Assembly (NCBI GenBank): GCA_958296235.1
Contig: OY282457.1
Span: forward strand, 1,426,501 to 1,490,500
Length of the DNA: 64,000 nucleotides
Direction: 5' to 3'
From: an uncultured Candidatus Binatia bacterium
GTDB lineage: Bacteria > Desulfobacterota > Binatia > Bin18
The translations under genes were made by a program, and so were the position numbers. Positions 1 through 64,000 of the stretch are shown piece after piece. The notes beneath the pieces are model-generated. The model ran no database searches. It saw only the letters and a program-made list of their open reading frames with translations, and was not told where the DNA came from. Numbering within the stretch: the first letter of the stretch is position 1; every line of letters begins with the position of its first letter.

Positions 1-224
1 ACAAACTGGCTGGGCTGTCCTTCGACGGGGTCTTTGAGCGTCCCCTGAATATAGCGCTCCGAGATACGGATCTCCGCGATGCGGCCGTCATTCAAGTAGT
101 CCTGAAACTGGCTATAGGGGATCTGTTCGATGCGGGTCGCCTGCATCCAGGCACTATGCAGGATGACGACCCCCCACAGGGCAATGAAAAGATACCAGAT
201 GTTAAACTTTGTCTTTTTATCCAT
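1..224 (-). CDS. ftsH: ATP-dependent zinc metalloprotease FtsH, N-terminal part (cut by window edge)
   Basis: Reading leftward from the ATG at 224-222, the first 74 residues match the FtsH N-terminus. There is a short basic start (MDKKTKFNIWY), a membrane helix at about residues 10-27, then the periplasmic FtsH_ext domain with IEQIPYSQF and ISERYIQGTL. FtsH is an inner-membrane AAA+ zinc protease that degrades misfolded membrane and regulatory proteins. Its ATPase and HExxH domains lie outside the window. No Shine-Dalgarno sequence precedes the ATG, and a perfect TATAAT hexamer lies only 9 bases upstream, so this start may be used on a leaderless transcript. Confidence 0.88.
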   Translation of the reverse strand, partial: MDKKTKFNIWYLFIALWGVVILHSAWMQATRIEQIPYSQFQDYLNDGRIAEIRISERYIQGTLKDPVEGQPSQF

Positions 225-233
225 GACCGATTC

Positions 234-239
234 ATTATA
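234..239 (-). promoter_or_regulatory. -10 hexamer upstream of ftsH
   Basis: The minus strand reads TATAAT here, 9 bases before the ftsH start codon. No convincing -35 lies at 16-18 bases; a TTGACT lies 21 bases further upstream, which is too far. If used, transcription would begin almost at the ATG. Confidence 0.35.
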
Positions 240-352
240 GCGTGCCAGAACCGGCTGCCTAGTCAACGCCGTCCCTCTTCCGATAGAGCCCGGCGCTCTA
301 CGTCAGGATGCGACAGTTGCCTTGCACTTTCATCTGAGCCAGGCAATAGTCA

Positions 353-949
353 GTGCCCATGCGTCACGCTCCCACGAGTCGTTTCATCCGCGTGAACGGC
401 CTTTCCCTGCATTATCTGGAATGGGGCGAGGCAACACATCCCGCGCTCATCCTCCTGCACGGCGGCTCGGCCCATGCCCATTGGTGGGACCATATTGCCC
501 CGACGCTGGCGCGGACGTACCGGGTGCTTGCCCTTGATCTCCGCGGGCATGGAGAGAGTGGGTGGACGCGCCCGCCCGCCTACGAGATCGCCGATTACGT
601 CGCAGACCTTGAGGGCATTGTCGCCGTTCTTGCACTCGACGCGCCCGTTCTTATGGGTCACTCGCTTGGAGGCTTTGTGGCGCTGCATTACGCCACGACA
701 GCCGCAACGAGCGGCGGCGCATTCGTTATCGTTGATATCGGTTCCCGGCTACGCCCGAGTCGAACGATGCGTTTGCTGCGTTCCCTGCCACCGCCGACGT
801 ACTCCACTGAGGCCGATGTCTACGCCCGATTTCGCCTGCTGCCGGCAGAGACGTGGGCAACGCCCGAGCGGCTGAGACATATTGCCCGACACAGTGTGAG
901 ACCTGACCATACAGGTCGTTTTCACCTCACGAGCGACGTGCTGCCATGA
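353..949 (+). CDS. Alpha/beta hydrolase, N-terminal portion (frameshifted gene)
   Basis: This 198-residue product covers the first two thirds of an alpha/beta hydrolase. It has strand LILLHGG (oxyanion hole at about 36-38), RGHGESGW, and the nucleophile elbow GHSLGG with Ser104. It ends in a TGA overlapping the ATG of the next frame (ATGA at 946-949). The downstream frame supplies the missing C-terminal strand and catalytic His, so the two make one family-length protein of about 280 residues. Either the gene is broken, or the assembly has an indel near 930-946, or the halves are translated by re-initiation. It is divergent from ftsH. The substrate is unknown. Confidence 0.7.
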   Translation: MPMRHAPTSRFIRVNGLSLHYLEWGEATHPALILLHGGSAHAHWWDHIAPTLARTYRVLALDLRGHGESGWTRPPAYEIADYVADLEGIVAVLALDAPVLMGHSLGGFVALHYATTAATSGGAFVIVDIGSRLRPSRTMRLLRSLPPPTYSTEADVYARFRLLPAETWATPERLRHIARHSVRPDHTGRFHLTSDVLP

Positions 950-1191
950 CCCGCCAACCGTGCGACCTGGAGCCGCAGCTCGCGCGTATTGCTGGCCCCA
1001 TCTTGTTCATCCGAGGCCAATACAGCCGGGCGCTTTCGGCTGAGCGATTATCCCACCTGGTCCATGCCTGTCCGCGGGCCACAGGGATTGAAATTCCCCA
1101 GGCCGGGCACCACGTTTTCCTCGATCAGCCCGCAGCCTTTCTTGACACCGTGACGACTTTCCTGCACGAGACAAGCAGGGCTCCCGTCTGA
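946..1191 (+). CDS. Alpha/beta hydrolase, C-terminal portion (frameshifted gene)
   Basis: These 81 residues continue the hydrolase in the -1 frame. GPILFIRGQYSRALS matches the strand that usually carries the catalytic acid, followed by the catalytic His motif AGHHVFLDQP. The position where relatives usually have Asp (RG-x-x-SDVL-like) reads SRAL, so the acid may be missing as well. It starts by an ATGA overlap with the upstream half. A separate functional protein of this size is unlikely. A pseudogene or a sequencing indel is the most economical reading. Confidence 0.6.
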   Translation: MTRQPCDLEPQLARIAGPILFIRGQYSRALSAERLSHLVHACPRATGIEIPQAGHHVFLDQPAAFLDTVTTFLHETSRAPV

Positions 1192-1260
1192 TTCACGGAG
1201 AAAGACGGAGGGTACAGCGGGGATGCTATCCGGGCGCTGGCATCATAGGAGGTAGAGTCT

Positions 1261-1398
1261 ATGTTCTGGTTTGGGTTTATTGTGGGCGCGGTCTCAGCGA
1301 CCGTGTTTATTCTGTACGGCAACGGTGAACTGCTGGTGAAACTCCGCGATCAGATAAAAAACGCCTCTGATCGGTTTTGGGAGTCGCAGAAAAAATAA
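1261..1398 (+). CDS. Small single-pass membrane protein
   Basis: A 45-residue reading frame starts at an ATG with a good ribosome site (AGGAGG, 7 bases upstream). The sequence begins MFWFGFIVGAVSATVFILYG, one hydrophobic helix, followed by a charged tail rich in Lys, Arg, Asp and Glu (LLVKLRDQIKNASDRFW). The hydrophobic start with a polar C-terminus is typical of small inner-membrane proteins, some of which resemble YtxH. I do not recognise a family. It lies between the frameshifted hydrolase and a CoA transferase that has its own promoter-like sequence. Confidence 0.6.
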   Translation: MFWFGFIVGAVSATVFILYGNGELLVKLRDQIKNASDRFWESQKK

Positions 1399-1436
1399 GC
1401 GCCTTTTCTTGTGGCCTCCTTTTTGTTCCGCTCACT

Positions 1437-1465
1437 TTGTTCGCCTCTTGGCCTTGTGCTAGAGT
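1437..1465 (+). promoter_or_regulatory. Sigma-70-like promoter before CoA transferase
   Basis: TTGTTC, a 17-base spacer and TAGAGT, the last inside TGTGCTAGAGT. It lies about 50 bases before the CoA transferase ATG. The same TGTGCTAG-N-GT block recurs before the second CoA transferase at 4977-5005. Confidence 0.4.
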
Positions 1466-1517
1466 TCGGGCAAGCGAGAAGCAGCCGCAGGAAGCATATC
1501 ATAAGGAGGGCAGGCGT

Positions 1518-2726
1518 ATGGCAAAGCCGCTGGATGGAATTCGTGTCCTTGACTGGACTATATGGCAGCAGGGGCCGGTCGCGACCATGATGCTCGGCGA
1601 CCTCGGAGCTGAGGTCATCAAGCTCGAAGAGCGCGTGGGGGGCGACCCTGGGCGGGGCGTGATGCAAATTGCCGGAGCCAAAACCGGCGCGCGCAACTAT
1701 TATTTTGAAGCCAATAACCGGCATAAAAAGAGCCTCACGCTCGATCTCAAGAAACCCGAGGCCAAAGAAATCGTCTATAAACTGGTCGAAAAGTCAGACG
1801 TCTTTGTCCAGAACTATCGCAAGGGCGTGGCGGCCAAGCTCGGTCTCGATTATGCCACCCTCTCGCAATACAACCCCAAGCTGATCTATGCCAGCGCGAG
1901 CGGCTATGGCCCGAACGGGCCGGACGCGGGTGAACCCTCCTTCGACTATATGGGCCTGGCCCGGTCCGGGATCATGACCGCGGCGGGTGAGCCGGACATG
2001 GAGCCCATGAATATTACCGGCGGTATCGCCGACCAAATGGGCGCGATCATGCTGGCCCACGGGATTACCGTGGCCCTGTTGGCCCGCGAACGCCTGGGCG
2101 TCGGCCAGGAGGTCGATACCTCACACTTGGGCAGCATGATGGCCCTCCAGGGGCTCAATCTGGCCTGTCGTCTGACTCTGGGTAAAGAGTTCAAGCGTTT
2201 TTATCGCACCAAAGCGGTGAACCCGCTCTGGAATCACTATAAGTGCCAGGACGATAAGTGGCTCTGTCTGGCCATGCCGCAAGCCGACCGCTACTGGCCG
2301 GATTTCTGCAAGACGCTCGGCATTCCAGAGCTGGAGAAGGACCCGCGCTTTGAGAACATGAAGGTACGCGGGCGCAACGCCGAGGAGATCATCGCTATTG
2401 TCGATACAATCTTCGCCTCAAAGCCACGCGTCGAATGGATGCAAATCCTGAAGGACGGCGGTGATTTTATTTATACCCTGGTGAATAACATCACCGACCT
2501 GCCCGACGACCCGCAAATGCAGGCCAACGACTATGTGGTGGATTATGAGCACCCCACCTGGGGCGAAACGCAGATCGTCGGCTCACCCCTGATCCTGAGC
2601 GAGACACCGGCCGACCCGAAGGCCCCGGCTCCAGAGTTTGGCGAGCATACCGAACAGGTCCTGGTCGATATGCTGGGCTATTCCTGGGAGGACGTAGGGA
2701 AGCTGCGAGAGTCTGAGGTCCTGTAG
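1518..2726 (+). CDS. CoA transferase family III (CaiB/BaiF)
   Basis: A 402-residue protein of normal family length. The start MAKPLDGIRVLDWT follows AAGGAGGGCAGGCGT and is preferred over an in-frame upstream ATG at 1377 that would add a non-homologous leader and overlap the small membrane gene. Family features are the N-terminal GDLGAEVIKLE, NY-KG, ASGYG, and SFDYMGLA with the likely catalytic Asp143. Family III enzymes move CoA between carboxylic acids through an aspartyl intermediate (formyl-CoA, carnitinyl-CoA or succinyl-CoA donors). The substrate cannot be read from the sequence. It stands alone between its own promoter and a convergent dehydrogenase gene. Confidence 0.9.
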   Translation: MAKPLDGIRVLDWTIWQQGPVATMMLGDLGAEVIKLEERVGGDPGRGVMQIAGAKTGARNYYFEANNRHKKSLTLDLKKPEAKEIVYKLVEKSDVFVQNYRKGVAAKLGLDYATLSQYNPKLIYASASGYGPNGPDAGEPSFDYMGLARSGIMTAAGEPDMEPMNITGGIADQMGAIMLAHGITVALLARERLGVGQEVDTSHLGSMMALQGLNLACRLTLGKEFKRFYRTKAVNPLWNHYKCQDDKWLCLAMPQADRYWPDFCKTLGIPELEKDPRFENMKVRGRNAEEIIAIVDTIFASKPRVEWMQILKDGGDFIYTLVNNITDLPDDPQMQANDYVVDYEHPTWGETQIVGSPLILSETPADPKAPAPEFGEHTEQVLVDMLGYSWEDVGKLRESEVL

Positions 2727-2764
2727 GGGCTTCCGGGAGGCAGCCTGTGTGGCTGTCCGTGTGG

Positions 2765-3712
2765 CTACAAGGGGTAAACAACCCGATGCCGCAGCTCTTC
2801 TCCCCGCACATAACGCTGGAGATTCTCCAGCCACAGCGCGCCGACCCGCGGCAGATAGAGGGGCGAGGTTGAGGCCGTATGCGGGGTGATAAACACATTC
2901 GGCATATCCCATAAGTCATCGTCCGCGGGCCACGGTTCGGTGGGCAGGACATCGAGGCAGGCGTGGCGCAGGCTTCCCGCCCGTAGTGCCTCTTTGAGCG
3001 CAGCAATATCGACGATGACTCCCCGGGCGATATTGATCAGCGTGGCAGAGGGTTTCATCGCAGCCAGTTCATCCGCGCCGATAAGCCCCTGCGTCTGGGA
3101 GGTGGCCGGAATGGCCAGAATGACAAAATCGGCTTCGGGAAGAAACCGGTGGAGGTCGGCCAGCGTACCTTGCCGCTCCACCCCGACCACCGGTTGAGTT
3201 GATTGACGAATACCGAGAATCCGCAGCCCAAAGCCGGTCAGCATGGCAACAATACGCCGGCCAATGGCGCCCAGACCGACGACCAGAGCGGTTTTGTCGC
3301 TCAGGCTCTCAAGCCCGAGTTCCTGCCAGCGGCGCTGGCGTTGACGGGCGGACAATTCCCCAAACCGTTTTGCCGACCACAGCACAAAGCCCACGGCAAA
3401 CTCAGCCACCTCAGGCGCGTTTGTGCCAGGACTATGGGAAACGAGCGCGCCCTTGGCCCGCATGGCGTCATAAAAACGGCCGTCCGTGCCGGCGTCTTCG
3501 GTATGCGCCCAGCGTGGCTGCGGGAGCTGTATCATGCTGTCAATGAACGTTTTGCGATACGCGTCGCCGGCCAACACGATGAGGTCGCAGTCAGCCGGCG
3601 AGGCAGACCAGGAGCCGTCCGGCTCAATCAAAGCCCAACCCAGCTCCGGCACGAGAGCCTGAGCCTGTTCTCCAAAACGGACAAAAAATTCCCGGCCGGC
3701 CGCAACTTTCAT
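2765..3712 (-). CDS. D-isomer-specific 2-hydroxyacid dehydrogenase, NAD-binding
   Basis: The product has 315 residues. The start MKVAAGREFF follows GGGAGG with 5-base spacing and is better than the ATG 30 bases upstream. It has the Rossmann motif GLGAIG (146-151) and the catalytic set Arg230 (NIARGVIVD), Glu259 (PTEPW) and His278 (ITPHTAS), as in glyoxylate/hydroxypyruvate and phosphoglycerate dehydrogenases. It should reduce a 2-oxoacid with NAD(P)H in the cytoplasm. The substrate is undefined. It converges with the CoA transferase, 38 bases between stops, and lies downstream of the LOG-family gene on the same strand. Confidence 0.88.
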   Translation of the reverse strand: MKVAAGREFFVRFGEQAQALVPELGWALIEPDGSWSASPADCDLIVLAGDAYRKTFIDSMIQLPQPRWAHTEDAGTDGRFYDAMRAKGALVSHSPGTNAPEVAEFAVGFVLWSAKRFGELSARQRQRRWQELGLESLSDKTALVVGLGAIGRRIVAMLTGFGLRILGIRQSTQPVVGVERQGTLADLHRFLPEADFVILAIPATSQTQGLIGADELAAMKPSATLINIARGVIVDIAALKEALRAGSLRHACLDVLPTEPWPADDDLWDMPNVFITPHTASTSPLYLPRVGALWLENLQRYVRGEELRHRVVYPL

Positions 3713-3868
3713 CAGAACCTCCCTTTCCAGCGGTCTTACCACGGCAGAGAAGCGAAGGGCACGCCCTCGCTGAAACTATTTGCCCAGGAGATCCTGCCGG
3801 CGTTTCGGGGGAAGTAATGAATATCCACAACATCACAGCAACCGGCCTCCCCCGGCTCGCAACGCTCT

Positions 3869-4447
3869 TCATTCCTGCCAGTCCAATTCCTGCTCGATAC
3901 AGTCCAGGGCTTGCTGCGGCGTGGAGACCGCGGTGTAGAGACCGCGAAATTTCTGGTTGATGAGCGCTTCGGCAAAGCCGCACTCGAATTGCTGCAACAG
4001 GCCGTCAAAATAGCCGTTGGTGTTCACCAGAACAATCGGCTTGGAGTGAAAGCCGAGCTGTTTCAGGGAGATCACTTCAAGCACTTCCTCTAAGGTCCCA
4101 AACCCGCCCGGCAGGGCGATAAATGCGTCCCCACGTTCATCCAGGCCCTGCTTCCGGCTGCGCATATCATCGGCGGTGTGCATTTCATGCCCGTCCTGTC
4201 CGTAGCCGTCTTCGAGGAAGCGCGTCAGGATAACACCAACCACCCGCCCGCCGGCGGCCAGCGTAGACTGGGATACGGCTGCCATCAGGCCGGTATTGCC
4301 GCCGCCATAGATTAAGGTGTAGTTACGCTGCGCCAGCAGTTGGCCCAGTTCAGCCGCTCCGTCCAGATATACCTGCGGACAGCGTTTGCTTGACGCGCAG
4401 TAGACGGTGATGGCACGCGGATGCGCAGGGGAGTGGGAAGCGGACAT
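3869..4447 (-). CDS. LOG family protein (TIGR00730 Rossmann-fold nucleotide hydrolase)
   Basis: A 192-residue protein with the complete LOG signature: YGGGNTGLM near the N-terminus, MRSRKQ, and PGGFGTLEE. The family hydrolyses nucleoside 5'-monophosphates at the N-glycosidic bond. Known members are cytokinin riboside monophosphate phosphoribohydrolases and the bacterial PpnN-like nucleosidases. The length fits the short LOG type. It starts 84 bases after the end of the next leftward gene (4532-4828). A bacterial housekeeping nucleotidase is more likely than hormone synthesis. Confidence 0.88.
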   Translation of the reverse strand: MSASHSPAHPRAITVYCASSKRCPQVYLDGAAELGQLLAQRNYTLIYGGGNTGLMAAVSQSTLAAGGRVVGVILTRFLEDGYGQDGHEMHTADDMRSRKQGLDERGDAFIALPGGFGTLEEVLEVISLKQLGFHSKPIVLVNTNGYFDGLLQQFECGFAEALINQKFRGLYTAVSTPQQALDCIEQELDWQE

Positions 4448-4531
4448 TGTTGTGTGACGGAGCTGTTATGCAGTGGGCTCGGGAAGGAGGTCTGAGGCGT
4501 CTGGAGAGTCAGCCCCCTCCCCGCTTCTCCC

Positions 4532-4828
4532 TCACGAGAGATTGTTCACCACACCGTCCATGCCCCTCCACTCGACAATCGGCGTGAGGCGGCGTTTGGT
4601 GATCAGGCCCTGGGCAACCAGGGTCGAAAAGGTGGTGAAGGTCTTGGCATGATCCTGGATATCCAGCACCAGCACCATCTTCGCCTCTTCGTTCGAGGCC
4701 CAGGGGCCGGCTTTCAGCGTGACTCCCTCGGGAAAGCCGGTCTCTCCGCTTAATACCCCCTTGAACATATTATGGACTTCTTTGGTCCGGGCCGGTTCCC
4801 AATAGATCTCGTCCAAATAGAGCGGCAT
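4532..4828 (-). CDS. Hypothetical protein, possible ferredoxin-like small domain
   Basis: A 98-residue soluble protein beginning MPLYLDEIYWEPARTKEV after a GGAGGGAAAT ribosome site. Alternating strands and helices (LKAGPWASNEEAKMVLVLDI, FTTFSTLVAQGLI, TPIVEWRGMDG) resemble small dimeric alpha/beta-barrel proteins such as DUF3303, but I cannot assign a family. It has no signal peptide or membrane segment. It is divergent from the large rightward operon that begins at 5058, so it may share its regulation. Confidence 0.6.
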   Translation of the reverse strand: MPLYLDEIYWEPARTKEVHNMFKGVLSGETGFPEGVTLKAGPWASNEEAKMVLVLDIQDHAKTFTTFSTLVAQGLITKRRLTPIVEWRGMDGVVNNLS

Positions 4829-4976
4829 ACGATTTCCCTCCTTCTGGGATAGATTTGCTCGGGCATAGCAAAAAAACCGCCTCCAGCCTAGCCCGCTGCG
4901 TAAACCTGCCCTCCAGAGACAGGCCGCTGCCAGGCGCGTTTCCGCATTTCAACTCCGCCGGGCGGCGCTCCTGCCT

Positions 4977-5005
4977 TTGGCATTCCGGGTGCGGTGTGCT
5001 AGCGT
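4977..5005 (+). promoter_or_regulatory. Promoter of the CoA transferase-ccr operon
   Basis: TTGGCA, a 17-base spacer and TAGCGT, the last within TGTGCTAGCGT. It lies about 50 bases before the ATG at 5058, in the divergent gap 4829-5057. The -10 region matches the one before the CoA transferase at 1518. Confidence 0.4.
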
Positions 5006-5057
5006 CTGCGCCAAGGCGTCAGGCCGAGAGCGTTGACAATACGGGAAGGAGGCACCA

Positions 5058-6245
5058 ATGGCATTGCCGCTGCAAGGGGTTCGCGTGCTGGATATCGCCA
5101 GCATGTTGGCCGGTCCGTACGGCGCGACCATGTTGGGCGATATGGGTGCGGACGTGATTAAAATCGAGCCGCCCTATGGGGACGAGTCTCGCGCCATTGG
5201 TCCCAAGGTCGAAAATGACAGCGGCTTTTACGTCGGGATTAACCGCAATAAACGCGGCATGGCGCTTGACCTGACCCAGCCGGAAGGCAAAGCCCTGTAT
5301 TTTCGGCTGGTCCGAACGGCCGACATTATTGTCGACAACCTTCGCCCGCAAGCCAAAGCCAAGCTGGGGGTGACATACGAGGAAACGTGCAAGTACAACG
5401 ACACAATCATTTGTATCTCGGTCAGCGCCTTTGGCCAGGACGGACCGTATGCCGGCCGGCCGGGCATTGACCCTCTGGCTCAGGCGCTGACCGGCTTTAT
5501 GAGCGTTACCGGAGAGCGGGACGGCATGCCCCTGAAGGCCGGACCGGCCATCGCCGACGCCACCTGCGCCAATCTGGTCGCCTTTGCCGCTATGGTCGGC
5601 CTGTGGACCCGTGAGCAGCAGGGCATTGGTCAGCAGATTGAGCTGTGTCTGATGGACGGGCTGCTCCACGTCCAGCCGTCCCAGGTCGGCCAATTCTTTC
5701 TCAGTCAGTACATCCAGCCGCGCGTCGGGAATGCCAGCCCGTTTTATGCGCCCTACGGAACCTTCAGGTGTCAGGATGGACGGGACATTCAGATTGCCTC
5801 TTTCAATAACAAGTTCTTCCATAATATCTGCCGCGCGATCGCACGTGAGGACCTGATTGCAGACCCGAGGTTTGAGACCGGAGAGCTTCGCCTGCAACAC
5901 GAAGCAGAACTCAATGCGGTGTTGCAGGCCGAATTTGCCAAAAGAGACGGAGATGACATGATGCGGCGCTTGAGTGCGGCGGACGTAATGGCCGCGCCGG
6001 TGAACACCTTGCGCGAAACCTTTGCCGACCCCCAAGTCCGGCATAACAATATGGCGGTCGAGGTGGACCATGCGCGGGTCGGCCCCCTCAAGGTTGGCGG
6101 CATTCCGGCCAAGCTCAAGAAAACACCGGGCGCTGTGCGCCTCGCCCCCCCGACCCTGGGTCAGCATACCGGGGAAATATTGCAGGAGATGGGCGTGAGT
6201 GGCGCTGAGGTGGAACACCTGAAACACAAGGGCGTGATCAAATAG
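5058..6245 (+). CDS. CoA transferase family III (CaiB/BaiF), first gene of operon
   Basis: A 395-residue protein opening MALPLQGVRVLDIASMLAGP after GGGAAGGAGGCACCA. It has GDMGADVIKIE, DNLRPQAKAKLG, SAFGQDGPY and PGIDPLAQ, with Asp138 as the probable nucleophile. It starts a tight rightward set: the ThDP enzyme begins 18 bases after its stop, then an FAD oxidase and Ccr. In the formyl-CoA transferase/oxalyl-CoA decarboxylase pair a family III transferase makes the CoA thioester that a ThDP enzyme then cleaves. A similar division of labour is an inference here. Confidence 0.9.
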   Translation: MALPLQGVRVLDIASMLAGPYGATMLGDMGADVIKIEPPYGDESRAIGPKVENDSGFYVGINRNKRGMALDLTQPEGKALYFRLVRTADIIVDNLRPQAKAKLGVTYEETCKYNDTIICISVSAFGQDGPYAGRPGIDPLAQALTGFMSVTGERDGMPLKAGPAIADATCANLVAFAAMVGLWTREQQGIGQQIELCLMDGLLHVQPSQVGQFFLSQYIQPRVGNASPFYAPYGTFRCQDGRDIQIASFNNKFFHNICRAIAREDLIADPRFETGELRLQHEAELNAVLQAEFAKRDGDDMMRRLSAADVMAAPVNTLRETFADPQVRHNNMAVEVDHARVGPLKVGGIPAKLKKTPGAVRLAPPTLGQHTGEILQEMGVSGAEVEHLKHKGVIK

Positions 6246-6263
6246 ATTCAGAAGGGAGGGCGC

Positions 6264-7883
6264 ATGCCCCGAGGAGCCGATGGCATCGTTCTGGCCCTGA
6301 AAGAGGCCGGTGTCTCGACCATTTTTGGTATCCCCAGCATCCATAATATCGGCCTGTACGAGTCCTTACGCCACGAGTCCTCGATACGGCATATTGGCTG
6401 TCGGCACGAAGCTGGCGCTACCCATATGGCGGACGGTTATGCCCGGGCGAGCCGCGGACTGGGCGTTATTGTTTCGTCAACCGGTCCGGGCGCCGGCTTT
6501 ACGGTTTCGGCCCTGCAAGAAGCCTGGGGCAGTTGCTCGCCGGTCCTGATGATTACGACCAATATCGACGCCGCCAAGATCGGCAAAGGTTTGGGTGTCC
6601 TGCACGAACTGGAAGAACAGACATCTCTCTTTCAGACCATTACCAAAGAGGTGATTATTCCCCGGACGGGCGAGGGTTTGTATGCAGCCGCCAAGCGCGC
6701 CATCGCCCTGGCGCAGGCCGGCCGGCCCGGCCCGGTCTGTTTGGAAGTTCCCACCGATCTGATGGCCGGAGACGCGCCGGCGGAGACTCCGACACCACCG
6801 AACGGCGCGCCAGCCCCGCCGCGGTTGCCCCCCCGGCTTGACGAGGCCGTCGCCATGCTGCGCACTGCAAAACAGCCCCTCATTCTGGCCGGGACAGACG
6901 CGGCCCGGGCGAATATTGCCGGAGATATTCAAGCCCTGGCCGAGGCTCTGTGCGCCCCCGTCATCACCAACACGCCGGGCAAGGGCGTAGTCCCGGAAGA
7001 TCACGCCCTTGCCTTCGGCAATGCCGCGCGCAAACTGGTGGTCAAAGACATTGTGCCCGGCTGTGATGCGGCAGTTGTGATTGGTTCCCGGCTGCGCGAG
7101 GTCGATGCCAAACGCCGCGGCCTGGCCTTGCCCGAACAGTTGATTCATGTCGATTGGGACGAGCGCTGGATCAGCAAAAATTATTTGGCCGCGCTGCCGC
7201 TGGTCGGAGATATTGGAGCCATTGCCCGAGCGCTGCGCACTCAACTCGAAGGAGAGCCCTACACCGGTCCGCGCCAGGAACGGACCGCGGCGTGGCGGCG
7301 GCAGGCGGATGCGGAGATCGAGCGCCTCGGCCGGGAGCGTCTGGAAATTCAGTCGCTCCAGGCGATTCGGACCGTGCTGCCCCGAGACAGCGCCCTCGTG
7401 GTCGATAACACCCAGCTTGGCTATTGGGCCGAGTATTTTTATCCGTCCTATCAGGCGAATGGGATCATCGGGGCCAAAGGCTCCGGCCTGCTCGGCTTCA
7501 GTTTTCCAGCGGCCATAGGCGTCAAGATAGCGCGGCCTGATACCCCGGTGGTCGGCCTGATCGGCGACGGCGGTTTTCTCTACACGGCCCAGGAATTGGC
7601 CACATGCGTGCGCCACAATGTTGGCTTTCCCCTCATTGTGGCCAACGATGATGCGTTTGGGGTAATTGGCTATTTGCAGCGGACCGCGTATCAAGAGGCG
7701 TATCAAGCCCAACTGACAAATCCTGACTTCCTGGCCTTCGCCGCAGCCTTTGGCGTCCCGGCAACGCGCGTCCAGTCTCCGCCAGAACTCCAATCGGTCC
7801 TGGACCGGACACTTGCCTCTGGAGAGATGCACCTCATTGAATATCAGCTGACCATTCAGGAACCCCCGTTCGGGAAGTACTGA
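6264..7883 (+). CDS. Thiamine-diphosphate-dependent enzyme (acetolactate synthase/2-hydroxyacyl-CoA lyase superfamily)
   Basis: The 539 residues have the three-domain layout of this superfamily. The N-terminal PYR domain carries catalytic Glu49 in CRHEAGATHMADGYAR, followed by a central domain and a C-terminal PP domain with GDG at 434-436. The usual GDG-x24-NN signature ends in Asn461-Asp462, so the second Asn is replaced. Family members decarboxylate or ligate 2-oxoacids or cleave 2-hydroxyacyl-CoA. There is no regulatory-subunit gene nearby, which argues against valine/isoleucine synthesis. Its position behind a CoA transferase suggests oxalyl-CoA decarboxylase-like or HACL-like chemistry, but the substrate is unknown. 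Confidence 0.85.
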   Translation: MPRGADGIVLALKEAGVSTIFGIPSIHNIGLYESLRHESSIRHIGCRHEAGATHMADGYARASRGLGVIVSSTGPGAGFTVSALQEAWGSCSPVLMITTNIDAAKIGKGLGVLHELEEQTSLFQTITKEVIIPRTGEGLYAAAKRAIALAQAGRPGPVCLEVPTDLMAGDAPAETPTPPNGAPAPPRLPPRLDEAVAMLRTAKQPLILAGTDAARANIAGDIQALAEALCAPVITNTPGKGVVPEDHALAFGNAARKLVVKDIVPGCDAAVVIGSRLREVDAKRRGLALPEQLIHVDWDERWISKNYLAALPLVGDIGAIARALRTQLEGEPYTGPRQERTAAWRRQADAEIERLGRERLEIQSLQAIRTVLPRDSALVVDNTQLGYWAEYFYPSYQANGIIGAKGSGLLGFSFPAAIGVKIARPDTPVVGLIGDGGFLYTAQELATCVRHNVGFPLIVANDDAFGVIGYLQRTAYQEAYQAQLTNPDFLAFAAAFGVPATRVQSPPELQSVLDRTLASGEMHLIEYQLTIQEPPFGKY

Positions 7884-7925
7884 AGAGAGACAGAGCGGAG
7901 AGAGCTAGAAGGGGAAGGAGTATAT

Positions 7926-9542
7926 ATGGCACACCGTCGCACCACCATTTGGGGTTGGGGATTTGAAGACGAACAGCCCACCCCGGAACAGAAAAAGAAT
8001 ATCGCCAAAGGCATTGCCGAGAGTGTTGGGGCCAGCGATTTCAGCCTCGACCCGGAGCCGCGCGTTGCAGACATCCAGCTCCGCGCGCCGCGTCTCTCGC
8101 CGCCCGCGCCTCTCGCCAATATCTGCTCAACCGAGACCTATGACCGCGCGGCCCATTCCTATGGCAAAGCCCTGCCCGATATTGTGCGGGCCTTCCGGTT
8201 GGATTTTCCGAACCCGCCCGATGTGGTGGCCTTTCCCAAGACCGAGGACGATGTGGTAGCCGTTCTGGACTGGTGCAACGAGGTGGGGGCGGCGGCTATT
8301 CCGTTTGGCGGAGGATCAAGCGTCACCAGTGGCGTCGAGCCTCCGCCGGGGGGCGCCTACCCTGGGAGCGTGTCCATCGATCTGCGCTGCCTCGACAAAG
8401 TGCTGGAGATTGACGAAACCTCGCGCGCGGCCCGTATTCAGGCCGGTGTGTACGGCCCGGCCCTGGAGGCCCAACTCAAACCGCACGGCTATACTCTGCG
8501 GCATTACCCCCAGTCGTTCGAGTTCTCGACTCTGGGCGGCTGGATCGCCACCCGTTCAGGCGGACATTTTGCCACCCTGTACACCCATATTGACGACTTG
8601 GTCGAATCCACCCGAGTCGTCACCCCGAGCGGCATTGTCGCCTCGCGCCGTCTGCCTGGATCGGGCGCTGGCCCAAGCCCGGACCGTCTGTTTATCGGCT
8701 CGGAGGGCATTCTGGGCATCATTACCGAAGCCTGGGTACGTTTGCAGCATCGGCCAGTGTATCGGGCCTCAACCGCGGTGCATTTTGAAAAATTTGAGAA
8801 TGGGGTAGAGGCGATTCGTTTGCTCAGCCAGTCGGGTCTGTATCCCACCAATTGCCGCATTCTCGATCCGACCGAGGTCAAACGGAATAATGTCGGCAAT
8901 GGCACGGGCGGCAGCCTGCTCATGCTCGGCTTTGAATCCGCGGACCATCCGCTTGAACCCTGGATCAACCGCGCGCTTGAATGCTGCGCCGACCTCGGCG
9001 GCACAACACCCAACGGGGTCGTCATGAAAGGCGGTGGAGAAACTACCGGGCGGGGAGGCTCGGTTGGCGACTGGCGTAACGCCTTTATTCGGATGCCCTA
9101 CGCCTTTTCGACTATGGCGGCTATGGGCGCGATATTCGACACCACCGAGAGCTCGATTCCGTGGAATCGGTTTCACGCATTCCACGCCGGGGTGATGCGG
9201 GATGTCCAAAGCGCGCTGGACGAGGTGTGTGGTGGCGGCGTGCTGTCGTGCCGCTTTACCCATGTCTATCCTGACGGTCCCGCGCCGTATTTCACCTTTA
9301 CTGGCATGGGCAAAAAGGGCAGCGAGCTGGAGCAGTGGCACGAGATCAAAACCGCGGCGTCGGAGGCGGTCGTACGCTACGGTGGCACGGTGACGCATCA
9401 CCACTCCGTCGGTCGGACCCATCGCCCACAGTATGAGAAGCAACGCCCGGAGCTGTTCGCCAGCGCCCTTCAGGCTGCGAAAGCCGCCCTTGACCCGCAG
9501 GGTCTATTGAATCCGGGGGTGTTGATCGATCCGCGTCACTGA
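7926..9542 (+). CDS. FAD-binding oxidase, alkylglycerone-phosphate synthase-like
   Basis: The 538 residues begin MAHRRTTIWGWGFEDEQPT, like AGPS-type proteins of the vanillyl-alcohol-oxidase fold. The FAD-binding_4 domain has VAFPKTEDDV and PFGGGSSV; the C-terminal cap has THHHSVG with His491-493, which corresponds to the active-site histidine run of alkyl-DHAP synthase, and ends LDPQGLLNPGVL. Candidate roles are ether-lipid formation or oxidation of a 2-hydroxyacid, as in glycolate or D-lactate oxidases. Context with CoA and ThDP enzymes favours catabolic chemistry, but the HHH motif favours AGPS. A 42-base gap separates it from the ThDP gene. Confidence 0.82.
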   Translation: MAHRRTTIWGWGFEDEQPTPEQKKNIAKGIAESVGASDFSLDPEPRVADIQLRAPRLSPPAPLANICSTETYDRAAHSYGKALPDIVRAFRLDFPNPPDVVAFPKTEDDVVAVLDWCNEVGAAAIPFGGGSSVTSGVEPPPGGAYPGSVSIDLRCLDKVLEIDETSRAARIQAGVYGPALEAQLKPHGYTLRHYPQSFEFSTLGGWIATRSGGHFATLYTHIDDLVESTRVVTPSGIVASRRLPGSGAGPSPDRLFIGSEGILGIITEAWVRLQHRPVYRASTAVHFEKFENGVEAIRLLSQSGLYPTNCRILDPTEVKRNNVGNGTGGSLLMLGFESADHPLEPWINRALECCADLGGTTPNGVVMKGGGETTGRGGSVGDWRNAFIRMPYAFSTMAAMGAIFDTTESSIPWNRFHAFHAGVMRDVQSALDEVCGGGVLSCRFTHVYPDGPAPYFTFTGMGKKGSELEQWHEIKTAASEAVVRYGGTVTHHHSVGRTHRPQYEKQRPELFASALQAAKAALDPQGLLNPGVLIDPRH

Positions 9543-9582
9543 TTCCAACGGCGCAGCACACGAGGAGGAGAAGTAGATCACT

Positions 9583-10968
9583 ATGACGACGGCAATGAAG
9601 AACATCCGTGAAGCCATCATGGAGGGCCAGGCCAAAACCGAAGACTTTGAGGGTCTTCCGCTCCCGGAGTGGATGCTGGCGGTTACGACCCATAAAGACG
9701 ACGTGAACATGTTCCAGGGGCTTGAGTCCTGGGAAAAAGACCCCAGAAAGAGCCTCCACCTTGACCAGGTGCCAGTCCCGGAGGTCGGCCCGAATGAAGC
9801 CCTGGTCGCAATCATGGCCTCCAGCATCAATTTCAATACGGTCTGGAGCGCCATCTTTGAGCCCCTGCCGACGTTTTTATTTTTGGAGCGAAACGCCAAG
9901 AAAAGCCCGTGGGACAGCCGGCATAACCTGCCGTATCATATCCTGGGCAGCGACGCGTCCGGCGTGGTTTTGAAGGTCGGGCCTGGGGTGAACCTGTTCA
10001 AGCCGGGCGACGAAGTCACCGTTCACTGCAACTACGTGGACATGCAGGCCCCGGACGGCCACGACGATTCCATGCTCGACCCGGACCAGCGCATCTGGGG
10101 TTTTGAAACCAATTTTGGCGCTCTGGCTGAAATTGCCGTTGTCCGGGCCAATCAGCTCATGCCCAAGCCGCCGCATCTCACTTGGGAAGAGTCGGCGTCC
10201 ATGCCGCTGGTCAACTCAACCTCGTATCGCATGTTGGTCAGCGAAAACGGCACCCATATCAAACAGGGCGATATCGTCCTGATCTGGGGCGCGGTTGGCG
10301 GGCTGGGCGGCTTTGCGTTGCAGTACGTGTTGAACGCCGGTGCCTTCCCTATCTGCGTGGTGTCATCCCCGGACAAGGTCAAGTTGTGCGAAACCATTGG
10401 CGCGCGCTGGGTGATTGATCGCAATGCGGAGGGCTACCAGTTCTGGAATGAAGACGGGTCGCAAAACCCGGGGGAACTGCGTCGCTTTGGCAAGCAGATT
10501 CGGGACATGACGGGTGGCGAAGACCCGGATGTGGTATATGAGCATCCAGGCCATGAGACCTTTGCGGCGAGCGTCTTTATTGCCCGCCCTGGGGGGCAGA
10601 TCGTCACCTGCGCTTCCACCAGCGGCTATAATCATGAATACGACAATCGCTATTTATGGATGAACAAGAAGCGCATTATTGGCTCGCATTTTGCCAACTA
10701 CAGAGAAGCCTGGGAAGCGAATCGGTTGGTCTGCAAACGCGCCATTCATCCCCTCCTGTCAGAGACCTATCCCCTGGCCGAGACCGGTGAGGCGGCCTAT
10801 CGGGTGCACCACAATACGCAAATCGGAAAAATTGGCGTGCTCTGCCTCGCCCCGGAGGAAGGGCTGGGCGTCACAGACGAGGAAGGCCGCGCGCGGCATA
10901 TTGGGCAGATTAATTTGTACCGAAATGCCGTCAAAGGCGATTTTCGCCTGGTGAAGACCGAGCCGTAA
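9583..10968 (+). CDS. ccr: Crotonyl-CoA carboxylase/reductase-like enzyme
   Basis: The 461 residues align along their length with Ccr of the ethylmalonyl-CoA pathway, an MDR-family enzyme that reductively carboxylates enoyl-CoA with NADPH and CO2. The CO2-pocket residues of the Kitasatospora enzyme (Asn81, Phe170, Glu171, His365) all have counterparts at a constant offset of four: Asn85 in INFNTVW, Phe174-Glu175 in IWGFETNF and His369 in GSHFANY. The nucleotide loop is WGAVGGLGGFALQ. It is the last gene of the operon, 40 bases after the FAD oxidase. No ethylmalonyl-CoA mutase or epimerase gene occurs in the window, so the product may be an extender or a dedicated metabolite. Confidence 0.88.
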   Translation: MTTAMKNIREAIMEGQAKTEDFEGLPLPEWMLAVTTHKDDVNMFQGLESWEKDPRKSLHLDQVPVPEVGPNEALVAIMASSINFNTVWSAIFEPLPTFLFLERNAKKSPWDSRHNLPYHILGSDASGVVLKVGPGVNLFKPGDEVTVHCNYVDMQAPDGHDDSMLDPDQRIWGFETNFGALAEIAVVRANQLMPKPPHLTWEESASMPLVNSTSYRMLVSENGTHIKQGDIVLIWGAVGGLGGFALQYVLNAGAFPICVVSSPDKVKLCETIGARWVIDRNAEGYQFWNEDGSQNPGELRRFGKQIRDMTGGEDPDVVYEHPGHETFAASVFIARPGGQIVTCASTSGYNHEYDNRYLWMNKKRIIGSHFANYREAWEANRLVCKRAIHPLLSETYPLAETGEAAYRVHHNTQIGKIGVLCLAPEEGLGVTDEEGRARHIGQINLYRNAVKGDFRLVKTEP

Positions 10969-10974
10969 TGAGTC

Positions 10975-11000
10975 GTAAGGGCAACCCCCTGTGGTTGCCC
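10975..11000 (+). repeat. REP palindrome, isolated copy
   Basis: GTAAGGGCAACC, a short CCCTGT loop and GGTTGCCC. It is the same palindrome found around and inside the transposase gene at 50988-51737, with one base change in the first arm. It sits in the gap between ccr and the acetyltransferase. Confidence 0.75.
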
Positions 11001-11014
11001 GGTCCTGCTGCCCC

Positions 11015-11506
11015 ATGCCTGGTATCACTATTCGTTTCGCCACTGCGTCCGACGTGCCGCTCATCCTTGGGTTCATTAAGGAATTGGCGCGATTCGAGAA
11101 CGAGCCGGACGCGGTCAAGACCACACCAGAAGACCTGCTGCGCGACGGCTTTGGCGAACAGCCTCGATTCGAGACGCTGATTGCCGAGCGGAATGACAAG
11201 CCGGTCGGTTTTGCCCTGTTCTTTATGACCTATTCCACCTGGGAGGGACGGCCAAGCCTGTATCTCGAAGACCTGTTTGTCATCGAATCGGCGCGCAAAT
11301 ATGGAGTCGGGCGGGCGCTCATGGTCGAACTGGCCGCTCTTTCAGTGGAACGCGGCTATCAGCGCCTGGAGCTTCAGGTTTTGGACTGGAACCCCGCCCG
11401 CGAGTTCTACCATCGTCTGGGCATGGGCCATATGCGGGAATGGCTGCCCTACCGGCTCAGCGGTCAAGCACTGCGCGCCCTGGCGGCAGAGGCAAAGCCC
11501 TCATAG
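11015..11506 (+). CDS. GNAT family N-acetyltransferase (diamine acetyltransferase-like)
   Basis: A 163-residue single GNAT domain starting MPGITIRFATASDV. An upstream in-frame GTG at 10991 lies inside the REP palindrome and is unlikely. The core has ALFFMTYSTWEGRPSLYLEDLFV and the acetyl-CoA loop RKYGVGRALM, then LQVLDWNPAREFYHRLGM, the pattern of spermidine/spermine acetyltransferase-like GNATs. The predicted activity is transfer of acetyl from acetyl-CoA to an amine. It probably does not belong to the preceding operon, because the REP hairpin separates them. The ribosome site is weak. Confidence 0.85.
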   Translation: MPGITIRFATASDVPLILGFIKELARFENEPDAVKTTPEDLLRDGFGEQPRFETLIAERNDKPVGFALFFMTYSTWEGRPSLYLEDLFVIESARKYGVGRALMVELAALSVERGYQRLELQVLDWNPAREFYHRLGMGHMREWLPYRLSGQALRALAAEAKPS

Positions 11507-11584
11507 AGCCCTCCTCGCCCCCAGACGCGTGTAACCCAAATGGCTGCGACAGGTGTCTCATACAGATAGAGGAAGACTGCACCT

Positions 11585-12160
11585 ATGCTCGTTGGAGTTG
11601 GAATAGCTGAGATGAGGGGACTGCCGTGGGAACGGGAGGAGTGTTTCAGCACCTTTGTTGCTCTTCAGCGTGACCGCGCGAGGCGGCTGGCCTGGCGCTT
11701 GGTCGGCGGCGACGAAGCCGCGGCCGAAGATGTTACCCAAGAGGCTTTCGTCAGGGCATATCAGGCGCTTGACCGCTTTCGGGGTGAGGCCAGTCTCGAA
11801 ACGTGGTTCTATCGCATCCTTGTTCGTCAGGCGCATAACTATCGCCGCTGGCGGGCGGTACGGCCCCTCTGGCCGCGTGAAAGTGAAGAAGAATGCCCTG
11901 ATCCAACAGCGGGCGTGCAAGGTGATCCTGGGCTGCGGCGGCGCATTGCCCACGCCCTGGACCAACTCTCACGTCGGCAACGCGAAGCCTTCGTATTTGT
12001 CTATCTTGAGGGCTTTACGGTGCAGGAGTGCGCCGATTTTTTGGGAAAACCGAGCGGCACTATAAAAAGCCATCTCCATCGCGCCTTGGTCAAACTGCGT
12101 GTGGAACTGGCCGACCTGAATGACGGAACGGGCGATGCACCACAGACAGGAGGCGCGTAG
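11585..12160 (+). CDS. RNA polymerase ECF sigma factor
   Basis: The 191 residues have sigma region 2 (ARRLAWRLVGGDEAAAEDVTQEAF, FRGEASLETWFYRI) and region 4 (LDQLSRRQREAFVFVYLEGF and the helix-turn-helix FLGKPSGTIKSHLHRAL). The size is normal for group 4 sigma factors. A second ATG at 11612 is a possible start. Upstream, GTAACCC and GTCTC separated by 17 bases loosely resemble an ECF autoregulatory promoter. The next gene starts 2 bases after the stop and encodes a membrane protein with the layout of an anti-sigma factor. Two Spy-like periplasmic proteins follow, as in metal- or envelope-stress ECF modules. Confidence 0.9.
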   Translation: MLVGVGIAEMRGLPWEREECFSTFVALQRDRARRLAWRLVGGDEAAAEDVTQEAFVRAYQALDRFRGEASLETWFYRILVRQAHNYRRWRAVRPLWPRESEEECPDPTAGVQGDPGLRRRIAHALDQLSRRQREAFVFVYLEGFTVQECADFLGKPSGTIKSHLHRALVKLRVELADLNDGTGDAPQTGGA

Positions 12161-12162
12161 CC

Positions 12163-12591
12163 ATGCCCTTTTCAGACGAACGCCACAACCTCACGCCTGC
12201 CGATCGGCGCTTTATTCAGCGTGTGGCCAAGGACTATACACCCCAGCCATTCTCGGCGGCGCAGCAGGCGACATTTGACCGAAGGCTTGCAGAACGGTTG
12301 GCGGATGCGCCCCGGCGGCCTTTCCTGCGGCCAGCCGGCCTGCTTGCGGCGACGTGCGCGGCTTTGCTGCTGTGGTTTGCGCTCCCTTCACAACAGGTTT
12401 CCAGCCCGGACTTCACAGCGCGTCCTGTACCGTCTCTCGCACGGGACGCCGCCGTGACCGATACGGCGGATACGCAAGCCCTGTCCTCTCCCGCCACCCT
12501 GTTGGCGTATGCCTATTACCAATCGGAAACGCAGGATGACTTGCTTCCTGATGAATACCTCGCCCTGGCCGAGGCTTTTGAGCTACTGTGA
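12163..12591 (+). CDS. Putative membrane anti-sigma factor
   Basis: A 142-residue protein with a charged cytoplasmic N-terminus (DERHNLTPADRRFIQRVAKD), one membrane helix at about 57-75 (AGLLAATCAALLLWFA) and a short periplasmic part ending in an acidic tail. No zinc-binding HxxxCxxC motif is present. It lies 2 bases after the sigma gene and its stop overlaps the next GTG (GTGA), so the genes are translationally coupled. The role as anti-sigma is inferred from topology and position, comparable to CnrY. Confidence 0.7.
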   Translation: MPFSDERHNLTPADRRFIQRVAKDYTPQPFSAAQQATFDRRLAERLADAPRRPFLRPAGLLAATCAALLLWFALPSQQVSSPDFTARPVPSLARDAAVTDTADTQALSSPATLLAYAYYQSETQDDLLPDEYLALAEAFELL

Positions 12592-13106
12592 GTGAGATGG
12601 CTATGCGCAAGACCTGGGCCGTTGCTATTGTGACTGTCTTCGCTTTGTGTGAATTGAGCGGCTGGACGGCTGGTCTCTGGGCGCAGCCCCCAGGACCGTC
12701 CGCGCGTCATGCTCCGCCCAGTTCGCGGCTTGAGCGCCTTGTCGAGGAGTTGGGGCTTGATGCGCGCACACTGGCACGAGTAGACGCGCTCATTGATACC
12801 TCGCGCGCCAAGAAGCGGACGCTACGGCGTCAATTGCGTGAAGCGCACGAGCAGATACGCAGCATGTTAGAGGAAGAAGCGCCCAGGGAAACGGCCCTGT
12901 TGGAACAAGTCGATCGTATTGGTCGCCTGCGGACGGAACTCCGCAAAGAGCAATTAAAGACCATGCTCCGCGTCCGCGCTCTGCTGAGCCCGGAGCAACG
13001 CGCCAGGTTGCTTGAACGGCTCAACAAAAGCCCCGGTCGTGGCCGACGTGGGTTTGGTCGGCATGGGGACTTTCAATCCTCTCCCCCACCAGACGAATCC
13101 AGGTAG
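12588..13106 (+). CDS. Periplasmic Spy/CpxP-like (heavy-metal-sensor type) protein
   Basis: A 172-residue secreted protein. The start is GTG at 12588 overlapping the previous stop, with ATGs at 12597 and 12603 as alternatives. The signal peptide runs from MRKTWAVAIVTVFALC to about ...AGLWA-QPP. The mature part is a long charged helix pair with LLSPEQRARLLERL near the C-terminus, the LTxxQ-type motif of Spy/CpxP/CnrX proteins. Such proteins act as periplasmic chaperones or metal sensors. In Cnr-type systems the equivalent protein controls release of the sigma factor from the membrane anti-sigma. Confidence 0.75.
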   Translation: MSEMAMRKTWAVAIVTVFALCELSGWTAGLWAQPPGPSARHAPPSSRLERLVEELGLDARTLARVDALIDTSRAKKRTLRRQLREAHEQIRSMLEEEAPRETALLEQVDRIGRLRTELRKEQLKTMLRVRALLSPEQRARLLERLNKSPGRGRRGFGRHGDFQSSPPPDESR

Positions 13107-13165
13107 CCCGGAATTTATCCACGCGTGTTTCATCAGACAGACGCACCTGCCAAGGAGGTCGATAT

Positions 13166-13654
13166 ATGACAAAAAGAAAATGGAGCATCATCGGTGTCAG
13201 CGTAGTTGTCGCAGGACTCCTGCTCGCCTCACTCGTGTCCGCCCGCCCCGGCCACGGGCGTTTTGGTCGGGGTGGGCCTGGCTTCTTCCCCCCACGCGTG
13301 TTGCAGAATCTGGACCTGACCGACACCCAGCAGGCCACTATCGAGGCGATCAAGAAGAAGCATCGGACAAGTCTGACCGGCTTCAAGAATGAGCTGCGGG
13401 AGACCCGTCAAGCGATCATGGACCGCCTCCTGGGAGAGTCAAACGTTGAAGCCGCTGACTTCACTGCCCTGCAAGCCAAATTGAATCAGCTTCGGTCGGC
13501 TCTGTTTGAAGAATCCCTGGCAGTGGGCTTAGCCATCCGGGCCGAACTGACTCCGGCCCAACGCGCGCAAGCGGCGACCCTGATTGCGGAATTTCGGGCG
13601 CGTCGCGCCGAGAAACGCGCCGAGTGGCGCGCGAAGAAAAACAAGGAACGCTAA
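13166..13654 (+). CDS. Second Spy/CpxP-like periplasmic protein
   Basis: A 162-residue protein beginning MTKRKWSIIGVSVVVAGLLLA after a strong AAGGAGG site. It has a signal peptide, a Gly/Phe-rich stretch at about 28-42, then helices with LDLTDTQQATIEAI and ELTPAQRAQAATL, two copies of the LTxxQ motif. The C-terminus is very basic. It follows the first Spy-like gene by 59 bases and is closed by a strong terminator at 13675, so the sigma, anti-sigma and two Spy-like genes form one transcription unit. A role in sensing unfolded protein or metal in the periplasm is inferred from family and context. Confidence 0.78.
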   Translation: MTKRKWSIIGVSVVVAGLLLASLVSARPGHGRFGRGGPGFFPPRVLQNLDLTDTQQATIEAIKKKHRTSLTGFKNELRETRQAIMDRLLGESNVEAADFTALQAKLNQLRSALFEESLAVGLAIRAELTPAQRAQAATLIAEFRARRAEKRAEWRAKKNKER

Positions 13655-13674
13655 GCGACCGGAGCGACCGAGAG

Positions 13675-13702
13675 AAACGGGGCGCTCTGGGGGCCCCGTT
13701 TT
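13675..13702 (+). terminator. Rho-independent terminator after the ECF operon
   Basis: ACGGGGC, loop, then GGCCCCGTTTT, preceded by an A-run. The GC-rich stem followed by four T is a classic intrinsic terminator. The A-rich 5' flank allows a shorter signal in the opposite direction for the convergent SDR gene. Confidence 0.8.
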
Positions 13703-13720
13703 GCACTGAATCCAGAGGGG

Positions 13721-14482
13721 CTACTGCGCCACCAGCCCACCATCGACCGCCATAGGGTGGCCCGTTACAAACGAAGCCGCATCGGAACACAGCCATACCA
13801 CTGCCTGTGCAATCTCCTGGGGCTGGCCGAGCCGACCGACCGGCTCAATAGCAGCGACCGACTCCGCCAGCTGTGGATTATGGCTGAAGGCCCGCTTGAC
13901 CATAGGGGTATCAATCACACCGGGACAGACAGCGTTCACCCGAATCCCGGCCTTGGCATATTCCAGGGCCGCTGTTTTGGTCAGTCCCACGACCCCGTGC
14001 TTGGCCGCAACATAGGGAGCGATGCCCTGAAAGCCGACCAGCCCGGCGACAGAGGCCGTGTTGACAATGGCTCCGCCGCCCTGTTTGAGCATCTGCGGGA
14101 TTTCATACTTGAGACACAGCCAGACGCCTTTCAGGTCGATAGCCACGACCCGCTCCCAGTTGGCTTCGCTGCATTCAGGGGTGGGAGCCTGCTCACCCTC
14201 AATGCCCGCGTTATTGAACGCGCAGTCAATGCGTCCGTAGGTTTCAACGGCCGTGTTGACTAATGCCTCAACCTCGCCGGCTTGAGCCACATCGACTTTC
14301 ACAAAGGTGGCCTGTCCGCCGCCGGCCATGATCTGCTGTACGGTTTCCTCACCGCCCTCAGCCACAATGTCCGAGACAACAACCTGGGCGCCTTCCCGCG
14401 CAAAAGCGAGCGCCGTTTGCCGTCCAATACCCGAACCTGCGCCAGTGATAAGCGCAACTTTTCCTTCAGTCAGTCCTGCCAT
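13721..14482 (-). CDS. Short-chain dehydrogenase/reductase (SDR), classical type
   Basis: A 253-residue classical SDR. The start MAGLTEGKVALITG follows AGGAGGAGACGT; a longer in-frame extension lacks homology. It has TGAGSGIG (13-20), NNAG (90-93), and the catalytic Ser144, Tyr157 and Lys161 in YVAAKHG. Asp38 after the second strand favours NAD over NADP. It is a close relative of the SDR at 59514, with motifs at the same residue numbers. It lies downstream of a P450 gene on the same strand, 74 bases apart, so it may oxidise an alcohol made by that P450. Confidence 0.9.
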   Translation of the reverse strand: MAGLTEGKVALITGAGSGIGRQTALAFAREGAQVVVSDIVAEGGEETVQQIMAGGGQATFVKVDVAQAGEVEALVNTAVETYGRIDCAFNNAGIEGEQAPTPECSEANWERVVAIDLKGVWLCLKYEIPQMLKQGGGAIVNTASVAGLVGFQGIAPYVAAKHGVVGLTKTAALEYAKAGIRVNAVCPGVIDTPMVKRAFSHNPQLAESVAAIEPVGRLGQPQEIAQAVVWLCSDAASFVTGHPMAVDGGLVAQ

Positions 14483-14556
14483 ACGTCTCCTCCTGTTCCG
14501 GCTGGTTTCTTGAAAGGGTATAGGTTTCCTGAAAAAGTATATCAGAAAAGGGTGTA

Positions 14557-15825
14557 TCAGATGAGCGGTCCTGGCGAGAAACGACACGGCAGATGCTTAA
14601 TCCCGTGAATAAAATTATGCGTCAGCCGCTCGGGCTCTCCAGTGATTTCAAGGTCTGGAAAGCGCTGAAAGAGTTCCCGGAACATGACTTCCATCTCCCG
14701 CCGGGCCAGGTTGACCCCCAAGCAGAAGTGGGCGCCCGCGCCAAATCCGAGATGCTCATTCGGGCTCCGAGTGATGTTGAAGCCATACGGGTCTTCGAAG
14801 ACCGCTTCATCCCGATTCGCTGAGGCGTACAAAAGGAGGACCTTCTCGCCCTGACGCAACGGCTGCCCCCCAATCTCGGTGTCACAGGTGGTCGTGCGCC
14901 GCATATAGATGACCGGGCTGGCCCAGCGCACGATCTCTTCGATCGCGGTCTTGGCATAGGCGTCAAAGTCCGACTGCCACAGCGCGCGTTGATCTGGAAA
15001 GTCACTCAGGAGCTTGATGCCGTGGCTGATCGCATTGCGCGTGGTCTCATTGCCGGCGGCAACCAGGAGAACAAAAAAAGAGCGCAAATCCTGGTCAGTC
15101 AGACGGTCGCCATCCAGCTCGGCATGCACGAGGGCTGAGGTCAGATCGTCGGAGGGATGCTGAAGACGCTGCTGGCGCATATCGGCCATGAGCTGACTCA
15201 GGCTCTGACCGGCTTGTATCACCGCCGTGAATCGTTCGGCCAGGTCTTCTGTTCCGTACTCGGGGTCTATCCCCCCCAGGATGATATTGGTTTGCTCGAA
15301 GACAAAGGCGTGTTGACTGTCTGGAATACCCAGCATGTCGCAGATGAGTTGAATCGGAAACGGCGCGGCAATGGCATCGACAAAGTCACACTCGCCCCGT
15401 TCAATAACGGTATTAAGCACCCGCCGCGCAGCCCGCTGTACGTCGTCTTCAACTTGCCGTAAGTGACGTGGGGTAAAGGCTTGTGACACGAGGCTGCGGA
15501 GGCGTTTATGCCGCGGATCGTCCATCACAATCATGGAGCCGAAAAATTCCCGCGCTTCGGGCGGAATATCGGGGATGGTAATGCCTTCGGCTGAGGAAAA
15601 GAGCTGAGGATGCAGACTGGCGTGGAGCACATCGGCATGCCGACTCAAGACCCAATAGCCTGCCCCCTGTATCGGAACGCTGGTCTCGCCTTCCTCAAAG
15701 AAAGCAACGGGTCGCTCTTTACGCAGCAGCGCAAAAGCGCCTTCTCGTTCTTCCAGGCTTTTACGCCAGAAGTCCCAGTTCGACAGGTCAATAGCGTCAA
15801 TAGCGTCAGGGTAGCGCAGTTGCAT
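14557..15825 (-). CDS. Cytochrome P450
   Basis: A 422-residue soluble bacterial P450. The I-helix has AGNETT (257-262), ExxR is Glu297-Arg300 (EEIVRWASPV), and the heme loop is FGAGAHFCLG with ligand Cys368. There is no membrane anchor, so a separate ferredoxin or reductase must supply electrons; none is encoded beside it. The acid-alcohol pair of the I-helix is Glu-Thr rather than Asp-Thr, common in CYP107/CYP125-like groups. The SDR downstream could process the hydroxylated product. Confidence 0.92.
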   Translation of the reverse strand: MQLRYPDAIDAIDLSNWDFWRKSLEEREGAFALLRKERPVAFFEEGETSVPIQGAGYWVLSRHADVLHASLHPQLFSSAEGITIPDIPPEAREFFGSMIVMDDPRHKRLRSLVSQAFTPRHLRQVEDDVQRAARRVLNTVIERGECDFVDAIAAPFPIQLICDMLGIPDSQHAFVFEQTNIILGGIDPEYGTEDLAERFTAVIQAGQSLSQLMADMRQQRLQHPSDDLTSALVHAELDGDRLTDQDLRSFFVLLVAAGNETTRNAISHGIKLLSDFPDQRALWQSDFDAYAKTAIEEIVRWASPVIYMRRTTTCDTEIGGQPLRQGEKVLLLYASANRDEAVFEDPYGFNITRSPNEHLGFGAGAHFCLGVNLARREMEVMFRELFQRFPDLEITGEPERLTHNFIHGIKHLPCRFSPGPLI

Positions 15826-15845
15826 GCCTCTCCTTCGTCCTGAGC

Positions 15846-16364
15846 CTAGTCGTTAATGCACGTCCAGCCCTCACAGATTGGGGTGACTTCATCATTCACC
15901 AGGGCCTTAATATCAGAGGCCGCTTTTTTTGAGGTTGCCGTCCGGGTGCACATATCTGTTGTCACGGTCTCGCCGGCTCCATCGAAGGCATAGACCAGAT
16001 ATTCTTCCCCTTCTCGGAACAACACCCCGCACAGCTCGGTTGTGGCGGCCGTTTCGAGGACCAGTTGAGATTTGTCCGTGCCCTTAATCGCCGTGCTGAC
16101 ATCCATTGTGACGCGGAGCGTCTCAAACTCGTACAGGTGCTCGGCGCCCAGCATGGACTTCCACGCCCCGTACAGCCATCCATCAGCCTCAATATGCTCA
16201 ACATTCGCGGCAGTACCCACAAACACGACGTCGACGGCTTCCGCTCCTCGGCTCGGCGACGGCGGGGTGAGACAAGTACAGGCCTGCGCCGGAACAGGCA
16301 GCAGTCCGAACACAGCTCCCAACACAGCAATACAGCCAACAATAAGCCCTCGGAAACGATTCAT
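15846..16364 (-). CDS. Secreted NTR/TIMP-like protein
   Basis: A 172-residue protein starting MNRFRGLIVGCIAVLGAVFG after AGAGGAGAAGCGGG. The signal peptide ends near PVPAQA-C. The mature protein opens with Cys-Thr-Cys (ACTCLTPP) and continues with ADVVFVGTA-like AVDVVFVGTA, the hallmark of netrin/TIMP-type domains, with further cysteines (ELCGVLF, DMCTRT, PICEGWTC) for disulfides. Bacterial members have no established role; animal homologues inhibit metalloproteases through the N-terminal Cys-x-Cys. It is followed upstream on the same strand by a membrane protein of unknown function. Confidence 0.7.
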   Translation of the reverse strand: MNRFRGLIVGCIAVLGAVFGLLPVPAQACTCLTPPSPSRGAEAVDVVFVGTAANVEHIEADGWLYGAWKSMLGAEHLYEFETLRVTMDVSTAIKGTDKSQLVLETAATTELCGVLFREGEEYLVYAFDGAGETVTTDMCTRTATSKKAASDIKALVNDEVTPICEGWTCIND

Positions 16365-16420
16365 CCCGCTTCTCCTCTTTCGCACTATTTTGGGAACGTT
16401 ATCTTCCTTTCCGTCTTGTA

Positions 16421-17086
16421 TCAATCTCCACCCGCCCAAGTGCCAGGTCCGGTCAGATGCGGAGGCAGCACCGCTCTCTGGGCATCTGCTGGCGTGGTCA
16501 GTCTCCGGGCAAGCGTATTTTGCGGCACAACACGTTTGCTATAAATATCCACCTCCCACGCTGCTTCATGAACCCCCTGACTGTCCGCATACGTCAAACG
16601 CACCCAACGCCCGCCCGGAGCTTCAAAAACGTTCAAATATTGGCTCAGCGTCTCAACCAGGCGGTCGGTTTGAGACTGTAGGCCGGCCTCCCACGTCCTC
16701 CGAGACCAGGCATTGCCAGCTTGTCCCGACTCCCGCGCCTTGTGAGCGATGTTTGAGCTGACGCTGAAATATCCTTCATCAGGCGCATAGCTTTTGACCA
16801 GACGAATCGCTTGTTCTTCCTTGGCGCTCATAGGCTGCTCGCTACACGCAGTCCCAAAGAAACTCAGCAGCAAAAACACGAGCGGCACTACTCCTGTCCG
16901 AGACCCGGGAAGACGTTGAGAAAGACGCTCTTTTTGTTGCTGAGAATGCTGTTTTCGGCGGGACGGAGAAGAAAGAAGATCGGCAAAAATATCGTCAGCG
17001 ATCTGTCTGACATCACGTTCCTTTTTCTCGGTCGGGCTCCCCGTTTTCTGATACAGACGATCTACAGACACTTTCGTCAGCGGCAT
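16421..17086 (-). CDS. Unknown membrane or lipoprotein with cytoplasmic N-terminal extension
   Basis: 221 residues from an ATG with an excellent AAGGAGG site. The first 64 residues are polar and charged, then comes a hydrophobic segment (VVPLVFLLLSFFGTACSEQ, about 66-84), then a soluble domain with two Trp-rich strands. GTAC followed by SEQ looks like a lipobox in which the -3 residue is Gly, and an internal GTG just before the hydrophobic segment would give a normal lipoprotein signal. So either the protein is a type II membrane protein, or two proteins are made from two starts. No family recognised. Confidence 0.6.
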   Translation of the reverse strand: MPLTKVSVDRLYQKTGSPTEKKERDVRQIADDIFADLLSSPSRRKQHSQQQKERLSQRLPGSRTGVVPLVFLLLSFFGTACSEQPMSAKEEQAIRLVKSYAPDEGYFSVSSNIAHKARESGQAGNAWSRRTWEAGLQSQTDRLVETLSQYLNVFEAPGGRWVRLTYADSQGVHEAAWEVDIYSKRVVPQNTLARRLTTPADAQRAVLPPHLTGPGTWAGGD

Positions 17087-17136
17087 AGCAACCCTCCTTG
17101 AGTTTTATGAGTAAAATTGTTTCATACTGAAATAAT

Positions 17137-17149
17137 TTGAACATGTCAA
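17137..17149. promoter_or_regulatory. TTGA-N5-TCAA operator candidate
   Basis: The inverted repeat TTGA-ACATG-TCAA lies in the AT-rich divergent gap 17087-17217 between the membrane protein gene and the MarR gene. MarR-family regulators often bind such short repeats upstream of their own genes, so autoregulation and control of the divergent gene are plausible. Confidence 0.35.
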
Positions 17150-17217
17150 CATATTATGCTAAACAGACTCGACCGGAAGAGAGATATTCCGCTCATGCGG
17201 AAACAGGGAGGAGAGCA

Positions 17218-17712
17218 ATGGCAAAGGCCACTCAGGCAGACGCGTGGAACGATTTCCCGGCTGAGGCAACCGCGCTGTTCCTGCCGATTCACTATAAGAT
17301 CGGGATGGCTCTCGAAGATGCGTTGCGTTGCGGCCAGTTGTCACGCAAGCAGGTCGCCCTCCTGTGGCTGATGCGGACAGAGCGGGAGGCCGATGGGCAT
17401 ATGCGCCGGAAAGACCTTGAGCGCCTCCTTGCCTCCTGGTTTGAAACCAGCAGCCCCACGATTACGCGCGCCCTGCGCGACATGGCAAACGCACCGCTTA
17501 AACTCGTCCGTCTCGTTGAGGACCCAGACTCAGGCCGAGAAAAACAAGTCATCCTGACCCCAAAGGGAGAACGCTTCCTGCATACCATGGAAGAAGAAGG
17601 GAAGAAGTTTCTCCAGCCCTTTCTGGCGCAGATGCCGCCCGCAGAATCGAGGGAACTCCTTCGCCTCTTACGCAAGGGTGTCAGCCTCTTTGAGAAGGAG
17701 GCAAAACGCTGA
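17218..17712 (+). CDS. MarR-type winged-helix transcriptional regulator
   Basis: A 164-residue protein; the start MAKATQADAWNDF follows GGGAGGAGAGCA. It has a helical dimerisation N-terminus, LSRKQVALLWLM, the recognition region FETSSPTITRALRDMA, and a wing EDPDSGREKQVILTPKGERF, the pattern of MarR proteins. It probably regulates itself and a neighbour, either the divergent membrane gene or the amidohydrolase 105 bases downstream. The ligand is unknown. Confidence 0.85.
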   Translation: MAKATQADAWNDFPAEATALFLPIHYKIGMALEDALRCGQLSRKQVALLWLMRTEREADGHMRRKDLERLLASWFETSSPTITRALRDMANAPLKLVRLVEDPDSGREKQVILTPKGERFLHTMEEEGKKFLQPFLAQMPPAESRELLRLLRKGVSLFEKEAKR

Positions 17713-17817
17713 GGTCTGCGGCAATTTTATCTCGTCAAACATAGCGTAGCGGAGGCGAGACTGTTAGGGTGAACGCCTCAAGGTGTAGCGCAATTCCGTG
17801 GTGTCAGGAGGGAACGC

Positions 17818-18954
17818 ATGGGACGCACGTATAAGGTGATCGATTCGGATGGTCATGTCCTCGAACCGCGCAATTTCTGGCGGGAATATATCGACCCGGC
17901 CTATCGCGACCGAGCGCCTGAGTTGATCGTTGATAAAGCGGGGAAAGAGCGCTTTCAGGTAGAAGGGAGATTACTTGGTCCGCCCGCCGGGCTTGGATTG
18001 ATCGGGGCGATTGGGGTGCGCGAAAAGGTTGACGGGAAGTGGGTTCATGCCCCGAAAGTGTCCATCAATATGGAATACGCCCAGGGGCGCGCCGGCGGCT
18101 TTGATCCGCACGCCCGGATTCCGGACATGGACCTGGACGGCATTGACGCCGCCTTTCTGTATCCCAGCCTGGGCCTCTTTGCCGGCGCGATTGTGGACCC
18201 CCAACTCGCCGCCGCGGCCAGCCGGGCCTATAACCGCTGGCTGGCCGATTACTGCGCGCCCTACCCGGACCGGCTGTTCGGCGTGGCCATGCTGCCCATG
18301 CAGTCGATTGAGCTGGCCGTGGAAGAGCTGCGTTATGCGCGCAACGCCCTCGGCATGCGGGCCGGTTTTCTGCGTCCCAATCCGTATAACGACAAAATGC
18401 TCGGCCACCGGGATTACGACGTGTTTTGGGCCGAAGCCCAAGAGCTCGACTTTTCGGTTGGCATCCACGAAGGAACCGGTGGCATGCCGGCCGTTGGGGT
18501 GGAGCGTTTTCGGAGTTTTGGGGCCAAACACATGGTGTCGCACACCATGGAGATGATGCTGGCCGCGCTGTCGATCATCTGGGATGGCGTATGCGAGCGC
18601 TTCCCTCAAGTGCGGGTTGGTTTTCTGGAGTCAGGCGGGGGCTGGATGGCCCCCTGGCTGGACCGTATGGATCGCCATTTTGAAGATAAGGGACTGTTCA
18701 ACGATTCTTCGCTGACCATGCCGCCCAGCGAGTATTTCAAGCGTCAGTGCTGGATTTCGTATGAACCGGTGGAGGGCAACCTGACGCATCTGGTGGACTA
18801 TATCGGTCCGCACAAAGTCCTGTGGGCGACCGACTATCCCCATCCAGACGGTTTCTTCCCAGGGGCACCGGAGCAGATTGCCGAAAAACTGCCGGAAGAC
18901 CACCGGCACGCGGTGCTGGCCGGGGGCGCTATGCAGTTTTACAATCTGGGCTAG
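17818..18954 (+). CDS. Amidohydrolase, ACMSD-like (amidohydrolase_2)
   Basis: A 378-residue TIM-barrel hydrolase or decarboxylase. It opens IDSDGHVLEPRNFW, the N-terminal metal-site motif of this subfamily (D-x-D-G-H-V-x-E), then YPSLGLF, AYNRWLADYCAPYPDRLFG, GIHEGTGG, and the C-terminal Asp motif WATDYPHPDG. Relatives include 2-amino-3-carboxymuconate-6-semialdehyde decarboxylase and gamma-resorcylate decarboxylase. Homologous genes lie at 58316 and 63237. It follows the MarR regulator and may be its target. Confidence 0.9.
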   Translation: MGRTYKVIDSDGHVLEPRNFWREYIDPAYRDRAPELIVDKAGKERFQVEGRLLGPPAGLGLIGAIGVREKVDGKWVHAPKVSINMEYAQGRAGGFDPHARIPDMDLDGIDAAFLYPSLGLFAGAIVDPQLAAAASRAYNRWLADYCAPYPDRLFGVAMLPMQSIELAVEELRYARNALGMRAGFLRPNPYNDKMLGHRDYDVFWAEAQELDFSVGIHEGTGGMPAVGVERFRSFGAKHMVSHTMEMMLAALSIIWDGVCERFPQVRVGFLESGGGWMAPWLDRMDRHFEDKGLFNDSSLTMPPSEYFKRQCWISYEPVEGNLTHLVDYIGPHKVLWATDYPHPDGFFPGAPEQIAEKLPEDHRHAVLAGGAMQFYNLG

Positions 18955-19027
18955 ACCCGCACGAAGAGCCGGCTGCGATGGAGCCGTCCTCATGAACCTG
19001 CTGTAAATTCACAATTTATAGGATGTG

Positions 19028-19044
19028 GACGCCGCCTCGGCGTC
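19028..19044. terminator. GC-rich hairpin between convergent genes
   Basis: GACGCCG-CCT-CGGCGTC is a perfect 7-bp stem with a 3-base loop between the amidohydrolase stop (18954) and the stop of the leftward small gene (19046). It has no T-run, so it may only slow polymerase or protect 3' ends. Confidence 0.4.
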
Positions 19045-19045
19045 A

Positions 19046-19282
19046 CTACCCAGCGGTCCGTAGTGTATCTGCCAAGGCTTGGGGGATTTCGAGTGGGAAA
19101 AATCGGTCTGCTGCATAACCATAATCTTCCCCACTCTCGTCAACAACACGAATATATCCGTGAGAGGCAGCTTCCTCATCTGGAATAACTCGGTACAATT
19201 TCCCCACCTCCAACGACGCTTTGTAGTCCTCGTTACTGATACAGACCGCGAAGGAGGAGGCTTTTGTGTGTTTCTTTTTCAT
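19046..19282 (-). CDS. Hypothetical small protein
   Basis: A 78-residue soluble protein starting MKKKHTKASSFAVCISNEDY. The middle part (LEVGKLYRVIPDEEAASHGYIRVVDESGEDYGY) reads as a small beta barrel of the kind that handles hydrophobic or nucleic-acid ligands, ending with the helix PQALADTLRTAG. I recognise no named family. It lies convergent to the amidohydrolase and upstream on the same strand as the CoA transferase. Confidence 0.65.
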   Translation of the reverse strand: MKKKHTKASSFAVCISNEDYKASLEVGKLYRVIPDEEAASHGYIRVVDESGEDYGYAADRFFPLEIPQALADTLRTAG

Positions 19283-19312
19283 AGCCAGTGAGGCGGACTG
19301 CTCGTCTCGCGT

Positions 19313-20533
19313 TTACGCCGGACCGCTGCGCAGAATCTGCTTGCGTTCCAACTCCTGCACCTGCTCTGGCGTATAGCCGAGCCATTGGGTCAGGATTTCT
19401 CCATTATGCTCGCCCAGCGTCGGGGCTTGCAGCTCAAGGGTCTGGGGAAATTCCGAAAACCGGAGCGCAAAGCCTGGGACATCCATATCGCCGAGGAAGC
19501 GGTCATGGACCGTGCGGACCGTTCCGCGCTGGCGCAGATGCGGATGCTGGAGGGCCTCGGGTACAGATAAAATTGGGGCGATCGGCACATGGCGCTCTTT
19601 CAGTGTCGCAATGGCCGCGTCATCACTCGGCTGAGAGCGAAGCCAGGCTTCAATGGTCTCCACCAGTTCGTCCAGATGATTCATACGCGCCTCGTTGTCG
19701 GTAAAGCGCGGGTCGCGCGTCAACTCCGGCTGCCCCATTGCCTCGCATAGTTTAGACCAGTGCTGCTCCAGGGGCGCGATAAGAATCATATAGCGCTCAC
19801 GTCCCTTGAACACGCCGGCGGGGGCCGCGTACCACGAATGCGCTCCCGAGCGGGTCGGGTTTATTTTTCCTTTGCTCAGGCTGTACATCTGAAAGCTGGC
19901 CTCATGGTAATGCGCATAGGTATCGAGCAGTGCCAGGTCCAGGTGCTGTCCACGCCCGGTCCGCTCGCGGTATAACAACGCGGCGCAGACCGCGCCCATA
20001 GCGTGCGCTCCGGTGGAGACGTCGCCCAAGGCCACCATCGGGAATATGGGCGGGCCGTCCGGCTCGCCCCCCATTGAGGTAATGCCGGCGTAGGCCGCGC
20101 CCACCCAATCGAAACCGGGTTCATGGGCGAGCGGGCCGGTCTGTCCAAAGGCGGAAATTGAGCACATCACCAGCCGGGGATTGATCTGACTCACCACGTC
20201 GTAGCCGAGGCCCAGACGGCCAATGACGCCGGGGGCATAGTTCTCGACCAGCACATCGACTTTCCCAACCAACTCTTTAAGGATGGCCAGCCCCTCCGGT
20301 GTTTTGGCGTCAAGGCATACGTCCTTCTTGCCGCGGTTGTGTTGGACAAAATAGCCGCTCCGGCCCTCAACCAGGACCGGGCCCATGCGCGCGCCGTCGC
20401 CCGCTGGCGCCAGTTCCACCTTGATCACCTCGGCCCCCATTTCCGCCAGCATCAGCGTACAGGTCGGTCCGGCCACGATCTGGGTGAAATCCAATACCTT
20501 GTACCCGTCCAGCACATGCTTCGGCTGATTCAT
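19313..20533 (-). CDS. CoA transferase family III (CaiB/BaiF)
   Basis: A 406-residue protein. The start MNQPKHVLDGYKVLDFTQ follows GGGAGGGCAGA; a 68-codon in-frame extension is not homologous. It shows AEMGAEVIKVE, ENYAPGVIGRLGLGY, SAFGQTGPLA and PGFDWVGAA with probable nucleophile Asp142, then GQHLDLALLD. It resembles succinyl-CoA:acid transferases more closely than the transferase at 1518. It is divergent from a flavin monooxygenase gene, with 145 bases between start codons. Confidence 0.9.
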   Translation of the reverse strand: MNQPKHVLDGYKVLDFTQIVAGPTCTLMLAEMGAEVIKVELAPAGDGARMGPVLVEGRSGYFVQHNRGKKDVCLDAKTPEGLAILKELVGKVDVLVENYAPGVIGRLGLGYDVVSQINPRLVMCSISAFGQTGPLAHEPGFDWVGAAYAGITSMGGEPDGPPIFPMVALGDVSTGAHAMGAVCAALLYRERTGRGQHLDLALLDTYAHYHEASFQMYSLSKGKINPTRSGAHSWYAAPAGVFKGRERYMILIAPLEQHWSKLCEAMGQPELTRDPRFTDNEARMNHLDELVETIEAWLRSQPSDDAAIATLKERHVPIAPILSVPEALQHPHLRQRGTVRTVHDRFLGDMDVPGFALRFSEFPQTLELQAPTLGEHNGEILTQWLGYTPEQVQELERKQILRSGPA

Positions 20534-20618
20534 TCTGCCCTCCCTTATTTTGCTACTGCCCCCATAACAGCCCAGGGCAGAGAGGCAAGAGGGCGAAGCG
20601 GGGCCATATTCCGTATTC

Positions 20619-20648
20619 TTGCTCCCGTGAGAGCGCGGAGTGTATAGA
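20619..20648 (+). promoter_or_regulatory. Promoter of flavin monooxygenase gene
   Basis: TTGCTC, an 18-base spacer and TATAGA preceded by TG (extended -10), 30 bases before the ATG at 20679. It lies within the divergent gap 20534-20678. Confidence 0.4.
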
Positions 20649-20678
20649 ACATTCAGGCAACCGATAAGGAGCAGAGAT

Positions 20679-21824
20679 ATGAACCCCGTCACTGCTGCAC
20701 TCGAACTACAACCCATAATCCAAAAATATCTTGGCAAAGGAGAGCAGGAAGCCAGACTGGTGAACGAAGTGTTCGCCGCGGTCGGCCAGGCTGGGCTCTT
20801 TAGACTCTTCGCCCCGCACGAAGTCGGTGGCCTGGAAGCCTCTCCGGCTGTCGCGCTCGCCGCTATTGAGGCGGTCAGTGCCGCCGACCCGGCCGTTGGC
20901 TGGTGTATTGGAAATTCTCAGCCCGCCTGTTTGGCTGTCGGCTGGTTGGCTGAGGACGAACGGGCGAAACTCTTTGCCGAGCCAAACCGCAACTTCGGCT
21001 TCTCAGCAGCACCGGCCGGTCGGGCCGTTCCAGAAAACGACGGCTATCGCCTCAGTGGCGAGTGGCCGGTTGTAACGGGTTGTGAGGATGCTCCCTGGTG
21101 CGCCCTCGCGGGTCTGGTCATGGATGGAGATGGGCCGCGCCAGGTAAATGGCGTACCCGATGGACGGCTTTTTCTGATTCCAACGGCGGACATCGTCATC
21201 TCGCCCACCTGGCGGGGATCTGCGGCCATGCGTGGAACGGGCAGTCATGCGGTGAGTGTGGATAAGGTCTTCGTCCCTGAAGGCTTCGCCCATACTCCGG
21301 CTAAGCCACGCGTGATTGACCGCCCCTTGTATCGCCTCCCACTCCCGTTGTTGTTTGCGCCCGCCGGTGCTGCCGTCGCCCTGGGTGCCTTGGACACCGC
21401 TGTGACGAGTGCCAGAGAAGCGCTGGGTGCAAAGGTCTCCTCCTTTAGCGGGCAGACGATCCGTGACCAAACGCCGATTCAGGAGCTGATTGCTCACAGC
21501 AGCGCCGCATTACGGGCGGCCCGGGCAGGGCTTCTTGCTGCGACAAACGCCGTCTGGGACCCGGCGAGTACCGGTGCCGAGGTCCCGCTGCCGCTCCGGG
21601 CGGAACTGTACGCCTCCACTTTCTATGTCCTGGACACGGCGCGGGATACCGTCAGCCAGCTATATGCCCGGGGCACGCGCGCAGGGTTTATGCAGGGCAA
21701 CCCACTGGAACGGGCGCTCAGGAATCTGCACGCTATCGCCTTTGGCTATGAATCCTCGCGTGGCATTCAGCATTCCGCCGGACGGGTCTTACTCGGCGGC
21801 GAGCCACTCGACCCACTGTTCTGA
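20679..21824 (+). CDS. Acyl-CoA dehydrogenase-fold flavin monooxygenase
   Basis: The 381 residues start MNPVTAALELQPIIQKYL after AAGGAGCAGAGAT. The fold is that of acyl-CoA dehydrogenases with the C-terminal domain of group D flavin monooxygenases (HsaA/HpaB/DszC type): FAPHEVGGLE, DPAVGWCIGNS, LSGEWPVVTGCEDAPW, TWRGSAAMRGTGSHAVSVDKVFVP, then FGYESSRGIQHSAGRVLLGG. The Trp and Ser positions fit enzymes that oxidise phenols or organosulfur compounds with reduced flavin from a partner reductase. No reductase gene is adjacent. The substrate is not inferable. Confidence 0.82.
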   Translation: MNPVTAALELQPIIQKYLGKGEQEARLVNEVFAAVGQAGLFRLFAPHEVGGLEASPAVALAAIEAVSAADPAVGWCIGNSQPACLAVGWLAEDERAKLFAEPNRNFGFSAAPAGRAVPENDGYRLSGEWPVVTGCEDAPWCALAGLVMDGDGPRQVNGVPDGRLFLIPTADIVISPTWRGSAAMRGTGSHAVSVDKVFVPEGFAHTPAKPRVIDRPLYRLPLPLLFAPAGAAVALGALDTAVTSAREALGAKVSSFSGQTIRDQTPIQELIAHSSAALRAARAGLLAATNAVWDPASTGAEVPLPLRAELYASTFYVLDTARDTVSQLYARGTRAGFMQGNPLERALRNLHAIAFGYESSRGIQHSAGRVLLGGEPLDPLF

Positions 21825-21872
21825 ACGGAGACGCCGGGTGTCCGACTCCGTGTTTTAAGGAGGCATAAGGCT

Positions 21873-21995
21873 TTGCCCAAGCGGTCCCACGACTATCTCG
21901 ACGTTGCTGATATGGACAGGCTGAAGAAGATGCTGGCCCAGGGACGTGGCGCTGTCGAATGTTATCAAGGCACATTGAGCCGACTTTGTGGCTAA
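21873..21995 (+). CDS. Possible 40-residue protein with TTG start
   Basis: A TTG at 21873 follows AAGGAGGCATAAGGC, a good ribosome site, and opens a frame of 40 codons ending in TAA at 21993. The product is basic and partly helical (SHDYLDVADMDRLKKMLAQG) with two Cys. No family recognised. It lies in the gap between the flavin monooxygenase and the first BVMO. It could be a degraded remnant. Confidence 0.35.
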   Translation: MPKRSHDYLDVADMDRLKKMLAQGRGAVECYQGTLSRLCG

Positions 21996-22069
21996 GCCGC
22001 GCCACTCGAAACCAGCACCAGGATGGGATATATCTAGGCGGGGAATAACGACTGTCAGGAGGGGACACT

Positions 22070-23698
22070 ATGGGGAACATGCACCCACATCCGCAAAAAC
22101 CAAACGGGAACGGAGCGGTCGAACAATACGACGCAATCATTATCGGCGCTGGGGTGGTGGGATTATATCAACTGTACCGGCTGCGGAAGATGGGGCTTTC
22201 GGTCCGCGTCTTTGAGGACGCAGACGGCGTGGGCGGCACCTGGTATTGGAACCGCTACCCTGGCTGTCGCTTCGATTCCGAGAGCGAAACCTACGGCTAC
22301 TCCTTCTCCGAGGAACTGTCGCAAGAATGGGACTGGAAAGAGCATTTTTCCGGCCAACCGGAAAACGAGCGCTACCTCAATTTTGTGGCCGATAAATTCG
22401 AGCTGCGCAAAGACATCCAGCTCAATTCTCGGGTCAGCTCAGCAGTCTACGATGAGAGTGCGCATCAATGGGAGGTCCGGGTCGAGGGTGGCCAGCGCGC
22501 CCGGGCGCAGTTTCTCATCGGCGCGGTCGGCATCCTGTCTGCGAAGTATACGCCCCCCTTTGAAGGCATGGACAGCTTCGCGGGCCTGTCGTTTCACACC
22601 TCGAACTGGCCAAAGGAAAAGGTGGATTTTACCGGCAAGCGAGTCGGCTGCATCGGTACGGGCGCTACGGCTGTCCAGCTCATTCCGCTCGTGGCCCAGG
22701 AAGCCGGCCAGCTGACCGTCTTTCAGCGCACCCCGAACTACTGCGCGCCGCTGCGGAATGCGGAAGTCGCCCCGGAGGTGCAGAGCCAGTGGAAGGCCAC
22801 CTACCCGGAAATCCACAAGCGGTGTCGCGAAAGCCCGACCGGCTTCAAGTACGACTTCGACTCACGGTCTGCGCTGGAGGTCTCAGAGGAAGAACGGCTG
22901 GCACTATACGAGGAGTTGTGGGCACTGCCCGGGTTCAAGAAATGGCTGGGTAATTTCCATGACATCATGACGAATATGGAGGCCAACGAGACCTTTGCCG
23001 AGTTCGTCCGCAATAAAATACGCGAGCGGGTCAACGATCCGGTTGTCGCGGAAATGCTGGTCCCCAAGGATCATCCCTTCGGCGCCAAGCGCATCCCCTT
23101 GGAGACTCACTATTACGAAGCCTACAATCGGGACAATGTCTTGCTGGTTGATATCCGCAAGGCACCGATCGCGTGCATCACCCCGAAGGGCGTAAAGACT
23201 CAGGACGCCGAGTACGAATTCGATGTTATCATCTATGCGACTGGTTTTGACGCCGTGTCCGGGCCGTTGACCCGGATCGATATTCGCGGCGAAGGTGGCC
23301 AGACCTTCAAGGACAAATGGGCTGCCGGGCCGCGCAGCTATCTTGGTCTGCAGAGTGCCGGCTTTCCGAATTTCTTTATCGGCACGAACTCTGCGCTGTG
23401 CAACTACACCGTGTGTGCCGAGCTGATTGTGGAATGGATTGCGGATTGTATCGGCCATCTGCGTGAGAAGAACCTGGCCTCCATTCAGCCTACCCTGGAG
23501 GCGGAGGAAGCCTGGGTGGATCACGCCAACGAGCTGGCCGCGGGTACGATCCTGACCGCTGCGGACTCCTGGTTTGTGGGAGCGAACATTCCTGGCAAGA
23601 AACGCGCTGTCCTCCTCTACGCGAACAGTGCCCGAGAATATCGGAAGAAATGTCATGCGGTCGCGGCCAACGGCTATGAGGGGTTTGTGCTGCGCTAG
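22070..23698 (+). CDS. Baeyer-Villiger flavin monooxygenase, tandem copy 1
   Basis: The 542 residues follow AGGAGGGGACACT. FAD site GAGVVG (26-31), the BVMO fingerprint F-x-G-x3-H-x3-W-P at 170-181 (FAGLSFHTSNWP), and the NADPH-binding GTGATA (196-201) are all present, with ATGFD near the C-terminal third. The length and N-terminus match cyclohexanone and cyclopentanone monooxygenase-type enzymes, which insert oxygen beside a ketone to give an ester or lactone. Roughly four of five residues match the next gene. It may be co-transcribed with its twin, 248 bases apart. Confidence 0.92.
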   Translation: MGNMHPHPQKPNGNGAVEQYDAIIIGAGVVGLYQLYRLRKMGLSVRVFEDADGVGGTWYWNRYPGCRFDSESETYGYSFSEELSQEWDWKEHFSGQPENERYLNFVADKFELRKDIQLNSRVSSAVYDESAHQWEVRVEGGQRARAQFLIGAVGILSAKYTPPFEGMDSFAGLSFHTSNWPKEKVDFTGKRVGCIGTGATAVQLIPLVAQEAGQLTVFQRTPNYCAPLRNAEVAPEVQSQWKATYPEIHKRCRESPTGFKYDFDSRSALEVSEEERLALYEELWALPGFKKWLGNFHDIMTNMEANETFAEFVRNKIRERVNDPVVAEMLVPKDHPFGAKRIPLETHYYEAYNRDNVLLVDIRKAPIACITPKGVKTQDAEYEFDVIIYATGFDAVSGPLTRIDIRGEGGQTFKDKWAAGPRSYLGLQSAGFPNFFIGTNSALCNYTVCAELIVEWIADCIGHLREKNLASIQPTLEAEEAWVDHANELAAGTILTAADSWFVGANIPGKKRAVLLYANSAREYRKKCHAVAANGYEGFVLR

Positions 23699-23702
23699 AC
23701 CA

Positions 23703-23746
23703 GACGGGAACGGCAGGCCAGCCCCTCCTGCCCTACCGTTCCCGTC
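23703..23746. terminator. Long inverted repeat after BVMO copy 1
   Basis: Arms GACGGGAACGG and CCGTTCCCGTC are perfect 11-bp complements, with a CAGG/CCTG inner pair. It begins 4 bases after the BVMO stop. No T-run follows, so it could attenuate transcription between the twins or stabilise the 3' end. Confidence 0.5.
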
Positions 23747-23765
23747 CTGCAACCGGAGGAGCTGG

Positions 23766-23891
23766 ATGACACACGACCGGGCCAAACATCACCGCCGTTT
23801 TTGTGCGCAGGGCGAGGGAGGGGGGCACTTCTCCGGCAGAGGGCAAGAGCGATGTGAAACTGAACCAGTACCAAGAAGTCCGATGCAGTGA
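23766..23891 (+). pseudogene. 5' remnant of a REP-associated tyrosine transposase
   Basis: An ATG after GGAGGAGCTGG opens a short frame whose first codons (MTHDRAKHHRR) match the start of the transposase at 50988 (MAYDPAKHHRG). At nucleotide level 28 of the first 32 bases agree with 50988-51019. After about 11 codons the similarity is lost and the frame ends at 23891. It looks like the stump of a second copy left between the tandem BVMO genes. Confidence 0.5.
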
Positions 23892-23946
23892 CGGCACGCG
23901 GGAGTATACATCACAGTCAATTCATATCTCATAAGGGAGGAATACA

Positions 23947-25575
23947 ATGACACACACGGGACAACACCCAGCCAAGCCAAACGGGAACGGAGCGGTCGAA
24001 CAATACGACGCTATCGTCATCGGTGCCGGGGTGTCGGGATTGTATCAATTGTACAAACTCAGAGAGATGGGGCTTTCAGTCCGGGTCTTTGAGGATGCTG
24101 GCGGCGTGGGTGGCACCTGGTATTGGAACCGCTACCCTGGCTGTCGCTTCGATTCCGAGAGTGAAACCTATGGCTATTCGTGGTCGGAGGAACTGCTCCA
24201 AGAATGGGACTGGAAAGAGCACTTTTCCGGTCAGCCCGAGAACGAGCGCTACCTCAACTTTGTGGCCGACAAGTTTGACTTGCGCAAAGACATCCAACTC
24301 GACTCTCGCGTCAGCTCGGCGGTCTACGACGAGGACGCGCACTGCTGGGAGGTCCAGGTTGAGGGGGGACAGCGGGCGCGGGCGCAGTTTCTCATCGGTG
24401 CGGTCGGTGTTCTCTCCGCGAAGTATACGCCCCCCTTTGAAGGCATCGACAGCTTCGCGGGTCTGTCGTTTCACACCTCAAGTTGGCCAAAGGAAAAGGT
24501 GGACTTTAGCGGTAAACGGGTGGGCTGCATCGGCACGGGGGCGACCGCGGTCCAACTCATCCCCATCGTAGCCCAGGAAGCCAGCCAGCTGACCGTCTTT
24601 CAGCGGACCCCCAACTACTGCGCGCCCTTGCGTAATTCGGAGGTCAATCCAGAGACCCAGGCGGTCTGGAAGGCCAATTATCCGAAAATCCATAAAAAGT
24701 GTCGCGAAACCTCGGCCGGCTTTGAACATGAATTCGACCCGCGTTCGGCCCTGGAGGTCTCAGAGGAAGAGCGGCTGGCGCTGTACGAGGAGTTGTGGGC
24801 ACTGCCCGGGTTCACTAAATGGCTTGGCAATTTCCACGACATTATGACCAATCAGGAAGCCAATGAGACGTTCGCCGAGTTCGTTCGCAACAAGATACGC
24901 GAGCGGGTGCATGACCCCGAGGTCGCAGAACTGCTGGCTCCCAAAGACCACCCGTTCGGGGCGAAGCGCATCCCTTTGGAAACCTACTATTACGAGGCGT
25001 ATAACCGGGACAATGTGAAGCTGGTCGATGTCCGTAAGGCCCCGATCGAACGCATCACGCCCAAGGGTGTTCGGACCCAAGAGGCCGAGTACGAATTCGA
25101 CGTTATCATCTATGCGACCGGTTTTGACGCGGTGTCCGGGCCGTTGACCCGGATCGATATTCGCGGCGAAGGCGGCCAGACCTTCAAGGATAAATGGGCC
25201 AATGGACCGCGGACCCATCTCGGCATTCAGACTGCCGGCTTCCCGAATTTCTTCATTGCGGCGAGCACGGCCTTCTGCAACTACACCGTTTGCGCCGAAA
25301 TGATCGTGGAATGGATTGCGGACTGTATCGGCTATCTGCGCGAGAAGAACCTGTCGAGTATTGCGCCCACCCTCCAGGCCGAAGACGCCTGGGTCAAGCA
25401 CTCCAACGAGCTGGCTTCGTATACACTCCTGACCGATACGAAGTCCTGGTTTATGGGGAGGAATATCCCCGGCAAGGCCCCCGCCCTGCTCCTGTATGCC
25501 AATACCGTCCCGGAATATCGGAAGGAATGTCAGGAGGCTGCTGCCAACGGCTATCAGGATTTTGTGCTGCAATAA
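23947..25575 (+). CDS. Baeyer-Villiger flavin monooxygenase, tandem copy 2
   Basis: The 542 residues start after AAGGGAGGAATACA, with motifs at the same positions as copy 1: GAGVSG (26-31), FAGLSFHTSSWP (170-181) and GTGATA (196-201). The N-terminal KPNGNGAVEQYDAI is identical in both. Divergence is concentrated at the extreme N-terminus and in patches such as residues 232-260 and the C-terminal 80 residues, regions that line or cap the substrate site in this family. A recent duplication with change of specificity is the simplest reading. Confidence 0.92.
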   Translation: MTHTGQHPAKPNGNGAVEQYDAIVIGAGVSGLYQLYKLREMGLSVRVFEDAGGVGGTWYWNRYPGCRFDSESETYGYSWSEELLQEWDWKEHFSGQPENERYLNFVADKFDLRKDIQLDSRVSSAVYDEDAHCWEVQVEGGQRARAQFLIGAVGVLSAKYTPPFEGIDSFAGLSFHTSSWPKEKVDFSGKRVGCIGTGATAVQLIPIVAQEASQLTVFQRTPNYCAPLRNSEVNPETQAVWKANYPKIHKKCRETSAGFEHEFDPRSALEVSEEERLALYEELWALPGFTKWLGNFHDIMTNQEANETFAEFVRNKIRERVHDPEVAELLAPKDHPFGAKRIPLETYYYEAYNRDNVKLVDVRKAPIERITPKGVRTQEAEYEFDVIIYATGFDAVSGPLTRIDIRGEGGQTFKDKWANGPRTHLGIQTAGFPNFFIAASTAFCNYTVCAEMIVEWIADCIGYLREKNLSSIAPTLQAEDAWVKHSNELASYTLLTDTKSWFMGRNIPGKAPALLLYANTVPEYRKECQEAAANGYQDFVLQ

Positions 25576-25883
25576 GACAGAAACCCTCTCACTCAGGCAA
25601 GAGACACAAGCCGCCCCTCTCCCTTCCAGCGTGTGATGCCCATTGTTTCGCAGGCCCCCAGGCGGTCCGTCCGTCCCCTCACCCGGCCCTTCGACAGGCT
25701 CAGGGCCACCCTCTCCCTCCAGGGGAGAGGGAAAGACAAGAGTCCCGGTCCCGTTGGGAGCGGGGTGAGGGCCGAACCGTCTGAGGGCCGCTGAGCCATG
25801 TAATCTGCATCACACGTTTCCAGGGAGGGGGGCGGAGATTACCAGCACAATACGGACGACCGGCAGAGGAAAGGAGCAGAGCG
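25576..25883. repeat. Intergenic region with composite palindromic repeat
   Basis: No gene is visible. At about 25674-25770 there is a nested palindrome: outer arms CCCTCACCC and GGGTGAGGG, inner arms CCCTCTCCC and GGGGAGAGGG around TCCA, with CCTTCGACAGGCTCAGGG embedded between them. These blocks are very common dispersed repeats of proteobacterial genomes and metagenomes. The rest of the gap is G/C-rich spacer with no promoter I can support. Confidence 0.55.
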
Positions 25884-26255
25884 ATGAGTCCAATTGGGGA
25901 GAAGGTTACGGATTACACGGGGAAGGTCACGTCAGCAACGATAACAGCAGAAGGCTCCGTCATGAATGCCGAGGGAGACGCCGGGCCGTTCGGCACGTAT
26001 ATGTATACGGCAACGTTCGGCTCGGCGGTGGATGTGGCCGGGGAGACGGGTCCACTGACGGGCCGGGTCCAGGATTTTCGCCCGGATGGCAGCGTGGTGC
26101 CCCAAGGCGTCACGGGGGTGTGGCGCAAGAGTGGGCACCATCAGTGGGAAGTGAAGGCGATTAACATGGCCACAGACGGGAATTGTTTTTTCTTCGTCGA
26201 AGTGTGGGATTTGGCGACGCGGTCAATCACCGGCACGGTCTACGCCTTGGACTAA
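25884..26255 (+). CDS. Hypothetical beta-rich protein
   Basis: 123 residues from an ATG after AAAGGAGCAGAGCG. The sequence is all beta by pattern (DYTGKVTSATITAEG, GTYMYTATFGSAVDV, TGPLTGRVQDF, HHQWEVKAINMA, FFFVEVWDLATRSITGTVYALD), about the size of a small barrel such as the allene-oxide-cyclase or lipocalin-like DUF families. It has no signal peptide. The family is not assigned with confidence. It lies after the BVMO pair behind a repeat. Confidence 0.65.
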   Translation: MSPIGEKVTDYTGKVTSATITAEGSVMNAEGDAGPFGTYMYTATFGSAVDVAGETGPLTGRVQDFRPDGSVVPQGVTGVWRKSGHHQWEVKAINMATDGNCFFFVEVWDLATRSITGTVYALD

Positions 26256-26266
26256 GCTGCCTCCCT

Positions 26267-26286
26267 TCCGAGGCTCGAGTCTCGGA
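26267..26286. terminator. Near-perfect palindrome after the beta-rich protein gene
   Basis: TCCGAG-GCTCGAGT-CTCGGA forms an almost perfect 20-bp palindrome 11 bases after the stop at 26255, extendable by GCCTC/GAGGC flanks. It could terminate transcription without a T-run or serve as an operator for the following sulfotransferase gene. Confidence 0.4.
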
Positions 26287-26309
26287 GGCGAGGATGGCCA
26301 GAATGGCCG

Positions 26310-26338
26310 TTGACAGGGCATTTTCAGCCGGGTATCTC
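26310..26338 (+). promoter_or_regulatory. Promoter before sulfotransferase gene
   Basis: TTGACA, exactly 17 bases, then TATCTC, about 90 bases before the ATG at 26428. The -35 is a full consensus match and the -10 is moderate. Confidence 0.45.
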
Positions 26339-26427
26339 ACGGCCATCGTCACGCCTATGCCCGCCGCCGGGTTGTCCCCCGGTTCCATATCACGAAAGCA
26401 AGTCCTCCAGACCAATAGAGCACCATT

Positions 26428-27612
26428 ATGAGTCAAGAAGGAAAACCATTTCTGTTGCAGATGTCCGCAGATCAGATGCTGGCCCGAGCACGAGAGAGCA
26501 CTGGTATCGAGATTACCGATGACGCCGCCGTGGAACCGTTTCGAGTCTTACACGCCGCGTATAACACCGATGCCTGCCTGCATGAACAGGGCGCTGCCGT
26601 CATTGAAAAGAAATTGCTCCGCCTGCTCTGTAACCGCTTGCGGATGCAACGGGATTTTGCCCGGCATCCAGAAATTGCGGAGATTCAGATTCAAAATCCA
26701 ACCTTTGTCTATGGCCAGCTGAGAAGCGGAACCACAAAGGTCCAGAAGCTCTTGGCGGCCTCCGGGGATTTTCACTATCTCCCCTTCTGGCAGACGTATA
26801 ATCCGGCGCTGCTCACCGGGTCACGGACGGAATCCCCACAGCCCCGAATTGAGGAAGCGGACGCCTTTATCCGCTGGTTCGATGGCATGTCACCGGATGC
26901 CAAGCTGGGGCACCGTTTTCAAACCGTTGAACCGGAGGAGGAAAGTCTCGTACTCGAACACAGTCTGGTCAGCGGCGTCTTTATCGCGTTCAATACGATG
27001 AGCAATTATATGCAATGGTTGGCCACCCAGAACCCGACCATCACCTTGGAATACCTGCGCGATATGCTGAAATACCTGCAATGGCAATCGGGTGAAAATA
27101 AACCCTGGGTCTTAAAAAGCCCGCTGTGGTGTGGCCTGGAGCCGTTTGTTGTGAAGGTCTTTCCAGATGCCCACCTGCTCATGACCCATCGTACGCCGCA
27201 CAAGACCATTCCGAGCCTGTTCCGCTTACTGGATACCTTTCACGCCCCGTTTTCCGACAAGCCCCCGGAGTATGAAACGCTCAGAATGGGGCTCGCGATG
27301 GGAATGGAGGAACATCTGAAGGTCCGGCAAAACCGACCAGACATTAAAATTCTGGACATTCCCTATAATGAAGTTATCGGGCCGAGTGAGGACGTCGCCA
27401 CCAAGGTGTATGAATTCTGTGGTATGCCCTTGCGCGAGGAGGCTTTACAAAACATACGCAACTGGGAGGCCGCAAATCCCATCCACAAATTAGGCGCGTT
27501 CACCTATGACCCGGCGGACTATCAGTTGACGCCCGACCTGATTAACCAGGACTTCGCCTCCTATCTGGAGTTTCTCAACAGCACGTTTCCTGCAATCTTG
27601 AACACTCGGTAA
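26428..27612 (+). CDS. Sulfotransferase family protein
   Basis: A 394-residue protein with the PAPS-binding 5'-phosphosulfate loop YGQLRSGTTK (about 95-104) and a likely 3'-phosphate element LLMTHRTPHKTIPSL (about 250). A helical domain precedes the loop and the C-terminal part ends TYDPADYQLTPDLI. This group (sulfotransferase_3-like) is common in actinobacteria and uncultured lineages, where it often sits with lipid, steroid or natural-product genes. The predicted activity is transfer of sulfate from PAPS to a hydroxyl. The acceptor is unknown. Two CmcJ-family genes follow. Confidence 0.85.
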   Translation: MSQEGKPFLLQMSADQMLARARESTGIEITDDAAVEPFRVLHAAYNTDACLHEQGAAVIEKKLLRLLCNRLRMQRDFARHPEIAEIQIQNPTFVYGQLRSGTTKVQKLLAASGDFHYLPFWQTYNPALLTGSRTESPQPRIEEADAFIRWFDGMSPDAKLGHRFQTVEPEEESLVLEHSLVSGVFIAFNTMSNYMQWLATQNPTITLEYLRDMLKYLQWQSGENKPWVLKSPLWCGLEPFVVKVFPDAHLLMTHRTPHKTIPSLFRLLDTFHAPFSDKPPEYETLRMGLAMGMEEHLKVRQNRPDIKILDIPYNEVIGPSEDVATKVYEFCGMPLREEALQNIRNWEAANPIHKLGAFTYDPADYQLTPDLINQDFASYLEFLNSTFPAILNTR

Positions 27613-27634
27613 ACAATTCGTGTGACCAGGCAAT

Positions 27635-27660
27635 ACCGGGCTTGCCAAGACAAACCCGGT
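27635..27660. repeat. Short palindromic hairpin
   Basis: ACCGGG and CCCGGT face each other across a 14-base loop, flanked by direct GTGTGAC copies. It lies 23 bases after the sulfotransferase stop and resembles widespread REP-like or terminator-like hairpins. Confidence 0.4.
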
Positions 27661-27697
27661 GTGACACGATCGGACATCTTTAACTGGAGGGCATACT

Positions 27698-28975
27698 ATG
27701 AACCAGGTCAAGGTCCCCGAGAACAATATGGTGGGAGTTACGGAGAGCGTTTCGTCGGCCTATGTGCCTCCCTTCCAACTCACAGCAGGGCAACCAGCGC
27801 CCATCGCGGCGAACGGCGGTTTATCCTATATGTCGTTTGATCGGGATGGAGACGCAGGAACTGCTGCGGCAATGGAGGCAGCGCTCCGCCAGGTTGCCGA
27901 GGGTGAAGGGCAAGCGGTCATCGACATGATCGACAACGCCCCTCCCGGCCCGATTGAGACCAGGTGGGGCCTCGGCTTTCGCAGCTATGCAGAGTGCCTG
28001 GAGTATATTCGGGCGAACAACATCGAAGCCCCTGAAGGCGGTGTCGCACTTCCGCTACGCTACACGGTCTACGAACAGCCGTCCTACTCCATCGTCTCGT
28101 CCAACGCCATCTGGCGGGACCCGGCGCACGCGGCCGAGGCAAAAATGTTTCGCAAGGAAGAGCAGGAAATCGGGCGGCGCGGTCTCTATTTCCCGCAGAT
28201 ACTGCGCGACGCGCGACGGATGGAAGAGTACTACCCCGGTCTCTCGCCCACGAGTTCCGCGTGCATGGACAAGCTCGGCGTCTCGCTCGCCCACTGTGAA
28301 TCGAAGTGCCAGAATTTCTACGACGCGGCCGAGGTGGAGCGCGTGTTCTACCCGGAGATAGAAAAACTCCTGCTCGACTTCTTTCCCGGTGCGACCGATG
28401 CGCTGGTGTACAACCACGACGTGTTTGACAAGGATTACCAGGGCGCTGTCAAGGAAGATCAGGACAACAAGAACCCAGGGGTCAACACCTTCTACGCCAA
28501 CATCGTGCACAACGACCTGAACGACAACAGCGGCCGCGTGCGCTGCCGCGAGCTGCTGACCAAGAACCTGCGCAACTTCGGGCGCACGCAGCATTATACC
28601 GAGGCCGAGGCCGACGCCAAGATGTCGCGGCGGTTCATGTCGATCAACCTCGCCAAGCCGATGGAGACTGTACGCCAGAACCCCTTCGTACTCTGCGCCT
28701 GGCCCTCGTTCGCCGACCAGCCGTACATCACCAACTACCGTATCTACGACGACCGCGTTGGCGAGACCACCCGCTTCACCTACCGTCCCAACCACGAGTG
28801 GTACTGGCTTCCCCAGCAGACGTCGACCGAGGTATCGATGCTGAAGTGCTACGACTCGGTCACCGACGGCTCCGTCTCGCGCTGGTCGTTCCACTCCGCC
28901 TGCATCGACCCAACCGCGCCCGAGGACGCGCCCTGCCGCAAGAACGTGGTAGTTCGATCCTTTATCTTCTTCTAA
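27698..28975 (+). CDS. CmcJ/NvfI family oxidoreductase, large form
   Basis: The 425 residues start MNQVKVPENNMVG after ACTGGAGGGCATACT. The C-terminal half has the family pattern: HNDLNDNSG, NPFVLCAWPSFADQ, DDRVGETTRFTYRPNHEWYWLPQQTSTEVSMLKCYDS, SFHSACIDPTAPEDAPCRKN and a VRSFIFF end. The family includes cephamycin CmcJ and fungal AsaB/NvfI-type enzymes, some of them non-heme iron and 2-oxoglutarate dependent. The His pair HND and SFHSA fits a metal site. The N-terminal 140 residues are an extension. Its G/C-ending codon use is stronger than in its neighbours. Confidence 0.78.
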   Translation: MNQVKVPENNMVGVTESVSSAYVPPFQLTAGQPAPIAANGGLSYMSFDRDGDAGTAAAMEAALRQVAEGEGQAVIDMIDNAPPGPIETRWGLGFRSYAECLEYIRANNIEAPEGGVALPLRYTVYEQPSYSIVSSNAIWRDPAHAAEAKMFRKEEQEIGRRGLYFPQILRDARRMEEYYPGLSPTSSACMDKLGVSLAHCESKCQNFYDAAEVERVFYPEIEKLLLDFFPGATDALVYNHDVFDKDYQGAVKEDQDNKNPGVNTFYANIVHNDLNDNSGRVRCRELLTKNLRNFGRTQHYTEAEADAKMSRRFMSINLAKPMETVRQNPFVLCAWPSFADQPYITNYRIYDDRVGETTRFTYRPNHEWYWLPQQTSTEVSMLKCYDSVTDGSVSRWSFHSACIDPTAPEDAPCRKNVVVRSFIFF

Positions 28976-29103
28976 GAAGACAAGCAGACGCAGCTCCCGC
29001 TGCGTCTGCCCAAACTGAAGACACCACAGACGGCCCGCTTCATAACTGATGCCTGACAAGGGACCAGTAATCTGACAACACCGACATAATGCACGGGCGG
29101 TGA

Positions 29104-29310
29104 TTAGTTCCGTGGGGCCAGGATGGCCTGAAATTCCTCCTCTGTTGGCTGGGTCTCAAACTTCGGAATCGCGGGATTCATCGCATCCCACGTTTGGGCG
29201 CTGGCCGTCCAAATGTCGGCGGCAGGCCGAACCCAACTAGGGTCATCCAAGCTACTGAGGCTGAAGCGGCGATACAGATGATTCTTGTCCTGAAAAATTG
29301 CCGCCGGCAA
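29104..29310 (-). pseudogene. C-terminal fragment of a GFA-family (formaldehyde-activating-like) protein
   Basis: 68 residues ending with SLDDPSWVRPAADIWTAS-AQ-WDAMNPAIPKFETQP, the typical C-terminus of GFA-domain proteins (glutathione-dependent formaldehyde-activating enzyme/centromere protein V fold). The zinc-binding CxC and CxxC motifs that make the domain work are absent because the N-terminal two thirds are missing. No start with a good ribosome site is present. A gene relic is likelier than a functional small protein. Confidence 0.6.
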
Positions 29311-29368
29311 GCAGATGGCTTATAGTCGTGTCATAATTTCTTATGAGAATACATTTTTGAGGCGTGCA

Positions 29369-30316
29369 ATGATAACCACAGCACAGATTCATTATGCAAT
29401 TCCGAACTCGGATGGCAGCCAGCGCTACACGTATGACAACAGTTTTACACAACTGCCGGCCGGGGTGACGCGGCGCAAGAATGGTGCATCACAACCGTGT
29501 ACCGTTGAGGTGTACGATGGCCGGACGTTGTCAAAGCCCCCATCGTTGATGAGAAATGGCTATTGCCTGGCCGGGGATTTCGACACCGCACTCGATTTAC
29601 AGAACGATGGCTTGGACTCTGAGAAGATCGTGGATACGTATTACCCTGAAATGAGTCGCCTCGTCACTGAAGCGCTTGGCGGCGCCGATGCGGTGAAACG
29701 CGCGATTGTTTTCGACCACACGATTCGCTCAAGGGTCCGAAAAGCCAAAGGAGAAAAAGAGACCAACGGCGAGAATGTCGGCGGCTATGCGAGCACGGCG
29801 CATAACGACAACACGAGTGCTTCGGCAAAAAATCGGGTGCGCTTATTGTCTCAAGCGAAGGCGGCGGGCGGGAGTTTGACCTTGCCCAAAGCGCCATTAA
29901 CGGAGCGCGAGGCGGAAAAAATCTCGTCTGGACGGTTTGGCATATTCAATGTCTGGCGGCATTTCCGCAAAGACTACCCCGTCCTGGATTACCCACTGGC
30001 GGTACTCGATGCCCAATCTGCCCGTCCGGCGGACTTCCTCAGCAGTCTCTATATTTATCCCGGTCGAGTAGGGGAAGTTGTCTCTGTTGTCAGAAATCCC
30101 GAGCATCGCTGGGTCTATTACAGCGAAATGCGTCATAACGAGGCTTTAATTTTTAAGGTGTTCGACTCTTCATCCGAACTCGGGGCTTGCCCCGTCGAAC
30201 AATGTCCGCCAAATACCGCGCATACCTCTTTTCGCCTGGCCGACTCAGATGCTTCCACACCCGCGCGCGAATCGATTGAGTGTCGGGTTTTAGTGGAGTT
30301 TGTCGTATCCAGCTAA
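29369..30316 (+). CDS. CmcJ/NvfI family oxidoreductase, short form
   Basis: 315 residues from MITTAQIHYAIPNSDG, a better start than the ATG 54 bases upstream. It has the whole family pattern: YDNSFTQL, IVFDHTIRSR, STAHNDNTSASAKNRV, FGIFNVWRHFRKDYPVLDYPLAVLDAQS, YPGRVGEVVSVVRNPEHRWVYYSEM, HTSFRL, and a CRVLVEFVV end. Compared with the gene at 27698 it lacks the long N-terminal extension. Metal ligands are probably the His of AHND and the His of AHTSF. It overlaps the start region of the cupin gene, which begins 41 bases after its stop. Confidence 0.8.
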   Translation: MITTAQIHYAIPNSDGSQRYTYDNSFTQLPAGVTRRKNGASQPCTVEVYDGRTLSKPPSLMRNGYCLAGDFDTALDLQNDGLDSEKIVDTYYPEMSRLVTEALGGADAVKRAIVFDHTIRSRVRKAKGEKETNGENVGGYASTAHNDNTSASAKNRVRLLSQAKAAGGSLTLPKAPLTEREAEKISSGRFGIFNVWRHFRKDYPVLDYPLAVLDAQSARPADFLSSLYIYPGRVGEVVSVVRNPEHRWVYYSEMRHNEALIFKVFDSSSELGACPVEQCPPNTAHTSFRLADSDASTPARESIECRVLVEFVVSS

Positions 30317-30356
30317 GGTCAGTAAGACGTCAATGAAGATGGAAGGAGCATACACT

Positions 30357-30815
30357 ATGGCAGCAGTTGCATCCCCAATGACCGCCCGCCAGTTCGATGA
30401 TCAGAACATTCGGTGGCGTGAGCTCGAGGGCTTCAAACACATGATGGTTTCGATCTTCTTTGTCGATGAAGTCCGCAACCGCGTCGAATTGTTGATCAAA
30501 TTTGACCCGAATGAAAAGGTGTTGTTACATCGGCATCTCGCCGACACCAATACCTTTGTCGTTGAGGGGGAGCATGTGATTTATGAACCCGACGGGAGTG
30601 TCAGAGAAGTGCGCCCGGTGGGCCAGTATACCTTCGGCACGGGGCGGGATGCCCATGATGAAGGCGGCGGTCCCAACGGCTGCGTTTTGTACTACAGCGT
30701 GCGCGGCGAGAGCGACGCCTTGTTCGATATGCTCGACGCCGATTTGAACGTGACAGCGACATTACACACCGCGGACTTCAAAGCGCTGTTGGACGCCCAA
30801 CAGCAGGCCGCCTGA
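30357..30815 (+). CDS. Cupin domain protein
   Basis: 152 residues; the start MAAVASPMTARQFDD follows GAAGGAGCATACACT, and two upstream in-frame ATGs lie in the previous gene's tail. The cupin motif 1 is VLLHRHLADTNTFVVEGEH and motif 2 follows at about 115-125. The same HRHL-x-DT-x-T-x-V-x-x-GEH signature occurs in the cupin at 40802. Likely a small metal-binding oxygenase, isomerase or binding protein. Position after the CmcJ-like gene and before a luciferase-like monooxygenase suggests a shared pathway. Confidence 0.82.
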   Translation: MAAVASPMTARQFDDQNIRWRELEGFKHMMVSIFFVDEVRNRVELLIKFDPNEKVLLHRHLADTNTFVVEGEHVIYEPDGSVREVRPVGQYTFGTGRDAHDEGGGPNGCVLYYSVRGESDALFDMLDADLNVTATLHTADFKALLDAQQQAA

Positions 30816-30893
30816 TACCATGTCGATGTGCAAGGACACCGAGTGATCCCTTCGCAGACGATATGAATATCTGGGCGGAGAAGGAGGGCGGCG

Positions 30894-31907
30894 ATGTCAG
30901 CAAAAATCGAATTCGGGATGTTTGACTGGGTTGATCGCGGCCCAAATTCGGTAGGTGATCTTTACGAGTCGCGTCTCAAACTGATCGAATCGGCGGACAA
31001 GGCCGGCTTCTACGGCTATCACCTGGCGGAACACCATTCGACCCCGCTCGGTATGGCGCCCTCTCCATCGGTGTTCTTCGCAGCGCTCGCGCAGAGGACC
31101 AAGCATATCCGCTTCAGCCCCATGGCGTATTTGTTACCGCTGTATCACCCGCTACGCCTCATAGAGGAAGTCTGTATGCTGGACCATCTTTCAAATGGGC
31201 GCATGGAACTCGGCGTCAGCCGCGGCGTGTCGCCATACGAAATCGCTACCTACAGTGTCGCCCCGGAAAAGACCCGGGAAATCTTCACCGAAGTCCTTGA
31301 GATATTTCGGAAGGGGATGAGCGCCGATGTCCTGCATTACGCCGGGAAACATTTCGAATTTCGCGATGTGCCCATGACGATCAAACCGTTCCAGGCTCCG
31401 TATCCGCCGCTGTGGTATCCATCGTTCAGTGAATCCGGGGCCGAATTTGCCGCGCGTGAAGGAATGCACTTCATGAGCCTCGGCCCCCCGTCGCTCATCA
31501 CGAAACTCATGGCTCGCTATCGAGAATGCGCCGCTGACAGCGGCAACGGCGGCGCCGACACGCTGAAGCTGGGCGCAATGCGTCAAATCTATGTGGCGGA
31601 AACTGACGAACAAGCGCAGGCGGTGGCGAAGCCGGCGTACGAGGACTGGTACCGCTCCATCACGCAGCTGTGGCATCAGAACAATGATCACGCCTACGAC
31701 GATTTTTTCGCGTGGAAATCCTGCCTCGCGGGAGAAACCATACTGATCGGATCGATCGACACAGTCCGCGCTCAAATCCAGCGCCTGGTCGCGGAGAGTG
31801 GAATCAATTATTTTGTCGGTTCGTTCGCATGGGGCTCATTGAGTCCGGCGGAAAGCCAGAGATCGCTTGATCTGTTTACCTCAAAAATCGCGCCGCACAT
31901 ACACTAG
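30894..31907 (+). CDS. LLM class flavin-dependent oxidoreductase (luciferase-like) 1
   Basis: The 337 residues form a luciferase-type TIM barrel: FGMFDWVDRG, GFYGYHLAEHHSTPLGMAPSPSVFFAALA, LPLYHPLRLIEEVCMLDHLSNGRMELGVSRG, GKHFEFRDVPM, PYPPLWYPSFSES, AGETILIGSID. Such enzymes use reduced FMN or F420 to oxygenate or reduce small molecules. The N-terminal EHH motif fits FMN-dependent monooxygenases. The stop codon TAG lies inside a repeat that begins at 31904. Confidence 0.9.
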   Translation: MSAKIEFGMFDWVDRGPNSVGDLYESRLKLIESADKAGFYGYHLAEHHSTPLGMAPSPSVFFAALAQRTKHIRFSPMAYLLPLYHPLRLIEEVCMLDHLSNGRMELGVSRGVSPYEIATYSVAPEKTREIFTEVLEIFRKGMSADVLHYAGKHFEFRDVPMTIKPFQAPYPPLWYPSFSESGAEFAAREGMHFMSLGPPSLITKLMARYRECAADSGNGGADTLKLGAMRQIYVAETDEQAQAVAKPAYEDWYRSITQLWHQNNDHAYDDFFAWKSCLAGETILIGSIDTVRAQIQRLVAESGINYFVGSFAWGSLSPAESQRSLDLFTSKIAPHIH

Positions 31908-32053
31908 AGCAAATTACGATTCTGTGTAGCCACCTGTCATTCCTGCGGAAGCAGGAATCCCGGCCCCCAGCCCCTCCGCCCGCTGGATGCCGGATCACGT
32001 CCGGCATGACAGGAGCCCTCGGCACGGCTACAGACTAGCGTAAAACGCTCTAG
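31904..32053. mobile_element. MITE-like repeat with CTAGAGC termini and REP core
   Basis: The left end CTAGAGCAAATTACG...CTGTGTAGCC and the right end GGCTACAGACTAGCG...CGCTCTAG are imperfect inverted repeats of about 28 bp. Between them lie palindromes TTCCTGCGGAAGCAGGAA (31940-31957) and TGCCGG/CCGGCA (31988-32008). It is 150 bp with no gene. The first CTAG supplies the stop codon of the luciferase-like gene. A copy of the left end recurs at 41245. Confidence 0.6.
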
Positions 32054-32163
32054 CCGACGCGGCTTCGACGCACAACGCGGCGGATGAAAGCCCGTGCGTA
32101 GCATGAACGGGATGCAACACTTCGAGCGACTCACCACGCGCAGGCAAAGTCGGGAAATAGGGA

Positions 32164-32191
32164 CCAGAAATAAACCTGACCCCTTTTCTGG
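32164..32191. repeat. Palindrome with GGGGTCAGG core
   Basis: Arms CCAGAAA and TTTCTGG enclose, on the minus strand, AAGGGGTCAGGTTTAT. Similar GGGGTCAGG elements are widespread in bacterial genomes, often near REP-associated transposases. It lies just downstream of the leftward gene 32194-32871. Confidence 0.5.
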
Positions 32192-32193
32192 CT

Positions 32194-32871
32194 TTAAGTG
32201 CGCGCCCTCTGATCCGAATCCACAACCGTTGCCTGAACCATTACTTCGTCTACCAGAAAGGGTTGGACAATAGGAGGCGCTGTGTCTCTTCTCATTTGCC
32301 GGTAAGCCTTAAAAATTTCTTCGCTTTCCCAGGCGCTCACGACAACGAGCTGATTTTCTCTATCAATGGCTTCAAATGCCGAGACAACGATATTTCCGGG
32401 ATATGCCACAGATGACGGAAGACCCGGTTCCATTCCCCAAAACTCGTTGACCTCATCTCTAAATTCGGCGTTGTCAAATTGCCAGATGTGAAAATTGCAG
32501 ACGCTGCCCGGGGGCGCGCCATACAGGGGTGCCTGGGTGCTATTTTTTGTCGGACTAGAGTCTAGCTCGCGTAAACGCAAAATATGCTGGGGTTCCATCA
32601 TCGGCAGGAACCAATCGGGAGAAATATCGATTCTGTGCTGCGAATAGGCGTCCCAGGCTTCTTCGCTTTCCCAGCGACTGAACATATAGGTTGTGTGCTC
32701 GTTATGAAGGTCATCATAGGGACTCACGAACAGGTTCCCATCCGCTCCACGCGCCACAGGTAGTCCGTCGGGCGTATTTGCATACTCGTGAAACTGACTT
32801 CGCTGCTCTGCGCTCTCGAAATTGAGTGTATGAACGACAGCGATTTCACCGCCAGGATTGGTTATTAACAT
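32194..32871 (-). CDS. Two-domain antibiotic-biosynthesis-monooxygenase-like (ABM/dimeric alpha-beta barrel) protein
   Basis: The 225 residues are two halves of the same ferredoxin-like fold. Domain 1 contains VVHTLNFESAEQRSQF and SRWESEEAWDAY; domain 2 contains FHIWQFDNAEFRDEV and SAWESEEIFKAY. The repeated WESEE followed by a helix shows internal duplication. Relatives are ABM, EthD or Dyp-like proteins that assist monooxygenases or degrade small substrates; no catalytic residue is obvious. It is convergent with the luciferase-like gene across the repeat at 31904. Confidence 0.68.
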   Translation of the reverse strand: MLITNPGGEIAVVHTLNFESAEQRSQFHEYANTPDGLPVARGADGNLFVSPYDDLHNEHTTYMFSRWESEEAWDAYSQHRIDISPDWFLPMMEPQHILRLRELDSSPTKNSTQAPLYGAPPGSVCNFHIWQFDNAEFRDEVNEFWGMEPGLPSSVAYPGNIVVSAFEAIDRENQLVVVSAWESEEIFKAYRQMRRDTAPPIVQPFLVDEVMVQATVVDSDQRART

Positions 32872-32961
32872 GTTACTACCCCTATCTAAGAAGTCTTCGG
32901 CATTACTTTAGTTTGTTCTTTCAGTGGTTCAGATATATCGGTGATTAGAAGCAACCCGGCG

Positions 32962-33237
32962 TCACACCCCTAACCAATACAGTCCAATAAGGATGACACA
33001 GACCGAGATGGCCCACACTTCAAACACCATTCGCAGTGGCCACGGCGCCGTTCTGAGTTCCATGAAATCAAGAAAGACGAAACGGATTTTGACAAAGGTG
33101 ATAATCAAAATGGCGACGGTCGCGTAGTGAATTTTCTCCCCAAAACCGAATCCATGCCCAAACTGCCACGACAATCCCGTCGCCACTATCAAGCCAGCCC
33201 AAATAACGGTCACTCTGGATTGAAGCGAAACTGCCAT
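32962..33237 (-). CDS. Prokaryotic cytochrome c oxidase subunit IV-like membrane protein
   Basis: 91 residues with three hydrophobic helices (VTVIWAGLIVATGLSW, YATVAILIITFVKIRFVFLDFME, VFEVWAISVCVILIGLYWLGV). The KIRFVFLDFMELR-x-APWPLR motif is typical of COX4_pro/NorF-like small subunits. It starts 3 bases after the stop of the subunit III-like gene, so both are co-transcribed. No subunit I or II is present in the window. Confidence 0.8.
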   Translation of the reverse strand: MAVSLQSRVTVIWAGLIVATGLSWQFGHGFGFGEKIHYATVAILIITFVKIRFVFLDFMELRTAPWPLRMVFEVWAISVCVILIGLYWLGV

Positions 33238-33240
33238 GAG

Positions 33241-33828
33241 TCACCGCATCAGATACAGCAGCGCGAAAAGCGCGATCCACAAGATGTCTACGAGGTGCCA
33301 AAAACACGCCCCGCTTTCGAGCACGCCCACGCCTTGAGCATCACATTCCGCAGCGCGCACAAACTGCCAGAGGAAAATCAGAACACCAATCCCAATCACC
33401 ATGTGCAGCAGGTGAATGCCAGTCATCAGGTAGTAGTACATAAAGAAATTATTCGTTTCTATCGTCAAATCGGCGGCAATTTTTTCACCCCATTCAAAAT
33501 ATTTGACGACGACGAAACCAATACCGCAAAGGATTGCCAGCCCGAAACAGCCGCGGGCCCGCGAAAGCTGGCCTGTCCGAGCACTGTGAACGGCGAGTGC
33601 GACGAGCCAAGAACTCGTCAACAGGAGCACGGTGTTGAATAGCCCGAGGGTTTGGTTAAGCAGTTGCTGCTGTTCGACGAATAATGCGACTTCTTGCGCT
33701 CGATCATAGACAAATACCGAGAACAGCAGAGAAAAGATCAGGATGTCGCCGATGATGAACATCCAAACGCCGGTTTCGCCAGGCAGGCGCGGCTTGACCG
33801 AGTCCGGCAGCGCGGAAGCTGAAGACAT
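33241..33828 (-). CDS. Heme-copper oxidase subunit III-like protein (NorE type)
   Basis: 195 residues with five membrane helices, the short form of cytochrome oxidase subunit III as in NorE. It has GETGVWMFIIGDILIFSLLF, LLLTSSWLVALAVH, KYFEWGEKI, MTGIHLLHMVIG and CFWHLVDILWIALFALLYL, matching subunit III signatures. NorE-type proteins associate with nitric oxide reductase or terminal oxidases. No catalytic subunit is encoded nearby. It is the middle gene of three leftward membrane genes. Confidence 0.88.
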   Translation of the reverse strand: MSSASALPDSVKPRLPGETGVWMFIIGDILIFSLLFSVFVYDRAQEVALFVEQQQLLNQTLGLFNTVLLLTSSWLVALAVHSARTGQLSRARGCFGLAILCGIGFVVVKYFEWGEKIAADLTIETNNFFMYYYLMTGIHLLHMVIGIGVLIFLWQFVRAAECDAQGVGVLESGACFWHLVDILWIALFALLYLMR

Positions 33829-33843
33829 TGGTGATTCGTCTTT

Positions 33844-34551
33844 CTAGGCGGCCACCGCCGGCTCAGACTGCGCCTGCCGTTTTATCACGCCCAGCAGGAT
33901 GTAGAACATCGCGATATACCAGGTAAAAAAGACTGCAAAGGGTACCCACCAGACAAACAAGCCATCCCACGCGAAAGGCCCCGTCTTGAAAAAGGTTAAA
34001 AGCCCGCCAGGAACAAACAGCACCGCCACCCAGAGATTGTAGTAACCGACCCAACGCGGGAATACCGGCTCGGCCTGCTTATCACTCAAGATACACAGGC
34101 CGAGGGCAATGTTCTGGATTATGAACGGCGCGAAGGTCATTAGCAGCGTGATCCAACCAAGATCGTTCAGCATCCGGGTCAACTCAGGATCGTGATCAGG
34201 CCGATATGCCGCCCCCGTCCAAAACACGGACGCAAACACAAACACCAGCGTGGTGACACAGCCAGCGCCAAGTTGCGCGAACGTAAATACGGGGGTGAGA
34301 TCGCCTTCGATACGTTTCATCTGCATGGCCAGCGCCGCAGCGAACGAACAAATAAACCCGGCACTACTCATAATCAGCAAAATCCCGAAGCGCATGGACA
34401 GGGCGTTTTCGCTATAGATCGCAGCAACTGCTTCGGCGCTGAGGTCCGGCGAAATCGGCGGAATGAAATTCGCGAACAAAAACCCGGCCAGACAGATCGC
34501 GGTAAACCCCAGCGCGGACCAGGCACAAATCAATTGGTTTCGAATATTCAT
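33844..34551 (-). CDS. Multi-pass membrane protein of unknown function
   Basis: 235 residues with about six membrane helices (LICAWSALGFTAICLAGF, MRFGILLIMSSAGFICSFAAALAM, GCVTTLVFVFASVFWTGAAY, MTFAPFIIQNIALGLCI, LWVAVLFVPGGLLTFF, VPFAVFFTWYIAMFYILLGV). It precedes the subunit III and IV genes by 15 bases in the same operon. It does not have the six His ligands of a subunit I. It may be an accessory or assembly factor. No family assigned. Confidence 0.65.
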   Translation of the reverse strand: MNIRNQLICAWSALGFTAICLAGFLFANFIPPISPDLSAEAVAAIYSENALSMRFGILLIMSSAGFICSFAAALAMQMKRIEGDLTPVFTFAQLGAGCVTTLVFVFASVFWTGAAYRPDHDPELTRMLNDLGWITLLMTFAPFIIQNIALGLCILSDKQAEPVFPRWVGYYNLWVAVLFVPGGLLTFFKTGPFAWDGLFVWWVPFAVFFTWYIAMFYILLGVIKRQAQSEPAVAA

Positions 34552-35016
34552 CTTCCCTCCCCCTGAATCTGAGTTGGCGTTCGAGTTTCAGGTTATTGCG
34601 CGCTTATGCCAAGACAGGCGGGACAAGCCCGCATATCGCTTGTCGTCAAGCATCACAATAAATGAGGTTTTCATTGACGGAAAGTGGGGCCAGACCCGAC
34701 CTATCCACCCAAGCCATATGGAAAGATCATAAAGCGTTAGCTCCCCGTAGATTTTCCCGACTTTGCGCATGGTCAGTTTGTCTTTTCCTAAGTCGCCGGC
34801 CTTATACATCTTGGTAAAAATATCCAATAAGCCCTGTTGGAATATGCGGACCTGGATTTTTAGTGCTTGTCCCCAAATATTTGGTGCCGGCGGCTGGCGC
34901 ACTCCGCAACGGGGTGACGGCACGATATTTTCCCGCTATTCTTCTACCCATCGCGTCCGGTAAACGAACGATCAAGGACGCCGCGGCGCGTATAGTCCGG
35001 CGGGAGGAGAATCGCC
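34552..35016. other. Intergenic region, weak leftward open frame
   Basis: Between the divergent membrane operon and the luciferase-like gene. A 111-codon frame on the minus strand (34588-34923) has a plausible amphipathic stretch (LLDIFTKMYKAGDLGKDKLTM) but no ribosome site and no recognisable family. A GGGGCCAGACC-like repeat fragment is at about 34685. Lower GC than neighbours suggests remnant DNA. I cannot support a gene here. Confidence 0.3.
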
Positions 35017-35136
35017 ATGCCAGAGACCGGTTCGCGCACGGTCGATCGGAAACTGATCGACGCGAATTTCTTCAGCGACCAGGAGGCCGTCTACGAGCTG
35101 ACCACAATCCACAGAGGGAACCCCAGATGCAAATAG
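35017..35136 (+). pseudogene. 39-codon ORF resembling a truncated P450 N-terminus
   Basis: An ATG with a strong GGGAGGAGAATCGCC site opens a 39-codon frame that ends at 35136, overlapping the next gene's start by 10 bases. Residues DRKLIDANFFSDQEAVYEL resemble the first helix of bacterial P450s (LIDP-x-FFSD-x-EAVYE-L). The rest of a P450 is absent. It may be a gene stump now acting as a translational leader for the luciferase-like gene. Confidence 0.4.
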
Positions 35137-36458
35137 GATATTTTACTGAACGGCCGTATCGCTGGCTGCCGGAAGAACTCATTTTGAAGAATCGGGCGTT
35201 TTTCGCCCTCTCGAACGAGCATTTCGACCGTGAAAAGGCGGCTGACGACTACAATTACTACCTCGACGAATATTGCTACGCCGAGGACCTGGGCTTCGAC
35301 GCTCTGGCCCTGAATGAGCATCATGGCAACCCGATCTGCATGGGATCGGTCATGAATGTAGAAGCCTCTATCCTGGCTCGGATTACCAGCAAAGCCAAAA
35401 TTGTTCTGGTCGGGAACCCCTTGCCGGTCATCAAACATCCGCTGCGGATGGCCGAAGAGCTGGCTGAGATTGATCTCATCTCGCGCGGTCGCCTGGTCAC
35501 TGGCTGGGTGCGCGGCGCGGGCAGCGAGCAGTTTTTCAATAATGCCAATCCGGCCTATAACCGCGAGCTGTTCAACGAAGCCCACGACTTTATCGTACAG
35601 GCCTGGACCAAACCCGGTCCGTGGCGCTACGAGGGCAAACATTTTCATTATCGACACGTCAATCCGTGGGCGCTGCCCTACCAAAAACCCTATCCGCCGA
35701 TGTGGATTCCCGGGACGCTGAGCCCTGAGACCGTCGAATGGTGCGCGGCGCATCGGTATCCGTATATCGGGCTTGGCACCCCGCTGCCGGCCACGTGCGA
35801 GCTGTGGGACTTCTACGCGGACGAAGCGGCCAGACATGGCTATCAAGCCGGGCCGGAGAATTTCGGCTATATGGTGGCGACGGCCCTGGGAGAGACGGAG
35901 GAGGAAGCCCAGCAGGCCGCGGCAGGATTCGTCTATGGGGGCGGGCAGAATGCCTTCTCGGCCGCGGAATTCATGATGCCGCCGGGCTACAACTCGAAAG
36001 CGGCCATTCGCAACTTGGCAAAAACCCAGAGTAGCGTGTGGCTCGGGATCAGCGGCGAGAAGCTGAGAGAGCAGAAGCAGGGCGCGGCCGGCGACGAGAT
36101 CGATTATGCTGCCATCCAGGGCAAGCTGCGGGCGGCGCTGGAGCGCGGGCAGCAGAATATGCAGGTGATTGTCGGCACGCCCACGACCGTGATCCCCAAA
36201 ATCAAGGCGATCATGAGCGTCCTGCGGGTCGGGATCTTCATCATCCTGCACCTGCAGGGACCGCACAATGATGACGAGCGGCGCACCAGCATGCGCTTAT
36301 TCGCGGAAGAGGTGATGCCGGCGCTGAAGGACCACGCGCAGGCGATCGATCTGGCGGACCCGTTTGAGCGTTCGCCCGGCTCAGTTCCCTTGGGAGCCGG
36401 GACCAGGCGTGCGCCCGTCGCCGATCGCGGCCCACTGCCTGGGCTGGGGTTCCACTAG
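35127..36458 (+). CDS. LLM class flavin-dependent oxidoreductase (luciferase-like) 2, long form
   Basis: The 443 residues start MQIGYFTERPYRWLPEE after AGAGGGAACCCAG-like sequence; a longer frame upstream is non-homologous. It has the luciferase fold with ALNEHHGNPICMGSVMNVEAS, LVGNPLPVIKHPLRMAEELAEIDLISRGRLVTGWVRG, GKHFHYRHVNPWA and MWIPGTLSPETVEW. It is about 100 residues longer than common LLM proteins, because of an insertion at about 280-340 and an extended C-terminus ending in a Pro/Arg-rich tail. Predicted FMN-dependent monooxygenase. Confidence 0.88.
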   Translation: MQIGYFTERPYRWLPEELILKNRAFFALSNEHFDREKAADDYNYYLDEYCYAEDLGFDALALNEHHGNPICMGSVMNVEASILARITSKAKIVLVGNPLPVIKHPLRMAEELAEIDLISRGRLVTGWVRGAGSEQFFNNANPAYNRELFNEAHDFIVQAWTKPGPWRYEGKHFHYRHVNPWALPYQKPYPPMWIPGTLSPETVEWCAAHRYPYIGLGTPLPATCELWDFYADEAARHGYQAGPENFGYMVATALGETEEEAQQAAAGFVYGGGQNAFSAAEFMMPPGYNSKAAIRNLAKTQSSVWLGISGEKLREQKQGAAGDEIDYAAIQGKLRAALERGQQNMQVIVGTPTTVIPKIKAIMSVLRVGIFIILHLQGPHNDDERRTSMRLFAEEVMPALKDHAQAIDLADPFERSPGSVPLGAGTRRAPVADRGPLPGLGFH

Positions 36459-36572
36459 CCTACCGGCGGTGTTCCTGGCCGAGACGGAGCGCGTCAACAG
36501 ACATGATATGCTCTCCTGACCGAATAGTGACAATTCGAGTCAATGCAAAGAGAAAGCGAGGTAACGAGATCT

Positions 36573-37535
36573 ATGCACCCCTCTAACATGAAAATCGGTG
36601 CCCTGGCCCCCATCTGGATCGGTTCCCTTGCGGGACAAACGCCGACGATCCAGCAGTCCCTGGCGTTTGCCCGCCATGCGGAAGCCGTCGGCCTCGACAG
36701 CATCTGGCTGACCGACCATCTGTACTGGGAAGCCTATACCGACTTCCGCGCGATCGGGGTCGAGTTGCCAGCGGAATGGGCAGGAGTCAAAGGCGGGCAG
36801 TGGGAGTGCTGGACCTTTGCCGCGGCCCTCGCGACGCAAACGTCCACCATTCACATCGGGACCCTGGTCTCCAATACGACCTTCCGCAATCCGGCCTTAC
36901 TCGCCCGGACGGCGGATAATGTCATCGCCCTGAGCAACGGACGGCTCATCCTCGGCTTGGGCGCCGGCGATTTCACATCCGAGCATCGCGCCTATGGCTT
37001 TGACTTTGAACGGAACGTCAGCCGCTTCGAGGAAGCGCTCCAGATCGTCCTCCCCCTCCTCAAAGGCGAGCGTTTCTCCTACACCGGGGAACTGCACCGG
37101 GTAGAGGATGCGGCCCTCCTGCCGCGCTCCGAGGCCGGGGCGCCGCCGATTTTGATCGGCACCTTACAGGGCAAGCCGCGCATGTCCCGCCTCACCGCGC
37201 AATATGCCGATATGTGGAACTGCATGATCGCCTTTAACGACTGCGCGATCGAGACGTTTCTCGGGGCGTGGGAACCGATCCGGGTGGCCTGCGAACGCCA
37301 CGGGCGCGATCCCAAGACGCTCTCGCGGGGTGCCACGGTGGCAGTCAATTTCACCAATGGACCGTACGAGATCATTCCCACCTCCGTGCCCTTCTCCGGG
37401 TCGATTGCGCAAATCGCCGACCGGTTTGCCGAGTACGCCGCGCACGAGGCCGAGCACGTGTCCGTGATTCCACACCCGTGGAACGAAGAGGGGCTCGATA
37501 AACTCGCCGAAGTCGTGGCGTATCTCCGCAGATAG
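36573..37535 (+). CDS. LLM class oxidoreductase (luciferase-like, F420-type) 3
   Basis: About 320 residues from MHPSNMKIGALAPIW; alternatives are an ATG at 36543 and one at 36588. It shows GLDSIWLTDHLYWEAYTDFR, the helix-strand pattern TSTIHIGTLVSNTTFRNPALLARTADNVIALSNGRLILGLGAGDF, and PPILIGTLQGKPRM. The LTDHL motif and sequence are closer to F420-dependent reductases than to FMN monooxygenases. It follows the second luciferase-like gene by 114 bases. Confidence 0.88.
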   Translation: MHPSNMKIGALAPIWIGSLAGQTPTIQQSLAFARHAEAVGLDSIWLTDHLYWEAYTDFRAIGVELPAEWAGVKGGQWECWTFAAALATQTSTIHIGTLVSNTTFRNPALLARTADNVIALSNGRLILGLGAGDFTSEHRAYGFDFERNVSRFEEALQIVLPLLKGERFSYTGELHRVEDAALLPRSEAGAPPILIGTLQGKPRMSRLTAQYADMWNCMIAFNDCAIETFLGAWEPIRVACERHGRDPKTLSRGATVAVNFTNGPYEIIPTSVPFSGSIAQIADRFAEYAAHEAEHVSVIPHPWNEEGLDKLAEVVAYLRR

Positions 37536-37590
37536 TTGGGTCGGTGGGGGCGGTGGGGGACAGTCCCGTTGCCCTCCCCCGCGAGCGGTC

Positions 37591-38424
37591 TCAACGCAAC
37601 TGCAAGAAATGCTCGCCTCGGTACAAATCGCCGGCCTTTAGCGAGCCGACATCAAAGGCGCGCAGATCCATGAAGTAATCGGGTTTGGCGTCCGGGAAGG
37701 GCCGATAGCGGAGATCGTCACCGAAGAAACGCAGCACGACGGTATGGCGGGTCGGGCAGGCGGCATCGACCGGCGCTCCGCCGTGCAACGCCCCCGAATG
37801 AAGCACAACGGCGTCACCGGGTGCCAGATCCCAAGAGAGCACGTCCCACGCATTGGGCTCCGTGGCCCGTTCGGCTTCGATGTCCGGCAAACGAGGAAAA
37901 TGCTCGGCTCCCCATAAGGGCCGTGTCGGGTCCTTGGAGTCCATAAACGCCGCACCATCGTACATGGGGCCGACATGGGAGCCCTTGATTACTTCCAAGG
38001 CGTTCCGAGCCGGTAGGGCCTCGAAACTGATCCAGATATTCGCCAGATGGGACCCTTCGGCCGGGAAATAGGGGGTGTCTTGGTGCCACAGGGTCCGGCC
38101 CGCTTTTCCACCGTCTTTGACAAAAATCTCCTCACCAAAATACCAGACATGCTCCGACCCCCAGAGATCAGCCAGGAACTCCGCGAAACCCAGTTTCTCC
38201 AGCATCGGTCGGTAGACTTCGAGTGATTTGGCGGTGCCGAGATCGTTGTAGTGCGAATCGCTCGTGCCTTCGTAGAGCTCGAAAGCCGTCGGGCCTGGGT
38301 TCGCGAGGTTGAAGTCAAAACAACGCCGACACTCGGCGAGCTCGGCCGCGCTCAAAAGCCCCTCGGCTTTGAGCACGCCATCGCTTGAGAAAGCTTGTCG
38401 CATCGCTTCGGTAACACGGATCAT
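37591..38424 (-). CDS. Phytanoyl-CoA dioxygenase (PhyH) family protein
   Basis: The 277 residues form a double-stranded beta-helix iron oxygenase. The iron triad is His114-x-Asp116 (WHQDTPYF) and His214 (LHSGALHGG); Arg near 226-232 (TRHTVVLRFF) should bind 2-oxoglutarate. The family hydroxylates or halogenates diverse small molecules, from phytanoyl-CoA to ectoine and natural products. The substrate is unknown. It is convergent with the F420-type enzyme. Confidence 0.88.
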   Translation of the reverse strand: MIRVTEAMRQAFSSDGVLKAEGLLSAAELAECRRCFDFNLANPGPTAFELYEGTSDSHYNDLGTAKSLEVYRPMLEKLGFAEFLADLWGSEHVWYFGEEIFVKDGGKAGRTLWHQDTPYFPAEGSHLANIWISFEALPARNALEVIKGSHVGPMYDGAAFMDSKDPTRPLWGAEHFPRLPDIEAERATEPNAWDVLSWDLAPGDAVVLHSGALHGGAPVDAACPTRHTVVLRFFGDDLRYRPFPDAKPDYFMDLRAFDVGSLKAGDLYRGEHFLQLR

Positions 38425-38615
38425 TTTTCGCCTCCTTCGCCGGCGCTCCCATTCACACCAGATAGTAGACCGGAGCGGGTTGTTTGTGGGTTGTTCATAC
38501 CTCCCTGCTCACATCCCCTGGCAGATTGGGGAGTCGGTGACGAAAACCGGCGGGCACGAATATCTGAGCTTTCCCCTGCGTCCATCGGACGAAATCGCTA
38601 TAACCTGGCAGAACC

Positions 38616-39392
38616 TTAAAAGTCCATCGGCAGCCGTAAATGGTCACGATAGATCCGGTCGCGGTGCTCCAATAATTGGGGAGACAACGCCTCAGCCACC
38701 ACGGGGTCGGTGTTCACAAACGAGGCCCGGAAGGCTGCGTCCATCGGACACAGATCGAGCGGCAGGGGCTCGACAAGTACAGCAAATGTGGACCAATAAA
38801 TGTCCAAGGCGGACAGTGTGTCCCCGATCAGATATTGGCGGCCTTGAGCCTGCTGCTCGGCTAAGCGCGCACTCAAGGTTCGCAGGATCCGGGCGACGCG
38901 CTGAGGGGCGGCTTCGGCAGTGGCCGGGCTATACCCGTACTTGCCGCCCAAGTAGGACGCAGTCGCTTTGCCTTGCTCGCCCACTTCAGGGTTGGACAAG
39001 ATGCCGTGGACGATCATGATACGGCGGAACCAGCCAAAGCCAGTCTCACCACACAACTCGTTACACAGTCCGAACATGAGAATGCGATCGGTCTCATCCT
39101 CCTGCACGAGCGATGGCTGCGGGGCAAGTCGCTCAACCAGATAGAGTTGTTCATTCCAGGTGGTGCGCGGCCGTTCCTCATTCCAGACGGCTACGGGCGC
39201 GCTGCTCTGACGGGTCCAGTCCTGCAAGGCGGCATCGTGCCCGGGCGCTTTGCCGACTAACGTAAACGGCAGGTTCTTAACATGACACATCCCTTTGAGC
39301 CCCTCAGCCCAAGGGTTGGGGCGGCCCGGAGGGGCCACAATCCGTAATCCGTCCAGGGTTTTGGCCGGCTCAATGTCGATGTAGTCTGCCAT
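38616..39392 (-). CDS. Glutathione S-transferase-like protein
   Basis: The 258 residues have an atypical thioredoxin-like N-domain (IVAPPGRPNPWAEGLKGMCHVKNLPFTLVGK) and a helical C-domain with LIGDTLSALDIYWSTFAVLVEPLP, the N-capping box region of GST family proteins. The usual SxxxK glutathione site is not obvious, and the length is about 30 residues above the common GST. A role as glutathione-dependent transferase is likely but not certain. It has its own ribosome site (AAGGAGGAAGATCGC) and stands alone. Confidence 0.72.
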   Translation of the reverse strand: MADYIDIEPAKTLDGLRIVAPPGRPNPWAEGLKGMCHVKNLPFTLVGKAPGHDAALQDWTRQSSAPVAVWNEERPRTTWNEQLYLVERLAPQPSLVQEDETDRILMFGLCNELCGETGFGWFRRIMIVHGILSNPEVGEQGKATASYLGGKYGYSPATAEAAPQRVARILRTLSARLAEQQAQGRQYLIGDTLSALDIYWSTFAVLVEPLPLDLCPMDAAFRASFVNTDPVVAEALSPQLLEHRDRIYRDHLRLPMDF

Positions 39393-39905
39393 GCGATCTT
39401 CCTCCTTGGAGCAACTCCACGACCTGCTTGACGACCTCAGAGAACTTCACTTCTGACTCTCCATCGCCCTCATCCACTCATTCAAGAACGCCCCCCAGTT
39501 TCCAAATGCAGCTAGAGAAGAGGGAAGTTAAGTAAAGCATAAACCCAGCGTACGTGATATCAGGGTCAATAAGCCTCCTGACAAATAGGGTCTAACGAGT
39601 TGGGTAACCAAAAACTCAACCTTCGGAGTTTCCAGACAGTCGTGCTAATTGGGGTATACCCTAAGTGACGCCGAGGAAAAGAAAGACAAAGTGACCATTG
39701 GTAACTCGGCGAATAATATGAGTTTTTTCCGTGTTGCCCCTCGCGACACAGTGAGTGGGTTGCCCCCGTCTCCAGGGGACCCTATCTCCTGCGGACTGCG
39801 ATCGGGAGATACCGTAATGCCCTTAGCTCTGACAGCCATACCGTGTCAGAAACTCATCCGTGACAGCGTCTGCGACGGCCTTTCGGTTGCGTAAGGGGCC
39901 TGTTT
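39393..39905. other. Intergenic region without recognisable gene
   Basis: Two short opposed frames (39649-39894 on plus, 39645-39839 on minus) overlap each other, and neither has a ribosome site or a recognisable sequence. The missing C-terminal half of the FAD monooxygenase at 39906-40508 should lie here if the gene were only frameshifted; I do not find it. The base composition is more AT-rich than the flanks, which fits decayed or foreign DNA. Confidence 0.4.
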
Positions 39906-40508
39906 TCACTCCATAGATTCTCGCGAGCGCCTCGGGGGCGCGTCGGGCCACAGCAGTTGCAGCGTCTTGGAGTTAATGCCGTCCGCGCCCACCACCACAT
40001 CCCCTGCGGCCGTGCTGCCGTCGGTAAAGGTCGTAGTGGCTGAGGACGGGTCCTGCCGCAACGCCGCTAAACGTTTCCCCATGTGGACCTCAATCGGGCA
40101 CGTCGCCCCAGTCTTTGGCCCCACCTCGAACACTCTCTTGTAGAGGCACATCAACAGATCGAGCCGATGCATATGATGGAACCCGGCACCGTCGCCCGTC
40201 GCGGTGTTGTGATCGATGGGCTTCGTCGAAACACTGCCATCCGCTGGGATCCCGCGGGTGCTTTCGAGGATCGCCGCCCGCCCGCCATCGACTGCTCCGT
40301 GTGGCCCCTTCGGATCGCCTCCATCGAGATCGACCCCAAGCCATTTACACAAGCGTGCCCCGTTGGGCGGAATATTGAGCCCCGCCCCAGCGGTACTTGG
40401 CTCTCGGGTTTGCTCGTACACGTCAATGGATGCAAATTGCCCGGATTCACGCAAGGCCAATGCGGCAAATAATCCGCCCATTCCTGCGCCAACGATGACT
40501 GCATGCAT
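39906..40508 (-). pseudogene. FAD-dependent monooxygenase, truncated after the N-terminal half
   Basis: 200 residues beginning MHAVIVGAGMGGLFAALAL, the FAD-binding Rossmann motif GAGMGG of salicylate-hydroxylase-type monooxygenases, then GLNIPPNGARLCKWLGV, MHRLDLL and the DG motif GADGINS. Complete members have about 380-420 residues with a second FAD motif (GD-x-AHP); here the frame stops after SRESME. So only the FAD-binding half remains and the enzyme should be inactive. The gene is divergent from a cupin gene across a palindromic operator. Confidence 0.72.
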
Positions 40509-40587
40509 GTTCGTACCCTCCTCGGGGTTGTCGTGATCTATCGCGCCAACAACGTGCAGGAGCGGCTCGGCGCTCAACACGAGCTAA

Positions 40588-40610
40588 TGATACCGTACTG
40601 TACGGCATCA
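40588..40610. promoter_or_regulatory. 23-bp near-perfect palindrome, TetR-type operator
   Basis: Outer arms TGAT and ATCA, inner arms CCGTA and TACGG, around a central C-T-G; only one arm pair (A versus C) fails to match besides the centre. The ACCGTAC/GTACGG core is typical of TetR-family operators. It lies in the divergent gap 40509-40801 between the truncated FAD monooxygenase and the cupin gene. Confidence 0.6.
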
Positions 40611-40801
40611 TCGATGGTGGACTTTGACAAGTGTTTTGGACGACAGCCCTCTTTGGTTCGCATCTACCGAGGAAGAGAGCTCGGCCTACGCTGTGCTCAT
40701 CCGCCCGACAGGATATAACTACCAGTATCGCAGTGTCGTTTGACAGCGGCTGCCGCTTCCGGTACGGGGGTTGGCAGCAACGCTGACACTGGAGATACGG
40801 A

Positions 40802-41248
40802 ATGAAGCTTTTTGACACGAGCAGTCTCGCCTGGATTCATTTCACGGGGGACGATAGGTTCGACTATCCCATTGACTACTGGGCCTCCGTTCTCACGATG
40901 CGACCGGACGGTCACATCGACATCCTGTTTCGTTGGGAGCCCAATTCCTATTGCCATTTTCATCGGCATCTTGTCGACACAACGACGACCGTGCTGCAAG
41001 GGGAACACCACGTCATCGAGATCGAGCAGGGCAAGGAGATCGAGCACAAGGTCCGTCTCGCCGGTGATTACGCACACAAACCGGCTGGGGACGTTCATAT
41101 GGAGTACGCGGGCCCAACGGGATCGCTCCTGCTCTTCAACCTGTACGCCCCTGATGGCCGGCTCTTCGACATCCTCGACTCGGACGGGAACGTGATCGCT
41201 CCCATTTCGACCGAGGACCTTATGCAACAACAGCGCCTCGCGAGCTAG
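40802..41248 (+). CDS. Cupin domain protein 2
   Basis: 148 residues starting MKLFDTSSLAWIHFTGDD after a GGAGATACGGA site. Motif 1 reads CHFHRHLVDTTTTVLQGEHHVIE and motif 2 HKPAGDVHMEYAGPTGSLLLFN. The HRHL-x-DT-x-T-x-V-x-x-GEH signature matches the cupin at 30357, so they are paralogues. The final TAG lies within a repeat end (41245). The gene is downstream of the TetR-type operator. Confidence 0.82.
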   Translation: MKLFDTSSLAWIHFTGDDRFDYPIDYWASVLTMRPDGHIDILFRWEPNSYCHFHRHLVDTTTTVLQGEHHVIEIEQGKEIEHKVRLAGDYAHKPAGDVHMEYAGPTGSLLLFNLYAPDGRLFDILDSDGNVIAPISTEDLMQQQRLAS

Positions 41249-41275
41249 AGCAATTCACGATTCCGTATAGCTCGC
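41245..41275. repeat. Second copy of the CTAGAGC repeat end
   Basis: CTAGAGCAATTCACGATT-CCGTATAGCTCGCC matches the left end of the element at 31904 at most positions. It too overlaps the stop codon (TAG at 41246-41248) of the gene before it. No right end with CTCTAG is present. Confidence 0.6.
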
Positions 41276-41286
41276 CGTTCCCTTCC

Positions 41287-41336
41287 GTAGGGTGCATCCC
41301 ATGCACCAACCCCCTGGTGCGCAGGGCGCACCCTAC
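41287..41336. repeat. Inverted repeat with GTAGGGTGC arms
   Basis: GTAGGGTGC and GCACCCTAC face each other across about 32 bases that themselves contain GGTGC/GCACC. This is another REP-type palindrome, different from the transposase-associated one. Confidence 0.6.
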
Positions 41337-41396
41337 GAGCGTGTCCAGGCTAAAAGGGTGCCCAAGTAGGAACATCCGTTCCATAACACTGGGCCT

Positions 41397-41429
41397 CCTA
41401 CACCAACCCTACACCAACCCTACACCAAC
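41397..41429. repeat. Three tandem 11-bp repeats
   Basis: CCTACACCAAC occurs three times head to tail, followed by a partial fourth copy (CCTACA). The array abuts the stop codon of the leftward esterase gene (41431). Confidence 0.75.
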
Positions 41430-41430
41430 C

Positions 41431-42522
41431 CTACAGCGAATCCGCAAACCCTTTAATGTCGCGGACGGTGGCAGCGTATACGTTCGGGATCGCTTTGGGG
41501 AAAAGGACATCGGCGGCGTGGCACGTCCCGTTGACGGTCCGACTGTAGACCGGCACCCCCGCTGCCATGAGCCGCTGATAATGGACGAGCCCCTCGTCCC
41601 GCAGGGGGTCTAATTCGTTGACCGAGATGACATGCGGGGGTAACCCCTGCAGGTCTTCCCCGGTGGCCCAGTATGGCCAGCACAGCGGATTTTTCGCGTT
41701 TTTGCCCTCAGGGTCATAGACGTTTGCCAGCACCTCCATCTGGTGGCAGTTAATCAAATAGTTGTCGTTCTCGTAGAGAGAGCGAAGCTCCTGGCTCGGC
41801 TGTGCCCACCCGCCATAAATGTACGGACACAAGGCGTAGACGCCGGCAACTTGTTCAAGGCGTCCGTCCTGCTTGGCCTGCAAACACGTGGCCAGAGCGA
41901 GATTCCCTCCGCCAGACTCGCCGGACACAATGATCTTCGAGATCCCCAGGCTCGCTTTATTGTCAAACGTCCATTGCAGTCCGCTCGTGCAGTCGTTGAG
42001 ACCGGCCGGAAACGGATGGTTGCCAAGCTTGCCCGCGCCGTTACGGAATTCCACACCAACGGCGATCATACCGGCGGCAGCCAGTTCATCGCGCCAGCGT
42101 CGATAGGATGGATCATCGGCTGTCAGGATCACCATGCCGCCGCCGTGCATATGATACACACAGGGCAGCGGGCCGGACACATTCTGGGGCGTATGGATGT
42201 ACAGATTGATGTCGTTCCCGTCCACGCCTTTGATGACCTCGGTCCGCCGCTCAACATTCGGAATCGCTGGCAGGTCAGCGCACAGGGCGGCAAACACCGT
42301 TGCCATGCCGGCCTCGCTTGCCGCACAGAAGTCGATCTGCTCCGGCAAGGGCGAGTCCGCGTTGACCGGTACAGGCGGCAGGGCCACGTCAAGATTAAAG
42401 GGAGCGCAGGCGGCGACCAGGCGGGGATCGGTGCGCGGGTCGGTCTTCAAGACCTGGTCTGGATTGCCGAGACGACCTGGTAAGAGAGGCTGGTCGTTCT
42501 GGTGTGCTATCGCTGTTGTCAT
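41431..42522 (-). CDS. Alpha/beta hydrolase, HSL family esterase
   Basis: The 363 residues start MTTAIAHQNDQPLLPG after AAGGAGGAATACC; a 40-codon upstream extension is not homologous. Hormone-sensitive-lipase features are YHMHGGGMVI (oxyanion hole HGGG), SGESGGGNLAL (nucleophile Ser), and the acid and His towards the C-terminus (ISVNELDPLRDEG, NGTCHAAD). Predicted carboxylesterase. It is preceded on the same strand by a glutathione transferase gene, so both may act in detoxification. Confidence 0.88.
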   Translation of the reverse strand: MTTAIAHQNDQPLLPGRLGNPDQVLKTDPRTDPRLVAACAPFNLDVALPPVPVNADSPLPEQIDFCAASEAGMATVFAALCADLPAIPNVERRTEVIKGVDGNDINLYIHTPQNVSGPLPCVYHMHGGGMVILTADDPSYRRWRDELAAAGMIAVGVEFRNGAGKLGNHPFPAGLNDCTSGLQWTFDNKASLGISKIIVSGESGGGNLALATCLQAKQDGRLEQVAGVYALCPYIYGGWAQPSQELRSLYENDNYLINCHQMEVLANVYDPEGKNAKNPLCWPYWATGEDLQGLPPHVISVNELDPLRDEGLVHYQRLMAAGVPVYSRTVNGTCHAADVLFPKAIPNVYAATVRDIKGFADSL

Positions 42523-42619
42523 GGTATTCCTCCTTCTTTTTGCTCTGCCCAATACCTTGCCAGAACCCCACAGGGTTTGTAAGGCTTCAGTCCACATTCT
42601 TCGGGAAGCACCCCCTTGC

Positions 42620-43318
42620 TCAGGCGTCGTACAGCTGGGCATTGCGCTGTGCCGCAGCTTTCAGTTCGGCGTCGTTGTAGTCGAAGCGGGGCTTGCCAGC
42701 AGGGACACACAGCCCGCGCTGGACGGCCTCGCGGGCTTCGATGCGCGCGAGCCAGGCGGTCAAGTGCGTGAGGGCCGAGATATCGACGTTGGCCCAACGA
42801 TACGCGCGCGCCCAAGGAAAGGTGGCAATATCAACCATCGAATAATCGCCGCAGAGATACGTATTGTCGCGGAGCGCGTCATTCAAGATGTCAAGCAGGC
42901 GTTTCGATTCTTCGACGTACCGCTCGATCGCATATTCGTCGACAATACCCTGTGGGGCGGCGATGCGCTGAAAAAACATCGCCTGTCCGAGCATCGGGCC
43001 GACCGCGCTCATCTGGAACATGAGCCACTGCATGGCCCGGTGGCGAAGCTGGGGCTCTGTCGGCCAGAGCTTGCCGCTCCGCTCTGCGAGGTAGAGCAAA
43101 ATCGCTCCCGATTCTGCGAGTACGAATTCCTCATTGTCATGGTCGACTATGACTGGAATGCGCCCATTCGGATTCAGGGTGAGAAACTCCGTCGTCTTCT
43201 GCTCATTTTTGTCGAAATGGAGATACACCGTGTCGTAATCAATGCCAAGCTCTTCAAGGGCGATGGAGATTTTCCACCCGTTCGCAGTCGGGGCGGTATA
43301 CAAGGTGATTTCGCTCAT
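42620..43318 (-). CDS. Glutathione S-transferase family protein (YfcG/GstB-like)
   Basis: About 232 residues from MSEITLYTAPTANGWKISIAL; a 5-codon upstream Met is possible. The N-terminal thioredoxin fold has TPNGWK-like TANGWK, NPNGRIPVIVD (cis-Pro loop) and ESGAILLYLAE (glutathione gamma-glutamyl site), and the C-domain has YSMVDIATFPWARAY. This matches disulfide-bond oxidoreductases of the YfcG type. It lies between the acyl-CoA dehydrogenase and the esterase on the same strand. Confidence 0.9.
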   Translation of the reverse strand: MSEITLYTAPTANGWKISIALEELGIDYDTVYLHFDKNEQKTTEFLTLNPNGRIPVIVDHDNEEFVLAESGAILLYLAERSGKLWPTEPQLRHRAMQWLMFQMSAVGPMLGQAMFFQRIAAPQGIVDEYAIERYVEESKRLLDILNDALRDNTYLCGDYSMVDIATFPWARAYRWANVDISALTHLTAWLARIEAREAVQRGLCVPAGKPRFDYNDAELKAAAQRNAQLYDA

Positions 43319-43351
43319 AGGTCTGGTCCTCACGGTTTATCGAGAAGGGCG

Positions 43352-44572
43352 CTACCGTTCTTGGGCTTGACGGGCCAGGCGCGCGTACCCGTCACGGGTC
43401 TGCGGCAGGCGGCGGTCTAAAATTCGCGCAGCGATGACGGTGCGCAGAATCTGGGCCGTACCGCCCCCAATAGTGAACATGCGAGCGTCACGCACCATGC
43501 GTTCAGCCGGCGTATTGCGCGAATAGCCTTTGGCCCCAAACACCTGTAAGGCGTCATTTGTGACCTTAATTGCCATTTCCGAGGCGAACAGCTTTGCTTG
43601 CGCCGCCGCATTCGGATCCGGGAACGGACTCTTGTGGGAACCGCGCGAACGGGCCGCGCTGTAGAGCATGAGCCGCGCCGCTTCGATCTGCGTCGCCATA
43701 TCGGCCAGCATCCACTGCAGGCCCTGAAACTCGGCAATCGGCCGACCAAACTGTTCTCGGTCCAAAGCGTATTGTTTTGCCCCTTCATAGGCTCCGGTTG
43801 CCAGCCCTAAAGCAACAGTGCCCGCGCCCACCCGTTGGGTGTTGTAAGCGTTCATCAATTCAGCAAAGCCGCGCCTGAATCCGTCGGGCGGTGTTAATAC
43901 CCGGTCGGCAGGCAGTTCGAGATCTTCAAAATACACTTCGGCTTCAGGAATACCGCGTAAGCCCATCGTGGGTTCGCGTCGACCGATGCGCAACCCAGGC
44001 TCCTGGTCGCGAACAGCAATAAATCCACCGATACCTTGCTCTGTCCCTTGTCCGTCAAACACACGGGCAAAGATCAGATGGAGTTTCGAAACACCACCCC
44101 CGGTAATCCAATGCTTCATACCGTTCAGCACATACGTATCGCCGCGTTTATCAGCCCGCGTGGTCATCTCTGATGCAGCACTGCCGGCGTGCGGTTCTGT
44201 AATACAGATGGCGGGCTTATCCCCCGCCAGGACAAGCGCAGCCGCACGCTCTTTTTGCGCCGGCGTGCCGTAGTGCATGATGGCTGAAAGAGCCCCCATA
44301 TTCGCTTCGACCACAATACGTCCGGTCACTCCGCAAACTTTTGCCATCTCTTCGATGACGAGCGCCACGTCGAGATAGCTCAGTCCAGCCCCCCCAAACT
44401 CCGGCGGGATGGTCAGGCCAAAGAATCCAGCCTCAGTCAACGCACGGACATTATCCCAGGGGTATTGTTCGCTTCGATCTACCTCCGCAGCGCGCGGCGC
44501 GATCACGTCCCGGGCCAATTCGCGCGCCCGCGCCTGTAACGCAATCTGCGCCTCAGTCAGCATGTAGTGCAT
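43352..44572 (-). CDS. Acyl-CoA dehydrogenase
   Basis: 406 residues; the start MHYMLTEAQIALQARA follows TAGGGAGGGTTTCGGCC, and the upstream in-frame Met adds non-homologous sequence. It has TIPPEFGGAGLSYLD, ICITEPHAGSAASEMTTRA, KHWITGGG, and AERMVRDARMFTIGGGTAQI. Where short-chain enzymes have the catalytic Glu (YEGT) this protein has GGGT (about residue 369), so the base must come from elsewhere or the enzyme does other chemistry. It starts 14 bases before the end of the TPR gene region. Confidence 0.88.
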   Translation of the reverse strand: MHYMLTEAQIALQARARELARDVIAPRAAEVDRSEQYPWDNVRALTEAGFFGLTIPPEFGGAGLSYLDVALVIEEMAKVCGVTGRIVVEANMGALSAIMHYGTPAQKERAAALVLAGDKPAICITEPHAGSAASEMTTRADKRGDTYVLNGMKHWITGGGVSKLHLIFARVFDGQGTEQGIGGFIAVRDQEPGLRIGRREPTMGLRGIPEAEVYFEDLELPADRVLTPPDGFRRGFAELMNAYNTQRVGAGTVALGLATGAYEGAKQYALDREQFGRPIAEFQGLQWMLADMATQIEAARLMLYSAARSRGSHKSPFPDPNAAAQAKLFASEMAIKVTNDALQVFGAKGYSRNTPAERMVRDARMFTIGGGTAQILRTVIAARILDRRLPQTRDGYARLARQAQER

Positions 44573-44586
44573 GGCCGAAACCCTCC

Positions 44587-45966
44587 CTAAGAGTGCAAGC
44601 GAGCAGCGCTTTGCCGCGCGTGTTCCGCACGCGAGTCGTCGCCGCACGCCTGTAACACTGTTGCGTACTTTTGCCAGCTCCCAAGACTGTTCGGTTTCAA
44701 CAACGCCCGCTGCGCCAGCAGCGCCCGCGCCTGCTCATGGCGTTCGGCGCGCATGGCCGCCTCGATGAGAATCTGCGTAAAGATATCTCGCTGCGTATGA
44801 GACCCCCCGATCCCAAACCAGCGATCGCGCAGCGGCCACAAGACATCGACCGCCCGAGCATACGCCTCGTTTTCAAACGCCAGCACGCCTTCACACATCG
44901 GCACCACCACATCCGCCATCAGCGAAGCGGAATAATTGTCTGGTGTATGTGCAAATGATTCGAGTGCATTGATATACGCCTGCGCGGTCTCCTTGTCGTC
45001 CGCAGAGGCCAGCGCCATCAAGCTATGCAGATCGGTAAAAGCCAGCACATGATCATCGACCCGCTTCCGAGCATACGCCGCCAGGGGCTCCCAGCGCTCA
45101 CCAACATCAACCCCCAGCAATTCCAGGCGCTTGAGCAGCGAAGCGCCGTTTTGAACATCCAGGAAGAATTCCGTGTTAGAGGTCAGGATCCTGTTGTCAT
45201 AGACGTCTAACGTAAAATCATAGTCACCCTTCTCAAGCGTGAATAAGGCCAAGTGCCACCAGTTATGGCCCTGAAATGGGTTGCGATCAGCCCACTGCTC
45301 GACCGGCCGATCAATCAGGGCAATCCCTTCGTCCAGACGCCCCTGCATCTCCATCACATGCGCGACTGAGTGGATCGCCCACAGGTCATCCGGGTTCAGG
45401 TCAATTGACTGGCGACCAAAGGCTTCTGCTTGCGTATAATCGCCGCATTCTTCAAGCGCAAAGGCCAGCATGCCGAGGACGAAGCTGTAACCAGGGATCG
45501 ACGCATCCCACAGGTCGAACACGCCGGCGACAGTATTGCGAATGACATAACTCCGGCCAGTCCAGAAAGTCGAATGGTGGTGCATTTTCAGCGCCAGCAA
45601 GTCGTGAGGATAGTCGGCCAGTATGGCCTCCCAAGCCGCGCAGGCCCGTTCGAGATTGCCCGTTGCCAACCCTTCCAGGGCGTCACAGTGCAGACGTTCG
45701 CGGCCGGCGTCAGCCGCCAGATGTTCGCGGGCGTGTGACGCGCTGGCCAGCATTTTCGGGCGGACCGCGACCGTTTCGAGCATGGACATGATATACCCTC
45801 GGACCACGTGCGCCATTGGAAAATCCGGGTCAAGTTCGAGGACGCGCTTCAGATTTTTTGGCGCAGCGAGACGATAATTCCAGAGGTCGGTCAGCACCTT
45901 GTCATACTCGGTCAGAGCCTCAGCATTCGTCACCGTGATCTCAAGACCGCGGACGTCGGTTGGCAT
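44587..45966 (-). CDS. Tetratricopeptide repeat protein, TTC38 family
   Basis: 459 residues; the start MPTDVRGLEITVTNAEAL follows AAGGAGCAATATC. The TPR pattern is visible throughout (LELDPDFPMAHVVRGY, AWEAILADYPHDLLALKMHH, FALEECGDYTQAEAFGRQSIDLNPDDLWAIHSVAHVMEMQGRLDEGI), with the conserved GHNWWHLALF of TTC38 proteins. The family has no known reaction in bacteria, and a binding or scaffolding role is likely. The next gene on the strand is an acyl-CoA dehydrogenase, which suggests a metabolic partner. Confidence 0.85.
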   Translation of the reverse strand: MPTDVRGLEITVTNAEALTEYDKVLTDLWNYRLAAPKNLKRVLELDPDFPMAHVVRGYIMSMLETVAVRPKMLASASHAREHLAADAGRERLHCDALEGLATGNLERACAAWEAILADYPHDLLALKMHHHSTFWTGRSYVIRNTVAGVFDLWDASIPGYSFVLGMLAFALEECGDYTQAEAFGRQSIDLNPDDLWAIHSVAHVMEMQGRLDEGIALIDRPVEQWADRNPFQGHNWWHLALFTLEKGDYDFTLDVYDNRILTSNTEFFLDVQNGASLLKRLELLGVDVGERWEPLAAYARKRVDDHVLAFTDLHSLMALASADDKETAQAYINALESFAHTPDNYSASLMADVVVPMCEGVLAFENEAYARAVDVLWPLRDRWFGIGGSHTQRDIFTQILIEAAMRAERHEQARALLAQRALLKPNSLGSWQKYATVLQACGDDSRAEHARQSAARLHS

Positions 45967-46372
45967 GATATTGCTCCTTTGTTTTAAAAGGTCATCCCAT
46001 AGACCGGGCAGCAAGAACGGGTCATAACCGGGATTTCCCTCGTCACATTACCCATACTCTCAGTGGACAGCTATCCGTCCCGAACGCGATTCTAGGCGAG
46101 CCCCTAACCGCAGTCAAACAGACAGCTCAACCGCTCGTGACACCAATGCTTTTCCGGCCCTGTCCGTGCAACGCCCGTCTTCTGAGAAAAGACAAAACGG
46201 GCATCGAATGGAACGCCTGGTCGCTGGAGCTTGCTTGCGCGTTGACATGGAATGGGAAACTTCCTAAAGGTTGCACGCAACAACGTCCCATCAAGATTTT
46301 TTATTTCCACGGGATATGTTACCTCATAACGCTTGAACGAAGAGCTGAGTTTTAAGAAGGAGGACTGACAGC
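45967..46372. promoter_or_regulatory. Divergent control region of TTC38-like and third BVMO genes
   Basis: No gene. Towards the BVMO there is TTGACA at 46242-46247, a 17-base spacer and TAAAGG at 46265-46270, a fair promoter 103 bases before the ATG. GCCCGT at 46173 and ACGGGC at 46197 form an inverted repeat around a nested GTCTT/AAGAC, a possible operator or attenuator hairpin. Confidence 0.45.
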
Positions 46373-48202
<1,830 letters not shown>

Positions 48203-48967
48203 ATGGGGAATACGATGCAGCCTATCCTTTTGTATGGCGTGCCGTTTTCACAACCGGTACGGGCGGTTATGTGGCTGATGCTGTATAAGCGGACGCCGTT
48301 TGAAATGGTCCTGATCAACCCAGGCTCAAAAGGGGAAACCGGGAGCCGCAATCCGGCCTATCTGGCCAAAAATCCCGGCGGGACAATTCCGACGATCGAG
48401 GAGCCGGACACCGGCTTTGTGCTCAGCGAGGCGCATGCCATCATGTGTTATTTGAGCAATACGCACGGCTGGGAAGACGTCTACCCGCCGGATCATCGGC
48501 TGCGCGCCAAGATAGACTGGTATTTGCATTACCACCACCGCAATGTCCGGGATGCCTCCGTCGGCCTAGTCGCGCCAAAGATCCGCAAGGATCTGAATAT
48601 TCCTGCCACCATTCAACAGGCCGCACACGCGACACTGACGAAGGCACTCCAGGCCTTAGAGTCGGGTTGGCTCGCGGAATCCCGCTATTTGACGGGCGCA
48701 CAACCCACGCTGGCCGACTTTGCCGCATACGTGGAGATCGGACAACTGCAACCGGGTTTTACCAACGTCTTCGACTTTGCGCCCTTTCCCAACGTGCGCC
48801 GTTGGTTGGACGAGATGAAACACGTTGACGGACACGACGCCGTGCACGTCGTTCTGGCGGAGCTGGGCGATATCAGCGGCGAGCCGCCGACGATGGAGGC
48901 GATCAGGAACGCGAATAAAAAAGCGCTCAGCGTCTTAAAGGAAAAACTGAGGGAATTCACGCCATGA
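48203..48967 (+). CDS. Glutathione S-transferase family protein
   Basis: 254 residues starting immediately after the BVMO stop (TAG-ATG); a second Met at 48215 with GGGGAATACG is likely the true start. The N-domain has YGVPFSQPVRAVMWLM, NPGGTIPTIEEP and SEAHAIMCYLSN, the typical glutathione site of theta-like GSTs. The C-domain has YLTGAQPTLADFAAYVEIGQL. Its last codons overlap the next gene (ATGA). Tight coupling with a BVMO and a serine hydrolase suggests that a reactive intermediate is trapped by glutathione. Confidence 0.88.
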   Translation: MGNTMQPILLYGVPFSQPVRAVMWLMLYKRTPFEMVLINPGSKGETGSRNPAYLAKNPGGTIPTIEEPDTGFVLSEAHAIMCYLSNTHGWEDVYPPDHRLRAKIDWYLHYHHRNVRDASVGLVAPKIRKDLNIPATIQQAAHATLTKALQALESGWLAESRYLTGAQPTLADFAAYVEIGQLQPGFTNVFDFAPFPNVRRWLDEMKHVDGHDAVHVVLAELGDISGEPPTMEAIRNANKKALSVLKEKLREFTP

Positions 48968-50097
48968 TGGAAGCTCAGGGATACTGTGCGGACGCATTCG
49001 CGGCCGTTCATGAGGCGTTTCAGGAGAACTTTGCGACGGGCGAGGAGCTTGGCGCCAGTGCGTGTGTCGTCCACGCTGGAGAAGTGGTTGTTGATCTGTG
49101 GGGTGGCGCTTCGGCCCCGAGTGGCGACCCCTGGCAGCAGGACACTATTGTCAACGTATACTCCACCACCAAAACTATGGCCGCGGTCTGCATGTTAATG
49201 CTCGCGGACCGCGGTCTGATTGCGTTCGACGCTCCGGTTGCCCGCTATTGGCCGGAGTTCGCTCAGAACGGCAAGGCCGGCGTGCTGGTTCGCCATGTCA
49301 TGAGCCACTCGGCAGGGCTGGCCGGTTTCGACTCACGCGTCGAGATCGATGAACTCTACAACTGGGATGACATCTGCGGCCGGTTGGCCCGCCAGGCGCC
49401 GTGGTGGGAGCCTGGGACTACCTCGGGATACCATGCCATCACACAGGGTTATCTCCAGGGAGAAATCCTGCGTCGGGTCGACGGCCGCAGCCTCGGCACA
49501 TTCTTCCGTGAAGAGGTCGCGACCCCGCTTAACGTCGATTTTCATATTGGGCTGGATGCCATACATGATGAGCGCGTTGGCGAGATGGTTCCGCCTTCGG
49601 CGACCATGGATCAGATTCCTGGCGATCCGGATTCGATTGCCACACGGACGTTTCGGTCTGCCGCATTAACGGGCCGCGAGCCGCGGACACGCGCTTGGCG
49701 GGCGGCGGAGATTCCAGCCGCGGGCGGGATCGGCAACGCGCGGGCCGTCGCCCGGGTGCATGGGGCGCTGGCTGCGGGCGGCGCGCTTGACGGCGTGCGG
49801 CTGATGGCCCCTGAAACGGTAGCGCTGGCACAGCAGCAGCAGACCAACGGCAAGGACCTCGTCCTTGGCGTGTGGATGCTTTTCGGCCTGGGCTTTGGTT
49901 TGATGAACCCGCGGATTCCATTCACGCCGAGCCCCGGCGCTTTCTACTGGGGCGGCTGGGGCGGGTCAATCGCCGTGGTCGATCCCGATACCCGCACTTC
50001 GATCGCCTATGTGATGAACAAAATGGGCGAAAGCACGCTGGGCGATCAGCGCTCGGCAAGAATTATCGCAGCGACTTATGCCTCGCTGGAACGCTGA
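48964..50097 (+). CDS. Serine hydrolase, beta-lactamase/EstB family
   Basis: 377 residues, start overlapping the previous stop by ATGA. The class C-like nucleophile motif is Ser67-Thr-Thr-Lys70 in NVYSTTKTM, Tyr156 follows in GYHAITQGYL, and the C-terminal FYWGGWGGS is the third motif. EstB-type enzymes hydrolyse esters and often lactones or amides rather than beta-lactams. With the BVMO and GST just upstream, lactone or ester cleavage of a BVMO product is a plausible role. The related gene at 62005 has Ser67, Lys70 and Tyr156 in the same places. Confidence 0.9.
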   Translation: MMEAQGYCADAFAAVHEAFQENFATGEELGASACVVHAGEVVVDLWGGASAPSGDPWQQDTIVNVYSTTKTMAAVCMLMLADRGLIAFDAPVARYWPEFAQNGKAGVLVRHVMSHSAGLAGFDSRVEIDELYNWDDICGRLARQAPWWEPGTTSGYHAITQGYLQGEILRRVDGRSLGTFFREEVATPLNVDFHIGLDAIHDERVGEMVPPSATMDQIPGDPDSIATRTFRSAALTGREPRTRAWRAAEIPAAGGIGNARAVARVHGALAAGGALDGVRLMAPETVALAQQQQTNGKDLVLGVWMLFGLGFGLMNPRIPFTPSPGAFYWGGWGGSIAVVDPDTRTSIAYVMNKMGESTLGDQRSARIIAATYASLER

Positions 50098-50260
50098 CAG
50101 GCGTTCCGGCACGGGTACGAAGCCCCTGCCCAGCCGGGGAAAACACTGACAGCGTTGGAGGGACGGGGGTATGAAATGCCACCGGCGGAGGCTGTTGGAT
50201 CATTTCATTGAGGATGAATGACTCTTGCCCGAAGAGCTTTGCCATAACCCGGAGGATATG

Positions 50261-50926
50261 ATGGCGACGATCGATCTCTACGAAGCGATGCGAACCTTAC
50301 GCGCCGTACGGCGGCTCCGCCCGGACCCTATTCCAGAAGACGTACTCTACCGGGTCCTCGAAGCCGCAACCTGGGCGCCGTCTGGCGGCAACCGCCAAGC
50401 CTGGCGCATCATTGTGGTCAAAGACCCTGCCCGCAAACAACGTCTCGGTGAGTTATATAAGCAGGTCACACTGCCCTATACCAAATCGTATATGGAGCGG
50501 TTGGCCGACGCCTCTGAGGAGGAACGGAGCCGAGCCGAGCGAACGATCCGCGCCAGCAACTACCTGGCGGAACATTTTGGCGAGTCTCCGGTGCTGTTGG
50601 TCGTGTGTTTTAACCCGGAAGGACTTGCAGTCACCGACGCGAAACTTGACAGACTGTCCGTTGTTGGCGGCGGCTCGATCTACCCCGCAGTAGAAAATCT
50701 CCTCCTTGCCTGCCGAGCCGAGGGTCTGGGGTGTGTGCTTACGACGCTTCTGTGTATGGAAGAACCGGAAGTTCGTAAACTCTTGGGGATTCCCGATCCG
50801 TGGGGGACAGCGGCGGTCGTGCCGATTGGCTATCCCGTCTTGCGCGGGCACGGGCCGATCTCGCGGCGGTCGGTAGAAGAGTTGGCGTTTGCAGACGCCT
50901 GGGGGACACCGTTTTCTCGGGAGTAG
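50261..50926 (+). CDS. Nitroreductase family protein
   Basis: 221 residues; the ATG at 50261 lies 5 bases after GGAGG and is preferred over the frame-extending TTG at 50225. It has the FMN-binding start YEAMRTLRAVRRLRPDPIPEDVL, ATWAPSGGNRQAWRIIVV, and GGGSIYPAVENLLLACRAEGLGCVLTT. The family reduces nitro groups, enones or flavins with NAD(P)H. It is adjacent to the REP/transposase locus, whose first palindrome starts 19 bases after the stop. Confidence 0.9.
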   Translation: MATIDLYEAMRTLRAVRRLRPDPIPEDVLYRVLEAATWAPSGGNRQAWRIIVVKDPARKQRLGELYKQVTLPYTKSYMERLADASEEERSRAERTIRASNYLAEHFGESPVLLVVCFNPEGLAVTDAKLDRLSVVGGGSIYPAVENLLLACRAEGLGCVLTTLLCMEEPEVRKLLGIPDPWGTAAVVPIGYPVLRGHGPISRRSVEELAFADAWGTPFSRE

Positions 50927-50945
50927 CCGGTAACAAAATAATACC

Positions 50946-50971
50946 GTAGGGGCAGGCCCCCGTACCTGCCC
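50946..50971 (+). repeat. REP palindrome upstream of the transposase
   Basis: GTAGGGGCAGG, CCCCCGTA and CCTGCCC arms, 16 bases before the ATG of the REP-associated transposase. It is oriented like four of the other five copies of the window. Confidence 0.8.
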
Positions 50972-50987
50972 TGGTAGAAAACGCCCA

Positions 50988-51737
50988 ATGGCATACGACC
51001 CGGCCAAACATCACCGCGGCTCCATCCGTTTACACGGCTACGATTATTCGCAACCAGGAGTGTATTTTGTCACCATTTGCACACAAAACAGCGAATGTCT
51101 GTTTGGCTACATTGCGGGTGGTGAAATGGTATTGAGCGAGGCAGGTCGAATGGTACAGAGCGTATGGGATGAATTGCCTATGAGTTACTCCGGCATCGAA
51201 ACAGACGCATTCATCATCATGCCCAACCATATGCACGGGATCATCACCATCCAACCCTCCGACGTGGGCCCGTCGTCGTCCCCCGTAGGGGCAGGCCCCC
51301 GTGCCTGCCCTGATGACGCGCCACAATCGCCCGATGTAGGGGCAGGCCCCCGTGCCTGCCCGCCCCACCGTATGTCCCGAAAACAACCACCTCCCGCCGG
51401 ACACGCCCCACCTCCCGCCGGGCAACCACAGGGGGTTGCCCCTACACAGGCAATGGCGTTGCCGAATGTGGTGCATCGGTTCAAAACGTTGACCACGAAA
51501 CGATATACGGACGGCGTCAAACGCCACGGGTGGAAACCGTTTCCTGGCCGATTATGGCAACGTAACTATTGGGAACACGTTGTCCGCAACGAACGGGAAC
51601 TGCACCGGATTCGTGAATATATCTGCACGAATCCGGCAAAATGGGAATTAGACCGTTTGTACCATCCACCATCGGGACCGGCTAATAAGGTCCGGGAGCA
51701 CACGGTGGAATACGCCGTAGAGGAATGGATGGTATGA
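50988..51737 (+). CDS. REP-associated tyrosine transposase (RAYT, Y1_Tnp) with internal REP copies
   Basis: 249 residues, start MAYDPAKHHRGSIRLHGYDY. The Y1/HUH core has GVYFVTICTQN, the metal-binding His81-x-His83 in MPNHMHGIITI, and the probable catalytic Tyr194 in RNYWEHVVRNERELHRIREYICTNP. Between them, residues 96-153 form a low-complexity insert encoded by REP palindromes: VGAGPRACP appears at 100-108 and 117-125, and AGQPQGVAPT at 144-153 is read through a reversed copy. RAYTs process REPs as single-strand hairpins. Here the gene has been invaded by its own substrate without loss of frame. Confidence 0.88.
   Translation: MAYDPAKHHRGSIRLHGYDYSQPGVYFVTICTQNSECLFGYIAGGEMVLSEAGRMVQSVWDELPMSYSGIETDAFIIMPNHMHGIITIQPSDVGPSSSPVGAGPRACPDDAPQSPDVGAGPRACPPHRMSRKQPPPAGHAPPPAGQPQGVAPTQAMALPNVVHRFKTLTTKRYTDGVKRHGWKPFPGRLWQRNYWEHVVRNERELHRIREYICTNPAKWELDRLYHPPSGPANKVREHTVEYAVEEWMV
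51285..51310 (+). repeat. REP palindrome inside transposase gene, copy 1
   Basis: GTAGGGGCAGG, loop CCCCCGTG, CCTGCCC. Read in the coding frame it gives VGAGPRACP. It is in the same orientation as the flanking copies. Confidence 0.85.
51336..51361 (+). repeat. REP palindrome inside transposase gene, copy 2
   Basis: The same 26 bases as the copy at 51285, 25 bases further on and in the same coding frame, giving the second VGAGPRACP. Confidence 0.85.
51386..51420 (+). repeat. Direct repeat CACCTCCCGCCGG
   Basis: CCACCTCCCGCCGG occurs at about 51388 and again at about 51408, giving the repeated peptide PPPAG inside the transposase insert. It joins REP copy 2 with the reversed copy. Confidence 0.7.
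51420..51445 (-). repeat. REP palindrome inside transposase gene, reversed copy 3
   Basis: On the minus strand it reads GTAGGGGCAACC, CCCTGT, GGTTGCCC. The plus strand is read in frame as part of AGQPQGVAPT. It is inverted relative to copies 1 and 2, giving the head-to-head arrangement of BIME-type clusters. Confidence 0.85.
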
Positions 51738-51772
51738 ATCACCCTCCCCTCGTCGTGCGTCGCAATTCTCGT

Positions 51773-51798
51773 GTAGGGGCAACCCCCTGTGGTTGCCC
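51773..51798 (+). repeat. REP palindrome downstream of the transposase
   Basis: GTAGGGGCAACC, CCCTGT and GGTTGCCC, 36 bases after the transposase stop. With the copy at 50946 it brackets the gene. Confidence 0.85.
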
Positions 51799-51868
51799 TG
51801 GGCGGGGTGGTCGCCGGGCCGGTCGCACCGTATGCTGATATACCATTAGAGGCAGGGAGGGAGGAGTC

Positions 51869-53101
51869 ATGCCGGACCAGCTGAATTTAGACCCTTTTGT
51901 ACCTGATGTGTTGGAAGACCCCTACGCGGTCTACGCCGAGCTGCGACGTCGGGGCGTCTATCAACTGCCTGACACCCCCATGTTCATCGCAACCCGATTC
52001 CGCGACGTCGAGTATGTCCTGATGCATCCAGAGCTGTTTTCGGTCCACGGCCTCACGGAAGGACTCACCCGCGATACCCCGGAGATTCGGGAGATCGAGG
52101 CTCAGGGCTGGCCGGACGTCAATGTCCTCAGTAAGGCCGACCCCCCCGAGCACACGGGCTATCGAAGCGTGGTCAACCGGCCCTTCTCCGCCCAGAGCGT
52201 GAAAACGCTCGAACCCCGCTTACAGGCGATCGCCAGCCGTTTGATTGACGCCTGCCTGGAGAGCAACGAGATCGAGTTTGTCAGCCAGTTTGCCCGGCCC
52301 TTTCCGCTCTACGTCTTTGCCGAGCTAATGGGCTTGCCGGAGGAAGATATTCCCCAGGTAAAGCGGTGGTGTGATGCCCGGATTGAACGCATGAGCGGGA
52401 CCATGATCAGCCACGAGCAGGAACTCGCCTGCGTGCGCCTGGCGGTGGAGTTTCAGCACTATCTGTTTCATCAGATCGAAGAGCGCCGGGCAGCGCCCCG
52501 CGACGACCTGATCTCTCATATGGTGACGGCCTCGGTGGAGAAATTCGGGGGGCGCTCGCTGACGACTGAAGAACTGATCAGCATGATCGATATTATCCTG
52601 CTGGGGGGCAACGACACCACGATCAATTTGCTGAGTAGCGGCTTGGCGCTGCTGCTCCAGCACCCGGAGCAACTGGCCCTGGTGACGGCAGACCCCGCGC
52701 TGATTCCCAACTTCGTTGAAGAAGCGCTGCGGATCGAATCTCCGGTCCAGTGTCTGTTCCGAACGGTCAAAGAGGACACTCAGATAGACGGCGTCCGGCT
52801 GCCCAAAGGCTCCCGGGTGGCGGTCATGTATGGCGCGGCCAACCGGGACGCCGAGCAGTTTCCAGACCCGGAGCAGTTTGACGTGCGGCGGCCGAACGCC
52901 AGAATGAGTGTGGCCTTTGGCGCGGGGGTACATTTCTGTCTGGGCGCTTCGTTGGCGCGCCTGGAAGGGAAAGTCGCCTTTGAGGCCCTCCTGAGCCGGC
53001 TGGGGACCCTGCGTCTGGCCGAGGGCAAGAACGACTTCCGCTACGCCGTTAACCCCGTTATCCGCGGTCTCAAAGAACTGCATATCGAGTGCGACCCATA
53101 G
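51869..53101 (+). CDS. Cytochrome P450
   Basis: The 410 residues start MPDQLNLDPFVPDVLEDPYAVYAEL after GGGAGGGAGGAGTC. I-helix GGNDTT, the ExxR motif EEALRIESPVQCLFR, and the heme loop FGAGVHFCLG with Cys ligand are present. It is a soluble bacterial P450 with the Asp-Thr pair in the I-helix. It is followed by a sigma-54 activator gene. No ferredoxin partner is encoded beside it. Confidence 0.92.
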   Translation: MPDQLNLDPFVPDVLEDPYAVYAELRRRGVYQLPDTPMFIATRFRDVEYVLMHPELFSVHGLTEGLTRDTPEIREIEAQGWPDVNVLSKADPPEHTGYRSVVNRPFSAQSVKTLEPRLQAIASRLIDACLESNEIEFVSQFARPFPLYVFAELMGLPEEDIPQVKRWCDARIERMSGTMISHEQELACVRLAVEFQHYLFHQIEERRAAPRDDLISHMVTASVEKFGGRSLTTEELISMIDIILLGGNDTTINLLSSGLALLLQHPEQLALVTADPALIPNFVEEALRIESPVQCLFRTVKEDTQIDGVRLPKGSRVAVMYGAANRDAEQFPDPEQFDVRRPNARMSVAFGAGVHFCLGASLARLEGKVAFEALLSRLGTLRLAEGKNDFRYAVNPVIRGLKELHIECDP

Positions 53102-53398
53102 GGTAAAGCGATCGATGATGGGCAGGGGGCCTGACGTATGACAAGCGGAGCTGAGGAAGAGAGATCCGGTCAACGCAGAAACGATGAGGCATGTTCAGGT
53201 ACGGGCACGAAGCGGAGGGCTCGTCCAGAGGCTTTGAGCAGACAATGTAGCATCCCACCGCCTGGTTTCAGGAGAATTCGCCGGCCCGCTGAGCACTGAG
53301 CGGTCGAATTTCGACTATGACAATCGACTCCTAGAAGAGCTCTCGAGCCCTGTATTTACGCTTGTTCTCTTGGCTGGAATGTGCCAAGAACGGAGCGT
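53102..53398. other. Intergenic region before the sigma-54 activator
   Basis: No gene. GTCGAA-T-TTCGAC at 53303-53315 is a perfect short palindrome and a candidate operator for the regulator or its target. I see no clear sigma-54 (GG-N10-GC) promoter and no strong sigma-70 promoter here. Confidence 0.4.
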
Positions 53399-54196
53399 AT
53401 GGCCGAGTACTTCCCAGATGAGCTGACGCTTGCGCCCTTTTTGAATGCCCTGGATGTGGGGGTGATTATCATTGACCAGACTGGGACAATGGTCTGGGCA
53501 AATGACAAGCTTTACCAACTCACCGATCTCACCCCAGCTCAGTTGGTCGGTCTCAAGACGAAGGAAATGGCGAAGCTGCCAGCCATTCAAGCAAGTGTAA
53601 ACCCGGAGTGGGTCAAGGACTCATTCTGGGAAGCTGTCCGGGAGAATGGGCAGGTCACAGACACCACTCAGCCACGCTATGGCTATGCGCAACTGGGAAA
53701 TGGAGTCCAACTCCTGTCCGCAGAGCACTATATCCGGAATGAAGCGGAAGGGCTGCGCTACATCGTCCTTACCGTCCAGGCCTCGGCTGACCTGCTCACT
53801 GCCAGAGAAAAAATTGGTGAACTCGAACAGCGCACCGCGCTGTATCAAGAACAGCTCAGCGCCCTCCACACTCGCGTGTTAGGTCAGGATATCGTCTACC
53901 AGAGCGAAAGCCTGAGCCGAGTCTTTGAACGGGCACTCCGCCTGGCTCGCCTAGAGGGGAATATCTTCTTGACGGGTGAAACCGGCGTGGGCAAGAGCCT
54001 GTTAGCCCAGTACATCCATACTATGAGTGCGCGCTCCAGCGGTCCCTTTATTCACGTCAACTGTGCCAGCCTGCCAGCCTCACTGATTGAAGCCGAATTG
54101 TTTGGCTATGCCGAAGGGGCCTTCACCGGGGCAAAACGAAAAGGCCGCCGTGGGGTCATTGAGATGGGTCAAGACGGGACTGTTTTTTTTGGATGA
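53399..54196 (+). CDS. Sigma-54 activator, PAS and AAA+ N-terminal part (frameshifted gene)
   Basis: 265 residues from the ATG after CGGAGCGT. A PAS-like domain (LDVGVIIIDQTGTMVWANDKLYQL, about 19-120) is followed by a linker and the AAA+ domain with Walker A GETGVGKS (193-200) and the sigma-54 contact loop GAFTGA (240-245). The frame stops just after GQDGTVFFG in a run of eight T. Removing one T gives GTVFLDEIG, the Walker B motif, and continues through the next frame to a complete activator. So the gene is broken, misread, or rescued by slippage. Confidence 0.85.
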   Translation: MAEYFPDELTLAPFLNALDVGVIIIDQTGTMVWANDKLYQLTDLTPAQLVGLKTKEMAKLPAIQASVNPEWVKDSFWEAVRENGQVTDTTQPRYGYAQLGNGVQLLSAEHYIRNEAEGLRYIVLTVQASADLLTAREKIGELEQRTALYQEQLSALHTRVLGQDIVYQSESLSRVFERALRLARLEGNIFLTGETGVGKSLLAQYIHTMSARSSGPFIHVNCASLPASLIEAELFGYAEGAFTGAKRKGRRGVIEMGQDGTVFFG

Positions 54197-54890
54197 GATT
54201 GGCGACATGCCGGTCGAGATGCAGGCCAAGCTGCTGACCGTTTTAGAGGACAAAGAGATACGTCGCCCTGGAGCAGAACAGACAGTGAAAATAGACGTTC
54301 GCTTCCTCGCGGCGACAAACAGACAGCCCGAGACGTTGTTGCAGGAGCAGACCTTACGGAATGACTTGTACTACCGCTTAGCTATGAACCGGATTGACCT
54401 GCCGCCCTTGCGGGAACACCCGGAAGATATCCCGGCCTTGATAGGCGCGACTCTGGCCGAGTTTAACGAAAAGCATACAACAGCCCTGACCCTGCATCCT
54501 GAGCTCATAGAACACGTCCAGGCCCTTCCCTTCCCCGGTAATATTCGTGAGCTCAAGAACGTGGTGTGGCAGATCGCCTCGGAGAGCGGCCAGACCACAG
54601 GTAAGATCACGCTCCAGATGCTTCCCCCGGAACTCATGCCAACCATTCACAGTTCAAGGGCCATCCCCTCTCAGACAGCCCTTCCCCCACGAGTCGTAGA
54701 GACCGGGACTGAGGAAGCGCAACACTGGCAGACATTTTGTGAGGAGCACCAGGGCGATGTGTATGCCATGGCGGACGCGCTCGGCGTTCACCGCACCACG
54801 GTTATCCGCAAGCTCAAGAAATACGGTCTGCCTTACGCCCGCAAGCCTCGGGTGCAGCGAGCTTCGCCCAAAACGGTCGCCCCATCGTAA
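54183..54890 (+). CDS. Sigma-54 activator, C-terminal AAA+ and Fis-type DNA-binding part (frameshifted gene)
   Basis: This frame supplies FFLDEIGDMPVEMQAKLLTVLEDKEIRRPG, the sensor I region RFLAATNR, sensor II/R-finger region RNDLYYRLAMNRIDLPPLREHPEDIP, PGNIRELKN, and the C-terminal helix-turn-helix AMADALGVHRTTVIRKLKKYGL of TyrR/Fis type. It continues the activator of 53399-54196 after the T8 run. No ribosome site supports independent translation from Met54210 or later. Confidence 0.82.
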   Translation, partial: FFLDEIGDMPVEMQAKLLTVLEDKEIRRPGAEQTVKIDVRFLAATNRQPETLLQEQTLRNDLYYRLAMNRIDLPPLREHPEDIPALIGATLAEFNEKHTTALTLHPELIEHVQALPFPGNIRELKNVVWQIASESGQTTGKITLQMLPPELMPTIHSSRAIPSQTALPPRVVETGTEEAQHWQTFCEEHQGDVYAMADALGVHRTTVIRKLKKYGLPYARKPRVQRASPKTVAPS

Positions 54891-54939
54891 ACCCTGATGG
54901 CGAACCAAAGATTCAAATCTGTAACCGCCTTAAGTCTCC

Positions 54940-55242
54940 CTATCCAGGCGAGTCGTGTTTATGCGCTTCCACATAGGTACGGAGTACCGCTTGTATCTTC
55001 CGCTGATAGCCTTTCCCGTGTTGTTTGAACCAGTGCAGTACATCGGCATCGACTCGGATACTAATTTGCTGTTTGCGTTTGAGCAAAACGAGGCGCGCTT
55101 TTGTCCAATCCGGGTCCGCTTCAGCTTCATCCGGGTCTTCACCAACAAATGGAAAGATTCTTTGTTGCAAGGGTCTTTTCAGTCCGCAGGGAAAACGCAC
55201 CCTGTGCGCACGGTGTGCAGCGTGCAGGAGATTGCGGCGCAC
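54940..55242 (-). CDS. BrnA-family antitoxin, orphan
   Basis: A 100-residue frame from GTG. The C-terminal part carries the BrnA pattern: DPDEAEADPDWTKARLVLLKRKQQISIRVDADVLHWFKQHGKGYQRKIQAVLRTYVEAH, a ribbon-helix-helix antitoxin that represses its own promoter and neutralises the BrnT toxin. The first 35 residues are not similar and the true start may be further in. No BrnT gene precedes it. Therefore it is a toxin-less remnant or an immunity-like factor. Confidence 0.75.
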   Translation of the reverse strand: MRRNLLHAAHRAHRVRFPCGLKRPLQQRIFPFVGEDPDEAEADPDWTKARLVLLKRKQQISIRVDADVLHWFKQHGKGYQRKIQAVLRTYVEAHKHDSPG

Positions 55243-55394
55243 ACCGTTACCGTTTCGTCCCGCTCATCTGCCTCTGTCCTTTCTAAACGCCTGATTCCCT
55301 GAGAATTATTTCCTCACTCATTCTCGCAGGAGCGTTGGCACCGACATTGCTGTTCTCTAGGTCCATTGCGCATCAACCAGATAGGAGAAGAGCG

Positions 55395-55610
55395 ATGGCC
55401 CCAAAAGCCAATCACACTGACCCAGCACATGTTCGTCCTCGCACCAAAGTGTCTCTGCAAAAAACCTTGCGCGCCCTTGGAGGACGCGAGATCAGCGCGG
55501 ATGAGCCTTTGCGCGCAGACGAGCGTTATGGACTGAGCATTGAGGGACGACGGTTTGTGTTTCGTGACCCTGCCACCTTCCACCGCTTTAAGGAGGAGTT
55601 ACGCACCTGA
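55395..55610 (+). CDS. Hypothetical small basic protein
   Basis: 71 residues from the ATG after ATAGGAGAAGAGCG. Sequence: MAPKANHTDPAHVRPRTKV, then LQKTLRALGGREISADEPLRADERYGLSIEGRRFVFRDPATFHRFKEELRT. A helix-strand-strand-helix order is likely. No family recognised. Its stop overlaps the CTG that is the probable start of the next gene (CTGA), so the two are translationally coupled. Confidence 0.65.
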   Translation: MAPKANHTDPAHVRPRTKVSLQKTLRALGGREISADEPLRADERYGLSIEGRRFVFRDPATFHRFKEELRT

Positions 55611-55636
55611 GCGATAAAAAAACGGACAAGGGGATT

Positions 55637-56497
55637 TTGGTTCGTAAGGTGCAGTTCGAGTTTCCCGAGAACTTCAAACCCTACTGGAACCCCACCAAGC
55701 CCGTCCTCAGCCAGTTAGCCAACGGCGCCTCCATGCTGCTGCCCTATATGGAGCCGTTTATCATTGACTCCATTCGGAAGGCGACGAAACACATCTCTGA
55801 TCCTGCTTTGCTAGAAGAAGCCAAAGCTTGGATGGGCCAGGAAGCCCAGCACTGTAAACAACACCGCCGGTTCAACGAGATGCTGATTGCCAAAGGCTAT
55901 CCCCAACTTCGCGGGCGGGAAAAGCCGATGGAGCGAGAGTATCAAGAACTCGGCAAACGCTCTCTCAAATACCAGGTCGCGTATACGGCCGGCTTTGAAG
56001 TTATGGCCTTGTCGATTGCACATATGCTGATCGAACAGCGTAAACATTTTTTTGGTGAGGCCGATCGACCCGTAGCTTCCATGTGGCTGTGGCATTTGAT
56101 CGAGGAAATCGAACACAAGAACCTTGCCTTTGATGTGTATCAACATCTGTATGGTGGACATTGGTATCGAGCCTACGGCATCCTGTGCGCTCTCATCCAT
56201 ATGATGGGCCTTATCCGGGGCACCTATATCGTGTTGCTCAAGGCTGATGGCCTATGGGGCAAGTGGAAGACCCGTTGGACAATCAAGAAGATTGCCTTCC
56301 GATTGTTTGTATCCTTCCTACCACGCACCATCCGTTACGCCATGCCGGGCCATCATCCGTCCCATGTCGCCAATCCGGAATGGATGAAGGAGTGGGTCGC
56401 GCTATTCGACAAAGGGGAAGTTGGGCTGACTAAGCTCGATACTACCAAGATGTCTTTGTCTCCAAAGGAGATGCTCCCTGCGCAATACACAAGCTGA
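55637..56497 (+). CDS. Metal-dependent hydrolase, PF10118 type
   Basis: 286 residues from the TTG at 55637. An in-frame CTG at 55607, overlapping the previous stop, has the better ribosome site (AAGGAGG, 10 bases) and would add SDKKTDKGI. The core is a helical bundle with the metal motifs GQEAQHCKQHRRFNE and HLIEEIEHKNLAFDVYQ, and several hydrophobic helices that may touch the membrane. The reaction of the family is not established. It heads, with the small upstream gene, the rightward catabolic run. Confidence 0.85.
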   Translation: MVRKVQFEFPENFKPYWNPTKPVLSQLANGASMLLPYMEPFIIDSIRKATKHISDPALLEEAKAWMGQEAQHCKQHRRFNEMLIAKGYPQLRGREKPMEREYQELGKRSLKYQVAYTAGFEVMALSIAHMLIEQRKHFFGEADRPVASMWLWHLIEEIEHKNLAFDVYQHLYGGHWYRAYGILCALIHMMGLIRGTYIVLLKADGLWGKWKTRWTIKKIAFRLFVSFLPRTIRYAMPGHHPSHVANPEWMKEWVALFDKGEVGLTKLDTTKMSLSPKEMLPAQYTS

Positions 56498-56557
56498 CAG
56501 AAATCATTACCCATCGAGACGGCTTATGTGTCGTCGAAAAACGGACAGGAGGTAATA

Positions 56558-58303
56558 ATGCATGATCTCATCGTTCAAGGCGGAACGATTGCTGACGGAA
56601 CCGGACAACCCAGTTTCACTGGAGATATCGCAGTTACGGATGGCAAGATTAGCGGGGTCGGTTCGGATTTGGGCCAAGCGAAACGGACATTAAAGGCGGA
56701 CGGACTGATAGTAGCCCCTGGCTGGGTGGATGTGCATACCCATTATGATGGCCAGGTATCGTGGGACCCGTTGCTGACTCCATCGCTGTGGCATGGAGTG
56801 TCTACGATCGTTATGGGTAATTGCGGTGTGGGCTTTGCGCCGGTTGTACCTGAGCGGCGTGAAGAACTGATTGGCATGATGGAAAGCGTTGAAGATATTC
56901 CGCGCCAATCCTTGTCGGCTGGTATCGACTGGCAGTGGGAAACCTTCCCAGAATATCTAGACGCGCTCGACGCTATTCCCCGCACGATTGATGTTGGCAC
57001 GCAGATACCGCATATCCCTTTGCGCCTATACGTCATGGGCGAGCGGGGAGCTGGCAAAGAATCAGCTGCCCCAGAAGATATCGAACAAATGGCGACCGTG
57101 GCTCGGGCTGCCATCGAAGCCGGTGCGTTAGGCTTCTCCACCTCTCGAACTATGGTCCATGCCACGCCAGAAGGCGTGCCCGTCCCTGGTACCTTCGCCA
57201 GCCCGGATGAGTTGTTAGGTATTGGTCGCGGGATTACCCAAACCGGACGTGGCCTTATGGAAGTCGTCTCAGACGCTGTACTTGGACAAAACATTGATAG
57301 CGAACTCGGTTGGATGCAGGAGCTGGCGGCAAGCGGCTGCCCGGTGACATTCTTACTCGCGCAGACAAACCCACACCCTCATGTCTGGCGCGATATCTTA
57401 CAGCGCTGTGAAACAGCCACGAATAACGGAGCACGGATTATTCCGCAGGTCTTTGCCCGACCGGTCACTATTCTGTTCAGTTTTCAAGGTGAAAATCCGT
57501 TCCAATATTTGCCGAGTTATGCACCGCTTAAGGCTCTCCCGCATGCAGAAAAAATGCAGGCCCTACGCAACCCTGATGTGCGCAAACGCCTGCTGACCGA
57601 AGAAGACCCAAACACGGCTGGTATGTCTATCTTGTATCAACAGGAATCCACGTGGCGGATGACCTACCCCATGGGCCAGCCGCTCAACTACTTCTCTGAT
57701 GGAGACACTAATGTCGCTGCCATAGCTGCCCGGCGTGGCTGTGATCCGCGTGAAGTTGTGTATGATCTGTTGTTAGAGGACGATGGACGCGCCTTCCTTA
57801 TGTATGCCATTGCCGGCTATGCCGAGCAGAGTCGTGACCCGTTGTACGAAATGCTGACCCATCCCATGACCGTCATGGGTGGCAGTGACTCGGGTGCCCA
57901 TATGCGCACGATCTGTGATGCCAGTGTCCAGACCTTTATGCTTATCGACTGGGTACGGAACCGCGCCGAAGACGATCCGTACCATCTCCCGATTGAGCTT
58001 GTGGTTAAGAAACAGAGCCGCGATACAGCCCGGCTGTTCGGTATGCATGATCGGGGCACCCTCGAACCCGGCATGAAAGCTGATTTGAACCTCATAGACC
58101 TGGATGCGCTCCACATTGAGAAGCCGGAAATGGTACACGATCTGCCTGCCGACATGCCCCGCCTGATGCAAACGGCCCGAGGCTATGTGGCCTCATTAGT
58201 CAGCGGAGAAGTCGTACAAGAAAACGGCGAAGCAACCGGGGCCCGTCCTGGAAAAGTCGTTAGAAGCGGCGAGTGTGCACAACAGCAGCGGGCAACTGCG
58301 TAA
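56558..58303 (+). CDS. N-acyl-D-amino-acid deacylase (D-aminoacylase)
   Basis: 581 residues; the start MHDLIVQGGTIADGTG follows ACAGGAGGTAATA, and the upstream Met at 56528 is not supported. It is an amidohydrolase with His60-x-His62 (VDVHTHYDGQ), Cys89 in MGNCGVGFAP as in D-aminoacylases, and the metal Asp in GGSDSGAHM. It should hydrolyse N-acylated D-amino acids or related amides. It is followed 12 bases later by another amidohydrolase, suggesting consecutive steps in one operon. Confidence 0.88.
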   Translation: MHDLIVQGGTIADGTGQPSFTGDIAVTDGKISGVGSDLGQAKRTLKADGLIVAPGWVDVHTHYDGQVSWDPLLTPSLWHGVSTIVMGNCGVGFAPVVPERREELIGMMESVEDIPRQSLSAGIDWQWETFPEYLDALDAIPRTIDVGTQIPHIPLRLYVMGERGAGKESAAPEDIEQMATVARAAIEAGALGFSTSRTMVHATPEGVPVPGTFASPDELLGIGRGITQTGRGLMEVVSDAVLGQNIDSELGWMQELAASGCPVTFLLAQTNPHPHVWRDILQRCETATNNGARIIPQVFARPVTILFSFQGENPFQYLPSYAPLKALPHAEKMQALRNPDVRKRLLTEEDPNTAGMSILYQQESTWRMTYPMGQPLNYFSDGDTNVAAIAARRGCDPREVVYDLLLEDDGRAFLMYAIAGYAEQSRDPLYEMLTHPMTVMGGSDSGAHMRTICDASVQTFMLIDWVRNRAEDDPYHLPIELVVKKQSRDTARLFGMHDRGTLEPGMKADLNLIDLDALHIEKPEMVHDLPADMPRLMQTARGYVASLVSGEVVQENGEATGARPGKVVRSGECAQQQRATA

Positions 58304-58315
58304 TGGAGGAAACCT

Positions 58316-59467
58316 ATGAGTACCTCAAAGAGTGGACTGATTGTCGATGCAGACGGGCATGTCTTAGAGCCTTTGGATACGTGGCAAAAATACATTGACC
58401 CCAAATACCGCGACCGGTCCGTGCGCATGGAGCGCGATGAGAATGGCTGGGAAGTATTGTTGTTCGATAACAAGCCGTGTGAACTCGCCCGTGGCACGCT
58501 TGGCGCGATCGGTGGCGTGGGCTCAGATGCCGAGGAACTCGAAGCCTTTTTCACCCCAGGCAAGCGAACGTATGCTGATGGTGCTCCGCTGGGCAGTTAC
58601 GATCCAACCGCGCGTATCAGAGTGATGGATGAAGAGCAGATCGATGTTGCCCTGTTGTATCCGACTCTTGGGATATTCTGGGAAGGCTGGGTCACGGAAG
58701 CCAAGCTGGCCGCAGCATATACGCATGCCTACAACCGCTGGATTATCGACTTCTGCAGCGACCATCCCAAGCGACTGTTTCCAATTGCCCATATCTCCCT
58801 GCTCGACCCGGAAGGCGCAGTAGACGAAGTAAAATGGGCTAAGGAGCAAGGCTGTGTGGGCGTATATCTGTCGCCGGATATGCCTGCCCGAGGCGGCAAA
58901 CATTTTGATGATCCGGCCTTTGTCCGTTTTTGGGAGACGGTGCAAGATTTAGACATGCCCGTTGGGTTTCATGTAGTCGTGCGTGATAACCCTTCGTTTC
59001 AAGAATGGCTCAAGCCAGATGCGTCAGCTGGATTATTTACCTTTGCCTTTCTGGCCATTGATGTGATGGCTGCCTTCACCCAAATGATGTCGTTGGGTAT
59101 GTTTGAGAAATATCCACGTCTGAAATGTACCGTCCTTGAATCCGGAGCCAACTGGATCTCGGCCTGGCTTGACCGCCTCGATCACAAGTACCGCCCCATG
59201 GCCAGCCGGACCTCTCTGAAAATGCCACCGAGTGAGTATTTCTATCGTCAATGCCTGGTGTCGGCAGACCCTGATGAAACGCTGACCGCCAAGGTCATCG
59301 AACATATTGGGGCCGACTATTTTCTGTGGGCGTCTGACTATCCGCATATTGATGCTGATTTTGGAGTCGTCAAAGAACTCAAGGAACGCATTGCGCCGTT
59401 ACCCGCGCCAGATCAGCGCAAAGTGCTGGGTGAGAATGCAATCCGTTTCTATGGATTGAACGTGTAA
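58316..59467 (+). CDS. Amidohydrolase, ACMSD-like (amidohydrolase_2)
   Basis: 383 residues after GGAGGAAACCT. It begins IVDADGHVLEPLDTWQKYIDPKYRDR and has LYPTLGIFWEGW, HAYNRWIIDFCSDHPKRLFPIAH, and the C-terminal WASDYPHIDADF. It is a homologue of the genes at 17818 and 63237, and very close in layout to the latter. The reaction is C-C or C-N hydrolysis or decarboxylation at a metal centre. It lies between the D-aminoacylase and an SDR. Confidence 0.9.
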   Translation: MSTSKSGLIVDADGHVLEPLDTWQKYIDPKYRDRSVRMERDENGWEVLLFDNKPCELARGTLGAIGGVGSDAEELEAFFTPGKRTYADGAPLGSYDPTARIRVMDEEQIDVALLYPTLGIFWEGWVTEAKLAAAYTHAYNRWIIDFCSDHPKRLFPIAHISLLDPEGAVDEVKWAKEQGCVGVYLSPDMPARGGKHFDDPAFVRFWETVQDLDMPVGFHVVVRDNPSFQEWLKPDASAGLFTFAFLAIDVMAAFTQMMSLGMFEKYPRLKCTVLESGANWISAWLDRLDHKYRPMASRTSLKMPPSEYFYRQCLVSADPDETLTAKVIEHIGADYFLWASDYPHIDADFGVVKELKERIAPLPAPDQRKVLGENAIRFYGLNV

Positions 59468-59513
59468 GCCAGATAGAGATGTTTGAATTCCTGACTGGCG
59501 AAGGAGGCGCGTT

Positions 59514-60275
59514 ATGGCTGGCCGATTAGCCGGAAAAGTAGCAGTGGTGACTGGTGGCAGCTCAGGCATAGGCCGGGCTACCGCGCAGATTTTTGCTCGT
59601 GAGGGGGCCAAGGTTGTTGTGGCCGATATCGGGGTTGAGGGCGGCGCAGAAACCGTGCGTCTGATTAACGGCTCGGGTGGAGAAGCAATATTTGTCCAGA
59701 CCGATGTTGCCCAGCCTGCTGACGCAGAGGCCATGGTCAAGAAAGCGCTTGAGATCTATGGACGGCTCGACTGTGCCTTCAATAACGCCGGCATCGAAGG
59801 TGTGGTCCAACCAACCGTGGACTATGACGAGGCAGATTGGGACCGAGTCATATCGATTAACCTGACCGGTGTGTGGCTGTGCATGAAGTATGAACTCCAG
59901 CAGATGCTCACACAGGGCAGCGGCGCGATTGTGAATACGGCGTCAATTGCGGGGCTGGTTGGTCTTCCTGGCTTTTCGGCGTATGTGGCAGCCAAACATG
60001 GAGTCAACGGATTGACCAAGACGGCCGCGCTGGAATATGCCAAGTCCGGCATTCGCGTCAACGCCGTGTGTCCGGGGGCGATTCGCACGCCGATGTTTGA
60101 ACGCGGAGCGCGGGACAATCCGGGCATTGAGGAGCAAGTCGTGGCCGCTGAACCGATTGGACGCATGGCTGAACCCGCCGAAGTGGGTGAGGCTGTCGTC
60201 TGGTTGTGTTCTGATGCGGCATCCTTTGTGACCGGTCTACCGATGGCGGTTGATGGTGGCTGGATAGCGCAGTAG
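59514..60275 (+). CDS. Short-chain dehydrogenase/reductase (SDR), classical type
   Basis: 253 residues with TGGSSGIG (13-20), NNAG (90-93), Ser144, Tyr157 and Lys161, the same positions as the SDR at 13721 with which it shares most residues. Asp38 suggests NAD. It follows the amidohydrolase by 46 bases in the same run. It may oxidise an alcohol or reduce a ketone made upstream. Confidence 0.9.
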   Translation: MAGRLAGKVAVVTGGSSGIGRATAQIFAREGAKVVVADIGVEGGAETVRLINGSGGEAIFVQTDVAQPADAEAMVKKALEIYGRLDCAFNNAGIEGVVQPTVDYDEADWDRVISINLTGVWLCMKYELQQMLTQGSGAIVNTASIAGLVGLPGFSAYVAAKHGVNGLTKTAALEYAKSGIRVNAVCPGAIRTPMFERGARDNPGIEEQVVAAEPIGRMAEPAEVGEAVVWLCSDAASFVTGLPMAVDGGWIAQ

Positions 60276-60433
60276 GGCGGGGTGATGCGAGTACGCGTCG
60301 GATGTCAATAAATTTAGGCAACACCGTGGTTTGCCGGCGAGGATATGAGCAAGGATATGCCGTTTAGTCGAACTCTCAATCATCCATGAAGATGGTCCAA
60401 GAGTGAAATCCTTTTGAACAGGAGGGCTTAGGT

Positions 60434-60766
60434 ATGTCAACGCGCGAAAAGGTGTATGCGGTTCTGGTTATCGTGGGAGTTCTCCTCCCCATGTACTACA
60501 ACGTCCAGTACATGGGTGCAGGTGGGAATCTTTTGGTTGATTTTTTCACCGTGCCAATGGAAAGCGCGGTGACAGCCTCGCTCCTGTTCGACCTGCTGGT
60601 CGCGTTTATCGCGTATAATGTTTGGTTATTCTCCGAGGGACGAACGCTTGGGACGCGGAATTTCGTTATCTGCCTCGCGGTCTCATGGCTGGTGGCATTT
60701 TCCGCCGGTTTACCGTTATTCCTGTTGCTCCGTGAGCGGCAGAGACAGTTTGCTGAGAGCGCTTAG
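60434..60766 (+). CDS. DUF2834 family membrane protein
   Basis: 110 residues after AGGAGGGCTTAGGT. It has three hydrophobic helices: VYAVLVIVGVLLPMYYNVQY, SLLFDLLVAFIAYNVWLFSEG and FVICLAVSWLVAFSAGLPLFLLLRE, the pattern of DUF2834 proteins. The function is unknown. It is followed by a P450 gene 23 bases away, so the two may be transcribed together. Confidence 0.8.
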   Translation: MSTREKVYAVLVIVGVLLPMYYNVQYMGAGGNLLVDFFTVPMESAVTASLLFDLLVAFIAYNVWLFSEGRTLGTRNFVICLAVSWLVAFSAGLPLFLLLRERQRQFAESA

Positions 60767-60789
60767 ACTCCTTAAGGAGGGCCTTTCGT

Positions 60790-61977
60790 ATGGACTTCAA
60801 TCCACTGTCTCCGGAAGTGACGGCGAATCCGTACCCGTATTACACTGAGCTGAGGAACAAAGCCCCAGTCATTTGGCTTGAGCCTTTTCAGTGTTGGGCT
60901 CTGAGCCGGTATGCTGATGTGGACTTTGCCTTGCGCAACCCGCAGATATTTTCGTCTTCGGTATTTACGGCTGAAGCCTTGGGCGATCTGAATCCAGTAC
61001 CGGAGGTACCGTGGATTCTTGATATGAATCCTCCCGACCATACCCGACTGCGGAAGCTGGCCAATAAAGGCTTTGCACCTCGCCTCATCCGAACCCTTGA
61101 ACCACGCGTGCAGGCAATTATCCAAGAGTTGATCGAACCGATACGCGGGCAGTCGGAGATCGATCTCGTCGCAACATTCTCCGGACCGCTCCCAACGATC
61201 GTCATCGCGGAGATGCTCGGTGTCGAGCCTGAACGGCGCGATGACTTTAAGGTCTGGTCGGATGACGTGGTCAGATCTACCGGTCGTCCAACTGACGAGG
61301 CTGAGCGGGATCAGATTCGCAGAAGCGAAGCCGAACTCCAGACCTATTTTGAGCAGATGATAGAACGGCGCCGAACTGAGCCTGGAGAGGACGTGATTAC
61401 CGCTCTGGTGCAAGCCGAAGAAGAGCGCGATATGCTGTCTTCAAAAGAGATTCTCGCTTTGGCCGTCTTACTGCTGTTAGCTGGGAATGAAACGACGACC
61501 AACTTGATTGGAAACGCGGTTCTTACCTTCCTCAACCACCCCGATGAATTGGCCAAAGTTCGAGCCGACCCTGCCCTATTGCCTGCGCTCGTCGAAGAAG
61601 TGCTGCGCTATGACTCGCCCGTTCAGGTGATTTTCCGCCGGACGGCCCAGGAAGTGGAGTTGGAAGGCGGGAAGATTCCAGCCGAACAGAACGTCTTCTT
61701 GCTTTTGGGATCGGCCAATCGTGATGAGCGGCGGTTTCCTGAACCGGACCGTTTTGATATCGCCCGCAATCCCCAGGATCACATCGCCTTTGGCTATGGC
61801 ATCCACTACTGCCTAGGCGCTCCGCTGGCCCGGCTTGAAGGTCGGAATGCCTTAGAAGCGCTGCTGTTTGACTGTCTGCCTTTCTCCTGTGCGACTGAAC
61901 GGGGCGAGCAGATCGCGTCGCTCATCGTCCGAGGCCCACAGACTTTACCGCTCCGATTTGATACAGCAGGAGCGTAA
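60790..61977 (+). CDS. Cytochrome P450
   Basis: 395 residues after AAGGAGGGCCTTTCGT. AGNETT in the I-helix, EEVLRYDSPVQ (ExxR) and the heme loop FGYGIHYCLG are all present. It is a compact soluble bacterial P450 beginning MDFNPLSPEVTANPYPYY. It belongs to a different group from the P450s at 14557 and 51869, judging by the heme loop. It is followed by an EstB-type serine hydrolase gene. Confidence 0.92.
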   Translation: MDFNPLSPEVTANPYPYYTELRNKAPVIWLEPFQCWALSRYADVDFALRNPQIFSSSVFTAEALGDLNPVPEVPWILDMNPPDHTRLRKLANKGFAPRLIRTLEPRVQAIIQELIEPIRGQSEIDLVATFSGPLPTIVIAEMLGVEPERRDDFKVWSDDVVRSTGRPTDEAERDQIRRSEAELQTYFEQMIERRRTEPGEDVITALVQAEEERDMLSSKEILALAVLLLLAGNETTTNLIGNAVLTFLNHPDELAKVRADPALLPALVEEVLRYDSPVQVIFRRTAQEVELEGGKIPAEQNVFLLLGSANRDERRFPEPDRFDIARNPQDHIAFGYGIHYCLGAPLARLEGRNALEALLFDCLPFSCATERGEQIASLIVRGPQTLPLRFDTAGA

Positions 61978-62004
61978 AGTCTGGACAAAAGAAGGAGGAA
62001 TACC

Positions 62005-63213
62005 ATGGCAGTACAGGGAACGTGCGATCAAAAGTTTCAGGAAGTACGGCAGGAGTTCGAGCGTAATTTTGCGGAGCGGGATGAAGTTGGCGCCTCGGTG
62101 TGTGTGACCGTCGGCGGGCAAACGGTCGTCGATCTGTGGGGCGGGACGGCTGACACCGAGACCGGCGCGCCGTGGACCGATGAGACAGTCAGCATTGTCT
62201 TTTCCTCGACAAAAGGAGCGACGGCCATTTGCGCCCACGTCCTGGCCTCGCGCGGCGAACTCGACCTTGATGCGCCAGTCGCCAAGTATTGGCCCGAGTT
62301 TGCCCAGGCCGGCAAGGAAAACATCCAGGTTAAGATGCTGCTCAATCATCAGGCCGGTCTGCCCGCAGTGCGCGAAAATCTGCCGCAGGGTGCCTATGCG
62401 GATTGGGACCTGATGGTCGATGCTCTGGCTAAAGAAGAGCCGTTTTGGGAGCCTGGCACGCGGAACGGCTACCATGCCCTCACCTATGGCTGGCTGATAG
62501 GCGAGGTGGTCCGACGTGTCTCCGGTAAGTCGCTCGGCACCTTCTTTCGGGACGAGATCGCCCAGCCCCTTGGTCTGGACTTCTGGATCGGTTTACCCGA
62601 AGACAAAGAGTCACGGGTTGCCCCCATGATTGCCGCCGAGCCCGACCCGAACAGCGTGCTCTTTCAGGAAATGGCTACACCGGGCACACTGGCGGCATTG
62701 GCCATACTCAATCTGGGCGGCTATATGGGCGCCATTCCCGAGTATGACACCCAGGCTGCGCACGCCGCAGAAATCGGCGGAGCGGGCGGGATCACCAACG
62801 CCCGCGGGCTGGCCGGCATGTATGAACCCCTCGCCCTGGGCGGCAAAAAAGGCGACGTCGAGCTGGTCAACGCCGGTACCCTGGCCCGCATGGGCCGTGT
62901 ATCGTCTGCAACCGGCAGAGACGCCGTGCTGGTCATGCCGACCCGGTTTGCTCTGGGTTTCATGAAAACCATGGACAACCGCAAGGAGCCGGCTGGTGTG
63001 CAGGACAGCGTCCTTTTCTCTGAGGAGGCGTTCGGTCATGTTGGCGCGGGTGGCTCGTTTGGTTTTGCCGACCCCAAAGCCGGCATGTCCTTCGGCTATA
63101 CCATGAACCGGATGGGCTCAGGCGCATCGCTCAACGAGCGGGGACAGAGCCTGGTCGATGCCGTCTACCGGGCGCTGGGTTATCAATCGAGTGAATCGGG
63201 TGCTTGGAGGTAA
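62005..63213 (+). CDS. Serine hydrolase, beta-lactamase/EstB family
   Basis: 402 residues after AAGGAGGAATACC. Ser67-Ser-Thr-Lys70 (VFSSTKGAT) and Tyr156 in GYHALTYGWLIGE form the class C-like active site. It has the same length and motif positions as the gene at 48964 through the first 160 residues, so these are paralogues, with a loop of about 40 residues added after 180. The probable role is ester or lactone hydrolysis downstream of the P450. Confidence 0.9.
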   Translation: MAVQGTCDQKFQEVRQEFERNFAERDEVGASVCVTVGGQTVVDLWGGTADTETGAPWTDETVSIVFSSTKGATAICAHVLASRGELDLDAPVAKYWPEFAQAGKENIQVKMLLNHQAGLPAVRENLPQGAYADWDLMVDALAKEEPFWEPGTRNGYHALTYGWLIGEVVRRVSGKSLGTFFRDEIAQPLGLDFWIGLPEDKESRVAPMIAAEPDPNSVLFQEMATPGTLAALAILNLGGYMGAIPEYDTQAAHAAEIGGAGGITNARGLAGMYEPLALGGKKGDVELVNAGTLARMGRVSSATGRDAVLVMPTRFALGFMKTMDNRKEPAGVQDSVLFSEEAFGHVGAGGSFGFADPKAGMSFGYTMNRMGSGASLNERGQSLVDAVYRALGYQSSESGAWR

Positions 63214-63236
63214 GCGCAGCATTACAGGAGGATTGA

Positions 63237-64000
63237 ATGCCACGCATCATCGAAGAACAAATTGATAAACTTAACTTCCAGGGAGCAGTAGACGCAGACG
63301 GCCACATCCTTGAAGCCGCAGACTTGTGGGAAACATATTGTGATCCCAAATATCGCTCAACGGCGATACGCTTAAAGGTGGACGATCAGGGCATGGATTA
63401 CTTGGAAATTTGCGGGAAGCCTTCGCGAGTCAGCCGTGGCGGAGCATTCTCGAGTGTGGGGTCGATGGGCCAGGTGACGCGAGAAAAAGGCGAGGTTGAT
63501 CGGCGTCAACATTATGGTGATGAGTTTTTACTCGGAGCAATGGACGCCAAGCAGCGGCTGCGACGCCTCGATTTAGAGGGACTCGAGGCCGCGATTATTT
63601 ATCCCAGCCTCGATCTGGTGTGGGAAACGGAATGTGAAGATGCGGACTATGCCCAGGCTATGTGCCGGGCGTATAACCGCTGGATCGTGGACTGGTGCTC
63701 TGACAGTGGTGGCCGCTTGATTCCAGTTGCCCATCTTTCGCTGGGAGATCCACACGCCGCAGCACAAGAATTAGAACGGGCAGTCAAAGCCGGCTGTAAA
63801 GGCGGCTGGGTCGTCCAGTTTGTCATGACCCGAAAACCGCATGCCCATCCAGATCATGATGTCTTGTTCGCCAAAGCCCAGGAGCTTGACGTCCCATTAG
63901 GCGTCCATCCCTCCCTCGAACCCCAGTGGGCCCTGCCGGGTCGCTACGATCTGGAGTATGTCCGTAAGCAAAGCTTCTTTCTGAATGTCACAGCCTCGGA
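63237..64000 (+). CDS. Amidohydrolase, ACMSD-like, N-terminal part (cut by window edge)
   Basis: 254 residues from MPRIIEEQIDKLNFQGAVDADG to the window end. It shows VDADGHILEAADLWETYCDPKYR, YPSLDLVWETE, AYNRWIVDWCSDSGGRLIPVAHLSLGD and PLGVHPSLEP, matching the gene at 58316. The C-terminal Asp motif lies outside the window. The ATG follows AGGAGGATTGA. It closes the visible part of the rightward run after the serine hydrolase. Confidence 0.88.
   Translation, partial: MPRIIEEQIDKLNFQGAVDADGHILEAADLWETYCDPKYRSTAIRLKVDDQGMDYLEICGKPSRVSRGGAFSSVGSMGQVTREKGEVDRRQHYGDEFLLGAMDAKQRLRRLDLEGLEAAIIYPSLDLVWETECEDADYAQAMCRAYNRWIVDWCSDSGGRLIPVAHLSLGDPHAAAQELERAVKAGCKGGWVVQFVMTRKPHAHPDHDVLFAKAQELDVPLGVHPSLEPQWALPGRYDLEYVRKQSFFLNVTAS

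Follow-up and report, generated by a model that had tools for sequence, protein, structure and literature searches.

In the main text of Quentin et al. 2018 (PMC6006769), in-frame REPs located between the HuH and Y motifs are the hallmark of TnpA_Y1 subclass 2.4, which that paper equates with RAYT group 4. As characterized there, the subclass also combines a variable β3-αC loop, a WQ motif, and flanking GTAG-headed REPs, and is scattered over many phyla; all these traits are shared by the RAYT described here, which is encoded in a 64,000-nt stretch of DNA (the window) from an uncultured “Candidatus Binatia” bacterium with a single-contig 4.62-Mb genome. By its in-frame REPs, its loop, and its WQ motif, the window gene belongs to this kind, and the phenomenon is one already known. 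A preliminary description of the locus had regarded REPs within a RAYT coding region as unusual, whereas they are the rule in subclass 2.4, as published in 2018 and as our own counts below indicate. Compared with the subclass as presented in the main text of PMC6006769, the window protein has NHMH instead of NH[IFV]H in its HUH motif (its 75% identical homolog from the same genus, L046, has NHIH), YICTNP instead of YIxNNP in its Y motif (YIxNNP is also the consensus of our alignment), and an HUH-to-Y distance of ~130 residues, with three loop REPs, as opposed to a median of 88.

Other described systems are similar in part. The REPIN (Bertels and Rainey 2011) likewise consists of two inverted REPs with their GTAG heads outward, but the window pair sits inside an ORF and its two stems differ, and in several hosts such REPs are not dispersed. 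Escherichia coli TnpA_REP (PDB 4ER8; subclass 2.2) shares the HUH/Tyr fold, the WQ region, and the flanking REPs, but it is a 165-aa protein without the long loop; the main text of PMC6006769 assigns intragenic REPs to subclass 2.4. The TnpA proteins of the IS200/IS605 family (ISDra2, IS608) share the Y1 HUH fold, which works on single-strand hairpins; however, these are autonomous insertion sequences, and the window protein falls far below the cutoff of the IS200 model. A literature search for more recent work on REPs inside RAYT genes returned only Quentin et al. 2018 (PMC6006769), in the main text of which we found no codon-level test, no asymmetry or pairing of two REP types, and no host-genome counts or near-private REPs. 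New here are the pairing of two REP types, A and B, the conservation of their DNA beyond the encoded peptide, and the near-private occurrence of REPs in 8 of 17 hosts.

The window RAYT gene has a nitroreductase gene (50225-50926) on one side and a cytochrome P450 gene (51869-53101) on the other, and its 249-aa product matches the Y1_Tnp and REP_Tyr_transpos profiles. The NCBIfam REP_Tyr_transpos model, which all 44 aligned homologs also match, hits it in two stretches around the loop with a score of 67.7 bits against a curated cutoff of 80, a shortfall that is probably due to the loop splitting the match. The HUH fold with the single catalytic Tyr of Y1 proteins is recovered by profiles, alignment, AlphaFold2, and fold matches. 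H81, H83, W190-Q191, and Y211 are invariant among the 44 homologs, in agreement with the preliminary description, which had the HUH motif and the tyrosine intact on either side of the insert; H197 is also invariant, and E196 and R200 are nearly so. We take the catalytic role of Y211 from what is known of the family. The AlphaFold2 model, built from 44 sequences, has a confident core (pLDDT mostly >90) and leaves approximately residues 89 to 157, between the strand 81-88 and the helix 158-180, unstructured; among solved structures, it best resembles IS200/IS605 transposases and TnpA_REP in complex with a REP hairpin (4ER8). The role of the WQ residues, in the region of GTAG recognition, follows the main text of Quentin et al. 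2018 (PMC6006769).

Table 1. Features of the RAYT locus (window coordinates)
Feature	Positions	Strand	Basis
Flanking REP, type A (GTAGGGGCAGGCCCCCGTACCTGCCC), 16 nt ahead of the RAYT start codon	50946..50971	+	consensus scan
RAYT/TnpA_REP ORF, Y1 HUH transposase, 249 aa	50988..51737	+	frame open, intact
HUH motif MPNHMHG (H81, H83)	51219..51239	+	invariant alignment columns
Variable loop, residues 89-157, from HUH strand to next helix; unstructured in model	51252..51458	+	
First intragenic REP A copy, in frame, coding for VGAGPRACP	51285..51310	+	consensus scan
Second intragenic REP A copy, same 26 nt, offset by 51 nt (17 codons) from the first	51336..51361	+	
Intragenic REP B, reversed (GTAGGGGCAACCCCCTGTGGTTGCCC on the - strand), encodes GQPQGVAPT	51420..51445	-	consensus scan
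W190-Q191, conserved WQ motif, GTAG-recognition region	51555..51560	+	alignment
Presumed catalytic tyrosine Y211, motif YICTNP	51618..51620	+	invariant column
Flanking REP, type B, downstream of RAYT	51773..51798	+	consensus scan

A consensus scan recovered, to the base, the five REPs reported earlier in and around this gene, as well as a sixth, of type B (GTAAGGGC head), at 10975-11000 (+), outside the RAYT, where it overlaps several possible ORFs; 100 shuffles yielded no REP, against these six in the real window. Type A (GTAGGGGCAGGCCCCCGTGCCTGCCC) is represented on the + strand by the copies at 51285 and 51336 and, with one mismatch, at 50946, and type B by those at 51420 (-) and 51773 (+). 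All three internal copies are in frame, and the repeated peptide VGAGPRACP previously attributed to them is encoded by the forward ones, the reversed copy having its own peptide. The A copy at 51336 and the reversed B copy form an inverted pair with the GTAG heads outward. A tandem duplication of a 51-nt unit is a possible source of the second A copy; the 26-nt REPs are identical, but the next 25 nt are unlike.

Genome-wide pattern searches, on which the following counts rest, placed REPs of type A or B at 55 sites with up to 3 mismatches. These GTAG-headed REPs flank the RAYT gene and recur elsewhere in the genome, the dispersed copies being mostly single type B. At no more than 1 mismatch, REP A is found at four sites, and three of these are within the window RAYT gene or next to it. 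Apart from the RAYT, types A and B lie near each other at just one place, 2301274/2301314, and there is no dispersed population of the pair. The same genome also contains the remnant of a second RAYT (L126, G000:C1:3555500-3558000; RAYT-like at 3556478), whose N and C halves are in separate frames and which has an internal TAG stop; ~1.6 kb upstream of it, at 3554763 and 3554842, are REP variants whose stem is GCACCC.

In several genomes of the same genus, the RAYT is decaying or absent at the window locus, a point against the maintained-element reading proposed below. At the nitroreductase-P450 junction, the gene is intact in the window genome, the G001 copy lacks the C-terminal half, and a REP without a RAYT is found in G003 and G005. 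In G004, the only trace is a 37-nt stretch, downstream of the nitroreductase gene, that matches the beginning of the RAYT gene, with no P450 match in the stretch examined there. An intact RAYT, L046, is located 2.7 kb from the nitroreductase gene in G002 (contig record JAJDZM010000046.1, a “Candidatus Binatia” MAG), where ~80 to 100 nt around the downstream REP of the window are also conserved. The two RAYTs are less similar (75% identity) than the neighboring nitroreductases (93%), and the values of dN (0.12) and dS (0.50) for their cores indicate that the RAYT protein has been under selection. L046 lacks the second forward REP of the window copy; the net difference is 48 nt, in frame, and reflects either the gain of one forward REP in the window copy or its loss in G002.

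In all homologs, which were sampled from many phyla, the HUH strand is separated by a variable stretch from the helix that follows it. When REP-like hairpins were sought as GT[AG]G followed by a hairpin, they were found in the loops of 69 of the 77 homologs, versus 6.7 expected from shuffled loops. A single odd insertion confined to this genome is ruled out, loop REPs being common among the homologs. The same lax stem rule applied as a control to core segments gave hits in 22 of 77, in longer sequence of unmatched length, and a strict rule and a synonymous null were therefore used instead. Because the first query held REP-coded residues, the search was repeated with only the C-terminal 81 residues, which are free of REPs, and relatives with an intact HUH...W frame were kept; 15 of these 16 carry loop REPs, whereas shuffling predicts 0.4. 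Under the strict definition, REPs occupy the loop at 63 of 76 loci and the flanks at 30 of 76, with 37 loci having them in the loop only. Forward GTAG heads are distributed 46/7/0 among the codon frames; in the unused frame, TAG would terminate translation.

At the 28 loci with separate + and - copies, the + copy (A) comes first in 27, and the stems differ in 27. The usual loop layout is a forward REP A followed by a reversed, different REP B, which corresponds to a REPIN whose arms are dissimilar and whose heads point outward. Some members, e.g., L077, L095, L096, L118, and L124, have no loop REPs and represent losses. The refutation proposed in the preliminary description, namely, other RAYTs of the family having the loop without a palindrome, fails, since REPs are present in the loops of most relatives. 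In L060, L064, L094, L102, L106, L110, and L111, the reversed REP is headless (GTTG for GTAG) with its stem sequence largely kept, and the forward copy retains GTAG in L060 and L094. Such losses and GTTG copies in several hosts indicate that the element is not indispensable.

The DNA of the loop REPs is conserved beyond the peptide. Codon identity, scored at identical residues of protein pairs with <80% core identity (comparisons that are mutually nonindependent), is 0.91 for A and 0.79 for the reversed B, versus 0.51 for the rest of the gene. When the REP peptides were recoded with synonymous codons drawn from the usage of the gene itself, 4.99 of the 8 stem pairs formed in A and 4.35 in B, compared with 6.91 and 6.65 observed. 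In a set of 23 distinct stems selected by their peptide, 94% of the stem pairs form, against at most 52% with the partners slid, and stem covariation is 0.450 versus 0.205 after shuffling (0/500); the stem changes are compensatory. On a protein tree built without the loop, the stem type changes 20 times for A (shuffled mean, 31.2; minimum, 27) and 24 times for B (shuffled mean, 34.0; minimum, 27). The REP stem type tracks the protein phylogeny, on a tree that is only moderately supported.

Matching REPs were also counted in the genomes of 17 relatives. Rufibacter sediminis (G098) contains ~98 copies, many as inverted pairs ~20 nt apart. In eight other hosts (G099, G100, G105, G106, G107, G108, G110, and G113), including two isolates, Algoriphagus antarcticus and A. 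yeomjeoni, REPs are confined, or nearly so, to the RAYT gene and its immediate surroundings, the exceptions being one extra B in G107 and two weak matches in G105; the pattern also holds under looser searches. The cores of the eight RAYTs are 59 to 80% identical. The codon identity of their REPs is 0.94, versus 0.57 for the core and 0.75 for the best 18-column core window, and the VGA codons include GTA at 0.98 and GGG at 1.00. Homogenization by a genomic REP pool cannot easily act in these hosts. The conservation of REP codons where almost no other copies exist favors a maintained nucleic acid element over passive junk.

We lean, with some reserve, toward the explanation that this is a subclass 2.4 RAYT whose loop REP pair is kept as nucleic acid and is presumably cognate to the protein. 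The loop that follows the HUH strand holds the presumed cognate hairpins paired with their heads outward, A in forward and B in reversed orientation, resembling an in-frame REPIN, with A doubled in the window. Such a pair may have entered a permissive, unstructured loop and then been inherited with the gene, the hairpin and the GTAG head being held at synonymous sites. The most likely reason, we infer, would be recognition of the loop hairpins by the transposase; they could serve as a substrate held in cis, which would pair enzyme and target through transfer and through loss of dispersed REPs, and/or as a site by which the RAYT would limit its own expression. The fuller proposal is that the A/B pair is a conserved functional element, so that the gene carries its own cognate target in its coding sequence, even in a host almost free of REPs, and one DNA stretch is selected both as a linker and as a single-strand substrate or autoregulatory site; here, we see the case for and against as evenly balanced.

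The loop REPs are unlikely to be mere tolerated junk. In Quentin et al. 2018 (main text, PMC6006769), such REPs are read as products of self-insertion, in which REPs jump near their own transposase gene and those landing in an open frame within a permissive loop survive without a function. Self-insertion into a flexible loop, also put forward in the preliminary description, fits the anatomy: structure prediction leaves the loop unstructured, its length varies from 8 to 125 aa among the homologs, and two frames are used, only stop-free ones surviving. The second forward copy missing from L046 and the intragenic REPs known in other genes elsewhere are consistent with it. What conflicts with the nucleotide conservation is the word “tolerated”: REP codons are far more conserved than the core, even in hosts almost without other copies, compensatory changes preserve the hairpins, loop REPs are more regular than flanking ones, and the stem type follows the protein tree. 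Survival without function appears rather unlikely.

Alternatively, these RAYTs might have newly arrived from REP-rich donors in which loop and dispersed copies had been homogenized. Transfer of this sort could imitate part of the codon conservation and would suit the patchy distribution among phyla and the contrast between Rufibacter, rich in copies, and the other hosts, which have almost none; however, the low identity of the eight cores would call for many separate recent transfers, which makes this account improbable. The loop REPs might also act as RNA structures that slow translation or alter mRNA stability, with no recognition by the transposase needed. The window loop folds better as RNA than all 200 shuffles (z = -4.28), and the pairing is conserved beyond the peptide; but as DNA the loop also folds better than its shuffles (z = -3.38), and the GTAG head outside the stem, which pure RNA folding does not need, is kept as well. 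A purely RNA-level role is quite improbable; tuning of activity by mRNA hairpins, suggested earlier, would be one possibility, and the nucleotide-level constraint makes some nucleic acid role likely. As far as the sequence goes, this role could be that of a substrate held in cis, an autoregulatory site, or an mRNA structure. Chance palindromes arising from Gly/Ala/Pro-rich coding are refuted, since, rich as the loop is in these residues, no shuffle matches, copies are scattered in the genome, and the stem pairing exceeds that of the synonymous null.

These comparisons address how REPs and transposases stay matched in evolution and whether a RAYT has any role in a REP-less genome. If recognition of the loop pair by its own RAYT is the right reading, the target of many RAYTs would be legible within the gene, next to the protein that recognizes it, sequence would suffice to decode recognition, and apparent low-complexity linker loops would be selected DNA elements.

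Some relatives show further variations. The loops of L018, L060, L076, and L145 contain tandemly expanded REP-derived codons (VGATPRGRPDGRD repeats, VAPNDKT, GQPHES, and GQPQGVVLSIP), which suggests slippage or repeated in-frame copying. In L083, L094, and L105, REP-like peptides (VGADLCVCP, GNHKGLPQ) are found at the N terminus of the RAYT ORF as well, possibly representing upstream REPs that are read through from an early start codon.
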